Below are positions 1-64,000 of a DNA stretch of 64,000 nucleotides, piece by piece (position 1 is the first letter of the stretch; each line of letters begins with the position of its first letter). The stretch lies in contig JACPQM010000081.1 of the NCBI GenBank assembly GCA_016190505.1, positions 1-64,000 of the forward strand, given 5' to 3'. A model generated the notes under the pieces. It made no database searches. It saw only the letters and a list, made by a program, of their open reading frames with translations, and was not told where the DNA came from. This DNA is from Chloroflexota bacterium (GTDB lineage Bacteria > Chloroflexota > Dehalococcoidia > JACPQK01). Made by a program: the position numbers and the translations under genes.

Positions 1-103
1 CAGCCCACTAAGGCCCAGGCGGTCCTGCTCCAGATGCTCGGATTACCCTTGCCGCAGCACATGAAAGTTCACGAAATGTAGTGTAGACCGTAGATATGAA
101 ACA

Positions 104-216
104 ATGCCTCTCCAGATTCGCCACTGCGGAAGTTGGGCTAACGCCGCCACGCGGCCAGGGTCCCCGGGGCACGGGTGGAAACGCCCGTACCTCTCCCCTT
201 AGAAAGGAGGGCGCAT
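104..216 (+). promoter_or_regulatory. Putative Moco-family riboswitch in the modA leader
   Basis: The leader folds into a closed multi-helix structure. An outer helix pairs 104-113 (ATGC then CTCTCC) with 206-216 (GGAGGG, one bulged C, GCAT). Inside it are a GCCGC/GCGGC hairpin flanked by TTGGGCTAAC and CCAGGG (about 133-161), and a hairpin ACGGG-TGGAAACG-CCCGT followed by ACCTC (about 171-192). This layout resembles the Moco RNA motif, which is found upstream of molybdate transport and molybdenum cofactor genes. The 3' strand of the outer helix contains the modA Shine-Dalgarno (GGAGG, 206-210), so closing it should block translation. A weak promoter (TTCACG, 17 bp, TAGATA) would start transcription just before 104. 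The fold is seen in the sequence; the ligand assignment is inference, and a tungsten-cofactor variant is possible. Confidence 0.55.
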
Positions 217-220
217 AGCC

Positions 221-1030
221 ATGCCTCGGTCTCAAGGGGAGAGACTCTCCACCCGCAATCCGTTTGTTCCAGTTGGTATGTTGCCTCACTGCGCTGCCCT
301 TCTCGCCCTTGTCGGGTCGGCCGCCTGTGGCGGGGGCCAGCCCACCGAGCTGCTGGTCTCTGCGGCCGCGGACCTGACACCTGCCTTCCAGGAGATTGGC
401 CAACAGTTCGAGCAGGAGACGGGCATCAAAGTCACCTTCAACTTCGGCTCCACGGGACAGCTCTCCCAGCAGATACAGGCTGGCGCGCCCGTGGACGTCT
501 TCGCCGCCGCCAACGTCTCTTACATTGAGGACCTGGAGCGACGCGGGCTTATCGTGCCGGGCACCAGAGCCCTCTACGCCCGGGGCCGCCTCATCCTGTG
601 GACGCGGGCGGATAGCGCCCTGAGCATCACGGGCATCGCCGACCTGGCCCAGCCTGACTTTAGGCGCATCGCCCTGGCCAACCCTGAGCACGCCCCCTAC
701 GGCATCGCCGCCCGGCAGGCCCTTCAGTCGGTGGGCCTGTGGGACACTGTCCAGCCCAAGCTGGTGCTGGCCGAGAATGTCCGCCAAGCCCTACAATACG
801 CCGAGACAGGCAACGCTGATATGGCCATGGTCGCGCTGTCACTGGCCCTGCAAGGGCAGGGCCGCTACATTCTGGTGCCGCAAGAGCTGTACGCCCCCCT
901 GGACCAAGCCCTAGGTGTCATCGTAGGCACCAAGCATGAGGCAGAGGCCCGGCGCTTCGCCGTATATGTGAACAGCCCAACCGGGCGCGTTATCATGCGT
1001 AAGTACGGATTCATGCTCCCTGGAGAGTAG
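221..1030 (+). CDS. modA: Molybdate-binding lipoprotein of the ABC transporter
   Basis: This is the extracytoplasmic solute receptor of the molybdate (or tungstate) ABC importer; it captures the oxyanion and delivers it to ModB. The 269-residue protein has an N-terminal hydrophobic segment ending in a lipobox-like SAAC at about residues 33-36. It then shows the ModA signature SAAADLTPAF, the segment FNFGSTGQLSQQI and DVFAAAN, typical of oxyanion-binding ModA proteins. The ATG at 221 follows a strong GGAGG and lies directly downstream of a structured leader. modB and modC follow. Length and motifs match the family; whether it prefers Mo or W cannot be read from the sequence. Confidence 0.93.
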   Translation: MPRSQGERLSTRNPFVPVGMLPHCAALLALVGSAACGGGQPTELLVSAAADLTPAFQEIGQQFEQETGIKVTFNFGSTGQLSQQIQAGAPVDVFAAANVSYIEDLERRGLIVPGTRALYARGRLILWTRADSALSITGIADLAQPDFRRIALANPEHAPYGIAARQALQSVGLWDTVQPKLVLAENVRQALQYAETGNADMAMVALSLALQGQGRYILVPQELYAPLDQALGVIVGTKHEAEARRFAVYVNSPTGRVIMRKYGFMLPGE

Positions 1031-1149
1031 AATACTGGCTACGGGCTACAGACAGACGTAGGGGCGCACTGCCGTGCGCCCCTACGTCCATTGCGCCCAC
1101 TTGGCCAGGCCTGTACCAGTAGCCTGTAGCCTGTAGCCTGAAGCCGGTG
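1031..1149. repeat. Palindrome and heptamer repeat between modA and modB
   Basis: A near-perfect inverted repeat at 1055-1088 (arms GACGTAGGGGCGCAC and its complement, loop TGCC) belongs to the dispersed GTAGGGGC palindrome family of this window. It is followed at about 1116-1145 by tandem 7-bp units of the form AGCCTGT. No gene lies here. The hairpin could affect transcript processing between modA and modB. Confidence 0.8.
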
Positions 1150-1163
1150 AAGGAGTGACCGCT

Positions 1164-1811
1164 ATGCAGTGGCACCCGCTCATACTGTCGTTGCAGGTGG
1201 CCTCCCTGGCCACCGTAGTGGTCTTGATAGTGGGCCTGGGACTGGCCCTGCTGCTGGCCCGGAGACGTTTTCCCGGCCATACCGTGGTGGACACGGTGGT
1301 CAATCTGCCCCTGGTGCTGCCCCCCAGCGTGCTGGGGTTCTATTTGCTTTTCGTGCTGGGGAGGGGCAGCCCGGTCAAAGAGTGGTTGGGCATAGACATC
1401 CTGTTCACCTGGATGGCAGCGGTAGTCGCTTCGGCCACGGTAGCCCTGCCCCTCATGGTGCGCACCAGCAAGGCGGCCATCGAGAGCGTGGACCCAAACC
1501 TGGAAAAGGCCGCCCGCACCCTGGGCGCCCCCGAGTGGCGGGTGATCAAGGAAGTAACCCTGCCCCTGGCCCGGCGCGGGATCATAGCCGGGCTGGTGCT
1601 GGCCTTCGCCCGCGCCCTGGGGGAGTTTGGGGCCACCCTGATGGTGGCCGGGAACATCCCCGGGCGGACCCAAACAGTACCCCTGGCCATTTACGATCTG
1701 GTACAGAGCAACCGCGTCCGCGAGGCCAACGTCCTGGTGCTACTTATGACAGCAGTATCCTTTGCTATACTGTGGGGAGTCAACCGCTGGCAGCGGAGCT
1801 GGTGGCGATAG
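1164..1811 (+). CDS. modB: Molybdate ABC transporter permease
   Basis: ModB is the inner-membrane permease of the molybdate importer. The protein has about five hydrophobic segments, beginning with LSLQVASLATVVVLIVGLGL. The cytoplasmic coupling loop is EKAARTLGAPEWRVIKEVTL, the EAA motif that docks on ModC, followed by ALGEFGATLMVAGNIPG, which is characteristic of ModB and CysT permeases. I place the start at ATG 1164, eight bases after AAGGAG (1150-1155); a GTG at 1155 overlaps that ribosome site and is less likely. The stop is only three bases before the modC start, so the genes should be cotranslated. Confidence 0.93.
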   Translation: MQWHPLILSLQVASLATVVVLIVGLGLALLLARRRFPGHTVVDTVVNLPLVLPPSVLGFYLLFVLGRGSPVKEWLGIDILFTWMAAVVASATVALPLMVRTSKAAIESVDPNLEKAARTLGAPEWRVIKEVTLPLARRGIIAGLVLAFARALGEFGATLMVAGNIPGRTQTVPLAIYDLVQSNRVREANVLVLLMTAVSFAILWGVNRWQRSWWR

Positions 1812-1814
1812 ACA

Positions 1815-2921
1815 GTGGTACGCCTGGACTTCCGCAAGAGAATAGGCGACTTCCATCTCGATGTTTCCCTGGACATGGGCGAAGAAGTCATGGTGCTCTT
1901 CGGCCCCTCCGGCTCGGGCAAGACCTCCATTCTCAGTTGCCTGGCGGGACTGCTCGCCCCCGACGAGGGTCACATCACGGTCAACGGGGACGTGGTCTTC
2001 GAGGCCACCGGTGGTCGCGTCCTGCGGAATCTGCCCCCTCAGAAGCGGCGAGTAGGCTACGTATTCCAGGACTACGCCCTGTTCCCCCACATGACTGTGG
2101 CCCAGAACGTGGCCTACGGCCTGCGGGGCCAGCCCGACGTGCCCCCGCGCGTCGAGGCCGTGCTCAAGACCATGCGCCTGGAGGATATGGCCGGACGCTA
2201 CCCGCACCAGCTCAGTGGCGGCCAGCAGCAGCGGGTGGCCATTGCTCGCGCCCTGGTCGTCCAGCCGCGGGTGCTCCTGCTGGACGAGCCTTTCTCAGCG
2301 CTGGACACCATGGTGCGCGACCGGTTACAGCACGAACTGGTGGTCCTCCAGGAAGAATGGCTCCTGCCCATCATCTATGTCACCCACAGCCTGGGCGACG
2401 CCTTCGCCATGGGACACCGCATCGCCGTGGTCAACGAGGGCCGCATCGAGCAGGTCGGCCCCAAAGAGGAGATCCTCAACTGCCCCCGCTCGCGGGCGGT
2501 GGCCCGGTTCACGGGCACCAGGAATATCTACGAGGCTCAGGTCCTGGAAGCGACACCGCAGGCCACGACGCTATCATGGGAGGGCCGCTCGGTGGTGGCC
2601 CCAGGAAGCACCCTGGCACCCGGGTCTGGGGTCACTTTCTGCATCCGGCCTGAGCAGGTGATGCTGCTGCGGGAAGGAGACGACAGCAAGGAGAACGTAT
2701 TCCGCGGTGAGATTGCCAACGAGGTATCGCGGGGCCCCAGCATCTCCCTGTTCTTCAGGCTCGACGGCGGTCAGAGCCAAGACGACTACGACCTGGAGAT
2801 CTCCCTGCCCATCCATGTTTACGCCCGGTTCCACCTGGACACGCAGAAGCGGCTGGCAGTGTCCCTAAAGAAAGAGGCTATCCATCTCATCCCAGAGGCC
2901 AGCCAGGGGCGACACCGCTGA
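1815..2921 (+). CDS. modC: Molybdate ABC transporter ATPase
   Basis: ModC is the cytoplasmic ATPase that powers ModB. The 368-residue chain shows Walker A GPSGSGKT (about 32-39), Q-loop FQDYALFPH, signature LSGGQQQR (about 134-141), Walker B VLLLDEP and H-loop THS. The C-terminal ~130 residues (from [11 protein letters not shown] onward) form a TOBE/MOP-like domain, which in ModC proteins senses oxyanion. The start is GTG at 1815, three bases after the modB stop. TOBE-bearing ATPases also serve sulfate or spermidine importers, but the adjoining modA settles the assignment. Confidence 0.92.
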
Positions 2922-3023
2922 ACGTGTTGCTCCCGCTGGCAACCGTGAAAGCGAGGACAATTGCACAGAACGCCGGCTGGCGTGGTATGCTTTAATCTGG
3001 CCTAGCTCATTGCGGGAGGACCC

Positions 3024-3722
3024 ATGGCGAGAAAGAGGCAGCAACAAGCCCCGCGCCGGGAAAGCCGGGTGCGACTGGGGGTCGCGGTCCTGGGCGTTGC
3101 CCTGGTCGCGGTCCTGGCGGTAGGCGCGCTGGTATTCCTAAACCGGCCCTCAGGCAGCTCGCTGCCTCTGGTCAAGCCGGCGCCCCCGCCCTTCGCCGCG
3201 GGCACAACGAAGGGCTTAGCTGGCGCCCCGCTGACCATCATAGAATATTCAGACTTCCAGTGACCGTACTGCCAGCGCTTCGCCCGTGAGGTGGAGCCAG
3301 AACTGGATAGCGAATACATCGCGGCCGGGCTCGTTCGGTTTGTCTACAAGCACTACATTATTCTGGGGCCCGAGTCTCAGTGGGCCGCCGAGGCATCGGA
3401 GTGTGCCGCGGAGCAGGATGGCTTCTGGTTCTATAAGGACAAGCTGTTTGCCAACCTGGCGGGAGAGAACCGCGGCTCGTTCACGCGCCCCAAGCTGGAG
3501 GCCCTGGCCCGCGAGTCCGGCCTGGACGTACCGGCGTTCAAGAAGTGCCTCGACTCGGGCAAGTACGCCGCGAAGGTGGAGGCCGATAGCCAGGAAGCTC
3601 GCGCCGCAGGCTACCGGGGCACGCCCACGTTGGTCATCGGGGACCAGGTGGTACAAGGCTTGCCGTCGGTTACCCAGTTGAGGCAGGCAATTGGAGCACA
3701 GCTCCAGAAGTCGGGCAAGTGA
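3024..3722 (+). CDS. DsbA-family disulfide oxidoreductase with predicted selenocysteine (UPYC)
   Basis: One continuous frame of 233 codons is interrupted only by TGA at 3261-3263 (codon 80). The translation around it reads IIEYSDFQ-U-PYCQRF, so TGA sits exactly where DsbA/BdbD proteins have the first Cys of the CPYC redox motif. The same frame continues for 152 more residues with normal family features: the helical insert and a cis-Pro loop GTPTLVIGDQVVQG. Residues about 13-37 form one membrane anchor, which places the thioredoxin domain outside the membrane. A SECIS-like hairpin lies 13 nt after the TGA. The start ATG 3024 follows GGGAGGA. The gene is followed directly by VKOR, the usual reoxidation partner. 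The alternatives are a single Cys-to-stop mutation or a sequencing error; the hairpin and intact downstream frame argue against both. Selenocysteine machinery is not in this window. Confidence 0.85.
3261..3306 (+). promoter_or_regulatory. Predicted bacterial SECIS element for UGA-80 recoding
   Basis: Beginning 13 nt after the TGA, bases 3277-3284 (GCTTCGCC) pair over all eight positions with 3290-3297 (GGTGGAGC), two of them G-U wobbles, closing a five-base loop CGTGA at 3285-3289. An outer four-pair helix, CCAG (3272-3275) with CTGG (3303-3306), extends the stem. In known bacterial SECIS elements a short stem-loop lies within the coding region roughly 16-37 nt after the UGA, with a G/U-rich apical loop bound by SelB. 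Here the loop begins 21 nt after the UGA and carries GU. The pairing is seen directly; SelB binding is inferred. Confidence 0.7.
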
Positions 3723-3738
3723 ACGCACCCCCCGGCTG

Positions 3739-4146
3739 ATGGCCCGAGCCCTGATAGCGCTCAGCCTGGTGGGCTTTGTCATCTCGGCGTATCTGGCCTA
3801 CTCCAAGCTCGCCAACAGCGCCCCCTACTGCGCTGGGTTAGGTAGCTGCGCCCAGGTCCAGGCCAGCCCCTACTCCCAGGTGAAGGGCGTGCCTGTGGCA
3901 GTGCTGGGCCTGGCCTACTATGCAGGACTAGCCGGGCTGGGCGCGGTTCGCGCCGTTGGGCGCGGTGGCGAAGGCGTGGTGCTGGCCATGTTCGGGCTGG
4001 CGCTGGCCGGAACGCTGTATTCCGCGTATCTCACCTATCTCGAGTTCTTCGTGGTCCTGGCCATTTGCCTGTGGTGCCTGGCCTCGGCGGCAGTGGTCAC
4101 GGCCATATTGGGGCTGTCCATCCCGGGCCTGCGGCAGCAACCGTAG
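3739..4146 (+). CDS. VKOR-family disulfide-regenerating membrane protein
   Basis: This is a vitamin K epoxide reductase-like integral membrane protein that reoxidises DsbA using quinone. The roughly 135-residue protein has four hydrophobic segments, the loop pair C...C in PYCAGLGSCAQVQ, the conserved SPYSQVKGVPVAVLG and the quinone-side active site ICLWCLAS (CxxC). It begins 17 bases after the selenocysteine DsbA stop; I chose ATG 3739 (MARAL), although an in-frame start further up would overlap dsbA. The stop TAG (4144-4146) is supplied by a GTAGGGGC palindrome. The pair replaces DsbB-type reoxidation, as in actinobacteria and cyanobacteria. Confidence 0.9.
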   Translation: MARALIALSLVGFVISAYLAYSKLANSAPYCAGLGSCAQVQASPYSQVKGVPVAVLGLAYYAGLAGLGAVRAVGRGGEGVVLAMFGLALAGTLYSAYLTYLEFFVVLAICLWCLASAAVVTAILGLSIPGLRQQP

Positions 4147-4243
4147 GGGCGTATAGCAATACGCCCCTGCCGTCTGGCCTTCTCCAGCACCGGACAGACG
4201 TAGGGAAAGAAGAGCGTAGGGGCGAACGGCCGTTCGCCCCTAC
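4143..4243. repeat. Two GTAGGGGC palindromes after the VKOR gene
   Basis: Inverted repeats lie at 4143-4170 (GTAGGGGCGTAT...ATACGCCCCTGC) and 4216-4243, the latter a perfect 28-bp palindrome. They sit between convergent genes and could act as bidirectional mRNA ends. No U-run follows, so I do not call them intrinsic terminators. Confidence 0.8.
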
Positions 4244-4268
4244 TGGAAAACGCCTATTCAGTTGTAAT

Positions 4269-4730
4269 TCAGGCCGCCCTGGCCAGTGGGGTCACTTTGG
4301 CCAGCTCGGGGACCTGATGCAGCAAGCCCAACTGGCTGAACAGGGACAGCGAGTCGAAGTAGCCCTTCTCCTCGACAATCAGACCTTCCGAATTGCGCCG
4401 GCAGACGCACACCCCCTCCATGGTCACCCTCTTGCCGGTGGGCGAGACCGTGCCCCAGGGGGCCTCCAGGAAACCAGTGTTGGTGCCGGTCCAGCTATAC
4501 TCCGCGACCACCCAGTCCCCGCTCTCGTAGGTCCTCAGCAACTTGGCATTGATATCGGGGAAGGCGCGGAACATGGCTGCCCAGTTGTATACTATGGCCT
4601 CCCGCCCGCGAGCGGGCTCCCTGTAGTCCCCGGAGAACATCACGGCATAGGGCGCATAGCAATCAGCAATAGCGCCCACGTCGTGCCGGTTGAGCACCTC
4701 GTTGAACTTGTACACAAACGACTCGTGCAC
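4269..4730 (-). CDS. SnoaL-like (NTF2-fold) protein
   Basis: This 153-residue NTF2-fold protein resembles the SnoaL ester cyclase family. Typical features are an N-terminal helix FVYKFNEVLNRHDVGAIADCY, GREAIVYNWAAMFRAFPDI and the paired strand segments VVAEYSWTGTNTG and GVCVCRR. The function is unknown; such folds act as small cyclases, isomerases or hydratases, or only bind ligands. The start is GTG 4730 next to GGAGGAGGAA. A homologous domain forms the N-terminal half of the neighbouring gene at 4863, suggesting duplication followed by fusion. Confidence 0.75.
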   Translation of the reverse strand: MHESFVYKFNEVLNRHDVGAIADCYAPYAVMFSGDYREPARGREAIVYNWAAMFRAFPDINAKLLRTYESGDWVVAEYSWTGTNTGFLEAPWGTVSPTGKRVTMEGVCVCRRNSEGLIVEEKGYFDSLSLFSQLGLLHQVPELAKVTPLARAA

Positions 4731-4862
4731 TTCCTCCTCCTTCTTCCAGCCGAGGTCACGAGCTATTATCCCCGGCCAGATAACCCTTCACTCTATTATA
4801 CCGATTTGCCCACAAAGGGCTGGATGCCCGACGCATAGAGGCATTCCAGCCCGGACGCCAAC

Positions 4863-5765
4863 TCAGGCAGCCTTCCGGGTGCGCGCCTTGCGCACGTGGC
4901 TGACCATCTCCGCGGTTTCCTTCTTGAACCTATCGTGGTCGAACTGGCCACCACTGAGATAGGCGCTCAGGCCCGAGGTGAGCTTGGCCATGAGGACGGC
5001 CTCCCTGATCTCGTCCTCGCTAGCGCCGAACAGCTTGGCGATCTCTGCATGGAAGAAGGTACAGTAGCCGCAGCGCAGGGCGGAGGCCGCCGCCAGGCCC
5101 ATCAGCTCCTTGTACTTGTTGGGTATGGCTGTCTCTCCCAGCTCCACGGAGCTGATGAGTGCCCAGTCATGCTCCAACTCACCCTCAGGCAGTTTGCTCA
5201 GCCACTCGGGCACCGTCCCGAAGTGCTCTTTGATCTCGGCCAGCGCCTCGCCCTTTGTCAGATAGGAGCTCCTGATCCTACGGATACCGGGAAACGCGGC
5301 CAGGGGCGCCGGGGTAACCTGAAGGCCAAATTCCCCCAGGAGGGACATGACATCGAAGTAGCTGCGTTCCTCGACGATCTTGCCCTGGGCATCGAATTCA
5401 AAGACCGTGGTGCCGCTCAACCGCACCTTCTTGCCAGTGGGCGGAACGTTGACCAGCGGCGTAGTGAAAGGGCCGGTCTGGGTGCCCATCACCGTCCATT
5501 CCACAAACCCGTAGTCGCCGCCGAATTGTTTGTGGTGCAGCTTCAAGGAGACGTCCCAGTGGTGCAGCTTCCAGGACATGTCCGGCATCGCCTGGAACAG
5601 GGATTCCCGGGTCTTCATGATCTGCTCTCGGCCGCGAGCTACGCCCCAGGGCGGCCAATGCCGCACTGCGTCTTCCGCATAGAAGTCGCCGATTGCGGCG
5701 AGGTCACGGCGGTTGAATGCCTCGCCAAAGTCCGTTATGAACTTGTGGAACTCCTCAGGCGTCAT
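4863..5765 (-). CDS. SnoaL-like domain fused to a carboxymuconolactone decarboxylase/AhpD-like domain
   Basis: The 300-residue protein has two parts. Residues about 1-165 are SnoaL-like (HKFITDFGEAFNRRDLAAIGDFY, GREQIMKTRESLFQAMPDM). Residues about 175-300 are a carboxymuconolactone decarboxylase/AhpD-type helical domain with the redox pair CGYC (ALRCGYCTFFHAEIAKLFG). AhpD-type CxxC domains reduce peroxides or have decarboxylase-like roles. I start at ATG 5765, since a GTG three bases earlier is too close to GGGAGGG. It sits between a free SnoaL homologue and a free CMD homologue. The fused architecture suggests the neighbouring single-domain proteins act together. Confidence 0.8.
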   Translation of the reverse strand: MTPEEFHKFITDFGEAFNRRDLAAIGDFYAEDAVRHWPPWGVARGREQIMKTRESLFQAMPDMSWKLHHWDVSLKLHHKQFGGDYGFVEWTVMGTQTGPFTTPLVNVPPTGKKVRLSGTTVFEFDAQGKIVEERSYFDVMSLLGEFGLQVTPAPLAAFPGIRRIRSSYLTKGEALAEIKEHFGTVPEWLSKLPEGELEHDWALISSVELGETAIPNKYKELMGLAAASALRCGYCTFFHAEIAKLFGASEDEIREAVLMAKLTSGLSAYLSGGQFDHDRFKKETAEMVSHVRKARTRKAA

Positions 5766-5825
5766 CACGCCCTCCCCGCATCAATGCCCCGTTGGGTCCC
5801 ACCGAGCAACCTCTGGTGCACGAGT

Positions 5826-6221
5826 TCAGGCAATGTTCATGGCCGTCCTCATGGCAGCGGCCATTTGGAGCATATCACCCTCGAAGCGGTAGTAGTCGAA
5901 GGACCCCCCGGCACCGAAATACCGGCCCATCCCAGCGACAGCGTTGGCCACCCGCCGCACCTCCAGCATCTCCGGCGTCGGCACGCCCGCGGCCCTCACC
6001 AGGGCCAGCCCCAGGGCGGTCAGAGGCTGGCAGCCCTGGGCAATGCCTACGGCCAGGCACACCAGGGCCTTGTCCCTGGGAGCCAGGGTCACGCCTTCGA
6101 TGAGCAGATGCCGGACCGCGGTCCACACCTCCTGGGCCTGGTCTTGGGGCATGGCCTCCAGCCACGAGGGAACCGTGCCCAGGTGGCGGCGGACTTCAGC
6201 GAACAGTTCATCTTTCGTCAC
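5826..6221 (-). CDS. Carboxymuconolactone decarboxylase-like protein, second active Cys missing
   Basis: This 131-residue all-helical protein has the CMD/AhpD outline (LAPRDKALVCLAVGIAQGCQPLTALGLALVRAAG). At the place of the usual CxxC it has CQPL, so the resolving Cys is replaced by Leu and a thiol relay through two Cys is not expected. It starts at GTG 6221 after GGGAGAG. It is transcribed ahead of the SnoaL-CMD fusion gene, whose CMD half keeps CGYC. It may be a subunit of a mixed CMD oligomer or a non-redox member; the function is not known. Confidence 0.65.
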   Translation of the reverse strand: MTKDELFAEVRRHLGTVPSWLEAMPQDQAQEVWTAVRHLLIEGVTLAPRDKALVCLAVGIAQGCQPLTALGLALVRAAGVPTPEMLEVRRVANAVAGMGRYFGAGGSFDYYRFEGDMLQMAAAMRTAMNIA

Positions 6222-6236
6222 GGCAACTCTCCCGGG

Positions 6237-6455
6237 CTAGCAGCCGAAGTGAGTGAACTGGGCGCAAATAGCCCGAGAGAGGTCGAAGTCCACCTCGGCA
6301 ACCCCTTCCTTCACCTGGGCAGGCGAGTGCGGACACAGGCCCGGCACCTTCTCCACAGCCTCGGGAGCGGCCACGTGCAGGAGGGCGTCCACCTGCTCGG
6401 CACCCATGACCGGCTCGAGCTCTCTAACCAACTCAAGAAGCTTCTGTGTGCTCAT
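6237..6455 (-). CDS. Small Cys-containing protein of unknown function
   Basis: I do not recognise this 72-residue protein. It has an N-terminal amphipathic helix (TQKLLELVRELEPVMGAEQVDALL), a middle HVAAPEAVEKVPGLCPHS and a C-terminal Cys. Three cysteines (LCP, AICAQ, FGC) could bind metal or be redox partners for the downstream CMD proteins. ATG 6455 has a strong ribosome site (AGGAGGA, complement of about 6461-6467). It is the first gene of the minus-strand run 6455 to 4269. Confidence 0.6.
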   Translation of the reverse strand: MSTQKLLELVRELEPVMGAEQVDALLHVAAPEAVEKVPGLCPHSPAQVKEGVAEVDFDLSRAICAQFTHFGC

Positions 6456-6761
6456 TTAGTCCTCCTTCTCTCTTGGGGGCCGACGTCTACGTCGGCCATC
6501 TTTGGGGGATTGCTGTTTAATAAAGCTTACCAAATGCGAATGATATAGTCAAGATTGTTGGTCAACTATGTGGTCACTAATGGTGTCCAATGCGGTGAAC
6601 CCAGGTAGGGGCTGGTTTCAAACCCGCCCCTACGCGTTGTGTCCGCGGCCCCGTCTTCTAAACGCTCGAGGCAAATGGGCGTAGGGGCAAGGCGCCGCCT
6701 TGCCCCTACAATGGTCTGCCCCCTTCCCTAGGGAGAGGCGGCTACAGAAGGCGTACCGCCT
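6456..6761. repeat. Intergenic region with two palindromes
   Basis: No gene is seen in this 306-bp gap. It holds two members of the dispersed palindrome family, 6605-6633 (imperfect centre) and 6681-6709 (arms GTAGGGGCAAGGC and complement). An A/T-richer stretch near 6505-6570 is the likely promoter zone for the minus-strand gene starting at 6455. Confidence 0.7.
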
Positions 6762-7136
6762 TCAGGACTTGGGCGACGTGGGTGAACAGAGGACGACCTG
6801 ACTAACGCGGTCGGTGTGGTACTCGTAGGTCTGGGATGCTACGGAGAGGACAATGCGGTAGCCTGGCGTGATAACCTGGGCGTAGAGCATGTCTGGTTGC
6901 GGGCAGCCCAGGCTGGTGTCGGGCCAGTCCACAGGCTCCACCTTGGCCACGGACACCCGGCTAGCATGGACAGACAAGCGGCGGGCCAGGTCACCGATGG
7001 CCACAACCACCAGGTCTGACGAATCTGTAGGCACCACGCGCGTCCCTAAGGGGTCCGGCGAGGCCTTGGGACCACAGCCAGCCCAAAGCACCAGGCCCGC
7101 CAGGACCGGGACCAGGACCAGAGCCCGTAGTCTCAT
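6762..7136 (-). CDS. Small secreted lipoprotein
   Basis: The protein of about 124 residues starts MRLRALVLVPVLAG and has a lipobox LWAGC, so it should be anchored by lipid outside the membrane. The mature part carries VDWPDTSLGCPQPDMLYAQVITPGYRIVL and a C-terminal YEYHTDRVSQVVLC. A stretch of the form WPDxSLGCP...Q.I.PGYRI recurs in uncharacterised Chloroflexota and cyanobacterial exported proteins, as far as I recall. The two conserved cysteines may form a disulfide. ATG 7136 overlaps the stop of the upstream acetyltransferase gene by four bases (ATGA), which sets the start and implies coupling. Confidence 0.75.
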   Translation of the reverse strand: MRLRALVLVPVLAGLVLWAGCGPKASPDPLGTRVVPTDSSDLVVVAIGDLARRLSVHASRVSVAKVEPVDWPDTSLGCPQPDMLYAQVITPGYRIVLSVASQTYEYHTDRVSQVVLCSPTSPKS

Positions 7137-7789
7137 GGGAGCACGATCTCGGTGGTACCCCATTTTTCTTCGTGGGCCTGCTTGAGCCCCTGCAACCTCT
7201 CCTGGTAGCCAGGTAGACTGAGGGCCTCCGTGATCATCACCAGGGCATCCTCACCGTTGTCGGTGTAGTAACTCCGGCGGACGCCGTTGCGGTTGAAGCC
7301 GTATTTCTCGTATAGCGCCTGGGCGCCCAGGTTGGATACCCGCGTCTCCAGCACCATGTACCGGCTATTCTTGCGCGTGGCCAGATCCAGGGAAGCCGCA
7401 AGCAACAGTTCACCGATGCCCCGCCGCTGATAGGCGGTGCGCACACCCAGACCTGTGAGGTGGGCCTCATCCCAGGCGAACCACAGCCCAGCGTAGCCCA
7501 CTATGAAGTCCACGGCCTCCGCCTCGAGTGGCGCCTCGGACGGAGACCGGCGGCGCAGGCGGGCCAGCCAGCGGCTCATCCCTTCAGGCCGCGGGGGATA
7601 GGGCACTGTTACACCCCGCTCAAAGGCCACCAGGTAGCCGGCCAGCTCGTTGTCCAGTTCGCGCTTGAAGGGGGGCGGGGGCCACATCGTCGGGAAAGCC
7701 TCCCGGTCCACCTGGCCGACCTGGGGCACATCCAGCAACGCCATAGGCCGTACCGCAAAGGGCATCACCTTAGAGACCACATGTTTCAT
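7133..7789 (-). CDS. GNAT-family acetyltransferase, RimI-like
   Basis: This 218-residue GNAT protein has the acetyl-CoA loop as AYQRRGIGELLLAASLDLA, followed by RYMVLETRVSNLGAQALYEKYGF, the pattern of ribosomal-protein-alanine N-acetyltransferases (RimI). RimI is usually about 150 residues; the excess here is an insert (about 55-90) rich in Pro and Arg and a C-terminal tail. It may acetylate a protein N-terminus, but the substrate is not determined by the sequence. It overlaps the downstream lipoprotein gene. Confidence 0.75.
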   Translation of the reverse strand: MKHVVSKVMPFAVRPMALLDVPQVGQVDREAFPTMWPPPPFKRELDNELAGYLVAFERGVTVPYPPRPEGMSRWLARLRRRSPSEAPLEAEAVDFIVGYAGLWFAWDEAHLTGLGVRTAYQRRGIGELLLAASLDLATRKNSRYMVLETRVSNLGAQALYEKYGFNRNGVRRSYYTDNGEDALVMITEALSLPGYQERLQGLKQAHEEKWGTTEIVLP

Positions 7790-7871
7790 ATCTGTAACCG
7801 TATAATGACACCTATTCTAGCACAGCCTCGCTATCCTTTGACCAGTGGTTTCGTTTAGTATTTAAGATGGA

Positions 7872-8489
7872 ATGTGGCAATGGTTCCTGCGGACCTTGGG
7901 GCCTTTCCAGCGGCAGGCAGCCGGAGGAAGGGCCGAGGCCCTTTCCATCTCTGAGGAGGAGCTGGTACGACGGGCCCAACAGGGCGACTCCAGCGCCATG
8001 TCAGAGATATACGAGGCTAACGTGGAAGCAGTATACCGCTTCATAGCATTCAAGGTGGGTGACCGGCGGGAGGCCGAGGACCTCACCCACGACGTTTTCC
8101 TGAAGGTCATCGAGTCTATCGGCTCTTTCCAATGGCGAGACATCACCCTGAGGGCATGGGTTTTCCGCATCGCCCACAACCTGATCGTGGATACCCTGCG
8201 GCGCCGCTCCCGCAGGCCCACCGTAGCCCTGGATGATGAGCTGCCCTTGCCCGCACCCGACGACCCCGCTGCCGAGGCGGAGCTCAAGGTGACCATGGAA
8301 CAGGTTACTGAGGCCATGTCCCAGCTCACCGATGCCCAACGACAGGCCGTCACATTGCGCTTCTCCGCAGATATGTCTATCGAGGAAGTGGCGCAGGTCA
8401 TGAAGAAGAAGCCAGGGGCCATCAAGGCCCTTCAGCACAGTGGCCTGGCTAGCTTGCGCCGCCTCCTGAGGGGGGAGGGCAAGGAATGA
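7872..8489 (+). CDS. ECF-type RNA polymerase sigma factor
   Basis: This 205-residue sigma-70 family protein of the ECF class has region 2 from about 28 to 100 (ELVRRAQQGDSSAMSEIYE, YRFIAFKVGDRREAEDLTHDVFLKV, RAWVFRIAHNLIVDTLRRRSRR). Region 4 runs from about 135 to 200 (LTDAQRQAVTLRFSADMSIEEVAQVMKKKPGAIKALQHSGLASLRR). The gene overlaps the next one by four bases. The partner at 8486 has one membrane segment and a DUF5667 domain, so it is the probable anti-sigma or membrane sensor. Together with 10266 and 10821 this looks like a cell-envelope stress locus. Confidence 0.92.
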   Translation: MWQWFLRTLGPFQRQAAGGRAEALSISEEELVRRAQQGDSSAMSEIYEANVEAVYRFIAFKVGDRREAEDLTHDVFLKVIESIGSFQWRDITLRAWVFRIAHNLIVDTLRRRSRRPTVALDDELPLPAPDDPAAEAELKVTMEQVTEAMSQLTDAQRQAVTLRFSADMSIEEVAQVMKKKPGAIKALQHSGLASLRRLLRGEGKE

Positions 8490-10198
8490 AGATACAGGAC
8501 TCGCTGAACGAAAGCCTGGACCTGCTCAAGGCAGGGGCCAGTGTCGCGGAATGCCTGGCGCGCTATCCCGAGGAGAGCGCAGATCTGGAGCCGCTGCTCC
8601 AGGCTGCGGTGGTGCTGCGCCAGGCCAGCGCCATACCGTTGCGACCCCAGTTCCGGGCCGAGGGGAGGGCGCGTGTCGTGGGGGCCATGGCCGCTCTACG
8701 TTCCCGCCAGGCCAGGGCCCCCACTTTTGGTTGGGCATGGCGCTATGCCATCGCCGGTACTCTCATCGTTTTCCTGTCGACTATGCAGGTCATCCGCGTC
8801 TCCGCGCAATCCCTGCCGGGAGACGTGCTGTACCCCGTCAAGCGCACGGTGGAGCAGGTGCAGCTAACCCTGACCTTCTCCCCGACGGCCAAGCTTGAGT
8901 TGACCAACCAGCTCGCCGACAAGCGCGTCCAGGAGTTGGTCGCCGCAGCCAACGACCGGGACCTCGACGACCCCAAGCAGAGAGAGCAGTTCCAGAAGCA
9001 GGCGGAAAAGCTAGTCCAGAGCCAGGCCAGCCGTGTCCAGGAAGCGGCCTCCCTGGCGGACAAGTCCGTAGCGGCGTCGGAGCGGCAGGCCATCGCTGCT
9101 CAGGTCCAGCAGGACTTCGAGCGCCAGGCGGCCAAGCTGTGGCAAGCCGCCGAGCGCGCCCCCGAGTCAGCCCAACCCGCCTTGCGCCAGGCCATTGAAA
9201 AGGCCACCGAGGGATACCAGAAGGCCCTGGCCGCCGTGGCTACCCCGGAACCGCGCAAGGACAAAGTAGAAGGTGTTTTGGGCGCAGTCCGTCCCCAGGA
9301 CCGGGTAGTGATCATCCTTCGGGACAAAGAAGTCCCCCTGACCCTCACCATTCCCGCGGACAGCCAGATCACCAGGAACGGGGCTGCCGTCACCGTGGAG
9401 GCGCTGGCCTCGGGCGACCTGGTCAAAGTGGCCTATGACCGGGACAGCCTCCGGGCCATCAGCATCGAGGCTCGATCGCCGGCCCAGGCCAGGGGAGAAC
9501 GCGTGGAGTTCGCGGGCATCGTCGAGAGCCAGCAGAACGACCGCTGGGTGGTCTCGGGCCGAACAGTCCTGGTAGGCCCCGGGACGGACCTGGACGTTCG
9601 GGGGCCAGTGATCGGCGCCCAGGCGCGAGTAATCGCTGAGACCAGGCCCGATGGCAGCTTCCTGGCCACCAAGCTCACCGTCCGCCCGGCCGAGGAGGCC
9701 AAGCGGCCAGAAACGCCCCAGCGAGTCCAGTTCACAGGCACCATTGACAACATCGCGCCCACGCGCTGGCTGGTATCCGGCCGGGAGATCGTCATTTCTC
9801 AGGAGACCACCATCAAGGTAGACGGCGTACTCAAGCCGGGTGCCCAGGCCAGAGTGGAGGCGGAGCAGCGCCCTGACGGCAGTCTGCTCGCCCGGGAGAT
9901 ACGGGTAACTGGGGCGAAAGAGGCTGACAGGGATAGGGGCACGGATAGAGATAGAGATGGCGATCAAGACGGAGACCGGGGACGAAACGGTGGCAGTGAT
10001 AGCGTTGCTACCCCTACCCCTGAGCCCAGGGGCGCGGACGGTAGAGCCACGCCAGTTCCCGCGCGTCAAGACAGCCGGGCCACACCGACCACGGAACGCG
10101 GGGACAACAAACCCAGGCCGAACCCAACCGTAGAGCCCCCGGAGAACAGACCCAGGCCCACTCCCAGGCAAGAAGACACCAAGCGCGAAAAGGACTGA
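8486..10198 (+). CDS. DUF5667/DUF5666 membrane protein, probable sigma-factor partner
   Basis: The 570-residue protein starts with a cytoplasmic segment of about 85 residues (SLNESLDLLKAGASVAECLARYPEE), as in DUF5667 partners of ECF sigma factors. A membrane segment follows at about 88-108. The DUF5667 core is next (SLPGDVLYPVKRTVEQVQL), then an Ala/Gln-rich coiled-coil region (about 140-260). Three beta-rich DUF5666-type units come after (the last two begin FAGIVES and FTGTIDN and end with RPDGS-LA-L/I-VR). The last ~85 residues are Asp/Arg then Pro/Thr-rich, possibly a wall-spanning tail. ATGA overlap with the sigma gene implies coupling. The regulatory role is inferred from position. Confidence 0.8.
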   Translation: MKIQDSLNESLDLLKAGASVAECLARYPEESADLEPLLQAAVVLRQASAIPLRPQFRAEGRARVVGAMAALRSRQARAPTFGWAWRYAIAGTLIVFLSTMQVIRVSAQSLPGDVLYPVKRTVEQVQLTLTFSPTAKLELTNQLADKRVQELVAAANDRDLDDPKQREQFQKQAEKLVQSQASRVQEAASLADKSVAASERQAIAAQVQQDFERQAAKLWQAAERAPESAQPALRQAIEKATEGYQKALAAVATPEPRKDKVEGVLGAVRPQDRVVIILRDKEVPLTLTIPADSQITRNGAAVTVEALASGDLVKVAYDRDSLRAISIEARSPAQARGERVEFAGIVESQQNDRWVVSGRTVLVGPGTDLDVRGPVIGAQARVIAETRPDGSFLATKLTVRPAEEAKRPETPQRVQFTGTIDNIAPTRWLVSGREIVISQETTIKVDGVLKPGAQARVEAEQRPDGSLLAREIRVTGAKEADRDRGTDRDRDGDQDGDRGRNGGSDSVATPTPEPRGADGRATPVPARQDSRATPTTERGDNKPRPNPTVEPPENRPRPTPRQEDTKREKD

Positions 10199-10265
10199 AC
10201 CCGAGTCCTGTCCACACAGGCCACCCAGGCTTGCCTGGCGCCGTTAGTTCGAGAAAGGAGTACTC

Positions 10266-10742
10266 ATGAACGCGCATCCTGTTGCTTGCGTAGCCCTAGC
10301 GGGGCCACGCCACAACTGGCCCCTGAAGTTGCTGGTGGTCGGGCTGGTTCTTGCCCTGACCGCAGGCGTCGCCTGCAGACGCGCACCGGCGACGCCGACC
10401 CCTGGCGCGCCCACCACCGTCCCACCAACCACGGCCCCCGCACCAGCCACACCACCTGCGGCCACACCGGGGCCCGCACCTGCCGAAGCCAGATTCTTCC
10501 TTTCCATCATTGAGCCCCCCTTGGAATCGGTGGTACGCAGCCCGGAGCTCACCATCAAGGGCACCACTGCGCCCGACGCAGTGGTCAGTGTTAATGGAAG
10601 TATTGTCCCGGTGGATGCCGGCGGCGCTTTCTCCAGCAGCGTGACCCTTCAGGTGGGTCCCAACGTCATCGAAGTTGTGGCCAGCGACTTCGCCGGCAAC
10701 CAGCAAAGCGCCATCCTGAGCGCGATATACCTGCCCCAGTAG
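10266..10742 (+). CDS. Lipoprotein with a beta-sandwich (Ig-like) domain
   Basis: This 158-residue exported protein has a hydrophobic segment and a lipobox-like AGVAC (residues about 33-37), then a Thr/Pro/Ala linker (about 40-75). An Ig-like fold follows: FLSIIEPPLESVVRSPELTIKGTTAPDAVVSVNG...GPNVIEVVASDFAGN, a pattern typical of extracellular glucodextranase-B/Big-type adhesive domains. ATG 10266 follows GAAAGGAG. It lies between two DUF5666 proteins and is likely part of the same sigma-controlled envelope set. Confidence 0.8.
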   Translation: MNAHPVACVALAGPRHNWPLKLLVVGLVLALTAGVACRRAPATPTPGAPTTVPPTTAPAPATPPAATPGPAPAEARFFLSIIEPPLESVVRSPELTIKGTTAPDAVVSVNGSIVPVDAGGAFSSSVTLQVGPNVIEVVASDFAGNQQSAILSAIYLPQ

Positions 10743-10820
10743 GACGCTTCGACAGTGCTAACCTCTGCGCGCCAGGCTCGTTATATATAGTGAAATACTC
10801 GAAATGAGGAGGACAAAGAA

Positions 10821-12770
10821 ATGAAAGGACCACGGTTGCTGCTAGCCTTAGCTCTGGCAGCCGTAGTGGCTGTCAGTGGCCTGGGCGCCGCGCTGGCCGC
10901 CCCCGCATCGCAACTGCCGCCCGGCGAGCATCGAGGCATGTTCGGCACGGTGACCGCCATAGGCGCCGATTCCATCACCCTGGAGACGGCCCAGGGGTTC
11001 ACTGAGGTAAAGATGGACCAGAACAGCAAGTTCCGAATGCCCGGCAAGGACGAGGTTAATCTCACCGATGTGCAGGTAGGCGACAGGCTGGCCCTACTGG
11101 CCAGCAAGCAGGGCGAGGTGCTTACGGCCCTCATGGTAATGGTAGTGCCTGGCCAGCCCCAGAACCAGCACAAGACCGGTGTGATCACCAATATCAAGGG
11201 TGTGACCATCACCCTCACGGATAAGGACGGCAACACCTTCACCCTGGATGTGCCCGGCAACGCCGCCGGCCTGGCCCTGGGAAAGCTGATCACCGGCGTG
11301 GTGCGGCATGACCCCAAGAGCGGCAAGCCCATTGCCCGGGAGCTCCACGAGGTGGGTAAGGTTATCGAGCGGCTCACGGACAACGTCCGCAAGGCCGAGA
11401 AGGACGACGGGCGCCGCGGCTCGGACAAGGAGAAAGACCTGGAGCGGCTGCGCAAGGCCCTGGACGATACCGTCACTCGCGAGCAAAGCATCCTGCGTGA
11501 GGTGTTGGAGCGGGTCCCCGACCAGGCGAAGCCCCACATCAAGGAGGCCATGGAGCACGCCCGCAAAGCCCACGAAGAGGCACTCAAGGGCCTGGGGATG
11601 AAGGGCATCAACATGGAGGTGCAAGGCAGCATCACGGCCATTGATGCCACGGCCGGCACCGTGACTATCCAGCCGCGCCGGGGCGATGCCCAGACGCTGA
11701 AGGTGACGGACGCTAGCCGCATCCACAAGGACGACAAAGAGCATGCCACCCTGGCCGACCTGAAGGTCGCCGATACGGTGCTGGCGGTGCGTTTCAACAC
11801 GGACACCAAAGAGATTGTCCGCCTGGTGGCCAAGACCCCCAGATCTCTGGAAGCCAGCGGCATCATCTCGGCGGTGAACGCCGAACAGGGGACGGTAACC
11901 ATCCTGGACGCGGACCGGCGCGAGCCCCTGACGCTAACCGTCAACGACAGCACCCAGGTCATGCTCGACGGCGCTGCCGCCAGCATCTCTTCCCTGCTGG
12001 CAGGCCAAATCCTGGACAAGGCCGAGCTAACCGAAGGGACACTGGTGGCCACCCGGCTGGTGGTCCTGTCCCCGGCCAATGCCGCGGGGAACGCGGTGTC
12101 CTTCGCCGGCACCATTGACAGCTTCACCGACACCCAGGTCGTGGTCTCGGGCCAGAAGGTAGCTACCGACGCCCAGACCCAGTTCAAGGGCCGGCCCCAG
12201 GTTGGCGCCACCGCCCGAGTGGAGGCCATCGTCCAGGCCGACGCTAGCCTGCTGGCGCTGGAAGTGAACGTGTCTCAGCGCCGCGGCCCGCCCGAAGGGC
12301 AGAAGCAGAGCACACGGTTCACAGGGACCGTGGAGAGCTTCACGGCTGCTGAGGCCGTGGTCTCGGGCAAGAATGTGGCAATCAACGACCAGACCGAGGT
12401 CAAGGGCGCCCTGCAAGTCGGCGCCACCGTCAGAGTTGAAGGCACCCTCCAGCCGGACGGCAGCGTGCAGGCCACCAAGATAGATGTGCGCATTCCGGAG
12501 GAGCAGAAGGCGGAGTTCAGTGGCACCATCGAGAGCATCAGCCCTACCCAGTGGGTGGTCTCCGGCAGGAAGGTCAATATTGACGCCCAGACCAGGATCG
12601 AGGCCAGAGGCATACTCCAGGTGGGAGCTGTAGCCACGGTGGAAGGCACGCTCCAGGCCGACGGCAGCGTGCTGGCCAATAAGATCGAGGTGCGGCCCGG
12701 CCGGCCGACGCCCGGCCCCAACTCTAGGGGAAATCCGAGATCGAGTCCTACTCCGACCCCAGCCCCGTAA
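10821..12770 (+). CDS. Secreted DUF5666-repeat protein
   Basis: The 649-residue protein begins with a signal peptide (LLLALALAAVVAVSGLGAALA). It consists of at least six related beta-rich units: an N-terminal pair (GTVTAIGADSITLETAQGF), a charged helical section (about 185-265, GRRGSDKEKDLERLRKALDD), then further DUF5666 units. The last three align closely and begin FAGTIDSF, FTGTVESF and FSGTIESI, each followed by VVSG and Q-x-GA-x-A/VEG-x-Q-DGS. A short Pro/Thr tail ends the protein. The same units occur in the membrane protein at 8486, so the two may interact or share ancestry. The function of DUF5666 is unknown. Confidence 0.8.
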   Translation: MKGPRLLLALALAAVVAVSGLGAALAAPASQLPPGEHRGMFGTVTAIGADSITLETAQGFTEVKMDQNSKFRMPGKDEVNLTDVQVGDRLALLASKQGEVLTALMVMVVPGQPQNQHKTGVITNIKGVTITLTDKDGNTFTLDVPGNAAGLALGKLITGVVRHDPKSGKPIARELHEVGKVIERLTDNVRKAEKDDGRRGSDKEKDLERLRKALDDTVTREQSILREVLERVPDQAKPHIKEAMEHARKAHEEALKGLGMKGINMEVQGSITAIDATAGTVTIQPRRGDAQTLKVTDASRIHKDDKEHATLADLKVADTVLAVRFNTDTKEIVRLVAKTPRSLEASGIISAVNAEQGTVTILDADRREPLTLTVNDSTQVMLDGAAASISSLLAGQILDKAELTEGTLVATRLVVLSPANAAGNAVSFAGTIDSFTDTQVVVSGQKVATDAQTQFKGRPQVGATARVEAIVQADASLLALEVNVSQRRGPPEGQKQSTRFTGTVESFTAAEAVVSGKNVAINDQTEVKGALQVGATVRVEGTLQPDGSVQATKIDVRIPEEQKAEFSGTIESISPTQWVVSGRKVNIDAQTRIEARGILQVGAVATVEGTLQADGSVLANKIEVRPGRPTPGPNSRGNPRSSPTPTPAP

Positions 12771-12787
12771 GACCCACTATCGAGCCG

Positions 12788-12863
12788 GGGAGAGGCCCCT
12801 CCGGGGGCCTCTCCCCATCCAGCAAGGCTCACCGTAGGGGCCCCGATACATCGGGGCCCCTAC
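12788..12863. terminator. Long GC hairpin plus GTAGGGGC palindrome
   Basis: At about 12787-12817, GGGGAGAGGCCCC and GGGGGCCTCTCCCC pair around a short loop just after the DUF5666 gene. A second palindrome with arms GTAGGGGCCCCGAT follows at 12834-12863. No U-run is present, so termination, if any, is not of the classic intrinsic type; the hairpins may protect mRNA 3' ends. Confidence 0.55.
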
Positions 12864-12904
12864 GCACTTTCCCACGTACATGGGCATACGTATAATGGGG
12901 GAAG

Positions 12905-14656
12905 ATGGAAGCTAGAAGGCGTCCCCTACTCCGCGTCATTGCGCTCCTGGGACGATACAGGCTCCAGGTAGGTATCACCTTTTTCTGCGTCCTGGCGGGG
13001 ACGCTGCTCTCCCTGGCGGTACCTCGCTTCATCGGCCAGGCGGTAGACCTGGTGCTGAGCAAGGGCGATACCCGCCTGCTGCTGGGCCTGGCGGTGGCGG
13101 TGGTGGTGGTCAGCGTGCTCCGGGGCCTGTTCAACTATGGCCAGACCTACCTCTCCGAGTGGGTATCCCAAAGGGTGGCCTACGACCTGCGCAACCGCTT
13201 GTACGACCATATCCAGCGCCTTAGCTTCTCTTTCCACGACCAGGCTCAGACCGGCCAGCTCATGTCCCGAGCTACCGCGGACGTGGAAGGGCTCCGCATG
13301 TTTGTCGCCTTTGGCTTTCTCCGGGGCTCGTCCCTGGTGGTGCTTATCGTGGGCATCGCGGGGCTACTCCTGGCGCTGGACTGGCAGCTCGCCATGTTCA
13401 GCTCGCTGGTGGTCGTCCCCATCGCTTACCTGGCCATACGCTCCAGCCGCCGGCTGCGGGTGCTGTGGTGGAACGTGCAGGAGGGCCTGGGTCGCCTGGG
13501 CATCGTGCTCCAGGAGAACCTGGCAGGCATGAGGGTAGTCAAGGCCTTCGCCGGACAGAACATGGAGCTGGCCAAGTTCACGGCGCGAAGCCGTGAGGTC
13601 TATGACACCAGCATGGAGGCCAACTGGTTGTACGCCGTCTACAGCCCGGTGATGGCCGGCCTGGTCATGCTGGCCATCGCCCTTTTGATCTGGTCTGGAG
13701 GCAGGGCGGTGGTCTCGGACCGGCTCACCCCCGGCGAGCTGACCCAGTTCGTGCTCTACCTGCTTCTGTTGCCCATGCCGGTACGCATGTTGGGATGGAT
13801 GGTGAGCCTGGCCTCCCGGGCCTCGTCCTCCGGCGAGCGCGTCTTCGAGGTACTCGATGCCCAGGCAGCAGTGAGAGAGCGACCCAGCGCCATCGAGACG
13901 GGCCGGGCACGAGGCCATGTGGCCTTTGAGAACGTGTCCTTCGGCTACCGTAAGGAAGCCCCGGTGCTGCGCGAAGTGGGCTTCGAGGCCCGACCCGGCG
14001 AGGCCATTGCCCTGGTGGGCAGCAGCGGGAGCGGCAAGACCACCGTGGCCCATTTGCTGCCGCGCTTCTACGATGTCACTGCGGGCCGCATAGCCGTAGA
14101 CGGCCGGGACATCCGGGAAGTGACCCTGGCCTCCCTGAGGCGCAACATCGGCATCGTGCAGCAAGAGGTGTTCCTGTTCTCCGCCTCGATGCGGGACAAC
14201 ATCGCCTACGGCGCACCGGGTGCCTCGCAGGAGGCCATCGAAGCCGCGGCCAGGGCCGCTCGCCTGGACGTCTTCATCCGCAGCTTGCCCGAGGGCTATG
14301 ATACCTGGGTGGGCGAGCGCGGCATCACGTTGTCAGGGGGACAACGTCAACGAGTGGCCATTGCCCGCACCATACTATTGGACCCACCCATCCTCATCCT
14401 GGACGACGCCACGTCGAGCGTGGATACCGAGACCGAAGAGCTGATATTCCAGGCCCTCCAGGAGCTGATGCGGGGCCGGACAACCTTCATCATTGCCCAG
14501 CGGCCCCGGACCCTGGAGTACGCGCATCGCATACTGGTCCTGGACGAGGGGCGCATCGTCGAGCAGGGCACACACCAGAACTTGCTGGCCCGGGATGGCC
14601 TGTACCGGCGCATCTACTACGGGGCCAGGGAGACCGAGATTGCCCAAGTTCGCTAA
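12905..14656 (+). CDS. Heterodimeric ABC exporter half, degenerate-site subunit
   Basis: A type IV ABC exporter half-transporter of 583 residues has six membrane helices in the first ~310 residues and then an ATPase domain. Walker A is VGSSGSGKT (about 370), the signature is LSGGQRQRV and Walker B is LILDDATSSVD (about 496). Two catalytic positions are not canonical: the Glu after Walker B is Asp (LDDATS) and the H-loop His is Gln (IAQRPR). In heterodimeric exporters of the BmrCD/TM287-288 kind this marks the subunit whose Walker motifs form the non-hydrolysing site. The matching half is at 14867. The substrate is unknown; lipids or drugs are typical. Confidence 0.9.
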   Translation: MEARRRPLLRVIALLGRYRLQVGITFFCVLAGTLLSLAVPRFIGQAVDLVLSKGDTRLLLGLAVAVVVVSVLRGLFNYGQTYLSEWVSQRVAYDLRNRLYDHIQRLSFSFHDQAQTGQLMSRATADVEGLRMFVAFGFLRGSSLVVLIVGIAGLLLALDWQLAMFSSLVVVPIAYLAIRSSRRLRVLWWNVQEGLGRLGIVLQENLAGMRVVKAFAGQNMELAKFTARSREVYDTSMEANWLYAVYSPVMAGLVMLAIALLIWSGGRAVVSDRLTPGELTQFVLYLLLLPMPVRMLGWMVSLASRASSSGERVFEVLDAQAAVRERPSAIETGRARGHVAFENVSFGYRKEAPVLREVGFEARPGEAIALVGSSGSGKTTVAHLLPRFYDVTAGRIAVDGRDIREVTLASLRRNIGIVQQEVFLFSASMRDNIAYGAPGASQEAIEAAARAARLDVFIRSLPEGYDTWVGERGITLSGGQRQRVAIARTILLDPPILILDDATSSVDTETEELIFQALQELMRGRTTFIIAQRPRTLEYAHRILVLDEGRIVEQGTHQNLLARDGLYRRIYYGARETEIAQVR

Positions 14657-14864
14657 GTACCGTCACGCCCATCACCCCGCCATGCGCCAGATGCTGGTGG
14701 AGGGACGCTGCCAGGCGTTGCAGAAAGCCCTGGGCCTGCTGGAGATACGCCTGGGACAGACCGACGACCCCGCCCAGCGTCAACACCTGGCCGAGATGCT
14801 AGACCAGGTCAAAGGACAGATCGCCCGGCTGCGCCGCATCATGGCTCCGGGTGGGGAGGGCTAG
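14640..14864 (+). CDS. Small helical protein between the two ABC exporter halves
   Basis: An open frame of 74 codons begins at TTG 14640 (behind AGGGAGA), overlaps the end of the first ABC gene and stops two bases before the second. An internal ATG at 14682 would give 60 residues. The chain is helical and amphipathic: MRQMLVEGRCQALQKALGLL then GQTDDPAQRQHLAEMLDQVKGQIARLRRI, likely a coiled coil. The tight packing argues that it is a real gene, perhaps an accessory subunit. I find no family for it. Confidence 0.5.
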   Translation: MPKFAKYRHAHHPAMRQMLVEGRCQALQKALGLLEIRLGQTDDPAQRQHLAEMLDQVKGQIARLRRIMAPGGEG

Positions 14865-14866
14865 CC

Positions 14867-16729
14867 GTGCACATGGGCGGCGGCTTCCACAGCCACGGCC
14901 ACGGCGGACGGACGACCAGCTCCCTGGACGATGAGGACAGGGTCTTTGGCCGCGTCTACGACCAGCAGGTGGTATCCCGCCTGGCAAGATACTTCTGGGA
15001 CTACAAGCTACTCACGCTGCTGGCCGGCTCGGCCATGCTCGCTTACACTCTGGCCGGCGTGGCCACGCCCTGGCTCATCAAGCTGGCTATTGACGGATAC
15101 ATCATACCGCGCGACCTGGCGGGCCTGGCCTGGATCGTGGCTGCGTTCGTGGCCATCGCCGCGTTGGGCGCCGCGGGCCAGTACGGCTACCTCTGGCTTA
15201 CCGCCAGGATAGGCCAGGAGATCCTGTTCCGGCTGCGAACTCGGATGTTCGAGCATCTCCAGCGCCTGCCTCTTGCCTTCTTCGACCGCAACGAGGCGGG
15301 CCGGGTGATGTCCCGGGTGCAGAACGACGTCACCCAGCTCCAGGAGTTGCTCAGTGGCGGCATGCTGACGGTGGTTAGCGACCTGCTCAGCTTGGTGGGC
15401 ATCGTGATAGCCCTGTTTGTCATGGATGTCCCCCTGGCGGCCATCGCCCTGAGCGTGATCCCGTTGCTGGTGCTGGTGATGGCGCTATGGCAGCGGAGAG
15501 CGAGGCATGCCTTCTTACGGGTGCGGCGGGCCATCGCCGTGGTGAACGCCGGACTCCAGGAGAACATCTCCGGGGTGCGCGTGGTCCAGAGCCTGCGCCG
15601 GGAGGAGGTCAATCTCCAGCGCTTCGAGCAAGCCAATGAAAGCCACTTGGAAGCCAACCTGGAGGCAGGTCGCCTGTCCGCGGCGCTCATGCCGGCCACC
15701 GAAGTGCTGTCCGCCGCGGCCCTGGCCCTGGTCCTGGTGTTCGGCGGCCTGAGAGTGCAGGGCGGTGGCATGCCCGTGGGATCCCTGGTGGCCTTCGTCC
15801 TCTACGTCCAGCGCTTCTTCGAGCCCATCCGCTCGCTGACCATGCAGTACAGCATGTTCCAGCGCGCCATGGCCGCCGGGGTACGTGTTTTCGAGCTGCT
15901 GGACACACCGCACGAGGTGCCTGACCCCGAGGACGGCGCCGAGCTCAAGGTTACCAGCGGCGACGTTGAGCTCCGGGGGGTCACTTACGGGTATGACCCG
16001 GAGAGACCGGTGCTCCACGGCATCAACCTTAGGGTGACTGCCGGCCACACGGTGGCCCTGGTGGGGCCCACTGGGGCCGGCAAGAGCACGCTGGCCGCCC
16101 TGCTCCTGCGCTTCTACCAGCCTCAACGCGGCGCCATCACCGTGGACGGGCTGGACATACGGCGGGTGACCACGCGCTCGCTGGCCAAGAGCATCGCCTT
16201 CGTCCCCCAGGACCCATTCCTGTTTTCGGGGACCATAGCCGAGAACCTGCGCTACGGCCGCCCCGAAGCCACCCCGTCGGAGGTGGAGGCGGCGGCCCGG
16301 GCGGTGGGCGCCCACGAGTTCATCACGAAGCTGGAACAGGGGTACGATTCCCCGGTTGGTGAGCGCGGCGTCAACCTGAGCCTGGGACAGCGTCAGTTGC
16401 TGTGCCTGGCGCGGGCGCTGCTCGCCGACGCCCCCATACTGGTCCTGGACGAGGCCACGGCCAGCGTGGACCCAGCCACCGAGGCGCGCATGCAGCAAGC
16501 CCTCCGCCGCCTCATGGCCGGCCGGACAACCATCGTCATTGCCCACCGGCTGTCCACAGTGGAGCAGGCCAACCTTATCGTGGTGCTCGATGGCGGGCGC
16601 ATCGTGGAGCGCGGCACCCACACCGAGCTGATGCAGGCGGGCGGGCTGTACTCGCGCCTCTACCGGCAGACCAGCCCCTCCCCCTCAGGGTCAGAGTGGC
16701 GGTTGTCGGGAACTATCGTCACCGCGTAG
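14867..16729 (+). CDS. Heterodimeric ABC exporter half, catalytic-site subunit
   Basis: This 620-residue partner of the exporter at 12905 begins with a His/Gly-rich cytoplasmic lead (GGGFHSHGHGG), which may bind metal. Six membrane helices follow, then an ATPase domain with Walker A VGPTGAGKS (about 398), Walker B LVLDEATAS with the catalytic Glu, and H-loop IAHRLST. Its signature reads LSLGQRQ instead of LSGGQ, the expected defect for the subunit that completes the degenerate site with the other half. The start GTG 14867 follows GGGGAGGG. The stop TAG (16727-16729) comes from a GTAGGGGC palindrome. Confidence 0.9.
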   Translation: MHMGGGFHSHGHGGRTTSSLDDEDRVFGRVYDQQVVSRLARYFWDYKLLTLLAGSAMLAYTLAGVATPWLIKLAIDGYIIPRDLAGLAWIVAAFVAIAALGAAGQYGYLWLTARIGQEILFRLRTRMFEHLQRLPLAFFDRNEAGRVMSRVQNDVTQLQELLSGGMLTVVSDLLSLVGIVIALFVMDVPLAAIALSVIPLLVLVMALWQRRARHAFLRVRRAIAVVNAGLQENISGVRVVQSLRREEVNLQRFEQANESHLEANLEAGRLSAALMPATEVLSAAALALVLVFGGLRVQGGGMPVGSLVAFVLYVQRFFEPIRSLTMQYSMFQRAMAAGVRVFELLDTPHEVPDPEDGAELKVTSGDVELRGVTYGYDPERPVLHGINLRVTAGHTVALVGPTGAGKSTLAALLLRFYQPQRGAITVDGLDIRRVTTRSLAKSIAFVPQDPFLFSGTIAENLRYGRPEATPSEVEAAARAVGAHEFITKLEQGYDSPVGERGVNLSLGQRQLLCLARALLADAPILVLDEATASVDPATEARMQQALRRLMAGRTTIVIAHRLSTVEQANLIVVLDGGRIVERGTHTELMQAGGLYSRLYRQTSPSPSGSEWRLSGTIVTA

Positions 16730-16797
16730 GGGCGAAGCATCGGGCGCGACAGGCGTGGGGGCCTAACCGAGATCCTGGCCCGATGCTTCGCCCCTAC
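16726..16797. repeat. Large GTAGGGGCGAAGCATCGGG palindrome
   Basis: A 72-bp inverted repeat has arms of about 19 bp (GTAGGGGCGAAGCATCGGG and complement CCCGATGCTTCGCCCCTAC) and a ~34-nt loop. A relative with the same arms is at 18223-18294. It begins within the last codons of the ABC gene. Confidence 0.8.
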
Positions 16798-16819
16798 TTG
16801 TGTCTCCAATAACAATGTT

Positions 16820-16838
16820 CTTAACCTTTCCTTAACCT
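16820..16838 (+). promoter_or_regulatory. Pho-box-like direct repeat upstream of the glgC-like gene
   Basis: CTTAACCT (16820-16827) and CTTAACCT (16831-16838) are separated by three bases, giving an 11-bp periodicity on one helix face. This is the form described for the cyanobacterial Pho box and generally for PhoB/PhoP-family regulators. A -10-like TATACT lies at 16868-16873, in a stretch without other genes. The repeat is seen directly; phosphate control of the next gene is inference. Confidence 0.45.
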
Positions 16839-16966
16839 TATTGTCTGCCACCGGCCAGCGGGGCACCTATACTGGACAGCGATGCCCTGGCGGCCTAGAA
16901 TTATAGTGTTCCGTGCACTGGGGCGCCGGGGACTGGTCAGGTTCCAGTTCTGGAGAGGGGGAGACG

Positions 16967-18202
16967 TTGGAAGCAGTTTCGGCGGCGATTATGGCGGGAG
17001 GTCGCGGAGAGCGGCTAGGCGTCCTCGGGCACGGGCGGGCCAAGCCAATTCTACCGTTTGCTGGTAACAACCGGCTGATTGATTTCGTCCTGACCAACTG
17101 CATACGGTCAGGTGTTCCCAATATCGCCATCCTGGTGCAGCACGAGGCTGCATCTATTGCCAGCTACGTCAACCAGGGCTTCCGCCGCGCCCGCGGTTGG
17201 TCTGGGGACGTCCGCCTGTGCCGGGGCGCCCCAGGCGGCCCGCGCGAGTACCTGGGCACCGCCCACGCAGTGTACATGAACCTGCCCACTCTCCTGGAGA
17301 GAGACCCGGAGGCGGTGCTGGTCCTGGCCAGCGACCATGTGTACTCCATGGATTACCGGGAGATGGTGGCCTACCACCGGGAGCGCCGGGCTGACGTCAC
17401 TGTGGGTGTGGTCCAGGTGCCGCCGGCCGATGCCAGCCGGTTCGGTATCGTCACCACTGACCGGCAGGGATGCGTGCTGCGCTTTGTGGAGAAGCCGGGG
17501 ACGCCTCAGGGCAATTTGGCCTCCATGAGCGTCTACGTGTTCAGCCCATCTGTCCTGGCTGAGCAACTGGCCCTCGACGTGTGGGACCCCGCCTCAGAGC
17601 ACGATTTCGGCCGTTCCATTCTGCCCCGGATGGTACAGACCCACCGGGTCTACGCGTTTCCGTTCCAGGGCTACTGGCGGGATGTGGGCACCGTCCAGGC
17701 TTACTGGCAGGCCCACATGGACATGCTCCAGGGACAGCTTGACCTTCCCGAAGGCCTGGGCCGTCCCGTCCCCTGGGGTGCCCCCAGTCAACGCAGCCTG
17801 GTCTTCCCCGGCTGTGTGGTGGAAGGGAGGATCGAGAACTCGGTGCTGTTCCCGGGCGTGCTGGTGGCCCAGGGCGCGCTGGTCAGAGACAGCGTGGTGC
17901 TCTCTGACGCCACCATTGAGGCAGGAAGCGTGGTGGCCCGGACCATTGTGGATGAGGGCGCCCTCATTGGCCCGTCCAGCTACATCGGGTACGGCCTGAG
18001 TGCCGAGCACCCGTCACCTGAAGACGAGGAGCTGACGGTGATCGGGCGCAACGCCGTGGTCCCCCAGGGCGCGGCCATCGGCCAGGGCTGCCTGGTGCAT
18101 CCCGGCGTATCTCCGGACGACTTTGTCACCCTGGTGGTGCCCAGGGGGGGCGAGGTAGCCGCTCGGCACCTCCAGGAGCTTGCGTCTCAAGCCGCATCGT
18201 AG
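16967..18202 (+). CDS. GlgC-like sugar-1-phosphate nucleotidyltransferase
   Basis: The protein resembles glucose-1-phosphate adenylyltransferase, which makes ADP-glucose for glycogen. The N-terminal nucleotidyltransferase domain shows AAIMAGGRGERLG...RAKPILPFAGNNRLIDFVLTNC, LGTAHAVYMN, ASDHVYSMDY, SRFGIVTTD and VEKP. The C-terminal ~130 residues form a left-handed beta-helix with hexapeptide repeats (VEGRIENSVLFPGVLVAQGALV). I choose TTG 16967, which follows GGAGAGGGGGAG and places AIMAGG at the normal distance; an upstream in-frame ATG at 16913 adds 18 residues unlike the family. The length is 411 residues. Exact sugar and nucleotide specificity are not certain. Confidence 0.8.
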   Translation: MEAVSAAIMAGGRGERLGVLGHGRAKPILPFAGNNRLIDFVLTNCIRSGVPNIAILVQHEAASIASYVNQGFRRARGWSGDVRLCRGAPGGPREYLGTAHAVYMNLPTLLERDPEAVLVLASDHVYSMDYREMVAYHRERRADVTVGVVQVPPADASRFGIVTTDRQGCVLRFVEKPGTPQGNLASMSVYVFSPSVLAEQLALDVWDPASEHDFGRSILPRMVQTHRVYAFPFQGYWRDVGTVQAYWQAHMDMLQGQLDLPEGLGRPVPWGAPSQRSLVFPGCVVEGRIENSVLFPGVLVAQGALVRDSVVLSDATIEAGSVVARTIVDEGALIGPSSYIGYGLSAEHPSPEDEELTVIGRNAVVPQGAAIGQGCLVHPGVSPDDFVTLVVPRGGEVAARHLQELASQAAS

Positions 18203-18534
18203 GCAGACGTCGGGCCACCCCCGTAGGGGCGAAGCATCGGGGCGCAGTACGCCCTGGCACCAAATACGCCGACAGCCCGCTGCTTCGCCCCTACAAGCCG
18301 CCGTAGACCTTCACCTGACGTGGGTCGAGGTTCCGATCTTGACCCACCCTTTCGCGGGCAAACAGCACATGGCAATTAGGCCAACGGGGCTGGCGGCCAA
18401 CGTAGGGGCATGGCGCGCCATGCCCCTACCTCTTTTGTACCCACCCAGGTAGAGGTTTGGCCCGTAGGGGCGCATGGCGTGCGCCCTACCGCCCGTAGCC
18501 CGTAGCCCGTAGCCTGTCCCCCTGCGTCCCCCTT
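18203..18534. repeat. Repeat-filled intergenic region
   Basis: No gene is seen. The region holds palindromes at 18223-18294 (arms like those at 16726), 18402-18429 (GTAGGGGCATGGCG...CATGCCCCTAC) and 18464-18489. Tandem 7-bp units CCGTAGC follow at about 18491-18517, just before the Nudix gene. Confidence 0.8.
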
Positions 18535-19080
18535 GTGGTAAACTTATCGCAGTTGAGGCTGGCCAAAGGCCAGCGTCCAGGGAGTACAAGCTCCATCGAG
18601 CGCTCAGTTCCTCGGACACCTATCGAGCACCCTGTGTCGGCAGGGGGCGTCGTTTTCCGTTGGCTGGACCGCGAGCTCCAGGTAGTTATCTGTTGGAGCC
18701 GGGAAAGGGATACCTGGGGCCTACCCAAAGGTACACCCAACCCAGGTGAGACCATGGAGGAGTGCGCCCTCCGCGAGGTGCGAGAGGAGACTGGCCTGGA
18801 GACCAGCATCGTGGGCAAGGTAGGCACCATCCGCTACTGGTTCTCCGCCAGGGGCGTCCGCTACCACAAGTCCGTGCACCACTTCCTGATGGAACCCACC
18901 GGAGGGTCCATGGACCAGCACGACCCGGAGTTCGACGTCGTCAAGTGGGCACCCGCCTCCGAGGCCCAGCGCACCCTCACCTACCAGAACGAGGTGGACA
19001 TGGTGGCCCAGGCGGTACGCATCCTCACACGGGGGACCCAGGCCCCATCCCCCACAACCGGCAAAGGGCAGCAACAATGA
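18535..19080 (+). CDS. Nudix hydrolase
   Basis: The 181-residue protein carries a complete Nudix box, GTPNPGETMEECALREVREETGL (G-x5-E-x7-REVREETGL), about residues 64-86, preceded by WGLPKG. The likely activity is hydrolysis of a nucleoside diphosphate linked to another moiety; the WGLPKGTPNPGET form resembles the diadenosine or diphosphoinositol polyphosphate group. The start GTG 18535 is tentative, and the first ~30 residues are not part of the fold. It overlaps the following GNAT gene by four bases. Confidence 0.85.
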   Translation: MVNLSQLRLAKGQRPGSTSSIERSVPRTPIEHPVSAGGVVFRWLDRELQVVICWSRERDTWGLPKGTPNPGETMEECALREVREETGLETSIVGKVGTIRYWFSARGVRYHKSVHHFLMEPTGGSMDQHDPEFDVVKWAPASEAQRTLTYQNEVDMVAQAVRILTRGTQAPSPTTGKGQQQ

Positions 19081-19655
19081 GGGTGCCAGGGACAAAGGTG
19101 GTCCTCCGCGAAAAGCGCTTGTCGGATGCTTTGCAGGACTATCAGTGGCGCACCGACAAAGAGCTGGCCCGGCTGGATGCCGCCACCCCCCTGGCCATGT
19201 CCTTTGCCGACTACCATGCCTTCTGCATGGAGGACCTCCAGTTCCCGGACCCGCTGCGCCGGCGCTTCGCCATTGAGACCCTGGACGGCATCCATATCGG
19301 CAACTGCACCTACTACGACGTTGACGAGCGCCGCGGCCAGTGCCAGGTGGGCATCATGATCGGCGACAAGTCCTACTGGGACCAGGGTTACGGCACGGAT
19401 GCCATGACAACGCTGGTGGACCACATTTTCCGCACTACGAAGTTCGAGCGGGTGTATCTGGAGACCCTGGACTGGAACATAAGGGCACATCTCAGCTTCC
19501 AGAAGGTCGGCTTTTTCCCGTGTGGCCGCGAACAACGCCCACCGTACACGTTCATCGTGATGGAGATGTTCCGCCACCAGTGGGAAACGGCCGGCGGGGC
19601 AGCCGCCGCCCGGCAGGCTGCCCCGGCCCGCAGGACATCGAGCCCGGGGGGTTGA
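19077..19655 (+). CDS. GNAT acetyltransferase (RimJ/RimL type)
   Basis: The 192-residue protein has the GNAT fold of the RimJ/RimL group: KVVLREKRLSDALQDYQWRTDKEL at the N terminus, IGDKSYWDQGYGTDAMTTLVDHIF as the acetyl-CoA loop and ERVYLETLDWNIRAHLSFQKVGF. A tail of about 25 Ala/Pro/Arg residues is not conserved in the family. ATG 19077 overlaps the Nudix stop (ATGA). The target amine is unknown; the genetic link to a sensor kinase (19659) is by adjacency only. Confidence 0.8.
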   Translation: MRVPGTKVVLREKRLSDALQDYQWRTDKELARLDAATPLAMSFADYHAFCMEDLQFPDPLRRRFAIETLDGIHIGNCTYYDVDERRGQCQVGIMIGDKSYWDQGYGTDAMTTLVDHIFRTTKFERVYLETLDWNIRAHLSFQKVGFFPCGREQRPPYTFIVMEMFRHQWETAGGAAAARQAAPARRTSSPGG

Positions 19656-19658
19656 CCG

Positions 19659-20792
19659 ATGACCTCCCAGGAACAGGCGGCAGGGCCGGCCACCCAGCCC
19701 AAGGGCAGGCTACGTCGGGTGGGGCACCTGCTGCTGGAGTGGATCGCCCGCTTTCCCCTGTTCTACAAGGTCCTGATCGCCAATACCCTGCTGGTAGTGG
19801 TGGGCGTGGTGGTGGGAAGCTGGCTAACCGCCGATCACGTGCGCGCATCCCCGGGACACCTGGTGCATTGGGAGTTCATTCTGTGGTTCGGCGCGGTGGC
19901 CGTCTCCGGTTCCTTGGTCCTGAACTATGTGCTGCTGAGAGCCGCCCTGCAGCCCATCGGCGCCCTGCACCGGCTGGCTGACGCGCTGCACAAGGGGAAC
20001 CTCGAGGCCAGGGCTGATCGCACCTTCTTTAGCGATCGCGACGTGGACAGGCTGATCGCAGCGGTGAACCAGGTGCTGGGCGAGCTCACCCGCTACCAGG
20101 AGCAACTGCGCCACTTGTCCAGCAGGGTCACTGCACAGTTAGAGACAGAGCGCAAGAACCTGGCCCGGGAGCTGCATGACGAGACAGCCCAGGCCCTGGC
20201 CACCCTGCTGGTGATGCAGCGCATGGTCGCCCGGGAGGCTACCACCCCAAAGCAGACGCAGGCCCTCCAGGAGCTCCGCGAGCTGACGTCCTTGACGCTG
20301 GAGGGGGTGCGCCGTATGAGCGTCGGCCTGCGCCCATCTATTCTCGATGACACCGGCCTGGTAGGCGCCCTCCACTGGTACGTGGAGGAGTTTTGTGGCG
20401 ACACCCTGCCCCCTGTCCGCATGGACCTGGAGGAGTCCCTGGGGAGGTTGACACCAGATACGGAACTGGCTATATATCGTATTACTCAGGAGGCGTTGAG
20501 CAACATCATGCGCCACGCCTCGGCTTCGGCCGTATCTTTGAGTTTGCAGCAAGATGGAAACTGGGTAGTGCTCAACGTAGCCGATGATGGCGTAGGCTTC
20601 GACCCGGCGGCGCCCCCCAAAGAGGGGGGACGGGAGTCTCTGGGTCTGTTTACCATGCGTGAGCGGGCTGAGCTCGTGGGCGGCCATCTCGAGGTGGTTT
20701 CCAGGCGGGGGGAGGGCACCACGGTACGGGCCCGCTTCCCCTTGCCACCCCGACCTGTCGGGGCGGTCTCACTGGTACCGAGCGATGGATAG
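19659..20792 (+). CDS. Membrane sensor histidine kinase, NarL/DesK type
   Basis: The 377-residue kinase has two membrane helices (about 36-58 and 70-95) enclosing only a short extracellular loop. A HAMP-like segment follows, then a HisKA_3 dimerisation domain with the phospho-acceptor His in NLARELHDETAQA (about residue 172) and an ATPase domain with VADDGVGFDP (N/G1 motif) and ESLGLFTMRERAELVGG (G2). The small extracellular region suggests sensing within the membrane. It overlaps the response regulator start at 20785 by eight bases; the two form a two-component pair. Confidence 0.92.
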   Translation: MTSQEQAAGPATQPKGRLRRVGHLLLEWIARFPLFYKVLIANTLLVVVGVVVGSWLTADHVRASPGHLVHWEFILWFGAVAVSGSLVLNYVLLRAALQPIGALHRLADALHKGNLEARADRTFFSDRDVDRLIAAVNQVLGELTRYQEQLRHLSSRVTAQLETERKNLARELHDETAQALATLLVMQRMVAREATTPKQTQALQELRELTSLTLEGVRRMSVGLRPSILDDTGLVGALHWYVEEFCGDTLPPVRMDLEESLGRLTPDTELAIYRITQEALSNIMRHASASAVSLSLQQDGNWVVLNVADDGVGFDPAAPPKEGGRESLGLFTMRERAELVGGHLEVVSRRGEGTTVRARFPLPPRPVGAVSLVPSDG

Positions 20793-21432
20793 AAAGATCC
20801 GCGTACAACTGGTTGACGACCACGCCGTGCTGCGGGCGGGGCTGCGGGCGCTACTCAACTCTGAGCCGGACATCGAGGTGGTGGGGGAGGCCGGCAGCGG
20901 GGAAGAGGCCATTGACATGGCCAAGCAGTTACTGCCCGACATAGTGGTCACCGACATTGTCATGCCGGGCATTGACGGGCTCGAGGCGACGCAGCGCATC
21001 ACTACGGCGTTGCCCCACTGCCGCGTGCTCATCCTCACCATGTACAAGCAGGCACACTACCTGTTCAAAGCTCTCAAGGTGGGCGCCTCGGGCTACATCC
21101 TCAAGAGCGACCTGGATACCGAGCTCGTGGAGGCCATCCGGACCGCCAGCCGGGGCGACGCCTTCGTCTACTCCTCCGACACCAGGGCATTCTTCCGGGC
21201 CTATCTGGAGCAGGGCGGCACTACCCGAGGGCCGGAGGGCCTCAGCGAGATGGAGAACCGGGTGCTCAAGCTTACCGCCCAGGGCTACAGCAACCGTCAG
21301 ATAGGGGAGATGCTCTCCATCAGCCCTCGCACCGTGGATACCTACCGCGCCCGCATAATGAACAAGCTGGGCCTGGCCAGCCGGGCCGAGCTCCATGGCT
21401 GGGCGCTCCAGCACGGCCTGCTCCAGACGTAG
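20785..21432 (+). CDS. NarL-family response regulator
   Basis: The 215-residue regulator has a receiver domain with acidic pair DD (LVDDHAV), phospho-acceptor Asp in VVTDIVMPG (about residue 55), conserved Thr (LILTMY) and Lys (ILKSD). A LuxR-type helix-turn-helix follows at about 150-210 (LSEMENRVLKLTAQGYSNRQIGEML). It is the cognate partner of the overlapping kinase. Transcribed targets cannot be deduced; the second regulator at 21530 is the nearest candidate. Confidence 0.92.
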   Translation: MDRKIRVQLVDDHAVLRAGLRALLNSEPDIEVVGEAGSGEEAIDMAKQLLPDIVVTDIVMPGIDGLEATQRITTALPHCRVLILTMYKQAHYLFKALKVGASGYILKSDLDTELVEAIRTASRGDAFVYSSDTRAFFRAYLEQGGTTRGPEGLSEMENRVLKLTAQGYSNRQIGEMLSISPRTVDTYRARIMNKLGLASRAELHGWALQHGLLQT

Positions 21433-21529
21433 GCGGGCTACGGGCTACGGGCTACGTAGTGTTTTGCACTACACAGCTATCCGTACATTGCCTGACCGGA
21501 GATTCTCGTGTCTGCGCCATAGTGGTGAT

Positions 21530-22201
21530 GTGGCAGGGCAAGCACCGGGCCGCCGGAGCATAAAGATACTGCTGGTAGATGACAGCAATCTACTGCGCAC
21601 CGCGCTGGCCAACCTCCTATCCGGGGAAAACGGGCTGCGAGTGGTGGCCCAGGCGGCCAACGGAGAGGAAGCGATTCAGCGGGCGTTAGAGACTTTCCCT
21701 GACCTCGTACTGATGGACGTCCGCATGCCCGTATGCGACGGCATCACTGCCACCCGGCGCATCAAAGAGGCGCTGCCCGACACCCGGGTCATCATGCTCA
21801 GCGTATCCGATGACAACGAGGACCTGTTCGAGGCCCTGAAGGCCGGCGCCGAGGGATATCTGCTGAAGACCGTGGAGACGGAGGAGCTGGTGGCCACCAT
21901 ACAGCGTCTCGCGGCGGGAGACGTAGCCTTTTCGCCCCCCATGGCCACCCGGATTCTCCGGGAGTTCGTGCGCCAGCTCAAGTCTACCCCTCCCCTGGTG
22001 GCGCCCCGCGCCCTCACGGCCCGCGAGGAGGAGGTGCTGCGCATGGTGAGCCAGGGCTACACCAACCAGGATGTGGCCCAGGCGCTGCACCTGACTCAGG
22101 GCACGGTCAAAGGCTACCTCCACACCATCCTGGAAAAGCTCCACGTGCGCAACCGCACCGAAGCCGCCGCCTGGCTCCGCCAGGGGGCCGCGCCCCGGTA
22201 G
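21530..22201 (+). CDS. Second NarL-family response regulator
   Basis: This 223-residue receiver plus LuxR HTH protein has the acidic pair in LLVDDSNLL, the Asp in VLMDVRMPV, the Lys in LLKTVE and the HTH in LTAREEEVLRMVSQGYTNQDVAQAL. It has no kinase of its own nearby and follows the first regulator after 97 bases containing GGGCTAC repeats. The start is uncertain: GTG 21530 gives the expected short lead before the fold, while the frame is open further upstream. It could be phosphorylated by the kinase at 19659, giving a branched system. Confidence 0.88.
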   Translation: MAGQAPGRRSIKILLVDDSNLLRTALANLLSGENGLRVVAQAANGEEAIQRALETFPDLVLMDVRMPVCDGITATRRIKEALPDTRVIMLSVSDDNEDLFEALKAGAEGYLLKTVETEELVATIQRLAAGDVAFSPPMATRILREFVRQLKSTPPLVAPRALTAREEEVLRMVSQGYTNQDVAQALHLTQGTVKGYLHTILEKLHVRNRTEAAAWLRQGAAPR

Positions 22202-22410
22202 CCTTCGGGCTACTGGCTTCAGGTTACAGGTACGGCCAACGGGTTACAGGTGTAGGGGCGGGCCTTGTGCTTCTTTCAATGAACCGAGCCCCCATGTCAA
22301 TAGGGGAGTAGGACGGGACGACGTATCAGAGTCGCGCCTGTAGCCTGTAGCCCGTAGCCTGTAGCCCGTAGCCTGTAGCCTGTAGCCCGTAGCCTGTAGC
22401 CTGTAGCCTA
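22202..22410. repeat. Tandem 7-bp repeat array (GTAGCCT/GTAGCCC)
   Basis: From about 22337 to 22410 there are ten nearly exact 7-bp units alternating TGTAGCC and CGTAGCC. The array runs into the stop codon of the minus-strand gene that ends at 22408. Shorter arrays of the same unit occur at 1116, 18491, 21433, 25883 and 42551. The rest of this intergenic stretch shows no gene. Confidence 0.85.
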
Positions 22411-23388
22411 CGGCGACAGCCAGGTGTAAGCGAAGACCTGGTTGGTGATAAAGCTGACGTTGTCAGTGGCCCAGGGCGAGGTGTAGTCGGGCGGCTCGCT
22501 GAAACCGGGCACCTGGCGCAGGTATGCGGACACGCTCACCGCCCCGACGCTAGCCGTTACCAGGTAGTCCTTGTAGGCTTTGGCATATGTCCAGGTGTGC
22601 TCCGGCCCGCCGGAAGGGGAGAAAGCTACCGTGGTCTTGGTCTGGTTGTCAACGTTGAAAAAGACGATGGTGTATACTCCCCCACTGTCGTCTGTGGCAG
22701 GGTCCACGGTTACCCCCAGGGTGCGATTGAAATAGGCTTTGTTGACCTGGTTCTCCTCAAGGGAGGCGCTCTGGGGCCACACGTTTATCCGGCCCGGCGG
22801 CAGGGGGTCGTTACCATTGTCCAGGGGTATGCCTGCCCATATGCCTACTTTGGACTTGCCCTCTTCGTTGTAGGCCCAGTTCACCTGGATAGTGCCGGCC
22901 TTCACGTTATACAGGCGCATCAGGTAGCCCTTGTTGGCGGGCACTGTTGCCAGGTAGGGATGTACCGTCCCGGGGTCAACGTACTCGTGTTGTGCCGTGG
23001 GCTTCGTCTGGCCCGGTGTAGGCAAGGATAGCGCAACGGTAGGTGTGTAGTCGTTGGTCGTTACCGAGGGTGGGGCATAGGAAGTGGTCACAAAGAACTC
23101 CTGGTGGGGCCGGCCCGGACGGTGCGGAGAGGTCGTGTTGTAGGTGGTGCTCACGGCGTCGGCGCCACGGACCAGGTCGGAGACGACGCGGTTGAGGGCG
23201 GCTTCCGCCGCCAGCACCTTCATCCGTTGCTCTCGTTCATTCCCCCCCTTCTGAAGCATGGTCGCGATCTGAGACAACAACGGCACGAGGACCACCATTC
23301 CGGCGGCCAGCAGCACCACCGCCAGCAGCAGGACCTGGCCGGCCTCGCCGACCTCACCCCACCCTCTCCGCTTTCTACGGGCTAGCAA
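22408..23388 (-). CDS. PilX/PulK-like membrane-anchored pilus or secretion component
   Basis: The 326-residue protein begins with a short basic stretch and the hydrophobic segment EAGQVLLLAVVLLAAGMVVLVPLL, as in PilX-type minor pilin genes. A helical region NEREQRMKVLAAEAALNRVVSDL follows, then a long extracellular beta-rich part rich in Thr, Tyr and Asn. No GFTL-type leader is present, so processing by prepilin peptidase is doubtful. It overlaps the start of the next minus-strand gene in the cluster by 14 bases. Specific function is not assignable. Confidence 0.65.
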   Translation of the reverse strand: MLARRKRRGWGEVGEAGQVLLLAVVLLAAGMVVLVPLLSQIATMLQKGGNEREQRMKVLAAEAALNRVVSDLVRGADAVSTTYNTTSPHRPGRPHQEFFVTTSYAPPSVTTNDYTPTVALSLPTPGQTKPTAQHEYVDPGTVHPYLATVPANKGYLMRLYNVKAGTIQVNWAYNEEGKSKVGIWAGIPLDNGNDPLPPGRINVWPQSASLEENQVNKAYFNRTLGVTVDPATDDSGGVYTIVFFNVDNQTKTTVAFSPSGGPEHTWTYAKAYKDYLVTASVGAVSVSAYLRQVPGFSEPPDYTSPWATDNVSFITNQVFAYTWLSP

Positions 23389-24412
23389 TGAACAGGACCT
23401 GGTCAGTGTAGATTGTGAAATTGGAGTCCGTCCGCCTCTCCACCTTCAGCTCCGCCACCCTGGTAGTGTCCACGTAAGCCACCTTGGCCGCATTCAAATA
23501 GAAGGAATGGGTGGTCGCCACGTTGGCATCGGGGAAGGTGAAGCTGGAGTCCGGCGCATCCTCGTATCCCGATGGCCCCTTCACATAAAAGTCCATTCGC
23601 ACGTTGTTCTTGCTCATCTTGCCCGTGAAGCGCACCTGGAGCTGGCCGATGGAGGCCGGAGAAGTAATGGTCTGGCTGGAACCCTCCCAGACCACCTTGA
23701 AAGGGCCGCCAGCGTTCACCGAGTCAACCACGAGAAACTCGCTGTCGGCCTGGCAAAGGGAGGAGACAGACCCCGATACGTAAGTGCCCCGAACAATGGT
23801 AGGATCGGCAGCCGGGCAGTAGCCAAACGACCCTGGCGGCGGGGTGGGTACGGCCTCCATGCCGGGCGGGGAAACAATGTACTGTCCTTTGTAGCGCAGG
23901 AAGGCCACCACGGTAGCCGTCCGGCCTATGTCCCCCAGACCCGGGGCCTCTTCAATCGTTGGGGTTACGGTCACGGCGATCTTCTGCTCAGCCTCAGACC
24001 AGGCGAAGGCCACGGCGCTCTCCTGGACAATGTCGCCAGCTACCTGGAACGTCTCCTGGACAACCCCATTCTGCCTCACCTGGCGCATCAGGGCACTGAG
24101 CGCGGCATCGTAGTAGTAGACAGCATCATAGGTGACCGGGGTCTGACCTGAGTAGTCCGTCCAGGTGAAAGCACCGTACTGGGGGCTGGTACCCAGAGTG
24201 TAGGTTTCGGCGGAGTTGGCGTCCCGGGCCAGCCAGTAGCGGGCAAGCTGCTGGCGGTTCTCCACGGCCAGCTTCGCCCCCTCCTTGGGGACCTGCGACA
24301 GGGTCAACGAAAGGGTGCCCGCCAGCGCGGTCACCAGGAGGCCGGCGATGGTGAGGGCTATCACCACCTCCACCAGGGTAAAGCCCCTGGCCACAGATTC
24401 GTGAGTTGTCAT
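23375..24412 (-). CDS. Type IV prepilin-like protein
   Basis: The 345-residue protein has the prepilin leader and helix RGFTLVEVVIALTIAGLLVTALAGTLSL (cleavage after Gly, Glu at +5). An extracellular part follows with two Cys and a C-terminal beta domain (about 240-345). ATG 24412 lies inside a dispersed repeat (CATTCTGAG on the plus strand supplies the CAT), so the repeat provides the start codon; I see no strong ribosome site before it. Cluster context suggests a minor pilin or pseudopilin. Confidence 0.75.
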   Translation of the reverse strand: MTTHESVARGFTLVEVVIALTIAGLLVTALAGTLSLTLSQVPKEGAKLAVENRQQLARYWLARDANSAETYTLGTSPQYGAFTWTDYSGQTPVTYDAVYYYDAALSALMRQVRQNGVVQETFQVAGDIVQESAVAFAWSEAEQKIAVTVTPTIEEAPGLGDIGRTATVVAFLRYKGQYIVSPPGMEAVPTPPPGSFGYCPAADPTIVRGTYVSGSVSSLCQADSEFLVVDSVNAGGPFKVVWEGSSQTITSPASIGQLQVRFTGKMSKNNVRMDFYVKGPSGYEDAPDSSFTFPDANVATTHSFYLNAAKVAYVDTTRVAELKVERRTDSNFTIYTDQVLFIASP

Positions 24413-24497
24413 TCTGAGGAAGCGCAGTGACCGAAGAATCCGTACCCCTGGTCCGCTGCTGCCTAAGGTCACGGCGTGGGGCCACGGATTCTTCGTC
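24409..24497. repeat. CATTCTGAG...GAAGAATCCG dispersed inverted repeat
   Basis: The segment holds CATTCTGAGGAAGCGCAGTG, then CGAAGAATCCGTACCC, and closes with CCACGGATTCTTCG, so GAAGAATCCG and CGGATTCTTC form inverted arms. A relative is at 58223-58333. Similar units are common in Chloroflexota and other environmental genomes from general knowledge. This copy sits between two prepilin genes. Confidence 0.7.
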
Positions 24498-24554
24498 CCG
24501 TCTCCGTCGGGACTTTGAATGACACGGGGAATACGTGCTCGCATTGTGGGCGCC

Positions 24555-25550
24555 TTACGGCACATAGGTCACCACCAGCCGCGGGTCATCGTCGGTGCCG
24601 GAGGTCTCCCTGGCGGCGAACTCCGCCTCGTAGTCCTCGTCGGAGCCCTCCGCCGCATCCTTGACTCGCCACCCGTGGTTAAGCGCTGAGCCGGCCAGGA
24701 ACGCCTGGACATCGGAGGTCACCGTCCACTCCAGCCACACGTCATCGGCTGTACCGGTGGCCATGGTGGACGTCGCTGACCCCGCCACGGGGGGCTGGTT
24801 GTTCCAGGCGATGCCATTCGGGTCAGACTCCGCCCAGGGTCCATCCACCCGGTGGACCTGGTGGTCCCGCGAATCGTCGGGGGCTTCGGTCAGGCGCAGC
24901 CTGAGCCTGGCCGAAACTATGGTCGCCCCTGGAGGGATGGAAGAGATGTCAAACCGCATGAAGGCCCGGTGGTTGTCACCCTGGTTCCCCTTGGTTCCCG
25001 AGCGCACCTTCATCTCGTTGTCGTCCCCGAAGTTCTTACCCTGCTTGTCCTCGTCAATGTACGAATCGGCCACCGAGAACAGGGTCACCGTGGTGGGGGT
25101 GGACGCTGGCGCTGCCACGATGCCGGCCGACTTGTATCCCTGGAGACTCAGGCTGCCCCGCACTCCTGCCACAGTTACCATCACCATCTGTACCGTTTCA
25201 TCGGTGGCCATGGACTGGGGGGCGGGGTAGGTGTACGCCACCGCCGGGGCCGCGGCTACGTTTATGGAGTACCCAGCGGGGGCCGCGATCAGGGCATAGT
25301 TGGCGGCGTTCTGCTGGTACGGCTGGCGCTGCACCTCTTCCATCTGGCTCTGGGCCAGCTCCTGGAGCAACGAGCGGTCGTAGGCGTTATCGCTGGAGGT
25401 GATGCCGGTGGCCAGGCCGGTCAGCAGGACCGGCAGCACTACGGCCACCAGCCCCAGTCCCACCACCGTCTCCAGCAGGGAGAAGCCTCGTTCCCCGCCC
25501 TTTACAGTGCGGGGAGGCCCACAAGTCATGTTGGACACTACAACGCTCAT
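24555..25550 (-). CDS. Prepilin fused to a DNRLRE-type beta-sandwich domain
   Basis: The protein of about 331 residues starts with a prepilin leader and helix (GGERGFSLLETVVGLGLVAVVLPVLL), then a pilin stalk (QELAQSQMEEVQRQPYQQNAANY). The C-terminal ~170 residues match the DNRLRE carbohydrate-binding-like sandwich: VADSYIDEDKQGKNFGDDNEMKVRSG, RAFMRFDISSIPPGATIVSARLRLRL, WTVTSDVQAFLAG and RLVVTYVP. That domain normally sits in secreted glycan-active or adhesion proteins. A pilin tip adhesin is plausible. I set the start at ATG 25550; upstream in-frame codons extend into repeat DNA. Confidence 0.75.
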   Translation of the reverse strand: MSVVVSNMTCGPPRTVKGGERGFSLLETVVGLGLVAVVLPVLLTGLATGITSSDNAYDRSLLQELAQSQMEEVQRQPYQQNAANYALIAAPAGYSINVAAAPAVAYTYPAPQSMATDETVQMVMVTVAGVRGSLSLQGYKSAGIVAAPASTPTTVTLFSVADSYIDEDKQGKNFGDDNEMKVRSGTKGNQGDNHRAFMRFDISSIPPGATIVSARLRLRLTEAPDDSRDHQVHRVDGPWAESDPNGIAWNNQPPVAGSATSTMATGTADDVWLEWTVTSDVQAFLAGSALNHGWRVKDAAEGSDEDYEAEFAARETSGTDDDPRLVVTYVP

Positions 25551-26098
25551 CTCATCATGGTTCAACGTGTCATTACCCTGAAAATAGCCTTGCGCTGGTT
25601 GGTGAACGGGTCGCCGCAGTCTAACCAGGCTATTTTTAGGGTAATCCTTCATGGCTCTTGCCAGTGTCACCACCGAGGATGAAAACAGCGCTCCGGCCCT
25701 CTCTCCCTGCCTCTCCCCGACACGGGGAGAGGAGTCGGGCTTCCCCCTTCCCGCTTCGGGAAGGGGCCAGGGGTTAGGGCAGTGCCCCGGCGCATTTTCA
25801 GGGTAGTGACAAACCGGGTACGTCATTCAAAGCCCGCCTGAGGAATGACAGATAATGTCGCGCAGCGGCCCATGTCCCCTATCCTGCAGCCCGTAGCCCG
25901 TAGCCTGGAGCCCGGTGGTTAGCTCATGTGTTCACACAAACGATTCCATTATACGCTAGCGGCCTGTCCCCTCCCGCGTCAGCTCGGGCGCAAGAGGGCG
26001 TCAGTTGCCGGTAGCCTGGGTATATGTCGCGTGGTCCGCCTGGCTGTAGGGGCGACCCGGCGGGTCGCCCCTACGTATCGCCTGCACATCACACTGAA
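25551..26098. repeat. Intergenic region with several repeats
   Basis: No gene is seen in this 548-bp gap. It contains an inverted repeat with 19-bp arms (ATTACCCTGAAAATAGCCT at 25572-25590 and its near-complement at 25627-25645) that might mark a small transposon-like element. It also holds a GGGGAGAGG hairpin near 25715-25735, heptamer units at about 25883-25914 and a GTAGGGGCGACCCGG palindrome at 26046-26074. Confidence 0.7.
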
Positions 26099-26713
26099 CT
26101 ACGGATATACGTCAGTCACGAAGCCGGCGGCGGCAAGCTCAGCCAGGGTGATAACGCCCGGTTCTGCCGCGGTGTCAGTCCAACGCCTGGGCTGCACCAG
26201 CCCGTTGCTATCTATGTACCACACGTAGCTGCCTACGGGTACGTTGGAGCAACCATTGCCGCCCGAGTTGACCGGCGGGCTGGCACTGTTGTTGCTGTAG
26301 GCGCAGGACTTCACCACGTCGTTCCCCTTGAGGTAGGTGCCCGTGGTCAAGAGGCTTACCTTGATCACAGTAGAAGTTGACGTGCTGGTGTCAACGCCCA
26401 GAACCCCGTTGTCAGCCAGGTCGCCCTTGACCCCTCCCACAGTCGGCCAGGGGTTGCCCGACCGGTTGGCGATGTCGGTGCGCCAGGCGTCTACCGCGGC
26501 CTGGAGGAGGCGCTTGTCGGCGTCAAAGGCGCGCTCCTTGCCCCGGCCCAGGAACCCCGACACGTTGGGGATGACCACGGCGGCCAGCACCGCCAGCACC
26601 GCCAGCACGATCATGATCTCAACCAGGGTGAACCCGTTCGCCAGGCTCAGGGCAGGCCCGTTCGCTTTGCTCAGGGCAGGGCCCCTGGACTTCTTATTTG
26701 GCATTGCGGCCAA
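26099..26713 (-). CDS. Type IV major-pilin-like (GspG/PilA-type) protein
   Basis: This pilin precursor of about 204 residues has the typical helix NGFTLVEIMIVLAVLAVLAAVVIPNVSGFLGRGKERAFDADKRLLQAAVDAW, and two Cys near the C terminus (SCAYSNN, NGCSN) that can form the D-loop. The leader is unusually long (27 residues) because two copies of GPALS-ANG precede it, encoded by a tandem CCCTGAGC-type repeat. TTG 26713 has a well-spaced AGGAGG; ATG 26704 is the alternative. It is a close paralogue of the next gene. Confidence 0.8.
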   Translation of the reverse strand: MAAMPNKKSRGPALSKANGPALSLANGFTLVEIMIVLAVLAVLAAVVIPNVSGFLGRGKERAFDADKRLLQAAVDAWRTDIANRSGNPWPTVGGVKGDLADNGVLGVDTSTSTSTVIKVSLLTTGTYLKGNDVVKSCAYSNNSASPPVNSGGNGCSNVPVGSYVWYIDSNGLVQPRRWTDTAAEPGVITLAELAAAGFVTDVYP

Positions 26714-26733
26714 CTCTGGCCTCCTTTCATCCT

Positions 26734-26762
26734 GTAGGGGCGGCCCGGCGGGTCGCCCCTAC
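26734..26762. repeat. GTAGGGGCGGCCCGG palindrome
   Basis: A near-perfect inverted repeat (GTAGGGGCGGCCC...GGGTCGCCCCTAC) lies between the two paralogous pilin genes, upstream of the ribosome site of the gene starting at 26713. Confidence 0.8.
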
Positions 26763-26783
26763 GGCGTACCCTGCTGTCGTAGG

Positions 26784-27362
26784 CTACGGGTAGACGTCGG
26801 TCGCGAAGCCGTCGGAGCCAGCCAGCTCGGCACCAGCGTTAACAATGTTGTCCGTGTTGGTGTCCGTCCAGCGCCGGGCCTGGACCAGGCCGCTGGCGTC
26901 TATGTACCAGATATAGCTGCCCTTGGGGGAGTTGGTGGCGCCAATGGTGGTCGGCGTGGGCGCCGTTCCGGTGTAGGCAAAGGACTTCACGGCATCGGTA
27001 GCTTTGAGGTAGGTCGTGGCCAGGTTGCTGACCTTGATGATGGAGCATCCGGCGGCAACGTCATTCACGTCAATGCCGTCGGTGGCGACATCGGTGCAGG
27101 CGGCGATAGCGCCGGCGCCGCTGCTGCCTATGGTGGGCCACGGGTTGCCGCTCCGGGAGCCAACGTCGGTCCGCCAGGCGTCAACCGCGGCCTGGAGGAT
27201 GTCCCGGTCCCGGCTGAAGGCGCGCTCCTTGCCCCGCCCCAGGAACCCTGCCACGTTGGGGATGACCACCGCGGCCAGCACGGCCAGCACCGCCAGCACG
27301 ATCATGATCTCCACCAGCGTGAACCCCTTGTCCCCTCTCCTTGCGCTTCTGATGAAACTCAT
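26784..27362 (-). CDS. Type IV major-pilin-like (GspG/PilA-type) protein
   Basis: The 192-residue pilin has leader MSFIRSARRGDKGFTLVEIM with cleavage expected after the Gly, then the same helix as its neighbour (VLAVLAVLAAVVIPNVAGFLGRGKERAFSRDRDILQAAVDAW). A globular domain ends in WYIDASGLVQARRWTDTNTDN and TDVYP. The start ATG 27362 has AAGGAGGGA. The C-terminal DxxG...D acidic loop resembles the calcium-binding end of GspG pseudopilins. Tandem duplication with 26099 is evident; no assembly ATPase or platform gene is close. Confidence 0.85.
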   Translation of the reverse strand: MSFIRSARRGDKGFTLVEIMIVLAVLAVLAAVVIPNVAGFLGRGKERAFSRDRDILQAAVDAWRTDVGSRSGNPWPTIGSSGAGAIAACTDVATDGIDVNDVAAGCSIIKVSNLATTYLKATDAVKSFAYTGTAPTPTTIGATNSPKGSYIWYIDASGLVQARRWTDTNTDNIVNAGAELAGSDGFATDVYP

Positions 27363-27424
27363 ATAGTCCCTCCTTCTTGGCGTAGGGGCGCCCCGATGGA
27401 TCGGGGCGCCCCTGCGTTGTTGGC

Positions 27425-28069
27425 CTAGTAGATCTGGGTGTAGGTGGCGCAGGGTATGTTGTTTGGCGTGCACTGCGAGGCGTCCTTGGCATCCGTCAAG
27501 CGGTAGACCTCGACCGTGCGGCTCTCGGTGCTCTTGCCCTCGCCAGAGACCCGCATCACCCAGATGAACTCATGAAAGAACAAGCTCCTCACCGCGCTCT
27601 CGTTGGCCATCAGTATCTGGGACTCCGGCTCCTTGCCCAGCATGTCGGGCACGAAGGTAACATCGAGCACCGTGCCGTCCTTGTTCCACACCTGGGTGAT
27701 GGCGTCGAAATCTATGCCCACCCGCCGGTCGCTGGTACCCGTGGGTCCTGCAAATGTGGCCAAAGGAATGGAGTTGGGGGTCTTGTCGTTGATGGTCAGG
27801 GTCACAGTTGGGGTGGCGGCGAACTCGGTAGGATATGCACCCACCAGCGCCCTGTCCGGGAACTTGCCGGTGACGATGGAGTCGTTGTTGTAGCGGTCCA
27901 CAGCCTTCTGGACTCCGTCGCCGTCACCCTTGACCTGGGACTCGATGCCGGCGGCCTTGATGCCCACCATGGTGGGGAGGACGATGGCCATGAGAACGGC
28001 CAGAATACCCATTACCACCATGAGCTCGATGAGCGTAAACCCCTTGCTGCCTTTCCTGGACTTGATCAT
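27425..28069 (-). CDS. Type IV prepilin-like protein
   Basis: The protein of about 214 residues has the leader MIKSRKGSKGFTLIELMVVMGILAVLMAIVLPTMVGIKAAGIESQVKGD, typical of prepilin-peptidase substrates. A domain follows with SQCTPNNIPCATYTQIY at the C terminus (two Cys, probable disulfide). The start ATG 28069 follows AAAGGAG; the open frame upstream passes through repeat DNA and is not part of the gene. It is the first gene of the minus-strand pilin run. A palindrome lies between it and the next gene. Confidence 0.82.
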   Translation of the reverse strand: MIKSRKGSKGFTLIELMVVMGILAVLMAIVLPTMVGIKAAGIESQVKGDGDGVQKAVDRYNNDSIVTGKFPDRALVGAYPTEFAATPTVTLTINDKTPNSIPLATFAGPTGTSDRRVGIDFDAITQVWNKDGTVLDVTFVPDMLGKEPESQILMANESAVRSLFFHEFIWVMRVSGEGKSTESRTVEVYRLTDAKDASQCTPNNIPCATYTQIY

Positions 28070-28419
28070 TGCTGTCTCCTTTCTTCTTGACCATCCACAG
28101 GATAGGGGGCAAGCTGAAGCATGTATATCGCTCAAAAGGATGATTTCTCCGGTCACCCGGAAGAGTCCCGTAGGGGCGACCCGGCGGGTCGCCCCTACGG
28201 TTTGACCTGCGGGTTCGGCCAGTACAATGGTGCGGCGCACCTGATCAGGCGTCACGCCATAGGCCTTGTTGGTCAATTCCTACGTCTTCCGGCCGCATGG
28301 CGTAGGGGCGACCCGGCGGGTCGCCCAAACAGGCTACGCTTGACATCACCAGGGGGCGATGTTAGATTCTGGACTATTCCGTGTGCATGGGCGGGCCAAG
28401 GAGTGTCAGGAGGAAGCCA
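28070..28419. repeat. Divergent intergenic region with two palindromes
   Basis: A 350-bp gap lies between the pilin run (minus) and the Mo enzyme (plus), so it must hold both promoters. Palindromes occupy 28170-28198 (GTAGGGGCGACCCGG...) and 28302-28326 (same arms, last bases lost). I see no further gene. Confidence 0.75.
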
Positions 28420-30996
28420 ATGACTAGCCCAACGGTGCGAGGCGCGGCGTCCGCGGACGATGTGTGGGTGCCATCCAGTTGCCGGGTGTGCCCCAACTCC
28501 TGCGGCATCGTGGTGCATCGCCAGAACGGCGTCATCGTCAAGATCGAGGGCAACCCCGATAACCCACACAACTACGGGAAGCTGTGCCCCAAGGGCCTGG
28601 CCCGCCTCATGGACCTGTACGACCCCAACCGGGTGTTGAAGCCGCTGCGCCGCACCAACCCCCGAAAGGGCATCGGCGTAGACCCGGGCTGGAAGGAGAT
28701 CACCTGGGATGAGGCCCTACAAGAGGTCGTTGCCCGGGTCAAGAAGGCGGCTGCCGAGGACCCCAGAAAGATCGTCATCTACCAGGCCACCGGCGAGACG
28801 GAATGGTCCATCAGTTGCTTCCGGGCCTTTGCCGACGCGGTAGGCACGCCCAACTACAGCCAGGGCGGCATCGGCGGCGCCCATGCCTCGGCCAGCTATC
28901 TCAACAACGGCGCGATGCACACCGAGCCCGACTGGCCGCGCTGCCGGATGCTCATCCTTTTCGGCTGCCAGAAAGGCTCCGCCTCCGGCCACGACCTGGT
29001 CAAGGCCGCCCAGAGGTTCGCGGACGCCCGCGTCCGGGGCATCAAGCTGGTGGTCATAGACCCGGTGTGTACCCCCAACGCCTCCAAGGCCCAGCAGTGG
29101 CTGCCCATACGCCCGGGCACCGATGGGGCGCTGGCCCTGTCCATGCTTCACGTCCTCATCAACGAGACCGGGCTGTATGACAAGCCGTTCGTCCAGGCGC
29201 ACACCAATGCACCCTATCTGGTTGACGGCTCCGGGCGCTATGTCCGGGAAGCGGCCACGGGCAAGCCCCTGGTGTGGAGCCTGGACCCCGATGCAACCGG
29301 GGCGCTGCCCTTCGATGACCCGCGGGCCACCAACCCGGCCCTTGACGGTGAGTTTCCGGTCAATGGCCAGACCTGCCAGCCCGCCTTCCAGCGGCTCAAG
29401 GACCACCTGAAAAACTACGCCCCTGAGCGTGCCGCCGAGATAACCACCATCCCTGCCGATGCCATCCGGCGGCTGGCCATCGAGTTCGGGGAGACCGCGG
29501 CCATCGGCAGCACCATAACCATCGAGGGGCACGCCATGCCCTTCCGCCCGGTGTGTGCCTTCCCCGATACCCAGGGCCCCACCGCCCACAAGTACGGTCT
29601 GTGGGCAGCTACCGCCATTCAGATGCTCAACGTGGTGGTCGGGTCAGTGGACGTGCCTGGGGGCTGTCTGAGCACCAATATCATCGGTCCTGGGGGCCAG
29701 ATGCGGGTCTGGGGCAGCGATGAGGGCATCATAACCCCCGGCAACCCCGAGCAGCCGGCCTCGGACAACCCCTATCCCCCCCGGCACGTGGCCGCGCCGC
29801 AGACCGTGCACTTCAAGGAGCTGTTCCCCACCGGGCACGCCAACGTGTGCACCATGCTGAGCCTGAGCCTCGGCCCGCTGGCGCGACTCCTCCCATATGC
29901 CCCTGAGGTGTTCATCGTCAACCACACCAACACCCTCATGGTGGGGAACAACCCGGCGCCCGTGGCCGAGGCGCTGGCCCGCATCCCCTTCATGGTTTTC
30001 CTGGGGGACAAGCTCCACGAGACCGCCGAGTTCGCCGACGTGGTCCTGCCCATCAAGATGTTCCTGGAGCGCCTCGATTTCCCCATGAACTCGTTGCGGG
30101 GCTGGGTCACCGGCGACGACTGGTACTTCACCCTGGCCCAGCCCGTGGTGGAGCCTGCGCCCGGGCCCAGGCACGTGGTGGACATCCTGCTGGAGCTCTC
30201 GCAGAGGCTGGGCATGTTGGACAAGGTGCAGTCTGGCTTCGGCAAGCGACTGGGGCTTAAGGAGCCGTTCATGCTCGATCCCGCGGTGCGGCACACTATC
30301 GAGGACATCCTGGACCGGCACATGAAATCGCTGTGCGGGCAGGAGCACGACATGGCCTGGTTCAAGGAACACGGCCTGCTGTCTTACCCCCGGACGTTGG
30401 CCGAGCGATTCCCCAGGGGCATGGCCCGCCTGCCCAGGTTGCCGCTGTACTTCGAGTTCCTCATAAACGTGGGCCAAGAGATCAGCAGCATGGCCCGAGA
30501 GCTTGACGTGGACATGGACGTGTCTGAGTTCACCCCCCTCCCCTTCTGGGGGCCATGCTCCGCGCACAGCGAGCCGGGCACCGACTACGACCTGTTCGCC
30601 GTCAACTACAAGCTTGCCTTCCACGCCTACTCCATCACCCAGGCCAACCCCTGGATAGAGGATGTGTCCAGCCACCATCCCTATGCCTACAAGGTGTGGC
30701 TGAACGAGGACACCGCCCGCCGCAAGGGGATCAAGCCAGGGGAGGGTGTGGTCGTGGAGTCATCCGCGGGCACAAAGGTCCTGGCGGAGGCTAAGCTGTC
30801 CCAGTGCATCCATCCCGAGGTGGTGGGTATTGCCGCTTGCTTCGGGCACTGGGCCAAAGGCCTGCCCACCGCCCAGGGAAGAGGGCCGCACTTCGGCACT
30901 CTGGTCCCCTTCGGCCTGGATCATCTGGACATGGTGACCGCCCGGGTGGACGCATGCACGCGAATCAAGGTCTACCCCGCACGGGTCAAGGCGTAG
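28420..30996 (+). CDS. Molybdopterin oxidoreductase, DMSO reductase family, catalytic subunit
   Basis: The 858-residue protein binds bis-MGD and one [4Fe-4S] cluster through C21-x2-C24-x3-C28-x27-C56 (CRVCPNSC...KLCPKG). A canonical GWKEITWDEALQEVV and the family's MGD-binding segments (FGCQKGSASGHDL, IDPVCTPNASKAQQWLPIRPGTDGALALSML, FLGDKLHETAEFADVVLPI) follow. There is no twin-arginine signal, so it is probably cytoplasmic. In the region that normally offers Ser, Cys or Sec to the metal (GGIGGAHASASYL) the ligand is not obvious. No iron-sulfur or membrane-anchor subunit lies next to it. The start ATG 28420 follows CAGGAGGAA. The reaction is not predictable from sequence; PsrA/PhsA-like and acetylene-hydratase-like members look like this. 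Confidence 0.85.
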   Translation: MTSPTVRGAASADDVWVPSSCRVCPNSCGIVVHRQNGVIVKIEGNPDNPHNYGKLCPKGLARLMDLYDPNRVLKPLRRTNPRKGIGVDPGWKEITWDEALQEVVARVKKAAAEDPRKIVIYQATGETEWSISCFRAFADAVGTPNYSQGGIGGAHASASYLNNGAMHTEPDWPRCRMLILFGCQKGSASGHDLVKAAQRFADARVRGIKLVVIDPVCTPNASKAQQWLPIRPGTDGALALSMLHVLINETGLYDKPFVQAHTNAPYLVDGSGRYVREAATGKPLVWSLDPDATGALPFDDPRATNPALDGEFPVNGQTCQPAFQRLKDHLKNYAPERAAEITTIPADAIRRLAIEFGETAAIGSTITIEGHAMPFRPVCAFPDTQGPTAHKYGLWAATAIQMLNVVVGSVDVPGGCLSTNIIGPGGQMRVWGSDEGIITPGNPEQPASDNPYPPRHVAAPQTVHFKELFPTGHANVCTMLSLSLGPLARLLPYAPEVFIVNHTNTLMVGNNPAPVAEALARIPFMVFLGDKLHETAEFADVVLPIKMFLERLDFPMNSLRGWVTGDDWYFTLAQPVVEPAPGPRHVVDILLELSQRLGMLDKVQSGFGKRLGLKEPFMLDPAVRHTIEDILDRHMKSLCGQEHDMAWFKEHGLLSYPRTLAERFPRGMARLPRLPLYFEFLINVGQEISSMARELDVDMDVSEFTPLPFWGPCSAHSEPGTDYDLFAVNYKLAFHAYSITQANPWIEDVSSHHPYAYKVWLNEDTARRKGIKPGEGVVVESSAGTKVLAEAKLSQCIHPEVVGIAACFGHWAKGLPTAQGRGPHFGTLVPFGLDHLDMVTARVDACTRIKVYPARVKA

Positions 30997-31040
30997 GGGC
31001 ATGGCGCGCCAGGTCCTTGCCAAATAAAAGGAGGGTTTTC

Positions 31041-32282
31041 ATGGTGAAGATGGCATCCAAGCTGACCTTCGGTCCGGCTATCGCCGACTGGCAAGAGCGC
31101 ATCAACACGGAGCGCTTGCGTGACTACCGGACAGGCCGCGTCCGGAAGCTCCTGCGCCAGCGGGGCATCCCCACACTGCTGGAAGCCTTTACCAAGAACA
31201 TCCGCTACCTCACGGGGATCAAGGGCGCGCTGCCGCTTCCCATGACCCGCTATGTCCTTTTCTTCGCAGACCACAACTCGGTGCTGTTCGAGCATGCCGG
31301 CTCTTATCACCAGCTTCCGGACCAGGCGCCCTGGATCAAGCACTGGCGCATCGCTCGGTGCGCTTTGGGTGGCATCGGCGGCCCGGGAACGGTCGAGGAC
31401 GAGATGAAGCTGTTCGGCGACGAGATCCACCAGGAGCTCAAAGACCGGGGGCTGGACAAAGAGCCACTGGCGGTGAGTGGCCTCGATGGCGCCTCGCGAG
31501 AGGCCCTGCGCCAAAGGGGGCTGGACCTGGTGGACGGCTCTGCCCTGATGATGGAGGCCCAGGCCATCAAGAGCGTAGACGAGGTCAACTGCCTGAAGAT
31601 GGTAGCCGCCATCACCGACTCTTGCTGGTACGCGGCCTGGGAGAACATGAGGCCCGGCGTCAAAGACATCGAGCTTTCCTCCATAGTCCAGCAGGCCGCC
31701 TTCGCCAACGGCGCCGAGGACGCCGGCCCGGGCGGATGGTTCACCGGCCCCCTCACCTTCGACCGCGGTTTCTCCCGCGCCGGCCGCGTGCTCCAGGTGG
31801 GCGACCTGGTTTACGGCTCGCTGTGCGCCAACTCCTACATGGGATACCGGAGCTGTTCGTACCGCACGTTTGTCGTGGGCCGGCAACCCAACGCCCAGGA
31901 GAAGGACTGGTACCAGCGCCTGCTGGAACGCTTGAACAACGTCATCGAGGCAATCAAACCGGGCGCCACCACGGCCGATGCGGCCAGGCACTTCCCTCCC
32001 GCCAGCGCCTGGGGCTACAAGGAAGAGGAAGAGCTGCTCTCCATGGAGATCGGCCATGGCATCGGGCTCATCGGCTCCTACGACATCCCGGTGGTCAATC
32101 GCCAGTGGTCGCTGGCCCACCCCCAGGTGTTCGAAGAGGGCATGTGCCTGGCGGTCGAGGGCCGGGAGGGGGTGCCCCGCGTAGGCGGCGTGCGCTTTGA
32201 GGACATGTTGGTGGTGACCAGGAACGGCGCCGAGCTGATGGACTACTTCCCCCGGGACGAGATCAGTGTCGCCCCGCGCTAG
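31041..32282 (+). CDS. M24 (creatinase/aminopeptidase P fold) paralogue with missing metal ligands
   Basis: This 413-residue M24 protein has an N-terminal domain of about 180 residues and a pita-bread domain. In active M24 peptidases two Asp, a His and two Glu bind the metals. Here His (EIGHGIGL, ~339) and both Glu (CLAVEG; VRFED) remain, but the first Asp is Ser260 (GDLVYGSL) and the second is Cys272 (GYRSCSYRTF). A standard Xaa-Pro peptidase reaction is therefore unlikely. The DMSP lyase DddP shares the fold, but I see no support for that assignment. ATG 31041 follows AAAGGAGGG. Paralogues are at 45086 (intact) and 50601 (more degenerate). Confidence 0.8.
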   Translation: MVKMASKLTFGPAIADWQERINTERLRDYRTGRVRKLLRQRGIPTLLEAFTKNIRYLTGIKGALPLPMTRYVLFFADHNSVLFEHAGSYHQLPDQAPWIKHWRIARCALGGIGGPGTVEDEMKLFGDEIHQELKDRGLDKEPLAVSGLDGASREALRQRGLDLVDGSALMMEAQAIKSVDEVNCLKMVAAITDSCWYAAWENMRPGVKDIELSSIVQQAAFANGAEDAGPGGWFTGPLTFDRGFSRAGRVLQVGDLVYGSLCANSYMGYRSCSYRTFVVGRQPNAQEKDWYQRLLERLNNVIEAIKPGATTADAARHFPPASAWGYKEEEELLSMEIGHGIGLIGSYDIPVVNRQWSLAHPQVFEEGMCLAVEGREGVPRVGGVRFEDMLVVTRNGAELMDYFPRDEISVAPR

Positions 32283-32347
32283 GCAGGTTGCTGTGCAGCC
32301 TTGCGACAATGGCTCCTTTCCCGGGGGACATTTGGGGGTCTGATTTG

Positions 32348-32388
32348 ACAGATCAGACCGATCGGACTGATCGGACCGACCGGACGGT
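32348..32388. repeat. Degenerate GATCGGAC tandem repeat
   Basis: Four or so ~10-bp units read GATCAGACC, GATCGGACT, GATCGGACC, GACCGGACG just upstream of the solute-binding protein gene. They are palindromic in part (CGATCG). They could be an operator or only a simple repeat. Confidence 0.5.
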
Positions 32389-32409
32389 TATTGGAACTGG
32401 AGGCCTGAA

Positions 32410-34161
32410 ATGATGACCAGGAGACTCACTGCCCTGTTGGGCGCAGCAGTTTTCGTGCTGGCCGCCTGCGGCCCGGCGGCCACGGCCACGCCTGTCCCCA
32501 CCAGGCAGGCCCCACCCACCCTGGCGGCTACTGCGGCGCCAACATCGCAGATTGCCACGCCCACTACGCCCCCATCGGCCAAGCCCACAGCGACCCCGGC
32601 GGCCAAGCCCACGGCCGCACCCACGGTTGCGCAGGCAGCCGGGCCCAAATACGGTGGCACATTCAAGTTTGCCACCAAGGCCACTCTACCCAGTTGGGAC
32701 GGGATCGCGGTCACTGGCGGCAGCGTGCACAACGTGGTGGGCTTCATCTATGACCGTCCTCAGCGGTACAACCCGGGCCCACCCGCCTGCGAGTTCCTGC
32801 CCCGGGCGCCCTCGGCGGTGGAAAGCTGGAAGTGGGTCAATGACACCACCTTCGAAATGGCCCTTCGCCAGGGCATGCGCTTCCACAACAAGCCTCCTGT
32901 CAATGGCCGGGAGGCCGTGGCCGAAGACCTCATCTTCAGCATCATGAAGGCGGGCACCAAGCCCGGCCCCAGCATCAGCGACATCCCCGCAGTCGTGAAC
33001 CGCGCCGAAGCCGTGGACAAATACACTGTGCGCCTCCACCTGAAGCAGCCCTATACGGTGCTGCCAGACAGGCTCCCCCAGGATGCGGCCTATCTCTACG
33101 CCCCTGAGGCGGTGGGGGAGGACCTGGCCATCACCCGGGCCGAGGAGCACATCGGCACCGGCCCCTTCGTCCTCAAGGGGGACAAACCGGGCGTCAGCGT
33201 GACGTTGGAGAAGAACGCCAGCTACTGGATGAAGGGCTTCCCCTTCGTGGACCAGTTCGAGTTCAAGATGGTCCCTGACGTGGCTACCAGGTCCGCCATG
33301 TTCCGCACCGGCCAGGTGGATGTGGCCTGGCGGGAGCCTATCGCGGTGACCGAAGAGCTGACCAAGGTGGCGGGGACGACCACCCAGCGATGCGGCGACC
33401 TGCCGGCAACCACGGTGACCCTGACCCCCGACCGGCCCCCCTTCAATGACGTGCGTGTCCGCCGGGCGGTGTCCATGGCCATTGACCGGGACGCTGTGGT
33501 CAAGGTCGTCTTCAGAGGTAACGGCGACAGGCTATGGGTCCCCATCCCCCACTTCGCTGAGCCCACTTACTTGCAGAAAGAGGCCTACCCGCCAGAGGTG
33601 CGGAAGTACCTTGAGTACAACCCGGAGGAGGCCAGGAAGCTGCTCGCCGAAGCCGGCTACGCCCAGGGCCTCACCGTGAACCTCAACTACACGGCCCGCT
33701 ACACCAACAGCGCGGAGATCGCCGAGGCCCTTAACGACCAACTGGGCAAAGTGGGCATCAACGCCAAGCTAAGGGTATGGGTGGACCCCGCCTGGAGCGC
33801 CGAGCGCGAGGCCGAAAAGATGCCGGACATCATCCTTTCCCTGACCCTCGGATTCCCCGGCAGCTTCCAGTTCGTGCGGGCCTATCACTCCACCAAGGGC
33901 ATGGGCCTCAAGAAGCACGGTATCAGGGACACACAGCTTGACGAGTGGACTGAAAAGCTGACTATGACCCGCGACCCGGAAGAGCAAAAAGCACTCCAGA
34001 GGCAGCTTCAGATTCGCATGGTCGAGCAGGCTTACGAGCCCGCCGTATTTGCGGACAAGCCGGCGCTTATCCTCCATCCCTGGGTGAAGAACCTCTACTT
34101 CCAGCCCCTGTCCCTGATCCAGGCGGTGGACGTGTTCTGGACGGTGCAGGTTGACAGGTAA
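32410..34161 (+). CDS. Family 5 extracellular solute-binding lipoprotein
   Basis: The 583-residue protein is exported with a lipobox (LAACGPAA, residues ~18-21) and a Thr/Pro/Ala linker to about residue 78. It then carries the SBP_bac_5 fold: YGGTFKFATKA, WKWVNDTTFEMALRQGMRFHNKPPVNGREAVAEDLIFSI, LPATTVTLTPDRPPFNDVRVRRAVSMAIDRDAVV and YNPEEARKLLAEAGY. Such proteins feed peptides, nickel or small organics to ABC permeases, but no permease gene is nearby. Related proteins at 48509 and 51904 share the segment PPVNGRE. The placement beside M24 and hydrolase genes suggests a scavenged organic compound. Confidence 0.9.
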   Translation: MMTRRLTALLGAAVFVLAACGPAATATPVPTRQAPPTLAATAAPTSQIATPTTPPSAKPTATPAAKPTAAPTVAQAAGPKYGGTFKFATKATLPSWDGIAVTGGSVHNVVGFIYDRPQRYNPGPPACEFLPRAPSAVESWKWVNDTTFEMALRQGMRFHNKPPVNGREAVAEDLIFSIMKAGTKPGPSISDIPAVVNRAEAVDKYTVRLHLKQPYTVLPDRLPQDAAYLYAPEAVGEDLAITRAEEHIGTGPFVLKGDKPGVSVTLEKNASYWMKGFPFVDQFEFKMVPDVATRSAMFRTGQVDVAWREPIAVTEELTKVAGTTTQRCGDLPATTVTLTPDRPPFNDVRVRRAVSMAIDRDAVVKVVFRGNGDRLWVPIPHFAEPTYLQKEAYPPEVRKYLEYNPEEARKLLAEAGYAQGLTVNLNYTARYTNSAEIAEALNDQLGKVGINAKLRVWVDPAWSAEREAEKMPDIILSLTLGFPGSFQFVRAYHSTKGMGLKKHGIRDTQLDEWTEKLTMTRDPEEQKALQRQLQIRMVEQAYEPAVFADKPALILHPWVKNLYFQPLSLIQAVDVFWTVQVDR

Positions 34162-34185
34162 TCGCGCCTGTGAAAGGAGCCAGCC

Positions 34186-34989
34186 ATGCCTAAGGTGCGC
34201 ATAGACTCCACCCTGGAGATGCACTACGAGGTGGACGACTTCACCGACCCGTGGACCAAGCCGGAGACCTTCCTCCTGGTCCACGGCATAGGCCGCAACT
34301 CGAAGGTGTGGTACGCCTGGGTGCCCCGGCTGGCCCGGCGGTTCCGGGTGATACGCCCCGACCTGCGGGGCTTCGGCCAGTCCTCGCCCGTCACCGCAGG
34401 TTTCCAGTGGTCTATCAGCGGGATAGCCCGTGAGCTCAAGACGCTCCTGGACATCCTGAACGTAGACAAAGTGCACTACGTGGGCAGCATGGGGGCCGCC
34501 ACCTTCGGCTTGCAGTTCGCCCACGAGTACCCCGACCGCCTGTCGAGCCTGACCGCGTGCACCGGGCCAGCCAAGCTGGTCCACGCCGACCCCACGGCCA
34601 CCCCGGCCGCGCACCACGTGGACAGAGAGGGCATGCGCTCCTGGATAGAGGGACAGATGGACCGCCGCCTGGGTAACGAGGTCCCCCAGGGGATGAAGAC
34701 CTGGTTCACCGAGCACCTTTCCAGCGCACCCCTGGAGTCGGTGTCCACCATCGAGGACTATTTCGGCACGCTGGACCTGCGCCCGCTGCTGCCCCAGATC
34801 AAGACGCCGACGCTGGCCATCTTCGCGCAGCACCACCTTCTGCCGCTGGAGGTAGCCCTGGGCCAGTACATGGCCATCCCCAACGTCAGGCTGCTGGTGC
34901 TTCCCAGCACCGGCTATGACGTCTCCGTGGCCATGGCCGACCGGTGCGTTGACGCCGTGCTGGAGTTCGTGGACGGCCTCAAGAGGTAG
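34186..34989 (+). CDS. Alpha/beta-hydrolase-fold protein lacking catalytic Asp and His
   Basis: The 267-residue protein has an alpha/beta-hydrolase fold with the oxyanion segment LLVHGIGRNSKVW and the strand LRGFGQSS. The nucleophile Ser101 lies in YVGSMGAATFG (small-x-Ser-x-Gly). Two other triad positions are unlike active relatives. Where G-x-x-D-x-x-x-P is usual it reads FAQHHLLP, and where the terminal GH is usual it reads STGYDVS. The catalytic Asp and His therefore seem to be His and Tyr. It starts 24 bases after the solute-binding gene and is probably cotranscribed. The role may be binding, or a slower Ser-only reaction. Confidence 0.75.
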   Translation: MPKVRIDSTLEMHYEVDDFTDPWTKPETFLLVHGIGRNSKVWYAWVPRLARRFRVIRPDLRGFGQSSPVTAGFQWSISGIARELKTLLDILNVDKVHYVGSMGAATFGLQFAHEYPDRLSSLTACTGPAKLVHADPTATPAAHHVDREGMRSWIEGQMDRRLGNEVPQGMKTWFTEHLSSAPLESVSTIEDYFGTLDLRPLLPQIKTPTLAIFAQHHLLPLEVALGQYMAIPNVRLLVLPSTGYDVSVAMADRCVDAVLEFVDGLKR

Positions 34990-35034
34990 CCGCAAGGTGA
35001 AGTCCGGCGCCGCCGCGGTGCGCAGGCCTTTTTC

Positions 35035-38000
35035 TTAAGCGGCAGTCCGCCTCCTCCGGATGAAGGCTGTCAGCCCGGCCGCAGCTACCACAATCGCCGC
35101 AATCAGCCCACCGACCAGGCCCCAGCCAGGCCCACCAGGCGACGGCGGTACTCTCGCCATAAGGGCATACATGACAAGGCTGTCCGTAGTCGCGCTGATG
35201 GTACCGGAGGCGCTGTCCACCTTTGAAGCGACTTCGTTCCAGGCGCCGTCTTCCATCTCGGCGATGAAGAGGTCTGTCTCGCTGACGCCTGGGGGCACCT
35301 TGAGAGGCGAGTACCTGATCAGCACCTCCACCCCAGGGGTTATCCTGGCGCCTTGAGGGCGCAGGTCCAGAGCCGCCAGTACCTGTGTTCCGGGCGGGGC
35401 TGGCGGCGGACTGAGGTTCCAGTGGGCGCTGATGTTTACCACCGGCGTACCCTGGGGACTGAGCAACCTCGTCCCTCGCGGCAGTCTCACTGTGGCAATT
35501 CCGTCCGGAGATGTCCCAGTCAGCTCCTGGGCGGTGGCACCGGTGTCGGCGTCAATGGGGACCGCGATCGAGCTGCCCATGAGGTTGACCTCAAGGGTGG
35601 GGGGTTCTACTTTGGGCTTAACCCTCAGGATACCCCACAGACCCCCTTCGAAGAATGGGTTGCGGCCATCGCGGTAGAGGTAATCGCCGGGGATGCCCAG
35701 CACCCCGCCGGCCCCACCTTCCGGCATCGCATCAAGGGTGGCCCTGGGCACGAACTGGCGGGCATAAAGGTGCAAGCCCTCGCCATCCCGTTCAAAAGGA
35801 AAGCGGTGGCCGTTGACCGTGGCCACGTGGGGCTGTTCACCGAAGCCCTGCGCCACGTGGAAGAGGACCTGCTCTCCGACCTCCACCTCGATGAGGGGCG
35901 TTCTGGGGTCGCCGTTAGCCAGCGTGCTCAGGACACGGGCGGGGAACTTATTGTCCCGCTCTTCGAAAGGCTCGGCACGGTAGTTTATGGCCCTGTCACC
36001 CTCAATGGGCCGGTTGTACGGCATGATGTCGCGGTTCATGCGCGCGTCTTCATCATGGTAGATAAGGGCGACGTCGCGGAACCTGTTCCCGTCAGGCGTG
36101 CGTACTTCCACGTTCCAGCCCGCTTTCACCTCGCCGCCGGTCACCGGGTCGTGGTAAGTGGAGCCCGCAGGCTCGACAACGAACAGGCCATAAAGCCCGT
36201 TTTCGCCGCCCTCAAAGGGGTCGCCATAGTCCGAGATGACGAAGGAGCGTGGCACCTCAAACCTCGGGTCAATGACATACCAGTAGGTCCTGGTATCCCC
36301 AGGGGCCACAGTGGAATCATTATTCAGCCCAAAAGCGCTGCCCAGGTCATCGGCGCTCTTGATAAGCTGGGGCACAGCGAAAGAGGCACGGTCATTCTGG
36401 AGCTTGTTGGTGAAGTTTATCCGTACTACCTCGCCGATATTGGCACGAACCACCAGGGGCTCCGGCTCCCTGGAGCCGTTCCGGACCGCCTGTTCGTCCC
36501 CCGCCAGGGAATAAATTCGCCCGTTACTCTTCTCAAAGCCCTCTGTCAGCTTGATGTCTGTCTCGATAGCCACCACGTCATAGGTGCGTACCGGTATCTG
36601 GTCAACCGGTAGGCCATTCATCAGAGTGTAGCCGTTGCGCTCAAGCTTTGCCTTCAGCTCGGCCACGCTGCTCACCTGCGGGGCTGAGGGCGGATTGCCT
36701 TGGCCCTGCCGGTTCTGCGGGAAGGCCGTGGCCTCCACCGGTAGGATGCTCTGGAACGGACTGACCGGGAGAGGCTGAAGGTCAGGCTGTGGAGTATCAA
36801 GCACGCGCAGTATGCCCCAGGCATCCAGCATTTTCTCATGCATGGCGTTCATGAACACGTAATCGCCGGCTTGCAGTCCCACAGACCCGGCGGTGAAGAA
36901 GAGGTCGAAGCGCTCGGATATGCCTGCGGCCACCGTATCTCTGGGGGACTCGTTGGGGTCGAAGCGGGTCACCCGGAACCGGTGTCCTTCGAGATGGAAG
37001 GCACCCACGTCGTGTCCCGACGACTCCAGTAGGCGGATGACGGCCAGGTTCCCCACGTAGGCGCGAAAAACGGGTGTCTCCGGGTCGCCATTCTTCACTG
37101 AGGAGAATGCCAGGTGCGGCTCAGAGGCGCGGTCACCCTCGCCAAGAGGCTCCATCTTCATGTTGTAGCCACCCCGCTCGCCGCCCCGTCTCTCTCCGAC
37201 CCCGGTTACCGCATCCATCTGGTTGAGCATGAACTCGCGGAAGTCCTGGACGGGAATGCCCGGAGCTACCGGCACCCCCACATTCCTGATATCGGCGACC
37301 GCGCCGGAGCGTATCTGGGCGCCAGTGACCGGGTCATGCCAGGTGGAGCCGCGAGGCTCCTGGATGAGAGCGCCGGTGAGAGCCATGCCGAAGCCAGGCA
37401 CGGCGAAGACATGATTGTGGAAGAAGGTGGTGCCGGACTCGGCATCTGCGTAGAACTGCTGGCGGACGAACTCGACGCTGACGAACTGACCGGCAGGATG
37501 GTTATTCTCCAGCGGGCGGTCCAGTATCAGCGTGTCCCCGTCCTTGCCGACTATCTGCGCCCACTCGAAGCCGCCGTTGCGGTTGAGAGTACCGGGCAAG
37601 TTGCCGCCATCCCGGTTACGGCGGGCGACGCCAAAGCCAATGCCAATGAAGGCGTTGACCTTGAACCTCGCAGCGTTGTCCACGGTAATGCTGGTGCCCC
37701 CTGCCGGAGCGGTTGCTCTCAGTCGTGTGTTCGATGCCGTATAGGGCTGCACGCTCTGCTCGTAGGAGAGACCGGTGATAACGCCATCAGAGGCCTGGTT
37801 TTCGAACTGCACGAAGTGATAGTGCAGGTTGGACTTGAAGAACTCAAAGGTTTCCCGCGGTATTTCGCTATAGTGGATGACGTCTATGCCGTCGCCCACG
37901 TTGGCACGGACGGTGAGCTGCTCCTGAGGTTTGCGTCCGGCAAGGATGTCATCCTTGTCCTCATCCAGGACGGGCAGGGCACCCTCATCGTTCGCTATGC

Positions 38001-39969
38001 CCCGCTCCTGGTTAAGGGTGATATCCAGGGGTATGGACACCTTGACGTATTCCAGCCGGCGGGCGCCCTCCGGTATCATAGGATTGGCGTACTCCTCAGG
38101 GAATCCCTCGTTCAGGTCGCCGGACCAGGGGGAGCCGCTGCGCATGGGCGAGAAAGGCGGACGTTTGCCCAGGTGCGGCCGCAGCAGAGGGTAGGCGGGA
38201 GCTGCGTTGGAGGGGTTGAACATAATAGGCAGCCTCTTCCCTGCCGTCCCTTGTGGCGCCTGGTAGTTGGCCCAGACACGGGTGGTCTCCGGCTCGCCCA
38301 GGTATAGCGACCGCCCGGGCTGGAGATTGAAACCCAGGTCCCGCAGCAGATCGAGGGTGGGGATAGTGGGGTCTTGCCGGGCAAGCTGGTCAAGCTGTGA
38401 GACATCATCCACACGCACCCAGTTCCACACCGAGGCGTCGTATGCCGCCTCCAGTCCCGGGTCTCCCTGCGGCGGTATCTTTGTCCTTACCCAGTCGTCT
38501 ATGTTGAGGTTGGCGCTGGATGTCGGCCCGTCGGTAAGGGTGCGCCCGGAGGGCATCCTCATGCCGATAAGCTGGGTGGAGTCCACTGCCGCCGGCACAA
38601 GTCCCGCCCGCTCGGGAAGCTCAGCCAGGGCATGGAGCGGGTCAACCTGCCAGGGTGCACCGGTCTGAAGAGTGTCAAATACGCGCCAGTAAGCCCACAT
38701 GCCGACCACATAGTGATGGGCGAAGTGGCAGTGGAAGAGGAAATCTCCCGGCACGCCCTGGAGGCCGCCGGCGCCACCTTCCACCTGGACGGTGTAGGTC
38801 TCCAGCGGTCCGATGGCCTGGGAGTCCAGCCGCTGGGAGCGTGTCTGGGATGGCGGGCTCTTGGTGGGAGCCAGCCCAAAGAAGTCAACTCCGCCAGCCA
38901 GCTCGGCGGGCTCCGTGGTATAGGGGTCGAACTGCCAGCGGATGCTACCGCCGTGCAGGTGCTCGACGTGGAAGCGCTCCGAGCCGGCATGCACGATGCG
39001 GCGCTTGGTGGGGTCGCCCAGGTAGCCCCTGGGCGTGGGCGTGGGCACATCCCCGAACATGTAGGAACCGTAGTTCTGGGAGGCATCCGGGTGCCCCAGG
39101 ATTGGCTCCACCAGCTCCTGGCGGTTGAAGAAAGGCTCAGAGCGATAATTCAGCGCCCGTCCGCCGGGTCGGTAGGCGTCCTCGTTATGGGGGTCATTCA
39201 GAGGTAATGCGTTGTCTTCTCTATCAACGACCTTGAAGCTTTCATCACCAATCTCGTGGTAGATGATGGTGTCCTCGCGGAAGTCCTTGCCATTTGGGTC
39301 AACGATGATGGCTTCCCAGCCACTACGCTGAGGTTGGCCACTAACCGGATTGAGGTAGGTGGAACCTTTCGGTTCGACATTAAGCACGCCGAAGAGTCCG
39401 TGCGCCATTTGCTCCCGCATGTCGTCACCCATACTGGTGAAAACATAGGCGCCTTCCACGTTCCTCTTGTCAGGAACGAGCCAGGTATAGGTGATAGAAC
39501 GGCCGGGCGCCACGGTAGTGTTCAGGTTCAGCCCGACATTCGAGCCAGCAGACGTCCCTGGGTCAACGGGCAGCCCGTTGATATGCATACTGGCTCTGCC
39601 GCTGCGCAGCCGGTTGGTGAAGTTGATGACCACCCTGTCGCCGATGTTGGCCCGGATGACCAGGGGCTGGATGGGATCGTCTCGGAGGCCGATGCTGACC
39701 CGGCCGGGCAGGGGCCGCGCCTCTTGCGCCCGGACCGCGGGGATGTTTTCGTCCAAGACGAACATCTTCCCTTCGGGGTCATGGTCGCCAAAGCGGTTCA
39801 GGGTGATGTCCACGTCTATGGCGGAGATGTCGTATTCCTTCACCGGTGGCGCGTCTTGCGCCGCCACCGGTGTGATGGCGGCGGGGGCAATGGGAAGCAC
39901 GATGGCCAGCGCCAGCAGGAGAGCGAACCCTCTAGCAAAAACCCTCTTCGTCCGTTGCGCGTGCGTCAT
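35035..39969 (-). CDS. Giant multi-domain multicopper oxidase, membrane-anchored
   Basis: The 1644-residue exported protein has a signal peptide (RGFALLLALAIVLPIAPAAITPVAA), many cupredoxin units and, at the C terminus, an anchor (WGLVGGLIAAIVVAAAGLTAFIRRRR). The copper signature for T1/T3 sites is complete in GDFLFHCHFAHHYVVGMW (HCH-x3-H-x4-M), with upstream HVEHLHGGSIRW. Later units have NLHYHFVQF, TTFFHNHVFAVPGFGM and FHLEGHRFRVTRF, giving more His clusters than a three-domain laccase. Length and architecture resemble the large multicopper oxidases linked to manganese oxidation (MnxG-like). The substrate is unproved. It runs alone on the minus strand. Confidence 0.85.
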   Translation of the reverse strand: MTHAQRTKRVFARGFALLLALAIVLPIAPAAITPVAAQDAPPVKEYDISAIDVDITLNRFGDHDPEGKMFVLDENIPAVRAQEARPLPGRVSIGLRDDPIQPLVIRANIGDRVVINFTNRLRSGRASMHINGLPVDPGTSAGSNVGLNLNTTVAPGRSITYTWLVPDKRNVEGAYVFTSMGDDMREQMAHGLFGVLNVEPKGSTYLNPVSGQPQRSGWEAIIVDPNGKDFREDTIIYHEIGDESFKVVDREDNALPLNDPHNEDAYRPGGRALNYRSEPFFNRQELVEPILGHPDASQNYGSYMFGDVPTPTPRGYLGDPTKRRIVHAGSERFHVEHLHGGSIRWQFDPYTTEPAELAGGVDFFGLAPTKSPPSQTRSQRLDSQAIGPLETYTVQVEGGAGGLQGVPGDFLFHCHFAHHYVVGMWAYWRVFDTLQTGAPWQVDPLHALAELPERAGLVPAAVDSTQLIGMRMPSGRTLTDGPTSSANLNIDDWVRTKIPPQGDPGLEAAYDASVWNWVRVDDVSQLDQLARQDPTIPTLDLLRDLGFNLQPGRSLYLGEPETTRVWANYQAPQGTAGKRLPIMFNPSNAAPAYPLLRPHLGKRPPFSPMRSGSPWSGDLNEGFPEEYANPMIPEGARRLEYVKVSIPLDITLNQERGIANDEGALPVLDEDKDDILAGRKPQEQLTVRANVGDGIDVIHYSEIPRETFEFFKSNLHYHFVQFENQASDGVITGLSYEQSVQPYTASNTRLRATAPAGGTSITVDNAARFKVNAFIGIGFGVARRNRDGGNLPGTLNRNGGFEWAQIVGKDGDTLILDRPLENNHPAGQFVSVEFVRQQFYADAESGTTFFHNHVFAVPGFGMALTGALIQEPRGSTWHDPVTGAQIRSGAVADIRNVGVPVAPGIPVQDFREFMLNQMDAVTGVGERRGGERGGYNMKMEPLGEGDRASEPHLAFSSVKNGDPETPVFRAYVGNLAVIRLLESSGHDVGAFHLEGHRFRVTRFDPNESPRDTVAAGISERFDLFFTAGSVGLQAGDYVFMNAMHEKMLDAWGILRVLDTPQPDLQPLPVSPFQSILPVEATAFPQNRQGQGNPPSAPQVSSVAELKAKLERNGYTLMNGLPVDQIPVRTYDVVAIETDIKLTEGFEKSNGRIYSLAGDEQAVRNGSREPEPLVVRANIGEVVRINFTNKLQNDRASFAVPQLIKSADDLGSAFGLNNDSTVAPGDTRTYWYVIDPRFEVPRSFVISDYGDPFEGGENGLYGLFVVEPAGSTYHDPVTGGEVKAGWNVEVRTPDGNRFRDVALIYHDEDARMNRDIMPYNRPIEGDRAINYRAEPFEERDNKFPARVLSTLANGDPRTPLIEVEVGEQVLFHVAQGFGEQPHVATVNGHRFPFERDGEGLHLYARQFVPRATLDAMPEGGAGGVLGIPGDYLYRDGRNPFFEGGLWGILRVKPKVEPPTLEVNLMGSSIAVPIDADTGATAQELTGTSPDGIATVRLPRGTRLLSPQGTPVVNISAHWNLSPPPAPPGTQVLAALDLRPQGARITPGVEVLIRYSPLKVPPGVSETDLFIAEMEDGAWNEVASKVDSASGTISATTDSLVMYALMARVPPSPGGPGWGLVGGLIAAIVVAAAGLTAFIRRRRTAA

Positions 39970-40129
39970 TATGACAAGCCCTCTTTCCCGGGGTAAGAAT
40001 AGTTCCGCCTCAAACCCACGCAGTGCATAGGCTAGCGTCCCAAGCGTCGAGAAGCCAAGGAGGAGAGGTTAGAGAAATGTAAGAAGAATGTGAGGGGAGG
40101 GCCTCGGGGTGGTGGGTTACGGCCGGCTG

Positions 40130-40255
40130 CTACATGCCTTCACCCACATTGCGGGTCTCGGCAATAACTGGCAGTGAGCGGACGGCGTCGTGGCGCGCCT
40201 GGCGCAGCCCGTGAGCAACCAACGGTGATAGGGCGTTGTCCACCAGGAACTTCAC
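40130..40255 (-). pseudogene. Remnant of a DUF5615 PIN-like toxin
   Basis: Directly after the DUF433 gene, with a GTGA overlap, a 41-codon frame begins VKFLVDNALSPLVAHGLRQA and continues RHDAVRSLPVIAETRN. The first ~25 residues match the N terminus of DUF5615 PIN-like toxins, usual partners of DUF433 antitoxins at about 110-130 residues. The next part resembles the far C-terminal strand, so an internal stretch is missing, including most of the expected acidic nuclease residues. I read this as a deleted toxin next to a kept antitoxin. Confidence 0.6.
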
Positions 40256-40482
40256 GGGGTGGGGACCAGAGGTAGCTCCCGTTCCCGCACGGCTTCAGCG
40301 GCATAGCGCAAGGCTTCGCGGATATCCTCCGCCTGGAGGTCCGGAAACGCCTGCAAGATCTCGGCGTCACTCATGCCCTCAGCCACCATTCCCACCACAG
40401 TAGCCACGGGCAGGCGCAAGCCCCGAATGCAAGGCGCCCCGCCCATCTGGCCGGGGTCAACAGTGATTCGAGTGAACCTCAT
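40252..40482 (-). CDS. DUF433-type antitoxin
   Basis: The 76-residue protein has the DUF433 pattern MRFTRITVDPGQMGGAPCIRGLRLPVATVVGMVAEGMSDAEILQAFPDLQAEDIREALRYAAE, a small HTH-like fold found in VapB45-type antitoxins. Such proteins pair with DUF5615 PIN-like toxins. The adjacent partner is shortened to 41 codons, so the antitoxin may now act alone, for example on other toxins or on its own promoter. ATG 40482 lies downstream of a GGGAGGTGAG-like ribosome site. Confidence 0.85.
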   Translation of the reverse strand: MRFTRITVDPGQMGGAPCIRGLRLPVATVVGMVAEGMSDAEILQAFPDLQAEDIREALRYAAEAVRERELPLVPTP

Positions 40483-40637
40483 CTTGACTCACCTCCCTCC
40501 TCCTCATGGGAGGACGCCCTCTGGTCAGATTGTATCATGGCGAAACCCACCGCGTTACCAGGAGTCTGCAATGAACGTAGTGAAGGTCGTTCTTAGTAAC
40601 CTTTAGCTATTGCGCATATGAGCATATAGCCGGTGTC

Positions 40638-40648
40638 TTTGGTATAAT
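40638..40648 (+). promoter_or_regulatory. Extended -10 promoter of the acidic-repeat gene
   Basis: TATAAT at 40643-40648 is preceded by TGG, giving an extended -10 (TGn) element. No good -35 is found at the standard distance. It lies 46 bases upstream of the ATG at 40694, which has its own AGGAGGGGG ribosome site. Confidence 0.6.
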
Positions 40649-40693
40649 AGGCCGAATGGTCAATAGAACGTAACGGAGCAAGGAGGGGGTTCA

Positions 40694-41080
40694 ATGAGGC
40701 ACCTTACTATAGCAGTGCTAGCTTTAGCCTTGTTGCTGGGCTTCGGGGCCATGGCTCCAATTCACATGGTCCAGGCAGGCGACCTCGAGGATGCCCAAGC
40801 TGATTTTGAGGAAGCTGTCATGGAGGCCCAGGAGGAATTCGACGAGGCCATAGCCGAGGCCCAGGAGGACCTGGACGAGGCCCTGGCCGAAGCCGAGGAT
40901 GCCGACGAGATAGCGGATGCCCAAGCTGATTTCGAGGGAGCCGTTATCGAGGCCCAGGAGGAGTTCGACGAGGCCATAGCCGAGGCCCAGGAGGACCTGG
41001 ATGAGGCCCTGGCCGATGAGGGCGAAGAAGACGAAGAAGAAAAGGGTGATTCCGTCCTGCCTGGCGACGAAGAGCCCTGA
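40694..41080 (+). CDS. Small secreted acidic coiled-coil repeat protein
   Basis: The 128-residue protein has a signal peptide (LTIAVLALALLLGFGAMAP) followed by about 100 residues dominated by Glu, Asp and Ala. A unit EAQEEFDEAIAEAQEDLDEALAE occurs twice within a longer near-duplicate of about 45 residues; helical coiled coil is expected and the charge is extremely negative. It resembles no enzyme. It could bind cations or cover the surface. It stands alone with its own promoter and terminator. ATG 40694 follows AGGAGGGGG. Confidence 0.75.
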   Translation: MRHLTIAVLALALLLGFGAMAPIHMVQAGDLEDAQADFEEAVMEAQEEFDEAIAEAQEDLDEALAEAEDADEIADAQADFEGAVIEAQEEFDEAIAEAQEDLDEALADEGEEDEEEKGDSVLPGDEEP

Positions 41081-41104
41081 GCGATGATTCAGGCAATGCT
41101 TGTA

Positions 41105-41141
41105 GGGCCGGTGGAAATCCGCCACCGGCCCAACCTTTTTT
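41105..41141 (+). terminator. Intrinsic terminator of the acidic-repeat gene
   Basis: GGGCCGGTGG (41105-41114) pairs perfectly with CCACCGGCCC (41122-41131) over a 7-base loop and is followed after AACC by six T. This is a complete rho-independent terminator 25 bases after the stop codon. Confidence 0.9.
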
Positions 41142-41242
41142 CCGCGACAGAGGACGAGGCGGTCCGTTGCACCGCCAAGCGCTGACGCACAGACGCTCCC
41201 AGTCTGCTCTGTTACCTCCTTAGTTTCATCGAGACACCCACC

Positions 41243-41731
41243 CTACTGCTTGCTGGGAGGGGCGTCCTCGATCTGCTCGAAGCCCACGCCCATGTCCACG
41301 CCCATGCTGTCGGTCAAGTTGGAGGTGGCCACCAGGACCCGGGCGGGCTGCTTGCTGTCCCCGTTGAAGTGCTGGTAGGTGGTAGGCTCCGGGGACACGG
41401 GCAGCACCAGCATGTCCTGCGCCTCCCAGTCGTAGCGCTGGGTAATGCCGTAGGACTCCACCAGCGTATAGCCGCTGCCTTCCCAGAAGTAGAAGGCCAT
41501 CCCCCCCTGGCCGGAGGTCTTGCCGCTCCGGCCCAGGGGCGGTAACTCCTGGACGTACACCATCATCGTGCGCATCCCCACATCCTGGATGGCGGGGTGC
41601 AGATACCACTTGAGCAGCCCTTGCCGGCTCTGCTGCCAGGGCAGGTCCTCGTATCGCACCACCATGCGCGCCGACGCCAGTTGCTGGCGTTGGTCGTCCC
41701 GCATCCGGAACAGCTCTTCCCAAAGGTCCAT
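41243..41731 (-). CDS. Cupin-fold protein with degraded metal site
   Basis: The 162-residue cupin belongs to the same family as the proteins at 41841 and 42598. Family landmarks are GGMAFYFWEGSGYTLVESYG, WEAQDMLVLPVSP and YQHFNGDSKQPARVLVAT. Where the relatives have HTHQGG, this one reads KTSGQGG, so the first HxH metal pair is absent; only the motif-2 His (QHFN) remains. Metal-dependent dioxygenase chemistry is thus doubtful. ATG 41731 follows GGAGGGAG. It is the last of three adjacent cupin genes. Confidence 0.7.
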   Translation of the reverse strand: MDLWEELFRMRDDQRQQLASARMVVRYEDLPWQQSRQGLLKWYLHPAIQDVGMRTMMVYVQELPPLGRSGKTSGQGGMAFYFWEGSGYTLVESYGITQRYDWEAQDMLVLPVSPEPTTYQHFNGDSKQPARVLVATSNLTDSMGVDMGVGFEQIEDAPPSKQ

Positions 41732-41780
41732 GATGCTCCCTCCAGCGGTCCATTAGCCTGGTGCCTAAACCCCTGTAATC

Positions 41781-41838
41781 CCCCTTGGCAAGGGGGACTA
41801 TAGGGGGTGGGTCCCCCTTGGCAAGGGGGACTATAGGG
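41781..41838. repeat. Direct repeat of about 31 bp
   Basis: CCCTTGGCAAGGGGGACTAT followed by AGGGGGT occurs twice in a row. Each copy contains the inverted repeat CCCCCTTG/CAAGGGGG, so the pair can form two hairpins between cupin genes. Confidence 0.8.
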
Positions 41839-41840
41839 GG

Positions 41841-42371
41841 TCAGTCCTCGCCCACTTTGCGTCGGAAGTTGGGGTGGATTTCCTTCTGTTCCAGCGTAAA
41901 CCCCATAACGTCGAAGGTCCAGGAGGGTATGATAGCCAGCCAGTGGGAAGGCCCGTCTGGGTTGAGGTTGAAGTGCTGGTGCTCCACGCCTCCTGGCTTG
42001 ATGGGCAGCAGGATGAGGTCTCCCTTCTCCCAGTCGTAGCGCACACCGTCCACGGTGGTATAGCCCCTGCCGTCCACCACGAATATGGCCAGGCCACCCT
42101 GGTGCGTGTGGCGGCCGGACTGCGAAGCGATCTCGTGGGCGAAGATCTGGAGCGGGAACTGGCGCTTCTCGTTCCAGTCCTGCATCACGTAGCTCTTGAC
42201 CAGGGCCTGGCGGTTCTGCCGCCAGGGGCGGTTGCGGCCCTTGATCAGGACGGCGCCCTGTCTGGCCCGCTCCCTGACCCGGTCGGCCATCTTGACCATG
42301 GCATCATAGCTGAACCGCTCGGGGAACTCCTCGGGCTCCTTTTCCCGTTCCCTCAGCCTTTCTCGCTCCAT
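41841..42371 (-). CDS. Single-domain cupin protein
   Basis: The 176-residue cupin has an Arg/Glu-rich helical N terminus (RERLREREKEPEEFPERF), then the barrel. Motif 1 is HTHQGGLAIFVVDGRGYTTV with two His, and motif 2 is GDLILLPIKPGGVEHQHFN with two His. The Glu that is usual in motif 1 is absent, as in its relatives. It probably binds Fe, Mn or Ni and could be a ring-cleaving or sugar-modifying enzyme; the substrate is not recognisable. I set ATG 42371, since the TTG just before it is less likely. Confidence 0.75.
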   Translation of the reverse strand: MERERLREREKEPEEFPERFSYDAMVKMADRVRERARQGAVLIKGRNRPWRQNRQALVKSYVMQDWNEKRQFPLQIFAHEIASQSGRHTHQGGLAIFVVDGRGYTTVDGVRYDWEKGDLILLPIKPGGVEHQHFNLNPDGPSHWLAIIPSWTFDVMGFTLEQKEIHPNFRRKVGED

Positions 42372-42550
42372 CAACGCTGCTCCTCCATCGGGAATTGACC
42401 ACCCCGATGCATCGGGGTGGCCCTCTGCGCCAACGGCGCGAATTCTACATCCCGCATGGAGGCGCCGTCAATTGCACGCCAACAATAGCGATGGTACACG
42501 CACCTTTCTGCGGCCACCTGTCACTACGTTGAGAAGGGGAGAGGGGAGTG

Positions 42551-42582
42551 CCCGTAGCCTGTAGCCTGTAGCCTGTAGCCCC
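42551..42582. repeat. Heptamer repeat array
   Basis: Four tandem 7-bp units GTAGCCT/GTAGCCC lie directly after the end of the bicupin gene, in the same family as the array at 22337. Confidence 0.75.
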
Positions 42583-42597
42583 AAGCCCGAGGCCTGG

Positions 42598-43707
42598 CTA
42601 AGCCCGCCTGCCATCTCCCCGGCCACCGGCCAGATCCGACCACTCGGGGCAGTCCTCGATCTGCTCGAAGCCGCAGGCCATGTCCACGCCCAGAGCGTCG
42701 TACCAGTTGACCTCGGCAACGGCCAGCCTTGCCGGATGCTCCGGATCGCTGTTGAAATGCTGAAACACCACGCCACCAGCTTTGACCGGTAGCATGAGCA
42801 GGTCCTCGGCTTCCCAATCGTACCGTTTGCCCTCCACGATGGAGTAGCCATTGCCTTCCAGCACGAAATGTATCCGGCCACCCTGGTGTTTCTGCTTGCC
42901 CGAGCGGCTCCCCGGCGGAATCTCGTGGACCCAGAACAGGATGTGCCGGCAGGCCACGTCCTCGAAATCAGGGTGAATGTACCAGCGGTAGATGCCCATG
43001 CGGTTGGTCTCCACCGGGCAGTCCCCCTGTTTGAGGACAAGCCGGGCGCGGCTCAGCCGCTCCCGCCACTCGTTGCGCCGCTGGAACATGCGGTCGAGTA
43101 ACGTGGAAGGCTGCCCATCGAAACGGATGTCGTATCCCTGCATGGCAGCGTTCCCGCTGGTCAGCCAGTCCGCAGGCCGGTAGATGTCCTTGGCTTCCGG
43201 CCCCTTGAAGCCCGGTGCATCCACCATGTGGACGGTCTCGTGGGCCACCGCCTCCATATAGGGCCAGAACCGGACGAAGATAGCGCCCCAGGGCTTTCCA
43301 GGGTTGAGGTTGAAATGCTGGTGGACGTTCTCGAAGCGGGCCACGGGCAGTATCTCCATGTCCCCCACCGTCCACTCCAGACGGTCCTCGTTGTTCTGCG
43401 TGTAGCCCTTGCCCTCCAGGACGTAGACGATGATGCCACCGCCCTTGTGGGTGTGTTTGCCCGTGTTGGTGACCTCCTGGGGGCGGGTGACAATCCAGCC
43501 GGGGGCGGCCACCTCATTCCAGTTGTGCTCGCTGACGTATCGTTTCAGGTGGGCCATCCGGCTCTGCGTCCAGGGCACCTCGCTGCCCTTGATGAGGACT
43601 TTGCCCTCAGTGCGCTGGCGGCGCTTTTCCCTCATCCAGCGCAGGCCGCGGTCGTACCAATCTTCGGCTGGCTCCCGCTCCTTGAGGCGTTCCAGTTCTC
43701 GTTCCAT
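42598..43707 (-). CDS. Two-barrel cupin protein
   Basis: The 369-residue bicupin has a first barrel with HTHKGGGIIVYVLEGKGYT and FENVHQHFN, and a second with QKHQGGRIHFVLEGNGYSIV and VVFQHFNSD. The N-terminal barrel keeps HxH...HxH and is the better metal site; the second has only a lone His in motif 1. It looks like a fusion of the same unit seen as single proteins at 41243 and 41841. Gentisate-type dioxygenases are bicupins too, but the motif detail does not settle function. ATG 43707 follows GGGAGAC. Confidence 0.75.
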   Translation of the reverse strand: MERELERLKEREPAEDWYDRGLRWMREKRRQRTEGKVLIKGSEVPWTQSRMAHLKRYVSEHNWNEVAAPGWIVTRPQEVTNTGKHTHKGGGIIVYVLEGKGYTQNNEDRLEWTVGDMEILPVARFENVHQHFNLNPGKPWGAIFVRFWPYMEAVAHETVHMVDAPGFKGPEAKDIYRPADWLTSGNAAMQGYDIRFDGQPSTLLDRMFQRRNEWRERLSRARLVLKQGDCPVETNRMGIYRWYIHPDFEDVACRHILFWVHEIPPGSRSGKQKHQGGRIHFVLEGNGYSIVEGKRYDWEAEDLLMLPVKAGGVVFQHFNSDPEHPARLAVAEVNWYDALGVDMACGFEQIEDCPEWSDLAGGRGDGRRA

Positions 43708-43796
43708 GTCTCCCTCTCTCTTGTTGATGACCCCCCATCCCTTCGCAGGCTCAGGGCAGGCCTAGCCTTCCACCGCAAGGGGGGAAGGGACGGCGT

Positions 43797-44807
43797 TCAG
43801 GACCTGAGGACGATGGCTTTGCCCTGACGGCTAGACTCCAGCACCGCCTGGGCCAATCTCACCATCTCCAGGCCGTCCCGGCCGGAGGCGTTGGGCTCCT
43901 CGCCCTCAGTAACGCTGCGGCTAAAGGCCTCCACCATGAGGCGATAGCTGCCGATAACAGGGTCATGGCCCGGAAACTCTTTCCGGGAAATGCCCTCGGG
44001 ACCGGTCACCTCCAGATGGCCGGCCAGTTGCATGCCCACTGTGCCCACACCGGCGATGGTGGCCCGGGTCCCGTAGACCACCACGTCGTTGCGCGGAAAC
44101 AGGTAGTTGTGGCAGGCAGTCACGGTGGCATGACAGCCGCCTTGTAGCCGTAGCAGCACCAGCACCCTGTTGTCCAGGTGGTCGGGGAGCTGTTCATCGG
44201 TAAGCGCCTGGACCAGCTCGACCTCCCGCCCGGTGAGGTAGCGTAACAGGTCCAGGGGATGGAGGCCCATCCCCATCAGGGACCCAGCCCCTGCGACGGC
44301 GGGGTCGCCTCGCCAGTTGCTCCGGGACGGCCCGCTCAAAGGGCGGCTGTACTCGGCCCTGGCCACCGACACCTCCCCCACGGCCCCCAAGGCGATAAGA
44401 CGCCTGGCCTCCACATGGGCGGGGTGGTGACGGTTCTGGAAGGCCATACCCAGCTTCACGCCCTTCCGGGCGCACGCCTCAATCATGCGCTCCGCGTCAG
44501 GGACAGTCAGGGCCATGGGCTTGTCGCAGAGCACGTGCTTCCCCGCCCGGGCCGCCTCGATGGTCTGCGCCGCGTGCAGGTTGTTGGGCGTAGCCACATA
44601 GACGGCCTCGACGCCATCGTCGCGGAGCATGGCGCCGTAGTCCCTATAGCTGCGCTGGGCGCCGTGTTTGGCGGCGAAGGCAGCCGCCCGCCCCGGGTCC
44701 CGGCTACATACCGCCACCAGCTTGCCGCCTTCTGCTTTCGCAATGGCCGGCGCCATGCACCGGTCGGCGTGCAACCCGATGCCGATTATGCCCCAACCTA
44801 GTGGCAT
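43797..44807 (-). CDS. Gfo/Idh/MocA-family NAD(P)-dependent oxidoreductase
   Basis: The 336-residue protein has an N-terminal Rossmann fold (WGIIGIGLHADRCMAPAIAKA), VYVATPNNLHAAQTIEAARAGKHVLCDKPMAL with the EKP-equivalent Lys motif, and the C-terminal mixed sheet (HPLDLLRYLTG). Typical reactions are oxidation or reduction of sugars, inositols or related cyclic compounds. Start ATG 44807 is chosen over an upstream GTG at 44825. The gene is within the minus-strand catabolic island. Confidence 0.85.
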   Translation of the reverse strand: MPLGWGIIGIGLHADRCMAPAIAKAEGGKLVAVCSRDPGRAAAFAAKHGAQRSYRDYGAMLRDDGVEAVYVATPNNLHAAQTIEAARAGKHVLCDKPMALTVPDAERMIEACARKGVKLGMAFQNRHHPAHVEARRLIALGAVGEVSVARAEYSRPLSGPSRSNWRGDPAVAGAGSLMGMGLHPLDLLRYLTGREVELVQALTDEQLPDHLDNRVLVLLRLQGGCHATVTACHNYLFPRNDVVVYGTRATIAGVGTVGMQLAGHLEVTGPEGISRKEFPGHDPVIGSYRLMVEAFSRSVTEGEEPNASGRDGLEMVRLAQAVLESSRQGKAIVLRS

Positions 44808-44915
44808 CGTTTCGCCCCTTGACACACGGCCTCAGCCTCTCTGCCTGAATTGCAAGGGGACCCTGGCATCGGACACATAACCGCTTGGGCGGCTACCGCC
44901 GAGGCAATAGGCCGA

Positions 44916-45000
44916 CGTAGCGGCAATTCATGAATTGCCGCTACGTGAATCAGGCAGACCCGTTGAACACGCGTAGGGGCGCACGGCTGTGCGCCCCTAC
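44916..45000. repeat. Two palindromes between convergent-style repeats
   Basis: A perfect 30-bp palindrome at 44916-44945 has a different core (CGTAGCGGCAATTCA and complement), and a GTAGGGGCGCACGG palindrome lies at 44973-45000. The 278-bp gap to the next gene otherwise shows nothing. Confidence 0.8.
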
Positions 45001-45085
45001 GTTCGCACGGCCACATTCGCCAAAGCACTTGTGAGACACACTCTATGGGCCACCCACGGGCAGGCATCCCGACCTGTCGGGACCC

Positions 45086-46318
45086 CTACCCGGGGTACCG
45101 CCGGCTGCGGCCCGTGGTCCTGTCCCGGGGGTGGGTGTAGTCCAGCAGCCGCTCGTCGAAAGGGTAGGTGCTGTATACCTCGGCCTCACCATCGCTGACC
45201 ACGATATTGTTCTCCACCTTGGCCGCAGCCACGTAAGGGATGCCAGCATACGGCTCCAGGCTGAAGCACATGCCCGGCCTGAGGGTGTAGATGGTGTCCG
45301 GTATGTCAGGGTTAGCCCCGGAGATCCAGGGCGCCTCCCAGGGGCTGATGCCGGCGCCGTGCCCGCCGCCAGGCATGCCGTGCGGGCGCTCCATGGCCTT
45401 GAGGATATCACCGTTGGTATTGCCTGGCCGCGCGGCCTCGGTGCCCCGCCACAGGGCATCGTAGCACTCCTGGTGCATGTCCGCCTGCTCTTTGGTGGGC
45501 AGCACGTCCCCGCAGACGTAGGTCCGGGTCAGGTCGCCCCAATAGCCGTTGTAGCAGCCGCCGATGTCAATAACCACCGAGTCCCCCGCCCGGATGATCC
45601 GGTCCGAGGTGAACCGGCGGTACGGGGCCAGATAGGGGCCGGAGACCACGATGTTGGCGCACTGGGTCCACTCGCTGCCCAGGGCGGTCATGGCCCGCCA
45701 GGCCTCGGCCAGCACCTCGCACTCCTTGACGCCCGGGCGGAGCACGTCCAGGGCGGCATCGAAGCCTACCTCGGTGATGACGTTGGCGGCCCGCATGCAC
45801 TCCAGCTCGTCCGCGGTCTTGGTGATCTTGGCCTGCATGAGGACCTCGTAGCCGTCCACGAACTCGGTCTCGGGGAGCACATCCCGAAAACCCTTCTCGA
45901 TATAGAGGTCCCAGATGTCCACCCCTACTTTGCCATAGACCTTGTTGCCCACCAGGGCCTTGAGCCGCTCCACGAAGTCCCTGGTCCCGCCGGCGCTGAT
46001 GGCCCGGGCACTGGGATGGATGTTGTCCGGACTCAGCCAGGGCATTCTGGCCTTGCAGTGGGCAAAGTCCAGCGTGAACAGGATCGGGTCCCCGCCCTTG
46101 GGCAACACCGCCACGTTGTTACCCAGGTGGGGCACCGGGCCCAGGTGGAACCGAAAACCGGTAAGATAGCGCACGTCCTCGGGCCGGAACACGATGAGCA
46201 TGTCCAGGTCCGACCTGGCCAGGGCGTCCTTGGCCTTTTGAAGCCGCTCCCGGCGCATCCGGTCGAAGTTGATGCGCTCCTCCCAGTCCACACCCATGAG
46301 CCCCATATCCGTCAGCAT
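45086..46318 (-). CDS. M24-family (Xaa-Pro peptidase-like) metalloenzyme
   Basis: This 410-residue M24 protein has all metal ligands: Asp in VVIDIGG, Asp in GYWGDLTRTY, His in GGGHGAGISPWEAP, Glu in CFSLEPYAG and Glu in KVENNIVV. It is the intact member of the three M24 paralogues of this window (others at 31041 and 50601). It could be a peptidase or an amidinohydrolase-like enzyme such as creatinase. The start ATG 46318 follows GGGAGG. The N-terminal segment DWEERINFDRMRRERL is shared with both relatives. Confidence 0.88.
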   Translation of the reverse strand: MLTDMGLMGVDWEERINFDRMRRERLQKAKDALARSDLDMLIVFRPEDVRYLTGFRFHLGPVPHLGNNVAVLPKGGDPILFTLDFAHCKARMPWLSPDNIHPSARAISAGGTRDFVERLKALVGNKVYGKVGVDIWDLYIEKGFRDVLPETEFVDGYEVLMQAKITKTADELECMRAANVITEVGFDAALDVLRPGVKECEVLAEAWRAMTALGSEWTQCANIVVSGPYLAPYRRFTSDRIIRAGDSVVIDIGGCYNGYWGDLTRTYVCGDVLPTKEQADMHQECYDALWRGTEAARPGNTNGDILKAMERPHGMPGGGHGAGISPWEAPWISGANPDIPDTIYTLRPGMCFSLEPYAGIPYVAAAKVENNIVVSDGEAEVYSTYPFDERLLDYTHPRDRTTGRSRRYPG

Positions 46319-46424
46319 AGTTTTGCCTCCCGTTGACTGTTCCCTAAACGCGGCGGGGTAGCTTCCTCTCCCTCTGGGAGAGGATTGAGAGCCTGTCCTG
46401 AGCTTGCCGAAGGATGAGGGTCCC

Positions 46425-47186
46425 CTATCCCTCTGCCCGGCAGCGGTTGCGCAGGGAGCCCACTTTCTCCAGCCGCACCTCCACCTCGTCGCCGGGCGCC
46501 AGGGCGCCGGTGCCGGCGCAGGTGCCGGTGCAGATGATGTCTCCGGGCAGCAGCGTCATGGCCCGGGACAAAAAGGCGATGATGTGGGGTATCTTGAACA
46601 GCATCTCCCCGGTGTTGCAGGACTGCCTGACCTGGCCGTTCAGGTACAGCTCCAGCTTCAGGTTGTGCGGGTCCACGTCGGTGGTGATGTACGGACCCAG
46701 GGGGCAGAAAGTGTCGAAGCCTTTGGCCCGCCACCAGTGCCGGTCCTTCCGCTGGAAGTCCCGGGCCGATACGTCGTTGACACAGGTGTAACCCAGGACG
46801 TGCTCCATGGCTTTTTCCGGGGGAACACCCCTCGTGGCGTCCTTGATGATGACGGCCAGCTCAGCCTCGTAGCCGACCCGCGTGGAGATGGAGGGCAAGA
46901 TGATGTCTTCGCCCGGAGCAATGATAGAGCTGGGCGGCTTGAAGAAGACCTGGGGTTCCTCGGGGTTCTCCTGCTTGACCTCGCTGGCGTGTTCGGGATA
47001 GTTGAGGGCCAGGGCCAGTATCTTGCTGGGGCTACACGGCGGCAGTATCTTCAGGTCCTGGATTTGATGGCGCCTCACGGCTGGCCGGCAGCCGGAAAAG
47101 GGGTCACCATCGAGCTCCCTTGCCTCCGTGCCCTCCACCAGGGCGTAGCGGGGGCCGTCGCTACTGAGGAACCGGACGAACTGCAT
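46425..47186 (-). CDS. Fumarylacetoacetate hydrolase (FAH)-family protein
   Basis: The 253-residue protein has the FAH fold: ILALALNYPEHASEV, PQVFFKPPSSIIAPGEDI, GYEAELAVIIKDATRGV with the metal Glu pair E-x-E, and GYTCVNDVSARDFQRKDRHWWRAKGFDTFCPLGPYI. FAH-family enzymes cleave or hydrate beta-diketo acids in aromatic compound breakdown. GTCAGTGALAPGDEVEVRLE near the end is as usual. It is placed between an M24 gene and a 2-hydroxyacid dehydrogenase, suggesting steps of one catabolic route. Confidence 0.88.
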   Translation of the reverse strand: MQFVRFLSSDGPRYALVEGTEARELDGDPFSGCRPAVRRHQIQDLKILPPCSPSKILALALNYPEHASEVKQENPEEPQVFFKPPSSIIAPGEDIILPSISTRVGYEAELAVIIKDATRGVPPEKAMEHVLGYTCVNDVSARDFQRKDRHWWRAKGFDTFCPLGPYITTDVDPHNLKLELYLNGQVRQSCNTGEMLFKIPHIIAFLSRAMTLLPGDIICTGTCAGTGALAPGDEVEVRLEKVGSLRNRCRAEG

Positions 47187-47499
47187 ATCTCACCTCGTCT
47201 TTCTGCCGGACCATCGTCAACCCAGCTAATTGCCAGACACCACACTGGGTGGACAGGCTATGGTCATTCGCTAACGGGCGCACGGTCCACCTCACCCTGC
47301 CCTCTCCGCAAAATGACGTCTATTCTGCCTTGCTCGCAACGACATTGCAGGGCCGCGCGCACGCCGTCATTGCGAGCGGAGCGAAGTCCCGACACGTCGG
47401 GACCCGTGCCAGCGTCAGAAGGTTGCTTCGTCGTTGTGCTCCTCGCAATGACATTGATGGCGAACTTCAAGGACACCACAGTAGTTGCCAGACACCGCG
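47187..47499. repeat. Repeat-bearing intergenic region
   Basis: At 47367-47454 lies a GTCATTGCGAGCGGAGCGAAG...CTTCGTCGTTGTGCTCCTCGCAATGAC inverted repeat with ~14-bp outer arms and an internal CCCGACACGTCGGGA palindrome. This element type is common in environmental genomes. No gene is seen in the 313-bp gap. Confidence 0.75.
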
Positions 47500-48501
47500 C
47501 TAGGGGATGCGCCGGTTGGGGCTCTGCTTCACCTCGGGGTTGACCAGGGTGGGAGGCCAGGCGCCCTGAAGCGCTAGCAGCACGGCCTCCACTGCCTGGT
47601 GGCGGGTCTCCTCCATGGAGGTCTCCGAAAAGAAGGCGGAGTGCATGGTCAAGATTACGTTGTCCATCTGGCGCAGGGGGTTGTCCAGGGCCGGCGGCTC
47701 GGGGTCGGTCACATCTATGGCAGCCCCGGCGATGGCCCCCTCCTTGAGCGCCGTGACCAGGTCGTCTTCCTTGATGAGAGCGCCCCGCGCCGTATTGATG
47801 ATGCTGGCCGTGCGCTTCATCTTGCGGAACCGCTCCAGGTTGAAAGACTGCCGCGTTTCCGGCGTGGCCGGGGCGTGCAGGGTAATGAAGTCCGACTCGC
47901 TCAGCAGTTGGTCCAGGTCCACTAACTCTGCCCCCAGCCGCCGCAGGGCCTGCGCATCGGCGTACGGGTCATAGACCAGCACCCGGAGGCCAAAGGCCCG
48001 GGCTTTGCCGATGACGGCCGCCCCAATGCGGCCCGAGCCGAAGATGCCCAGGGTCTGTGTGCTGAGGCGAGGGGTCCCGCGGCGCAGCTTCACCAGGTCG
48101 GGCTGAGTCTGGCTCCAGGGGGCCGTCCGCGCCAACCGGGCGATAGGCACGATGCGCCGGGCCAGGGCCAAGAGCAAGGCCATGGCGTGGTCAGAGACCT
48201 CGGGGACGCTGGCCCCGGGGGTGTAGGCCACCGCGATCCCCCGCTCGGTGGCCGCGGCCACGTCTATGTTGTCGTAGCCAACGCCCGCCCGGCTGATGAC
48301 CCGGCACCGCGTCAGGTTGTCCATTACCCGGGCGCTGTACAGCTCCGTGGCGCCCGCGAAGACAGCATCGGCGTCGCCAGCGTAGCGAATGATATCGTCC
48401 TCCGTCTGCATGGGCGCCGTTTCAAACCTCACCCCAGCCTTGGCCAGCGGTCCTTCCACCAGGGGCCCACCCATCCCCTTGCCTACTACTTTGAAAGGCA
48501 T
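47500..48501 (-). CDS. D-isomer-specific 2-hydroxyacid dehydrogenase
   Basis: The 333-residue enzyme has the NAD-binding motif GIFGSGRIGAAVIGKARAFG, preceded by SDHAMALLLALARR. Its catalytic set is Arg in NTARGALI, Glu in DVTDPEPPALDNPL and His in NVILTMHSAFFS. Such enzymes convert D-2-hydroxy acids to 2-oxo acids, for example phosphoglycerate, glycerate or glyoxylate. Placement next to FAH and solute-binding genes suggests handling of an organic acid. It ends eight bases after the next gene's neighbour and is probably in the same transcript as 48509. Confidence 0.88.
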   Translation of the reverse strand: MPFKVVGKGMGGPLVEGPLAKAGVRFETAPMQTEDDIIRYAGDADAVFAGATELYSARVMDNLTRCRVISRAGVGYDNIDVAAATERGIAVAYTPGASVPEVSDHAMALLLALARRIVPIARLARTAPWSQTQPDLVKLRRGTPRLSTQTLGIFGSGRIGAAVIGKARAFGLRVLVYDPYADAQALRRLGAELVDLDQLLSESDFITLHAPATPETRQSFNLERFRKMKRTASIINTARGALIKEDDLVTALKEGAIAGAAIDVTDPEPPALDNPLRQMDNVILTMHSAFFSETSMEETRHQAVEAVLLALQGAWPPTLVNPEVKQSPNRRIP

Positions 48502-48508
48502 CAGCCAC

Positions 48509-50287
48509 CTACCTCTTCTCCAACCACAGTGGGGTGATCAACGGACCTGCCTGGGTCCGCTGGCCGGCCATGTGGAAGCCACCTACCCACTTCTGCACTG
48601 CCGTGAACTCGTTCAGGGCCGGCAACATCAGGACGAATGCCTGGTCTACCATGCGGAGGACCACCTGGCGCATGATCTCGTCCCGGCGTGCCGGGTCCAC
48701 GGTGATGAACAGCTCCTCCCCCAACTTGGACAACACAGGGTCATCCACGTGGGCCTTGTTCAGGCCGTTGTCTTCCCAGCGGGGATAGAACTCGCTGATG
48801 GCCTGGTAGGGGTCAATGTACGAGTACCTGGTCATCATGAGACCGGCCTGCTTACCCTCGTTCGGCCCGGTCTGAAACAGCGAGTAGTCCCACATCTTGA
48901 TGGTGGCCTCGATGCCGACCTTGCCTAGCATGGCCGCTACCGCTTCGACGTAGGGCACGTGGGGCGCTCCGTAGCGGGCACTGCCGTCCAGTGTGGTCTT
49001 GAAGCCGTTGGGGAAGCCGGCCTCGGCCAGAAGCTTTTTCGCCTCGTCGGGGCGGTACTCGACGTACCGCCTGGTCTCCGGAGGCAGGTCCTGGGCACGC
49101 AGCGCCCAGGGATAGGTCCCCGCCGGCACCATGACCGCCTCCGTGCCTTGGCCCCCCAGCACGGCGTCAAGGAGCGCTTTGCGGTCCAGGGACATGGACA
49201 TGGCCCGCCTTACCCGCACGTCGTTGAAGGGCGGCAGGTCATTGCGCGGCGCTATGTAGCCGTCATGAGTGTAGGGGGCACAGGAGTACAGCATGGCCTG
49301 GGAGATCTTCTGCACGCGCTCCACAAACGTACCCGGCACCTCCCCCAGCCAGTAGTCCAGGCTGCCCGACTGGAACAGGGCTAGCCGGGTGCTCTGCTCC
49401 GGTATGATGAGCAGGTCCACCCCGTCCAGATAGGGCAGCCCCTTGTTCCAGTAGTCGGGGTTCTTGACATAGGAGACTTTCACACCGGGCCTGTATTCCT
49501 TGAACATGAAGGCGGCGGAACCGACATACGTCTTCGCCGGGTCCTCGTACTTTCCATCCAGCGCCGCCTCCTTGGGCATGATGAAGGGGACATAGATAGC
49601 GGCTATGACCTGGTCAATGATCATGGGTGTGGGCCGGTCAAAGGTCATGCGCACCGTGTAGCGGTCGGTAGCCTGCATCCCGGTGATGCGGGGGGCGAGC
49701 GCAGGCGTGCCGCGGCTCTTGACCTTGTAGAACGCCCGATCCAGGCTGTACAGCATGTCGTCGGAGGTAACCTCACGCCCATTGACCGGCGGCTTGTTGT
49801 GGAACTTCATGCCCTGGCGAAGCTTGAGGTCCAGGGTCCTGTCGTTGGGCCATTCCCACTTCTCCAGGGCGATAGGCGTGGGCACCATGGCGCACTCGGG
49901 AACGGTGGGCGGGGCTGGGTAGCCACCCAGTGGCTCGAACACCATGTTGGCCACCTTCAGTGCGTCCAGGTAGCCCCCGGTGAGACGTTGAGGGTCCCAG
50001 CCCACCGGGTCACCGCGCAGTTGCGTCTTGAGGATGCCGCCGTACTGGGGCCCACGCGCTGAGGCAGTCGTGGGTGTGGGCGCCCGCGTGGGGACCGGGG
50101 TCGGGCTGGCCGCAGGTGTGCCGCCTATCACCGCCGTAGGCGAAAGTTTCGGTGCCACGGTTGAGGTCGGTGGGGCAACGGTGGCTGCGGGCTGCGTCGG
50201 TGGGGCCACGGTGGGCTGGGCCGCTGGGCCGCAGGCGGCCACCATCAGCCCGAGGGCTACTATGAGGCCAATGACTCGCGAGTGCAC
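48509..50287 (-). CDS. Family 5 extracellular solute-binding lipoprotein
   Basis: The 592-residue exported protein has a lipobox VAACGPAA at about residues 17-20, a Pro/Thr/Val linker and the SBP_bac_5 fold (LDLKLRQGMKFHNKPPVNGREVTSDDMLYSL, NDLPPFNDVRVRRAMSMSLDRKALL, YRPDEAKKLLAEAGF). GTG 50287 follows GAGGAGGTACACT. It is closest in style to the proteins at 32410 and 51904. No permease or ATPase is in the window. The gene runs into the dehydrogenase gene at 48501 after 7 bases. Confidence 0.9.
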   Translation of the reverse strand: MHSRVIGLIVALGLMVAACGPAAQPTVAPPTQPAATVAPPTSTVAPKLSPTAVIGGTPAASPTPVPTRAPTPTTASARGPQYGGILKTQLRGDPVGWDPQRLTGGYLDALKVANMVFEPLGGYPAPPTVPECAMVPTPIALEKWEWPNDRTLDLKLRQGMKFHNKPPVNGREVTSDDMLYSLDRAFYKVKSRGTPALAPRITGMQATDRYTVRMTFDRPTPMIIDQVIAAIYVPFIMPKEAALDGKYEDPAKTYVGSAAFMFKEYRPGVKVSYVKNPDYWNKGLPYLDGVDLLIIPEQSTRLALFQSGSLDYWLGEVPGTFVERVQKISQAMLYSCAPYTHDGYIAPRNDLPPFNDVRVRRAMSMSLDRKALLDAVLGGQGTEAVMVPAGTYPWALRAQDLPPETRRYVEYRPDEAKKLLAEAGFPNGFKTTLDGSARYGAPHVPYVEAVAAMLGKVGIEATIKMWDYSLFQTGPNEGKQAGLMMTRYSYIDPYQAISEFYPRWEDNGLNKAHVDDPVLSKLGEELFITVDPARRDEIMRQVVLRMVDQAFVLMLPALNEFTAVQKWVGGFHMAGQRTQAGPLITPLWLEKR

Positions 50288-50600
50288 AGTGTACCTCCTC
50301 TAACGCAACACGCAGGCAACGCCTTTCCCTGCATATACCTTCAAACTCAGACGGATACGGTTGGAAGCTGTGAAGAAATCCCTCGCCTTAGGCTGCCCAG
50401 GCAAGCCCGGTCCCGGCCCCGTAGGGGCGCAATTCATTGCGCCCCCGCGCTTCGTTGCGGACGGCGCATAATCTATTGCGCCCAAGCAATCCAACGAGTG
50501 CCCGCCCACCCCCCAGGGCGCGATCAATCGCGCCCCTACGACGCGGTCGGCCAAACCTGCGGACTGCATTCCTTCACAACCTCTTGGTATGATGAGGCTG
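50288..50600. repeat. Intergenic region with GTAGGGGCGCAAT palindromes
   Basis: This 313-bp gap holds imperfect palindromes at about 50421-50446 (GTAGGGGCGCAATTCATTGCGCCCCC) and 50516-50540 (GGGCGCGATCAATCGCGCCCC), with a further TATTGCGCCC half-site between them. No gene is seen. Confidence 0.75.
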
Positions 50601-51854
50601 CTATAGCCCGATCACCATCAGCTCTTCATATGGCCACTTGCACAGGTTCTCGCACCCGTTATCGGTGAGCCGGTAGGTGTTCTCTATGGCTACTCCATCC
50701 TTCTCGCCCCACAGGGTAGTATGGTAGGCGATGATCATGTTCTTTTCCAGGGTTATCGGCGGCTCCTCCAGGGTGCAATAGGGGGCTTCGTCATGGGCCA
50801 TGCCCATGCCGCCGAAGTGGTTGCTCCAGCCCGACCACCCCGCGCGGAACTTGTGTATGTCTTCCATGGTCCGGAACACGGGCTTGGGGGTAGGCCGAAG
50901 CTTGACCACTTCGTGGGTAGTGAGTCCAGGGCGCAGGAACCCGGCGGCCCGGTGCTGCATGTCCACCGCCACCTGGTAGATCGCGTTCTGAAGCTCCGTA
51001 GGCTTGGCGGCGATGGAGAAGGTGCGATCATAGCACACCTTGTATCCGCAGTAGGTGACATGGCAAGCCTCGATGCCGAACAGCTCGCTGGGCCGGATGG
51101 TCCTGTCTGACCAGTTGTAGCTCCTGGGAGCTGCCCTTGGTCCGGAGTTGGTCACCCAACCCTCGATGTACTCCGCCCCCGCCGAGAGGATGGCCTTGGA
51201 CATGATGCCCCGGGCATCGTTCTCAGTCATGCCCGGCCTCAGCTCCCGGACCAGGGCTGCGTAGCCGGCCTCGTTGCAGGAGGCGCCCATCTCCATCAGC
51301 TCAATCTCAGCCTCAGTTTTCACCATCCGGGCCTCCTGCATCCAGGCGTTTCCGTCCACGACCTTGATGCCGGCCGCCTGGAGGGCGTTGGTGAAATGAG
51401 GGCTGGCAAAGTCGTTGCTCAGGGGCAGGTCGGCGACGCCATGCTGCTTCAGTATCGCTTTTATCTGCTCGGCTGACCTCTTCCATTTCTTGTCGTTGTC
51501 CGCCTGGGGCCTCAAGCGGAGCACCCCGGGCTGAAGAAGCTCCTCGTCAGTAGTGATCCTGCCTTCCAGCCAGGGGTAGTCCTCCCTCACCCGGGACTCG
51601 TCCAGTCCCCTGCTGGCATGGATGTAGGGGAAGCCCGCATCCCGCACGAATAGCGAGAAATGCACCGGATGGTGCCTGGAGTAGGGATGGTTGAACGTGC
51701 TGGCCACATACCGCTGGCTGTCCCAGTCGTAGAGGAGGGCGGAGCCGATGCCATACTTGTGCAGCATCTTGTTGGCCCTGTCCACCCTGTCCGTCCTGAG
51801 CTTGGCAAAGTCGAGCCTCTGTTGCCAGTCCACGTTCATCTTGCCGTGCAGCAT
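50601..51854 (-). CDS. M24-fold protein with almost all metal ligands lost
   Basis: The 417-residue paralogue of 31041 and 45086 lacks most ligands. The first Asp position reads ELFGIEACH, the second is Cys in GYKVCYDRTF (as in 31041), the His position is Gly in FGGMGMAHDEAP and the first Glu position is His in IIAYHTTLWGEKDG. Only the last Glu (VAIENTYRL) is kept. It is most likely not a metallopeptidase. The N-terminal NVDWQQRLDFAKL is shared. ATG 51854 follows AAGGAGG. It lies between two solute-binding lipoprotein genes. Confidence 0.8.
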   Translation of the reverse strand: MLHGKMNVDWQQRLDFAKLRTDRVDRANKMLHKYGIGSALLYDWDSQRYVASTFNHPYSRHHPVHFSLFVRDAGFPYIHASRGLDESRVREDYPWLEGRITTDEELLQPGVLRLRPQADNDKKWKRSAEQIKAILKQHGVADLPLSNDFASPHFTNALQAAGIKVVDGNAWMQEARMVKTEAEIELMEMGASCNEAGYAALVRELRPGMTENDARGIMSKAILSAGAEYIEGWVTNSGPRAAPRSYNWSDRTIRPSELFGIEACHVTYCGYKVCYDRTFSIAAKPTELQNAIYQVAVDMQHRAAGFLRPGLTTHEVVKLRPTPKPVFRTMEDIHKFRAGWSGWSNHFGGMGMAHDEAPYCTLEEPPITLEKNMIIAYHTTLWGEKDGVAIENTYRLTDNGCENLCKWPYEELMVIGL

Positions 51855-51903
51855 GGAAACCTCCTTTGGGGACTTCTAAGGCTGGACATCCGGCACCATT
51901 GTC

Positions 51904-53694
51904 CTACTTGGCCATCCACACCTTCTCACCGAAGGAAGCTGGATAGTAGTGGATATAGGCGTTGTAGTAGAAGTCATGCACCTGCGGACCAGCCGAGGCA
52001 AACCACATGAAGTTGGGGAAGGTCACCAGGTAAGCCTGGTCTATCATCCGGCGCTCCAGGGTCCGCCAGATGTCCCTGGTCTTGCCCGTGTCCGTGGCGG
52101 CCATGAAGTCGTCCACCAGTTTGTCCAAGGCGGTGTCGCTGATGTAGCCCCGGTTCGGGTTGGGGATGGCCCGGCTGTGGAAGTTGGACAGCTCGAAGTA
52201 GGGGTCGTAATGCCCTGGCTTGGCAATGACCCCGTCCTCGTCGTACTTACCCACGGTGCTGGTGGCCTGGTAGAGGGCGTACGCCTGGTAGTTGACCTTG
52301 ACATCGAACCCGGCCTGCTTGGCCATGGCGGAGACGGACTCGGCCAACTCGTTGAAGGGAGTCCCATACTGCCTGGTGTAGTTGAGGGTAACAGCCAGGC
52401 CGTTGGGATAGCCGGCTTCCGCCAGCAGCTTCTTGGCCTCGCTGGGGTTGTATTGCAGGTACTTCTGGAGCTCAGGGGGCACTTCCTCCCGGCTATAGCG
52501 ATCGGGCTGGACCTCTGTCCAGAAGGCCATCCACATGCCCCGCCCGCTCAGAGGCCCCTGGATCATGCCATCACGGTCAATGGCCATGGACAGCGCACGG
52601 CGCACCCTGACGTCGTTGAATGGGGGCTTGTCGTTTCTCGGGAAGATGCGAAGGCTGCCAGTGGGTGAAGGACACTGATATACCTGCATCCCAGGCCGCT
52701 CTTTAAGCATCAGGGCCACGGGCTCTCCCAGCTCGTCTGTCCATACGTCAAGCTTGCCGCCGATCATGGCGGCCGCCCGGGTGCTCACATCGGGGATGAC
52801 CAGGAAGTCTATGCCATCCACGTAGGGAAGGCCAGGCTTCCAGTAGTCCGGGTTGCGCACGAAGCTAGCCCTGGTCCCTGGCCGGTACTCTTTGTACATG
52901 AAGGGACCGCTGCCGATCCAGGAGCCCTCGTTGGGGTCGGTCCAGTCCCCCTTCGCCCCCGCCGACTCCTTGGCCAGGATGACCGAACCGTAGTGCGGGG
53001 TCAGCACTCCATTGATGAACCCGGGCTGGGGGACCTTGAACTTGAAGTCTACCGCGTACCGGTCCACGGCGACCACATCGGTGAGCTCCGTCAGCAGGGC
53101 TTCATACCGCGCTGAATACTGGATCCAGTATTTCGCGCTGAACACCAGGTCGTCCGACGTCATCTCGCGCCCGTTGACCGGAGGCTTCTTGGCGAACGTG
53201 ATCCCTTTCTTCAGGGTGACACGCAGCGTTGTGTCATTGATCCAGTCCCACTTCTCGGCCGTGTCTGGCACAGGGGCCATGGAGCACGCCGAATCGGGGA
53301 AAGCCTGGAGATTGGCCACCTGCTGGAACACCGTGTTGTGCATCTTGCGCACGTCGCGAGCGCTGCCGGGGGTCTTGCCCGGGTCCCAGCTCGCCGGGTC
53401 GGCCCGCAGGTGAACCTTGAGGGTGCCCCCGCGCTGGGGCTGGGCGACCGCGGGCTTCGTGGGCACCGCCGTGGGCGCCGCCGTTGGGGTGGCGGTGGGC
53501 GCGGTTACGCCCGGCGTTGAAGGTGTGGCTGTCGCCTCTGCCACGCTGGTGGGCGCGGCCGTGGCCGCGGGGGGCGACGGGGTGGCCGTCGCCTCTGCCG
53601 CCGGGCCGCAGGCCGCCAGCAATAACGTCAGTAGCCCGATGAACGCCAATGCCCTGGTGCCTCGAAGACCTTGCCTCAAGTGCTTGGCTCGCAT
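51904..53694 (-). CDS. Family 5 extracellular solute-binding lipoprotein
   Basis: The protein of about 596 residues has a lipobox LLAACGPAA (about residues 20-28), a Thr/Pro/Ala linker of ~60 residues, then RGGTLKVHLRADPASWDPG, KWDWINDTTLRVTLKKGITFAKKPPVNGREMTSDD, RNDKPPFNDVRVRRALSMAIDRDGMI and YNPSEAKKLLAEAGY. ATG 53694 follows GGGAGG. It is divergent from the LysR gene at 53801, and the ~106-bp gap holds the regulator's promoter; autoregulation and control of this operon by LysR are likely. Confidence 0.9.
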   Translation of the reverse strand: MRAKHLRQGLRGTRALAFIGLLTLLLAACGPAAEATATPSPPAATAAPTSVAEATATPSTPGVTAPTATPTAAPTAVPTKPAVAQPQRGGTLKVHLRADPASWDPGKTPGSARDVRKMHNTVFQQVANLQAFPDSACSMAPVPDTAEKWDWINDTTLRVTLKKGITFAKKPPVNGREMTSDDLVFSAKYWIQYSARYEALLTELTDVVAVDRYAVDFKFKVPQPGFINGVLTPHYGSVILAKESAGAKGDWTDPNEGSWIGSGPFMYKEYRPGTRASFVRNPDYWKPGLPYVDGIDFLVIPDVSTRAAAMIGGKLDVWTDELGEPVALMLKERPGMQVYQCPSPTGSLRIFPRNDKPPFNDVRVRRALSMAIDRDGMIQGPLSGRGMWMAFWTEVQPDRYSREEVPPELQKYLQYNPSEAKKLLAEAGYPNGLAVTLNYTRQYGTPFNELAESVSAMAKQAGFDVKVNYQAYALYQATSTVGKYDEDGVIAKPGHYDPYFELSNFHSRAIPNPNRGYISDTALDKLVDDFMAATDTGKTRDIWRTLERRMIDQAYLVTFPNFMWFASAGPQVHDFYYNAYIHYYPASFGEKVWMAK

Positions 53695-53744
53695 GGGGCC
53701 ATTCCTCCCTGAATTTGAATCGTCGGTCATGCCAGGCAACGCTC

Positions 53745-53773
53745 TTGATTTGTCCGCACGCCGCCAGTATAAT
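53745..53773 (+). promoter_or_regulatory. Sigma-70-type promoter of the LysR gene
   Basis: TTGATT (53745-53750), a 17-bp spacer, then TATAAT (53768-53773), close to consensus. It points at the LysR gene and lies between it and the divergent solute-binding gene. Confidence 0.75.
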
Positions 53774-53800
53774 CGCTCTACTCCCGTATGAGCGGGCAGT

Positions 53801-54757
53801 TTGGAGAGACCCCATTGCGTTTTTCAATACTGGTCATTGATTGAGGCGCAGGTGCAACGTCAGAGGTCTGGAGGCTACTACAAACAGAACAGGTTGCAGC
53901 AGTTGCGTGCCTTCTACCACGTTGCCCTCCATGACGGTTTCACTGAGGCTGCCAAGGCGGTGCATGTATCTCAGGCTACGCTGAGTTTGCAGGTGAAAGC
54001 CCTCGAGAAAGAGTTTGAGACACAGCTCTTTCAAAGAGTGGGGAACAGGGTGCAGCTCACCCAGGACGGCCATATACTTCTCGAGCTGGCAGCCCCCCTG
54101 GTCAGAGGCCTCGACTCGATACGGGACGTGTTCAATGAGCGGAAGGGCGAAACGGACAGAGGGAGAGTCGTCCTCGCCGCCAGCCAGACAGTTACCCAGT
54201 ATGTGCTTCCTTCCATAATCAAGGCGTACAAGACCAGGTTTCCCCGGGTAGACCTGGTGCTGATGCAAAGGGGAGCCGCAGAGATCCTGTCTCTGCTGCA
54301 AAGGGGGGAAATAGACTTCGGATTCATCCCCGAGCAGGCGTTCCCGGAAAACGTGGCATACACAGAGTGTTGCTCCAGCGAAGCCGTGCTCATTGTGCCC
54401 AGGGGTCATCCCCTGGCAAAGATGGCCAGGGTTACACTGGAAGATGTAGCCAGGTACCCCTTTATCCACAAACGGCCCCAACGAGAGTCCTCCAAGTTCT
54501 TGAGTGAAGGTGGCTTGAGGTACTCGGGTGTTCTGGAGGTCGGTGATAGCGAAGCTGTCAAGAAATACGTGGCGCTGGGCCTGGGAAGTGCGGTGATCGC
54601 CAGGATTTGCCTCCGCCCCGGGGACGAGGAGGAGATCGAGGCCATACCGGCAAACGACCTGTTCGGCAAATGGTCATACGGCGTTGTGCTGATCAGGGGC
54701 CGGTACCTGGCCGCGCCCGTCAGAAAACTTATCGAAGCTATAGCGGAGGCGCCCTAG
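53801..54757 (+). CDS. LysR-family transcriptional regulator
   Basis: The protein of about 301-318 residues has a winged HTH (NRLQQLRAFYHVALHDGFTEAAKAVHVSQATLSLQVKALEKEF) and a C-terminal type-2 periplasmic-like effector domain (DFGFIPEQAFPENVAYTE, RYPFIHKRPQRES). The start is uncertain: TTG 53801 or GTG 53852, both within a few dozen bases of the mapped promoter. It is divergent from the solute-binding gene at 53694 and is the only DNA-binding regulator near the catabolic island. Confidence 0.85.
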   Translation: MERPHCVFQYWSLIEAQVQRQRSGGYYKQNRLQQLRAFYHVALHDGFTEAAKAVHVSQATLSLQVKALEKEFETQLFQRVGNRVQLTQDGHILLELAAPLVRGLDSIRDVFNERKGETDRGRVVLAASQTVTQYVLPSIIKAYKTRFPRVDLVLMQRGAAEILSLLQRGEIDFGFIPEQAFPENVAYTECCSSEAVLIVPRGHPLAKMARVTLEDVARYPFIHKRPQRESSKFLSEGGLRYSGVLEVGDSEAVKKYVALGLGSAVIARICLRPGDEEEIEAIPANDLFGKWSYGVVLIRGRYLAAPVRKLIEAIAEAP

Positions 54758-54760
54758 CGC

Positions 54761-54790
54761 GGCGCCCCGATGAATCGGGGCGCCCCCTAC
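54761..54790. repeat. GGCGCCCCGATGAATCGGGG palindrome
   Basis: A palindrome with arms GGCGCCCCGAT/ATCGGGGCGCC and a trailing CCCTAC sits between the convergent LysR and JAB genes; it overlaps the JAB stop. It may end both transcripts. Confidence 0.75.
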
Positions 54791-55590
54791 GTTTTCCACT
54801 CCCCGTACAGGCCGGCGAGCGTGCTGTCCAGGCCCCACGCGTCCAACCCGGGCAACGCGACGGGAGAGAACTGGCCCGCGCCGGCATCATGCAGAGCCAC
54901 CTGTGGCGGCGAGACAGGGAAGTCCTGGGGACACCCAAAGACAAGGTAGCGGTCGGGGTCCGCGGTGCCGCTTTGGCGGGGTGACAGCGAGGCATAGACG
55001 TTGTAGTTGCCATCTTCGGTGCGGCGGACCTCTACACGGGACCCGGTATCCTTGAGCGCTGCTACCTCCTGGGCCAGGCGCTCTTTTCCTCGCGGGGACT
55101 CGTACCATTGGCCTGACAGCAAGCCGGCGTAGGGCACGACCTGCCACTCGACCCGTGTGTACCCGGTCCTTTGCGCCAAATAGGGGACTACCTTGACGGA
55201 GCCCCCCCGCTGGGTGCAGATGGGGATGAGCAGGTCTTGCCCGGGGACCTCCGGATCGGCGATGTCCTGCCACGCGCTACGCAGGTCGCCAGCGCTGGGG
55301 TAGGGCATCTCCGGAGGGTGCTGGTGCCATACTCCCAGATAGTTGACCCCGAAGCATTGGAACAGGTAGTCCAGCACCCGCTGAAGGTAGACCGTGTCCT
55401 TGGCGAAGGCCACCGGGCTATGTATCGCATTGGGGCCGGGGCCGGTGGCATGGGTAACGGTGGATACCCCACCGTGGCGCCGCCCGACCAGGATGCCCCC
55501 GGTCTCGCAGTCAGGCCAGCGGCGGGCCTCGGCCTCGAGCGCCGCCAGCGCCCGGTCGGCAATGGCGCAGGATACTGCCGGATCAACCAT
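54787..55590 (-). CDS. JAB/JAMM (MPN+) isopeptidase of the ubiquitin-like operon
   Basis: The 267-residue protein has an N-terminal JAB fold with a complete JAMM zinc signature: Glu29 (WPDCETGGILVG), His89-x-His91 (VWHQHPPEM), Ser99 and Asp102 (PYPSAGD), i.e. E...HxHx10D. JAMM proteases of bacteria process Ubl precursors or remove modifiers; eukaryotic Rpn11/CSN5 are relatives. The C-terminal ~130 residues (VVPYLAQRTGYTRVEWQVV, RGKERLAQEVAAL) are of unknown role. It is the last gene of the E2-E1-JAB run, 23 bases after the E1 stop. ATG 55590. Confidence 0.88.
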   Translation of the reverse strand: MVDPAVSCAIADRALAALEAEARRWPDCETGGILVGRRHGGVSTVTHATGPGPNAIHSPVAFAKDTVYLQRVLDYLFQCFGVNYLGVWHQHPPEMPYPSAGDLRSAWQDIADPEVPGQDLLIPICTQRGGSVKVVPYLAQRTGYTRVEWQVVPYAGLLSGQWYESPRGKERLAQEVAALKDTGSRVEVRRTEDGNYNVYASLSPRQSGTADPDRYLVFGCPQDFPVSPPQVALHDAGAGQFSPVALPGLDAWGLDSTLAGLYGEWKT

Positions 55591-55613
55591 CGGTGATTAT
55601 CCTTCGGTCCTCC

Positions 55614-56840
55614 TCAGGATGTACCTTTCCCACCCCGGCACACCGGGCAATCAGAAAGCGGACGGACCCGGGCGAAGTAACGCGACAGGGGACGGGTGAA
55701 CACCCCCCCTTCCTCGGGACGCGCGCGGTTCACCCACAGGATGATGTCAGCGTCCAGGTCCTCCAGGGTGCCAGTGCCCCGGAGTAGCGTGAGCAGGGCC
55801 ACCCGCGCCTGGAGCAGGGCGATCATGCCGACGTCCAGGCCCAGGCCAGGCTCAGCCTTGACTGGCTCGCTGGGGGCCGTGTAGTCGTCTCCCTCGTCCT
55901 CGGCCAGGGCGCGCACGGTGTCCACCAGCGTCTGGCGCACACAGGCGTAGCACCCCGTCTCCCCGGGGACGATGCGCACTACCTCCCCAGCGTAGGCACG
56001 GGAGTAGGCCCCCGCGTAGACGGCGGGCCTCTCCGCCACCAGGCACACCTCGTTAATCAGGTATTTCGAAAGCTCCGTATCGGTGGCTACCACCACCAGG
56101 TCGCTCTTGTCCACAGCCGCCATTAGCAGGTCGGAGTCCTGGGTGATGTCTTTCTCGTGGCAGTCCACGGAGACCGCTGGGTTGCGGTCCAACAAGAGGT
56201 CACGCACCGCCCGCGTCTTGAAGCGGCCCACGTCTCGCAGGCCGCAGGCGTGGCGTGGCACGTTGTGGGCGGTGAGCCTATCATGGTCCACAAGAAGGAA
56301 ATGTCCTACGCCGGCCTTGGCCAGCTCCAGCGCCGCCAGGCTGCCGCCGCTGCCTACCCCGATAACGGCCACCGTCTTGGAGGCGAGTCCCGACATGTCG
56401 GGACCGTAGATGCCCTGGAGGCGGGAAAACAGGTCGCGTTGCAGGCGGACGACCTCCACCTGGCACGGCTCGGGGGTCGCACCATGTCCGGCGACATAGA
56501 ACGCCCGTAGGGGCGTATTGCCATACGCCCCTACCCCTGGCACATCCCCACCAGGGACCAGCACCAGAGAGAGCGCCGGCATGTTCCTCCGTAGGGGCAA
56601 CGACATGTTTGGGCCAACCGCCCCTACGACTCGCACTGCCACTGGCTGCGCACCATGTAGGGGCGCCCCGATTGTCTGTGGCGCCCCTACGTGGATAACG
56701 TCTTCCCCGGGCCGCACCCAGGCCGAAAGGCTGAGGGGCGTGGGCGCATTGGCACGCGCCGCCTCCGCTAAGGCTTGTTCGAGGGCTTCGGACAGGACGA
56801 CCCACACGGCACGGTAGGGGCGACCCGGCGGGTCGCCCAC
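55614..56840 (-). CDS. E1-like (ThiF/MoeB-type) activating enzyme
   Basis: The 408-residue protein has an ATP-binding ThiF domain at about residues 145-390: VAVIGVGSGGSLAALELAKAGVG (GxGxxG), LLVDHD and HNVPRH with the conserved Asn and Arg, and Cys pairs C297-x2-C300 and C398-x2-C401 that can hold zinc. E1 enzymes adenylate a Ubl C terminus. The first ~140 residues are not a known domain. In-frame dispersed palindromes encode residues ~51-62, 72-85 and 103-112 (VGA...PLH/PLR), and a fourth covers the start. GTG 56840 directly abuts the E2 stop. The catalytic Cys for thioester formation is not obvious. Confidence 0.85.
   Translation of the reverse strand: MGDPPGRPYRAVWVVLSEALEQALAEAARANAPTPLSLSAWVRPGEDVIHVGAPQTIGAPLHGAQPVAVRVVGAVGPNMSLPLRRNMPALSLVLVPGGDVPGVGAYGNTPLRAFYVAGHGATPEPCQVEVVRLQRDLFSRLQGIYGPDMSGLASKTVAVIGVGSGGSLAALELAKAGVGHFLLVDHDRLTAHNVPRHACGLRDVGRFKTRAVRDLLLDRNPAVSVDCHEKDITQDSDLLMAAVDKSDLVVVATDTELSKYLINEVCLVAERPAVYAGAYSRAYAGEVVRIVPGETGCYACVRQTLVDTVRALAEDEGDDYTAPSEPVKAEPGLGLDVGMIALLQARVALLTLLRGTGTLEDLDADIILWVNRARPEEGGVFTRPLSRYFARVRPLSDCPVCRGGKGTS
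56507..56690. repeat. Three GTAGGGGC palindromes inside the E1-like gene
   Basis: Elements at 56507-56534, 56591-56627 and 56657-56690 lie in the coding strand of the E1-like gene; a fourth (56814-56838) spans its start. Read on the minus strand, each enters in the same phase (GTA GGG GCx, giving Val-Gly-Ala), the frame is kept and no stop is created. They may be late insertions into the variable N-terminal segment. Confidence 0.85.
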
Positions 56841-58088
56841 CTACGCCCGGACGGTGACCACCACCTGGTCCCGCTCGTGTCCCGGCCACTCGCCGGTGGC
56901 CTGCCACACCTCGTAGCAATGGAGCCACTTGGCCACCCAGGAGACAATCGTGGCCGCTGTGGTGGAAGCCTCCCATGCCTTGTCGTCAGGATGGAAGAGA
57001 CAAAGATGCCCATCCTCGTAGATGTGGCGGCTCTTCTTGATGGGTGGGTAGGTAACATAGACCTTGGGGGGCAGGTACGGGAAGGCTGAGGGATAGTGCA
57101 TCTCTATGGTATAGGTCTTGCCCAATCGGGTGGTGAGCTGCCCCTTCCAGTAGGCCTCGCCCTGGGGAGTGGTGACCAGGGCCATCTGAGGATAGAAGCT
57201 CTTCATGGCGTCCTTCTCTTCCTGGAACCGCCTCTGGCGCAGCTTATACCACTGGGGGCTGTACCACATCTGGTCCTTGAGCTTGGCCACCTGCTCGCCT
57301 TCAGCGGTGCGCAGGGCGCCGCGTTCGGCGACCAGGGTGCCCTTGTCGGCGTCGTCCGGCGTAAAAAGTTTGCCATCGGGCCCGGCGACTACGGGCTCGC
57401 CTCGCCGCAAGCTGGTCACGAACCTCTCGTACTCTTCCGCGCAGGGCTGGCAGTTGCCTGTGGCGGCATGCAGATGGTCCTTGCCGGCCACCCGGTGGCA
57501 CTTGGGGCACTCAAAGGTGTTGGCCGTGGACACCTGCTGGCCGCACAGGGAGCAGCGGACGGTGGAGGCCCGCACCTCGTCGTCCAGGCAGAAAGCGCAT
57601 AGCTTGCGGGACTCGTCGTAGTCCTTCGGGCAAAATGGATACCGCCCGCAGCGAGGACAGCGATGGGTCTTGTCCTTGTAGACGAAGTCGCCGCAGTAGG
57701 GGCAGTAAGTGTCGTCTGACCGGGTCACCTCAATCTTTTCTACCTTGAAGTGGGTCTCTGGTCCTCCGATCTGGATGACGCGGCCACCCTCGGGCGTGGG
57801 CGCCCGGCGTTGACCGAGGCCGACCGCGCCCAGCGCCTGCTGGGCCGCACTGGTGGCCTCCAGTTCGCCCTGTCCGAACTCCGTATCCTGACCCTGTCGG
57901 GATGCCGCGGCTCGGAGAGCAGAGTTTAAGGGTTGCCCGGCGATGCTGACCTGGGTATCGGCGTTGGTCACCCCGACGTCGCCCCCGGGGCCAGATAAGG
58001 GGGGCGCCGCCTTCAAGGGCTGGCCGCAGCGCGGGCAAAACTTGCTTGGGACATCTGTCACATTGCCGCAACCAGGACATGTAACCAT
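56841..58088 (-). CDS. E2-like conjugating enzyme fused to zinc-ribbon and multi-Cys (RING-like) region
   Basis: The 415-residue chain (ATG 58088 after GGGAGAGAG) starts with a zinc ribbon C4-x2-C7...C18-x2-C21, then a linker. A dense Cys region at about 129-216 follows (CPYC, CPRC, C153, CAFC, CSLC, CPKC, CQPC; ~13 Cys plus His), compatible with several zinc sites, possibly treble-clef/RING-like. Residues about 275-405 are a UBC fold: PPKVYVTYPPI and HIYEDGHLCLFHPDDKAWE, with catalytic Cys363 where eukaryotic E2s have the active Cys; HPN is not conserved. It precedes the E1 and JAB genes, giving an E2-E1-JAB operon. No Ubl gene is next to it. E3-like function of the Cys region is inference. 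Confidence 0.82.
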   Translation of the reverse strand: MVTCPGCGNVTDVPSKFCPRCGQPLKAAPPLSGPGGDVGVTNADTQVSIAGQPLNSALRAAASRQGQDTEFGQGELEATSAAQQALGAVGLGQRRAPTPEGGRVIQIGGPETHFKVEKIEVTRSDDTYCPYCGDFVYKDKTHRCPRCGRYPFCPKDYDESRKLCAFCLDDEVRASTVRCSLCGQQVSTANTFECPKCHRVAGKDHLHAATGNCQPCAEEYERFVTSLRRGEPVVAGPDGKLFTPDDADKGTLVAERGALRTAEGEQVAKLKDQMWYSPQWYKLRQRRFQEEKDAMKSFYPQMALVTTPQGEAYWKGQLTTRLGKTYTIEMHYPSAFPYLPPKVYVTYPPIKKSRHIYEDGHLCLFHPDDKAWEASTTAATIVSWVAKWLHCYEVWQATGEWPGHERDQVVVTVRA

Positions 58089-58222
58089 AGCTCTCTCCCG
58101 CCCAGAATGGCGTATCAATAATGCCACTATAGCACAGGCGAGTCAATGGCCCCTGCCCTACCGCAAACCGTGGATTGATACGCGCGGCTGGTGGTCACCC
58201 ACCGGATAAGGCGGCCTCTTCT

Positions 58223-58333
58223 GTCATTCTGAGGGAGCCCTTCGTCCCGACTTGCCGGGACTCGAGGGTAAACTTCGCGACCGAAGAATCCGTCTCTCGG
58301 CGCAATGACAACCCAGTGGTACGGATTCTTCGC
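58223..58333. repeat. CATTCTGAGGGAG...GAAGAATCCG dispersed inverted repeat
   Basis: The same class of repeat as at 24409: GTCATTCTGAGGGAGCCC, then CGAAGAATCCG, then TACGGATTCTTCG. It fills the gap between the E2 gene and the antitoxin gene at 58375. Promoter signals for the E2 operon are not clear. Confidence 0.7.
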
Positions 58334-58374
58334 CCTTCTGCGGAAGGACTCATAATTCCGGGCGAGGGAATCAA

Positions 58375-58620
58375 TCAGATACCCCTGGACTTGCGGTACT
58401 GCGACAGCGACATCCCCTGGCGTTCCCCCTTAGCCTTGTCGAGCATGGCACGGAAGCGAGGGCTCCTTTCCAGGAGGTAATCCTCGATGTCACGGTCCTC
58501 GATGTGCTCGATCACCGCGGTGACCTTGCCGTTCTTCGTGACAAAAACAGGTCCGTCTTTTACGGCCGCAAGGTACCTGGCGAAATTGTTCCGTACGTCT
58601 CCCATGGGTGCTACCTTCAT
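58375..58620 (-). CDS. Phd/YefM-type antitoxin
   Basis: The 81-residue protein begins MKVAPMGDVRNNFARYLAAVKDGPVFVTKNGKVTAVIEHIED, the Phd/YefM DNA-binding fold, and ends in a helical tail that would neutralise the toxin. It overlaps the toxin stop by four bases. In most such pairs the antitoxin gene is first; here the toxin precedes it, a reversed order known for a minority of modules. Confidence 0.88.
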   Translation of the reverse strand: MKVAPMGDVRNNFARYLAAVKDGPVFVTKNGKVTAVIEHIEDRDIEDYLLERSPRFRAMLDKAKGERQGMSLSQYRKSRGI

Positions 58621-58913
58621 TGGGCCAACTCCTCGTAGTAGGTCCGTGTTTCGTCCTTGTGCATAACTCTCAACACATTGACCCGGAGCGCGTCTTGATC
58701 AACGTTGTAGAAGATGCGGTACTCACCAGCGCGAAGGCGATAGTCCGGATTCGAAAGCCCGCGTAGCCGTTTGATTCTGGTCCTTGTCTCCTTCGCTGGA
58801 CTGTGTGCCAAGTGCTTCTCCATAGCATCCGCAATCCGGGTCGCGTCGTACTTTCGCAGCTTATCGAGGTCGTCAATGGCGCTCCGTTTCAGGATGATCT
58901 CGTAATCATCCAT
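58617..58913 (-). CDS. RelE/ParE-family toxin
   Basis: The 98-residue protein of the RelE/ParE fold has KRSAIDDLDKLRKYDATRIADAMEKHL, IKRLRGLSNPDYRLRAGEYRIFYNVDQDALRVNVLRVMHKDETY-like residues, ending ETRTYYEELAQ. The Arg-rich middle and the Tyr near the end agree with ribosome-dependent mRNA interferases. It pairs with the antitoxin at 58375 and is probably functional. Confidence 0.88.
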   Translation of the reverse strand: MDDYEIILKRSAIDDLDKLRKYDATRIADAMEKHLAHSPAKETRTRIKRLRGLSNPDYRLRAGEYRIFYNVDQDALRVNVLRVMHKDETRTYYEELAQ

Positions 58914-58931
58914 AGCAAAATTATGTCATGC

Positions 58932-59118
58932 TTATGCGACACGGTCAAGGCAGCACGCATCGTAGACAGTAATGCCGAAGCTTCTGGCAATCCCAACCGA
59001 GACGCTCATCAACTGGCCGCTCACGGGGATTGCCTCAAGGCCGAGGTCCAGGTTCTCCTCTGTCCGAAAACCACTTGACGCCGACCGAGGCGTCCACGAC
59101 TAGTGCCGGTCCCGCCAC
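58932..59118 (-). pseudogene. Broken VapC-like PIN toxin
   Basis: From GTG 59118 the frame reads AGPALVVDASVGVKWFSD, the first strand of a PIN toxin with its acidic residue, and then meets TGA at 59035-59037. In another frame the DNA continues as NLDLGLEAIPVSGQLMSVSVGIARSFGITVYDACCLDRVA before TAA at 58932-58934, which matches the C-terminal third of PIN proteins (GITVYDAxYL). About 60-70 central codons are missing and there is a frame change. The antitoxin in front is intact. Confidence 0.7.
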
Positions 59119-59348
59119 TTCATTATCTCCGCTGTGCCGTCCCAGCCGCCGAACTCCTCCCGCAGGCGGTCCATTTCGGCGGCGGCCCGCCAGCGTTGCT
59201 CCATCTTCTTCTCGGCTTCCTTTGCCGCCAGGAAGTGTACCACCGTTTGCGCCAGGAACGCGCTCCGGCTGGAACCGGACTGGCGGGCCGCTTCATCAAG
59301 CTCTCTCAGAACATTCTCAGGCAAGGAGACATTTATCTTCACTACCAT
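59100..59348 (-). CDS. Ribbon-helix-helix antitoxin
   Basis: The 82-residue protein begins VVKINVSLPENVLRELDEAARQSGSSRSAFLAQTVVHFLAAKEAEKK, a ribbon-helix-helix DNA-binding domain, followed by a helical tail with a Trp (FGGWDGTAEIMKWRDRH) that would bind a toxin. Its partner, the PIN remnant, overlaps its 3' end. It probably still autoregulates. Confidence 0.85.
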   Translation of the reverse strand: MVVKINVSLPENVLRELDEAARQSGSSRSAFLAQTVVHFLAAKEAEKKMEQRWRAAAEMDRLREEFGGWDGTAEIMKWRDRH

Positions 59349-59467
59349 GGTTCTCCCCCATAGTTCTCCCTATTTATGCTACCCAAGAACTGGCAAGCGT
59401 GCAATCTCTTCATCTTGAGCGAGGCCACCGCCACGGGAGCGGCTAATGCCTGCTGGCATGGGCAAAC

Positions 59468-59515
59468 GTAGGGGCGGGTATGAAACCCGCCGGGCGCACT
59501 GCCGTGCGCCCCTAC
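59468..59515. repeat. Compound GTAGGGGCGGG...GCCCCTAC palindrome
   Basis: Two partial palindromes are joined (GTAGGGGCGGGTATGAAACCC and CGCACTGCCGTGCGCCCCTAC); the first resembles that at 6605 and the second that at 1055. The joint structure suggests recombination between family members. Confidence 0.75.
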
Positions 59516-59540
59516 GGACTATCGTGTGCGGGTCCAGGTC

Positions 59541-60374
59541 TCACTGCCCGCCGGTAGCGGCCACCAGCAGCAGGCGGGCGCCCACCAGGGCCAGCGCCAC
59601 GGCCATCCCCCGAATAATCCACTGTGCCCGCAACCGCTGGGACAGCCAGGCCCCCACCGGCGCCCCCACCAGGACGCCCAGGGCCAGAAATATCGTGCGG
59701 CGGACCCCGTGCTCGAAGGCGCCGGTGAATACGTGGACCAGCGTGCCAACGAGAGACATCACTGCCAGAATGGACTGCGATGTGGCTGTGGCAATGTGGA
59801 CGGGGAAGTCAAACAGGTTCACCAGGGCCGGCACGTGGATGATGCCACCCCCTATGCCCAACAGGCTGGAGACATAGCCTACCGCCAGGCTAAGCAAGAT
59901 GCCCGTCCGGAGGCTATAGGAGAAGGTGTGAGTTGCACCGTTGGCCTCCGTGATGTGCCTCTGGATGTGCCCCCTGGGCACGCCCTGCTTCCCGGCCCGG
60001 GCCACATGCTGGGGCCTCAGGAGCAGATAGGCGGCCACAGCCACCATGGCCAGGCCGAAAACCAGGTCGAACCAGCGGCGCGGAATGTACCCCGTGGTAA
60101 GCGCCCCCAGCACTGCCCCAGGGATAGTGGCCGCAGAGAATATCGCTGCCGTTCTGTAGTCTATGCGCTTCATCCGGGAGTAGCTTACCGAGCCCGACAG
60201 CGCGTTTACGAACACTACGGCCAGCGAAATGCTGGTGACGGTGTCGGACGCATCGTTGGGGTAGACCAGAAGAAGAACGGGCACCAGGATGAAACCCCCA
60301 CCGGCACCGATGAGGGTGCCGAAGATGCCGATAACGAACCCCGCCGGGGTAAGCCACAGGTATTGCAGGTCCAT
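59541..60374 (-). CDS. TauE/SafE (TSUP)-family membrane exporter
   Basis: The 277-residue integral membrane protein has about eight hydrophobic helices and two repeats of the TSUP half: LTPAGFVIGIFGTLIGAGGGFILVPVLLL and GILLSLAVGYVSSLLGIGGGIIHVPALV. These families move sulfite, sulfoacetate, taurine-derived or related organosulfur anions. ATG 60374. There is no partner gene that fixes the substrate. Confidence 0.88.
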   Translation of the reverse strand: MDLQYLWLTPAGFVIGIFGTLIGAGGGFILVPVLLLVYPNDASDTVTSISLAVVFVNALSGSVSYSRMKRIDYRTAAIFSAATIPGAVLGALTTGYIPRRWFDLVFGLAMVAVAAYLLLRPQHVARAGKQGVPRGHIQRHITEANGATHTFSYSLRTGILLSLAVGYVSSLLGIGGGIIHVPALVNLFDFPVHIATATSQSILAVMSLVGTLVHVFTGAFEHGVRRTIFLALGVLVGAPVGAWLSQRLRAQWIIRGMAVALALVGARLLLVAATGGQ

Positions 60375-60494
60375 ACGGTACGCCGTGGCCCAGTATAGCG
60401 CATCGCAGCGCCTCTGTACGGTGCCCTCACCAGAGGCTACCCGTTCTATGCCTTACTCTCCCGTGACTCAAACCGAATTGCCACCTGAGGGGCA

Positions 60495-60523
60495 TTGACA
60501 GGGCCGCTCGCGAAAGTTATCAT
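60495..60523 (+). promoter_or_regulatory. Sigma-70-type promoter of the subtilase gene
   Basis: TTGACA (60495-60500), 17-bp spacer, TATCAT (60518-60523). The -35 is perfect. The start codon is 88 bases downstream, leaving an A/T-rich leader with no obvious structure. Confidence 0.75.
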
Positions 60524-60610
60524 GATAGCTAATTTCTGTGCATTGTTGCTTTTTAATAAGCCTTTGCATCAGGGGTGCGCTATGGTGATTGACACCGTGA
60601 GGAGGAGACC

Positions 60611-61837
60611 ATGACCAGGCGTTGGGTATCCATTGTTGGAATCATTTCCCTTGTGGTCCTTGTCCTGGCCGGGATGTCGGTAGCCCCGGCCAGCGGCGGT
60701 CCCGTCCTGGTGCGCCAACTGGTAGTTTTCGACGGCGGGGTGGCCAATGAGGCAGCCAGGGCGGTGCTGGAAGCGCACGGGGCTACCGTGCAGCGGGAGC
60801 TTAGCCACACGCCCTTCACTGCCTTTAGCGTCTTGTTGCCCGAGGCGGCGCTGCCCGCCCTGCGCCAGGCCAGGGGTGTGGTCCGAGTCGAGACAGACTT
60901 CGTAGTGGAGGCGGTCGCCAAGCCCGGCCCAGCCCCTCAGCCGAACGAGGTGCTGCCCTGGGGTGTGGACCGTATTGACGCCGACACTGCTTGGGCCACC
61001 AGCAAGGGCACCGGGGTCAAGGTAGCCATCATTGACACCGGTATCAGCAAGAGCCACCCCGACCTGGTGGATAACCTGAAGGGCGGCGTGAACTTCGTCT
61101 TCCAGAAGGGCAGTGTTGACCCCACCAAGTGGGATGACGACAACGGGCATGGCTCCCACGTCGCCGGCACCGTGGCGGCAGTGGACAATACTGTCGGCGT
61201 CGTGGGCGTGGCCTCGCAGGCCCACCTCTACGCGGTCAAGGTCCTGGATCGCCGGGGTTCCGGCTACATCAGCGATGTCATTGACGGCATCTACTGGGCC
61301 AGGAACAACGGGATGCAGGTCATTAACATGAGCCTGGGCTGCAACTGCCCCAGCGACACTCTGCAACAGGCCGTGGACGATGCATACGCGGCGGGTGTGG
61401 TGGTAGTGGCGGCGGCGGGCAACTCGGGCACCAGCGACGGCTCCGGGGACACCGTTATCTACCCCGCCAAATACGACTCCGTCATCGCCGTGGCGGCCAC
61501 GGACAGCAACGATGCGCGGGCGTGGTGGTCCAGCACAGGCCCCGCTGTGGAGCTGGCAGCCCCGGGTGTAGACATATACTCTACCTGGAAGGGGACGGGC
61601 TACAACACCATCAGCGGCACCTCCATGGCCTCGCCGCACGCGGCAGGGACAGCCGCCCTGGTCCTGGCCTCGGCTGTTCTGGCCCAGTTCGACCTGGACG
61701 GGAATGGCACCTATAGCGCCGCCGAGGTCAGGGCAGCCCTCAAGGCCACTGCGGACGACCTGGGCGCAGCCGGGCTGGACACCTGGTACGGCTACGGGCT
61801 GGTAGATGCCGCGGAGGCTGCTACCGGCACCCCATAG
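60611..61837 (+). CDS. Secreted subtilisin-like serine protease (S8)
   Basis: The 408-residue secreted protease has a signal peptide (residues 1-28), then an inhibitor-I9-like propeptide (about 34-100, VRQLVVFDGGVANEAARAVLE). The catalytic domain has Asp142 (VAIIDTGISKSHPDL), His180 (NGHGSHVAGT) and Ser338 (SGTSMASPHAAGTAAL). All triad residues and oxyanion Asn (AAGNSGT) are present. It should be autocatalytically matured outside the cell. ATG 60611 follows GAGGAGG and a perfect promoter, and a terminator follows the gene, so it is monocistronic. Confidence 0.95.
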   Translation: MTRRWVSIVGIISLVVLVLAGMSVAPASGGPVLVRQLVVFDGGVANEAARAVLEAHGATVQRELSHTPFTAFSVLLPEAALPALRQARGVVRVETDFVVEAVAKPGPAPQPNEVLPWGVDRIDADTAWATSKGTGVKVAIIDTGISKSHPDLVDNLKGGVNFVFQKGSVDPTKWDDDNGHGSHVAGTVAAVDNTVGVVGVASQAHLYAVKVLDRRGSGYISDVIDGIYWARNNGMQVINMSLGCNCPSDTLQQAVDDAYAAGVVVVAAAGNSGTSDGSGDTVIYPAKYDSVIAVAATDSNDARAWWSSTGPAVELAAPGVDIYSTWKGTGYNTISGTSMASPHAAGTAALVLASAVLAQFDLDGNGTYSAAEVRAALKATADDLGAAGLDTWYGYGLVDAAEAATGTP

Positions 61838-61857
61838 CACCCAAGCTGGTCGTTCAT

Positions 61858-61892
61858 AGAGGGCCTCGAGGTATCGGGGCCCTCTGCTTTTT
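61858..61892 (+). terminator. Intrinsic terminator of the subtilase gene
   Basis: AGAGGGCC (61858-61865) pairs with GGCCCTCT (61878-61885) and is followed by GC and five T. It lies about 20 bases after the stop. Confidence 0.85.
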
Positions 61893-61940
61893 GGCAAGGC
61901 ATGTGCTACAATCGGCCCAGATTCTCCCCAAGGAGGCCGT

Positions 61941-63167
61941 ATGGAGCGAGCCGTGCCAACTGTCGCCCGGACTCGCGGCTACTTCGGTGTGGGCCGCAAC
62001 GTATTCTTCCTGGGCTGGGTGTCCTTCCTCACCGACGTCAGCAGCGAGATGATCATCAACGTGCTGCCCCTGTTCCTGGCCAACGTGCTGGGGGTGGGCA
62101 CGGCCATCATCGGCGTCATCGAGGGCATTGCGGACTCAACTGCCACGCTGATGCGTTTCCCCAGCGGCTGGCTCAGCGACCGGCTCCAGCGCCGGAAAAG
62201 CCTGACCCTGCTAGGATACGGGCTCTCGACGATGGCCAAGCCCCTCTTCTTCCTGGCCAATAGCTGGGCGGCAGTGCTGGTGCTCCGCTTCTCCGACCGC
62301 GTGGGCAAGGGCGTGCGCTCGGCACCCCGCGACGCCCTGGTGGCCGATTCCACGACCAGGGAGCAGCGAGGCCGCAGCTTCGGGTTCCACCGGGGCATGG
62401 ACAGCGCAGGCGCCGTGCTGGGCATCCTGGGGGCGGCCCTGGTCATCTTCTTCGTCCAGCGCGGGGAAGGGCTCCTCGAAGCTGGCGCCTTCCGCACCCT
62501 GGCTCTGGTGGCGACCGTGCCCGCGGTGCTGGGCGTGATGGTGCTGTGGCTCCTGGTGCGCGAGCCCAGGCCCGCGCCGGCGCCACCGCCTGCCGTCGCC
62601 GCCGCCAAGCCCGCAGCTTCCAGCCGGTTCCCCACGACCTTCAAGCTGCTCCTCGTAACCATGGTGCTGTTCACCCTGGGCAACTCCAGCGACGCCTTCC
62701 TCATCCTCAGGGCGCAGGACCTGGGGCTCTCTGTTATCCACATCCTGCTCCTGCTGGCGGCGTTCAACGTAGTCTACGCCTCGCTGGCCATGCCCCTGGG
62801 CTCGCTGTCTGACCGCGTCGGGCGCAGGCGCCTGATACTGGCGGGGTGGGCGGGTTACGCGGCGATCTACCTTGGGTTCGCCCTGGCCGGGGCAGCCTGG
62901 ATGGTGGTTTTCCTTTTCCTGGCCTATGGGGTCTACTACGCCGCCACCGAAGGAGCAGCCCGCGCCCTGGTGACCGATCTGGTCCCCGCCCACCGGCGGG
63001 GGGCGGCCTTCGGCCTGTACCACACGGCGGTGGGCATCACAGCATTCCCGGCCAGCCTCATCGCTGGCGTGCTCTGGCAGACCGTTAACCCCGGGGCTAC
63101 CTTCATCTTCGGGGCCGCCATGGCCGGCCTGGCCGCGGTGCTGCTAGCGATAACCCTGCGGCCATAG
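61941..63167 (+). CDS. MFS transporter
   Basis: The 408-residue major facilitator protein has twelve hydrophobic segments and a characteristic cytoplasmic loop between helices 2 and 3 (RFPSGWLSDRLQRRKSLTLLGYG). A related loop occurs in the second half (GSLSDRVGRRRLILAGWAG). FSDRVGKGVRSAPRDALVADST is a signature of one MFS subgroup of uncertain substrates. A Pro/Ala-rich central loop (PAPAPPPAVAAAKPAA) separates the halves. ATG 61941 follows CAAGGAGG. The substrate is not predictable. Confidence 0.85.
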   Translation: MERAVPTVARTRGYFGVGRNVFFLGWVSFLTDVSSEMIINVLPLFLANVLGVGTAIIGVIEGIADSTATLMRFPSGWLSDRLQRRKSLTLLGYGLSTMAKPLFFLANSWAAVLVLRFSDRVGKGVRSAPRDALVADSTTREQRGRSFGFHRGMDSAGAVLGILGAALVIFFVQRGEGLLEAGAFRTLALVATVPAVLGVMVLWLLVREPRPAPAPPPAVAAAKPAASSRFPTTFKLLLVTMVLFTLGNSSDAFLILRAQDLGLSVIHILLLLAAFNVVYASLAMPLGSLSDRVGRRRLILAGWAGYAAIYLGFALAGAAWMVVFLFLAYGVYYAATEGAARALVTDLVPAHRRGAAFGLYHTAVGITAFPASLIAGVLWQTVNPGATFIFGAAMAGLAAVLLAITLRP

Positions 63168-63258
63168 GCTGCCGCCCGTAGGTGGCCAGACACGTCGGGA
63201 TGCCCGCCTGCGGGTGGGGGCGGACGTTAACCTGAGTCGCCGCCCTCAGGAACAGCGG

Positions 63259-63483
63259 CTAGAGTTCCTGCCATTCTTCCGGTGTGAGGCCGAGATCCCT
63301 GACGATTGCCCGAATTAGGCCCACGCTGACATCCCTGCCCCCGTGAAACGGCACAGGGATGATCGTCCTGGTTCGAGGGTCTGCCATCCTGGGATGCTTC
63401 CCGCCTGGCAATGGCCCTACAAACCCTAACCTCCGGAGCTTACGGACAACCTCCTCCGGCTTAAGGGGTGTCAGCCTGGACAT
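63259..63483 (-). CDS. hicA: HicA-type toxin
   Basis: The 74-residue protein has the HicA double-stranded RNA-binding-like fold: RLTPLKPEEVVRKLRRLGFVGPLPGGKHPRMADPRTRTIIPVPFHGGRDVSVGLIRAIVRDLGLTPEEW, with the Gly-Lys-His active-site element (GGKHPRM). It overlaps the end of the antitoxin gene by 23 bases. It probably cleaves mRNA. Confidence 0.9.
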   Translation of the reverse strand: MSRLTPLKPEEVVRKLRRLGFVGPLPGGKHPRMADPRTRTIIPVPFHGGRDVSVGLIRAIVRDLGLTPEEWQEL

Positions 63484-63736
63484 CTCGTTCCTCGATAGCC
63501 ACCCCTGGGATGCTGGGGATGTCCCACCCTAGCTGAAGGGCCAGCACCACATTGCCTTCGATCACGTCCCTGAGGTTCTCACGCGCTTCCTCGTAGTCGT
63601 CGCCCTGGGCGAAGAAACCCAGGGCGCCAGGGACCGTGGCCACGACCACACCGTTCTCATCCCGGATATACTCGGCCCTCTTCAGGGCCGCATCCACGTA
63701 CCGTGCGAGGGAGAATACCCTCACCTTCACGCTCAT
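63461..63736 (-). CDS. hicB: HicB-type antitoxin
   Basis: The protein of about 91 residues starts SVKVRVFSLARYVDAALKRAEYIRDENGVVVATVPGALGFFAQGDDYEEARENLRDVIEGNVVLALQLG, the partially degraded RNaseH-like fold of HicB. I chose ATG 63736, behind GGAGG. The gene precedes hicA, so here the antitoxin is first, the reverse of the classical hicAB order. Confidence 0.88.
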   Translation of the reverse strand: MSVKVRVFSLARYVDAALKRAEYIRDENGVVVATVPGALGFFAQGDDYEEARENLRDVIEGNVVLALQLGWDIPSIPGVAIEERDVQADTP

Positions 63737-63764
63737 GACCTCCACACCCTGCTCTCCGGTCAGT

Positions 63765-63849
63765 GCCCGGGGTGGGTCTCGAACCCACACCCCCTCACCG
63801 GGGAACGGATTTTAAGTCCGTCGCGTCTGCCGATTCCGCCACCCGGGCC
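63765..63849 (-). tRNA. tRNA-Leu (anticodon UAA)
   Basis: The minus strand folds as a class II tRNA: acceptor GCCCGGG/CCCGGGC, anticodon stem CGGA(C)/(T)CCG with loop CTTAAAA giving anticodon TAA, a variable arm, and T-arm GTGGG-TTCGAGA-CCCAC. The 3' CCA is not encoded. Confidence 0.92.
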
Positions 63850-63928
63850 TGCTACCGGGCGAGTCCCAACAAGACTGGACTCGCCCGGTGGGAGCATTCC
63901 AAGTATAGCAGCGGGGGCCAAAAGAAAA

Positions 63929-64000
63929 AGGCGACGGGCGGATTCGAACCGCCGCATAGGGGTTTTGCAGACCCCCGCCTTAACCTCTTGGCTACGTCGC
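63929..64000 (-). tRNA. tRNA-Cys (anticodon GCA), first base cut by the window edge
   Basis: The minus strand shows an acceptor starting in (G)GCGACG, anticodon loop CTGCAAA (GCA), T-arm GGCGG-TTCGAAT-CCGCC and discriminator U, the Cys identity base. One nucleotide at the 5' end lies beyond position 64000. Confidence 0.88.

Follow-up and report, generated by a model that had tools for sequence, protein, structure and literature searches.

A dsbA-like gene with an in-frame TGA

The window analyzed here is a 64,000-nucleotide stretch of contig JACPQM010000081.1 from a Chloroflexota genome of the class Dehalococcoidia. Near its start lies a dsbA-like gene with an internal TGA and a downstream hairpin, followed by a gene for a VKOR (Table 1). 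Upstream of this pair, between 221 and 2921, are ORFs matching ModA, ModB, and a ModC/PotA-type ATPase. Farther downstream, a reverse-strand ORF at 4863-5768 appears by eye to combine two domains, one SnoaL-like and the other AhpD/carboxymuconolactone-decarboxylase-like and bearing a CGYC motif; it adjoins an ORF at 4269-4730 that, again by eye, is SnoaL-like.

Table 1. Positions of the dsbA-VKOR features in the window.
Feature	Position	Strand	Basis
dsbA-like gene, predicted selenoprotein	3024..3722	+	ORF reading, PF13462/PF01323, alignment, AlphaFold, PDB fold matches
In-frame TGA read as selenocysteine, first residue of UxxC	3261..3263	+	TGA/Cys at the homologous codon, Sec machinery
SECIS-type hairpin, 8-bp stem with apical loop CGUGA	3277..3297	+	Folding, criteria of PMC13188914, family enrichment
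Outer 4-bp helix CCAG/CUGG extending the SECIS	3272-3275 with 3303-3306 (3272..3306)	+	RNAfold
VKOR, 135 aa	3739..4146	+	PF07884 (6.9e-26), alignment, class-wide gene order

The dsbA frame contains one internal TGA, at residue 80, continues for 152 sense codons, and terminates at another TGA (3720-3722), giving a read-through product of 232 residues. The internal TGA stands where the thioredoxin motif, here SDFQ-U-PYC, would have its first Cys. An earlier note on this DNA had described both the position of this single TGA and the length of the frame beyond it, and they are confirmed by the ORF reading and by two Pfam matches that span the codon: PF13462 (Thioredoxin_4; 1.1e-32, residues 64-223) and PF01323 (DSBA; 1.7e-20). 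Coding composition also persists downstream of the TGA. When the window was scanned for coding-like read-through frames, four TGAs were recovered, and only the one at 3261 sat at a redox motif.

The read-through protein begins with a membrane anchor (residues 15-39) and continues into a thioredoxin-fold domain with the active site U80-P-Y-C83 and a cis-Pro loop at T200-P201. Position 80 (Cys or U), C83, and P201 are invariant in an alignment of 20 homologues, and C127 and C175 are nearly so. The AlphaFold model (mean pLDDT 87.7) comprises the N-terminal helix and a DsbA-like domain, for which the best PDB matches are Corynebacterium diphtheriae DsbA/TsdA and Bacillus subtilis BdbD (~27-31% identity, rmsd 1.6-1.8). 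The defining features of the DsbA family, namely a thioredoxin fold with a helical insertion, a UxxC motif, and the cis-Pro position, are all predicted for the protein. Together, these results support the assignment of the product as a putative membrane-anchored, extracytoplasmic DsbA-type thiol-disulfide oxidoreductase with a predicted Sec at residue 80.

Selenocysteine machinery of the source genome

The source assembly (G000) is a 3.23-Mb draft in 100 contigs, 84.9% complete, and is the only member of its order in our comparison set. The earlier note had proposed looking for selA, selB, selD, and tRNA-Sec, and would have given up its selenoprotein reading had tRNA-Sec or SelB been absent; all four are present: SelA at 559.6 bits, SelB at 344 bits over its frame (cut-off 242), SelD at 376.9 bits, and a tRNA-Sec at 66.4 bits with anticodon TCA. 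The SelD ORF, on the reverse strand (L019:1078-2442, G000:C61), has an in-frame TGA of its own within the catalytic motif (CAG-U-AAK), which makes SelD a second likely selenoprotein of this genome.

TGA and Cys alternate at the active-site codon

Homologues were sought in 393 Dehalococcoidia genomes, and many of those recovered carried one internal TGA. The TGA occupies the homologous codon in 27 further Dehalococcoidia genomes, while the other homologues encode Cys, an alternation that the earlier note had proposed to look for. At every TGA-bearing locus fetched from the class, it is the first Cys codon of the CxxC motif that is TGA, yielding UPYC, UPFC, UPVC, USHC, UPSC, UGGC, and UGNC; a UPVU variant occurs in one genome. 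The same codon is also TGA in Thermodesulfobacteriota, Myxococcota, Acidobacteriota, Nitrospirota, Planctomycetota, and other phyla. A DNA scan for the motif DFQ-U-P-[FY]-C returned at least 118 stretches from many phyla, and the DsbA frame carries on past the TGA in nearly all of the loci fetched from that scan. The recurrence of TGA at this codon in dozens of other genomes is far beyond chance.

A tRNA-Sec was detected in 25 of the 27 genomes with a TGA-containing dsbA, the two misses being 72% and 88% complete. It was also detected in 26 of 33 genomes with a Cys-encoding dsbA, and its presence thus discriminates only weakly between the two forms. In a tree of 106 rows, built with TGA treated as a gap, parsimony requires at least seven switches of the Sec/Cys label. 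Two of them are imposed by branches with good support, and the window gene is placed in a mixed Sec/Cys clade.

Two further arrangements were seen among the homologues. At L060:3214-3825 (G365:C46), both active-site Cys codons are TGA (U-PV-U), and the neighboring VKOR looks frameshifted or broken. In one Dehalococcoidia family (f21), tandem arrays of three to five DsbA-like genes (L061, L062, L063, L068, L070, and others within L065-L078) have TGA at the first active-site Cys of each gene (U-GGC, U-PSC, U-GNC, U-GGC) and no adjacent VKOR; at least two of the array proteins look by eye like lipoproteins.

A SECIS-type hairpin follows the TGA

The 8-bp stem with loop CGUGA and the outer 4-bp helix reported in the earlier note are located where it had placed them. 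The inner stem pairs 3277-3284 with 3290-3297, beginning 13 nt after the TGA, and the loop occupies 3285-3289, with G at its second position followed by U. Bacterial SECIS elements are described as having G in the first two positions of the apical loop and a loop 16 to 37 nt from the UGA (PMC13188914); with its CGUGA loop 21 nt from the UGA, the window hairpin conforms to this rule.

The further claim that this hairpin is a bacterial SECIS holds for spacing, loop, and family enrichment. It does not hold for the stability of the hairpin on its own, which shows no significant excess over synonymous-codon shuffles (p 0.13-0.21). We therefore used Cys homologues as the control. The mean z over the 45 nt after the TGA is -1.66 for TGA genes versus -0.41 for Cys genes (p 2e-8). 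This added folding stability is limited to the first stretch after the TGA, disappearing beyond +30. A rule-conforming hairpin with a stem of at least 5 bp is found in 140 of 170 TGA genes versus 7 of 35 Cys genes (Fisher 2e-12). Within the VKOR-linked set, a stem of at least 7 bp occurs in 9 of 10 Sec genes versus 3 of 25 Cys genes (p 3e-5). All of these p-values are inflated by related rows, and 50 of the 170 TGA genes come from the arrays of a single family. No qualifying hairpin was found in one Sec orthologue (L055), and an Rfam scan of the hairpin region gave no match, a result that would bear on the SECIS only if the release used includes a bacterial SECIS family. Thus, the SECIS hairpin is convincing in the family comparison and not singly.

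A VKOR gene is the conserved neighbor

The start codon of the VKOR gene lies 16 nt past the dsbA stop, and alignment shows that its product retains all four redox cysteines (C31, C37, C110, and C113). It is the sole VKOR match in the source assembly. A VKOR lies immediately 3' of dsbA at all 10 Sec loci of the window type (the window and nine others) and at 25 of 28 Cys loci, counted in a selected set of best hits and TGA-bearing hits. The locus displays the sequence features of a DsbA-VKOR pathway: a conserved gene pair, and two pairs of redox Cys in the VKOR. Elsewhere, many UGA homologues lack a VKOR neighbor, which indicates that dependence on VKOR is not family-wide.

The source genome encodes a second DsbA, of the Cys form (DFQCSFC; L080:3067-3669, G000:C43:3578-4120), which adjoins ORFs that by eye are CcmF-like and TlpA-like thioredoxin; no VKOR was found at that locus. 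This paralogue is possibly a functional backup. In another Chloroflexota genome, a Sec-DsbA (DFQUPAC) and a Cys-containing VKOR are encoded on the same strand, the reverse, about 1 kb apart (L256, G577:C115).

Proposed function and alternatives

That VKOR re-oxidizes DsbA, with quinone, is well established in bacteria (PMC11208910). Taken with the conserved dsbA-VKOR order, this leads us to infer that VKOR recharges the Sec-DsbA, which would act as an extracytoplasmic oxidase. With the downstream hairpin as the signal, SelB and tRNA-Sec would insert selenocysteine at UGA codon 80. The active site U-P-Y-C would then cycle between a selenolate/thiol and a selenenylsulfide, most likely oxidizing exported proteins, and the downstream VKOR would re-oxidize it and hand the electrons to quinone. 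Selenocysteine is expected to bring fast exchange and resistance to over-oxidation. We assign this reading, a Sec-DsbA that is most likely an oxidase re-oxidized by the adjacent VKOR, a probability of about 0.9. The UGA, the family assignment, the Sec machinery, the Cys/UGA alternation, the SECIS enrichment, and the conserved gene order are all read from sequence, and they make the selenocysteine assignment as strong as evidence of that kind allows. Insertion of Sec in cells, transfer of electrons to VKOR, and catalysis in the oxidase direction as opposed to that of a reductase or isomerase are what these features would imply, and the VKOR relay is likely. The selenium-dependent DsbA-VKOR pathway raised in the earlier note is thus well supported in its gene order, the pathway itself being the inferred part.

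Sec might also be inserted into a protein with another role, such as a reductase, an isomerase, or a peroxide- or metal-handling redoxin, with VKOR a neighbor that takes no direct part in exchange. A selenenylsulfide is a weaker oxidant, and so more reducing, than a disulfide, which favors reductase chemistry. Furthermore, the NCBIfam family that comes closest consists of thioredoxin-like (seleno)lipoproteins for which no function is stated, and a VKOR neighbor is missing for most of the Sec homologues from other phyla. Nevertheless, we consider such a role unlikely, as almost every orthologue of the window type within the class, Cys or Sec, keeps the dsbA-VKOR order, BdbD (an oxidase) and C. 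diphtheriae DsbA/TsdA are among the closest folds, and VKOR is known to re-oxidize DsbA in bacteria (PMC11208910).

A highly improbable alternative is an ordinary Cys-DsbA gene in which the TGA arose through an error of sequencing or assembly, or through a recent nonsense mutation. In its favor, TGC and TGT are each one base from TGA, the genome is in draft form, and the gene has close Cys homologues. However, independent assemblies have TGA at the same codon, and its presence at an identical position in independent lineages makes sequencing error very unlikely. The genome also contains all four Sec factors, the frame downstream retains conserved residues as well as coding composition, and TGA genes have the SECIS-type hairpin far more often than Cys genes do.

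A reading of the UGA as another amino acid under a reassigned code, or as a stop that leaves a 79-residue anchor peptide, is very improbable: although what is made at the UGA is predicted from sequence, TGA is also the normal stop of this very gene and the code is therefore not reassigned, the internal TGA of homologues sits at the redox Cys, the full Sec system is present, and a 79-residue product would have no active site.

The preferred reading, a Sec-DsbA recharged by VKOR, would tie the use of selenium to a defined extracytoplasmic pathway, DsbA-VKOR disulfide formation. The natural Cys and Sec versions of one operon in related genomes offer a direct test of what selenium contributes to oxidative folding. 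Annotation that halts at UGA makes such genes appear as truncated fragments.

A candidate Sec-VKOR

In one genome (G007), the VKOR gene that follows a Sec-DsbA has a TGA as well (L052:3559-4041, G007:C216; TGA at L052:3949-3951). This TGA takes the place of the first Cys of the active-site CxxC (LQAI-U-PWCVAEAM), and the 29 residues past it align with other VKORs. The stretch after it can form a hairpin with a G-containing loop, with p ranging from 0.002 to 0.11 as the folded length is varied. The draft assembly has 9% contamination, the gene sits close to the end of its contig, and the order is represented by this one genome. No further Sec-VKOR came to light when 393 Dehalococcoidia and 400 Chloroflexota genomes were searched for VKOR; the VKOR TGAs in G504, G418, G464, and G606 were rejected, as they fall off the active-site Cys. 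We therefore regard the G007 protein as a candidate Sec-VKOR from a single genome, a lead and not a finding. Whether a DsbA with U-x-x-C and a Sec-VKOR of the G007 type make the whole extracytoplasmic disulfide relay selenium-based in some Dehalococcoidia is, in our estimation, an even bet. If so, VKOR would be a new selenoprotein family, and electrons would cross selenenylsulfides at two successive steps.

Comparison with known systems

Sec-DsbA itself is an established selenoprotein family. Selenocysteine-containing "DsbA-like" UxxC proteins were described in 2005 from nine Sargasso Sea sequences (PMC1088965), appeared again in 2006 (PMC1794560), and are included in a review from 2026, the text of which does not mention VKOR (PMC13188914). 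In the open-licence PMC papers searched, we found no partner assigned to the proteins cataloged since 2005, no description of the VKOR operon context, no selenium version of the DsbA-VKOR pathway, and nothing relevant that links VKOR with selenoproteins.

The window protein resembles form 1 of the DsbA-like selenoprotein family (PF01323, UxxC) in its DsbA/thioredoxin fold, with Sec first in the CxxC motif, and in having a bacterial SECIS-type element just downstream and widespread Cys homologues. Unlike form 1 as described, it is predicted to be anchored and is encoded in a VKOR operon conserved in Dehalococcoidia. Its best NCBIfam match is NF041057, the Rcas_1661 family thioredoxin-like (seleno)lipoprotein, a Sec/Cys thioredoxin-like family entered as "DsbG-like" in PMC13188914. 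The window protein scores 131 bits against a curated cut-off of 190 and, unlike these lipoproteins, has a transmembrane anchor and no lipobox Cys.

The nearest solved folds, B. subtilis BdbD and C. diphtheriae DsbA/TsdA, are likewise similar in structure, but these are Cys enzymes. The partner of BdbD is the DsbB-like BdbC, not a VKOR. A parallel in gene content is the DsbA-VKOR pathway of, for example, mycobacteria (PMC11208910, PMC12421883), in which a DsbA-type oxidase is likewise encoded with a four-Cys VKOR expected to re-oxidize it. The window system differs from these in that the first catalytic Cys of its DsbA is, as predicted, selenocysteine.
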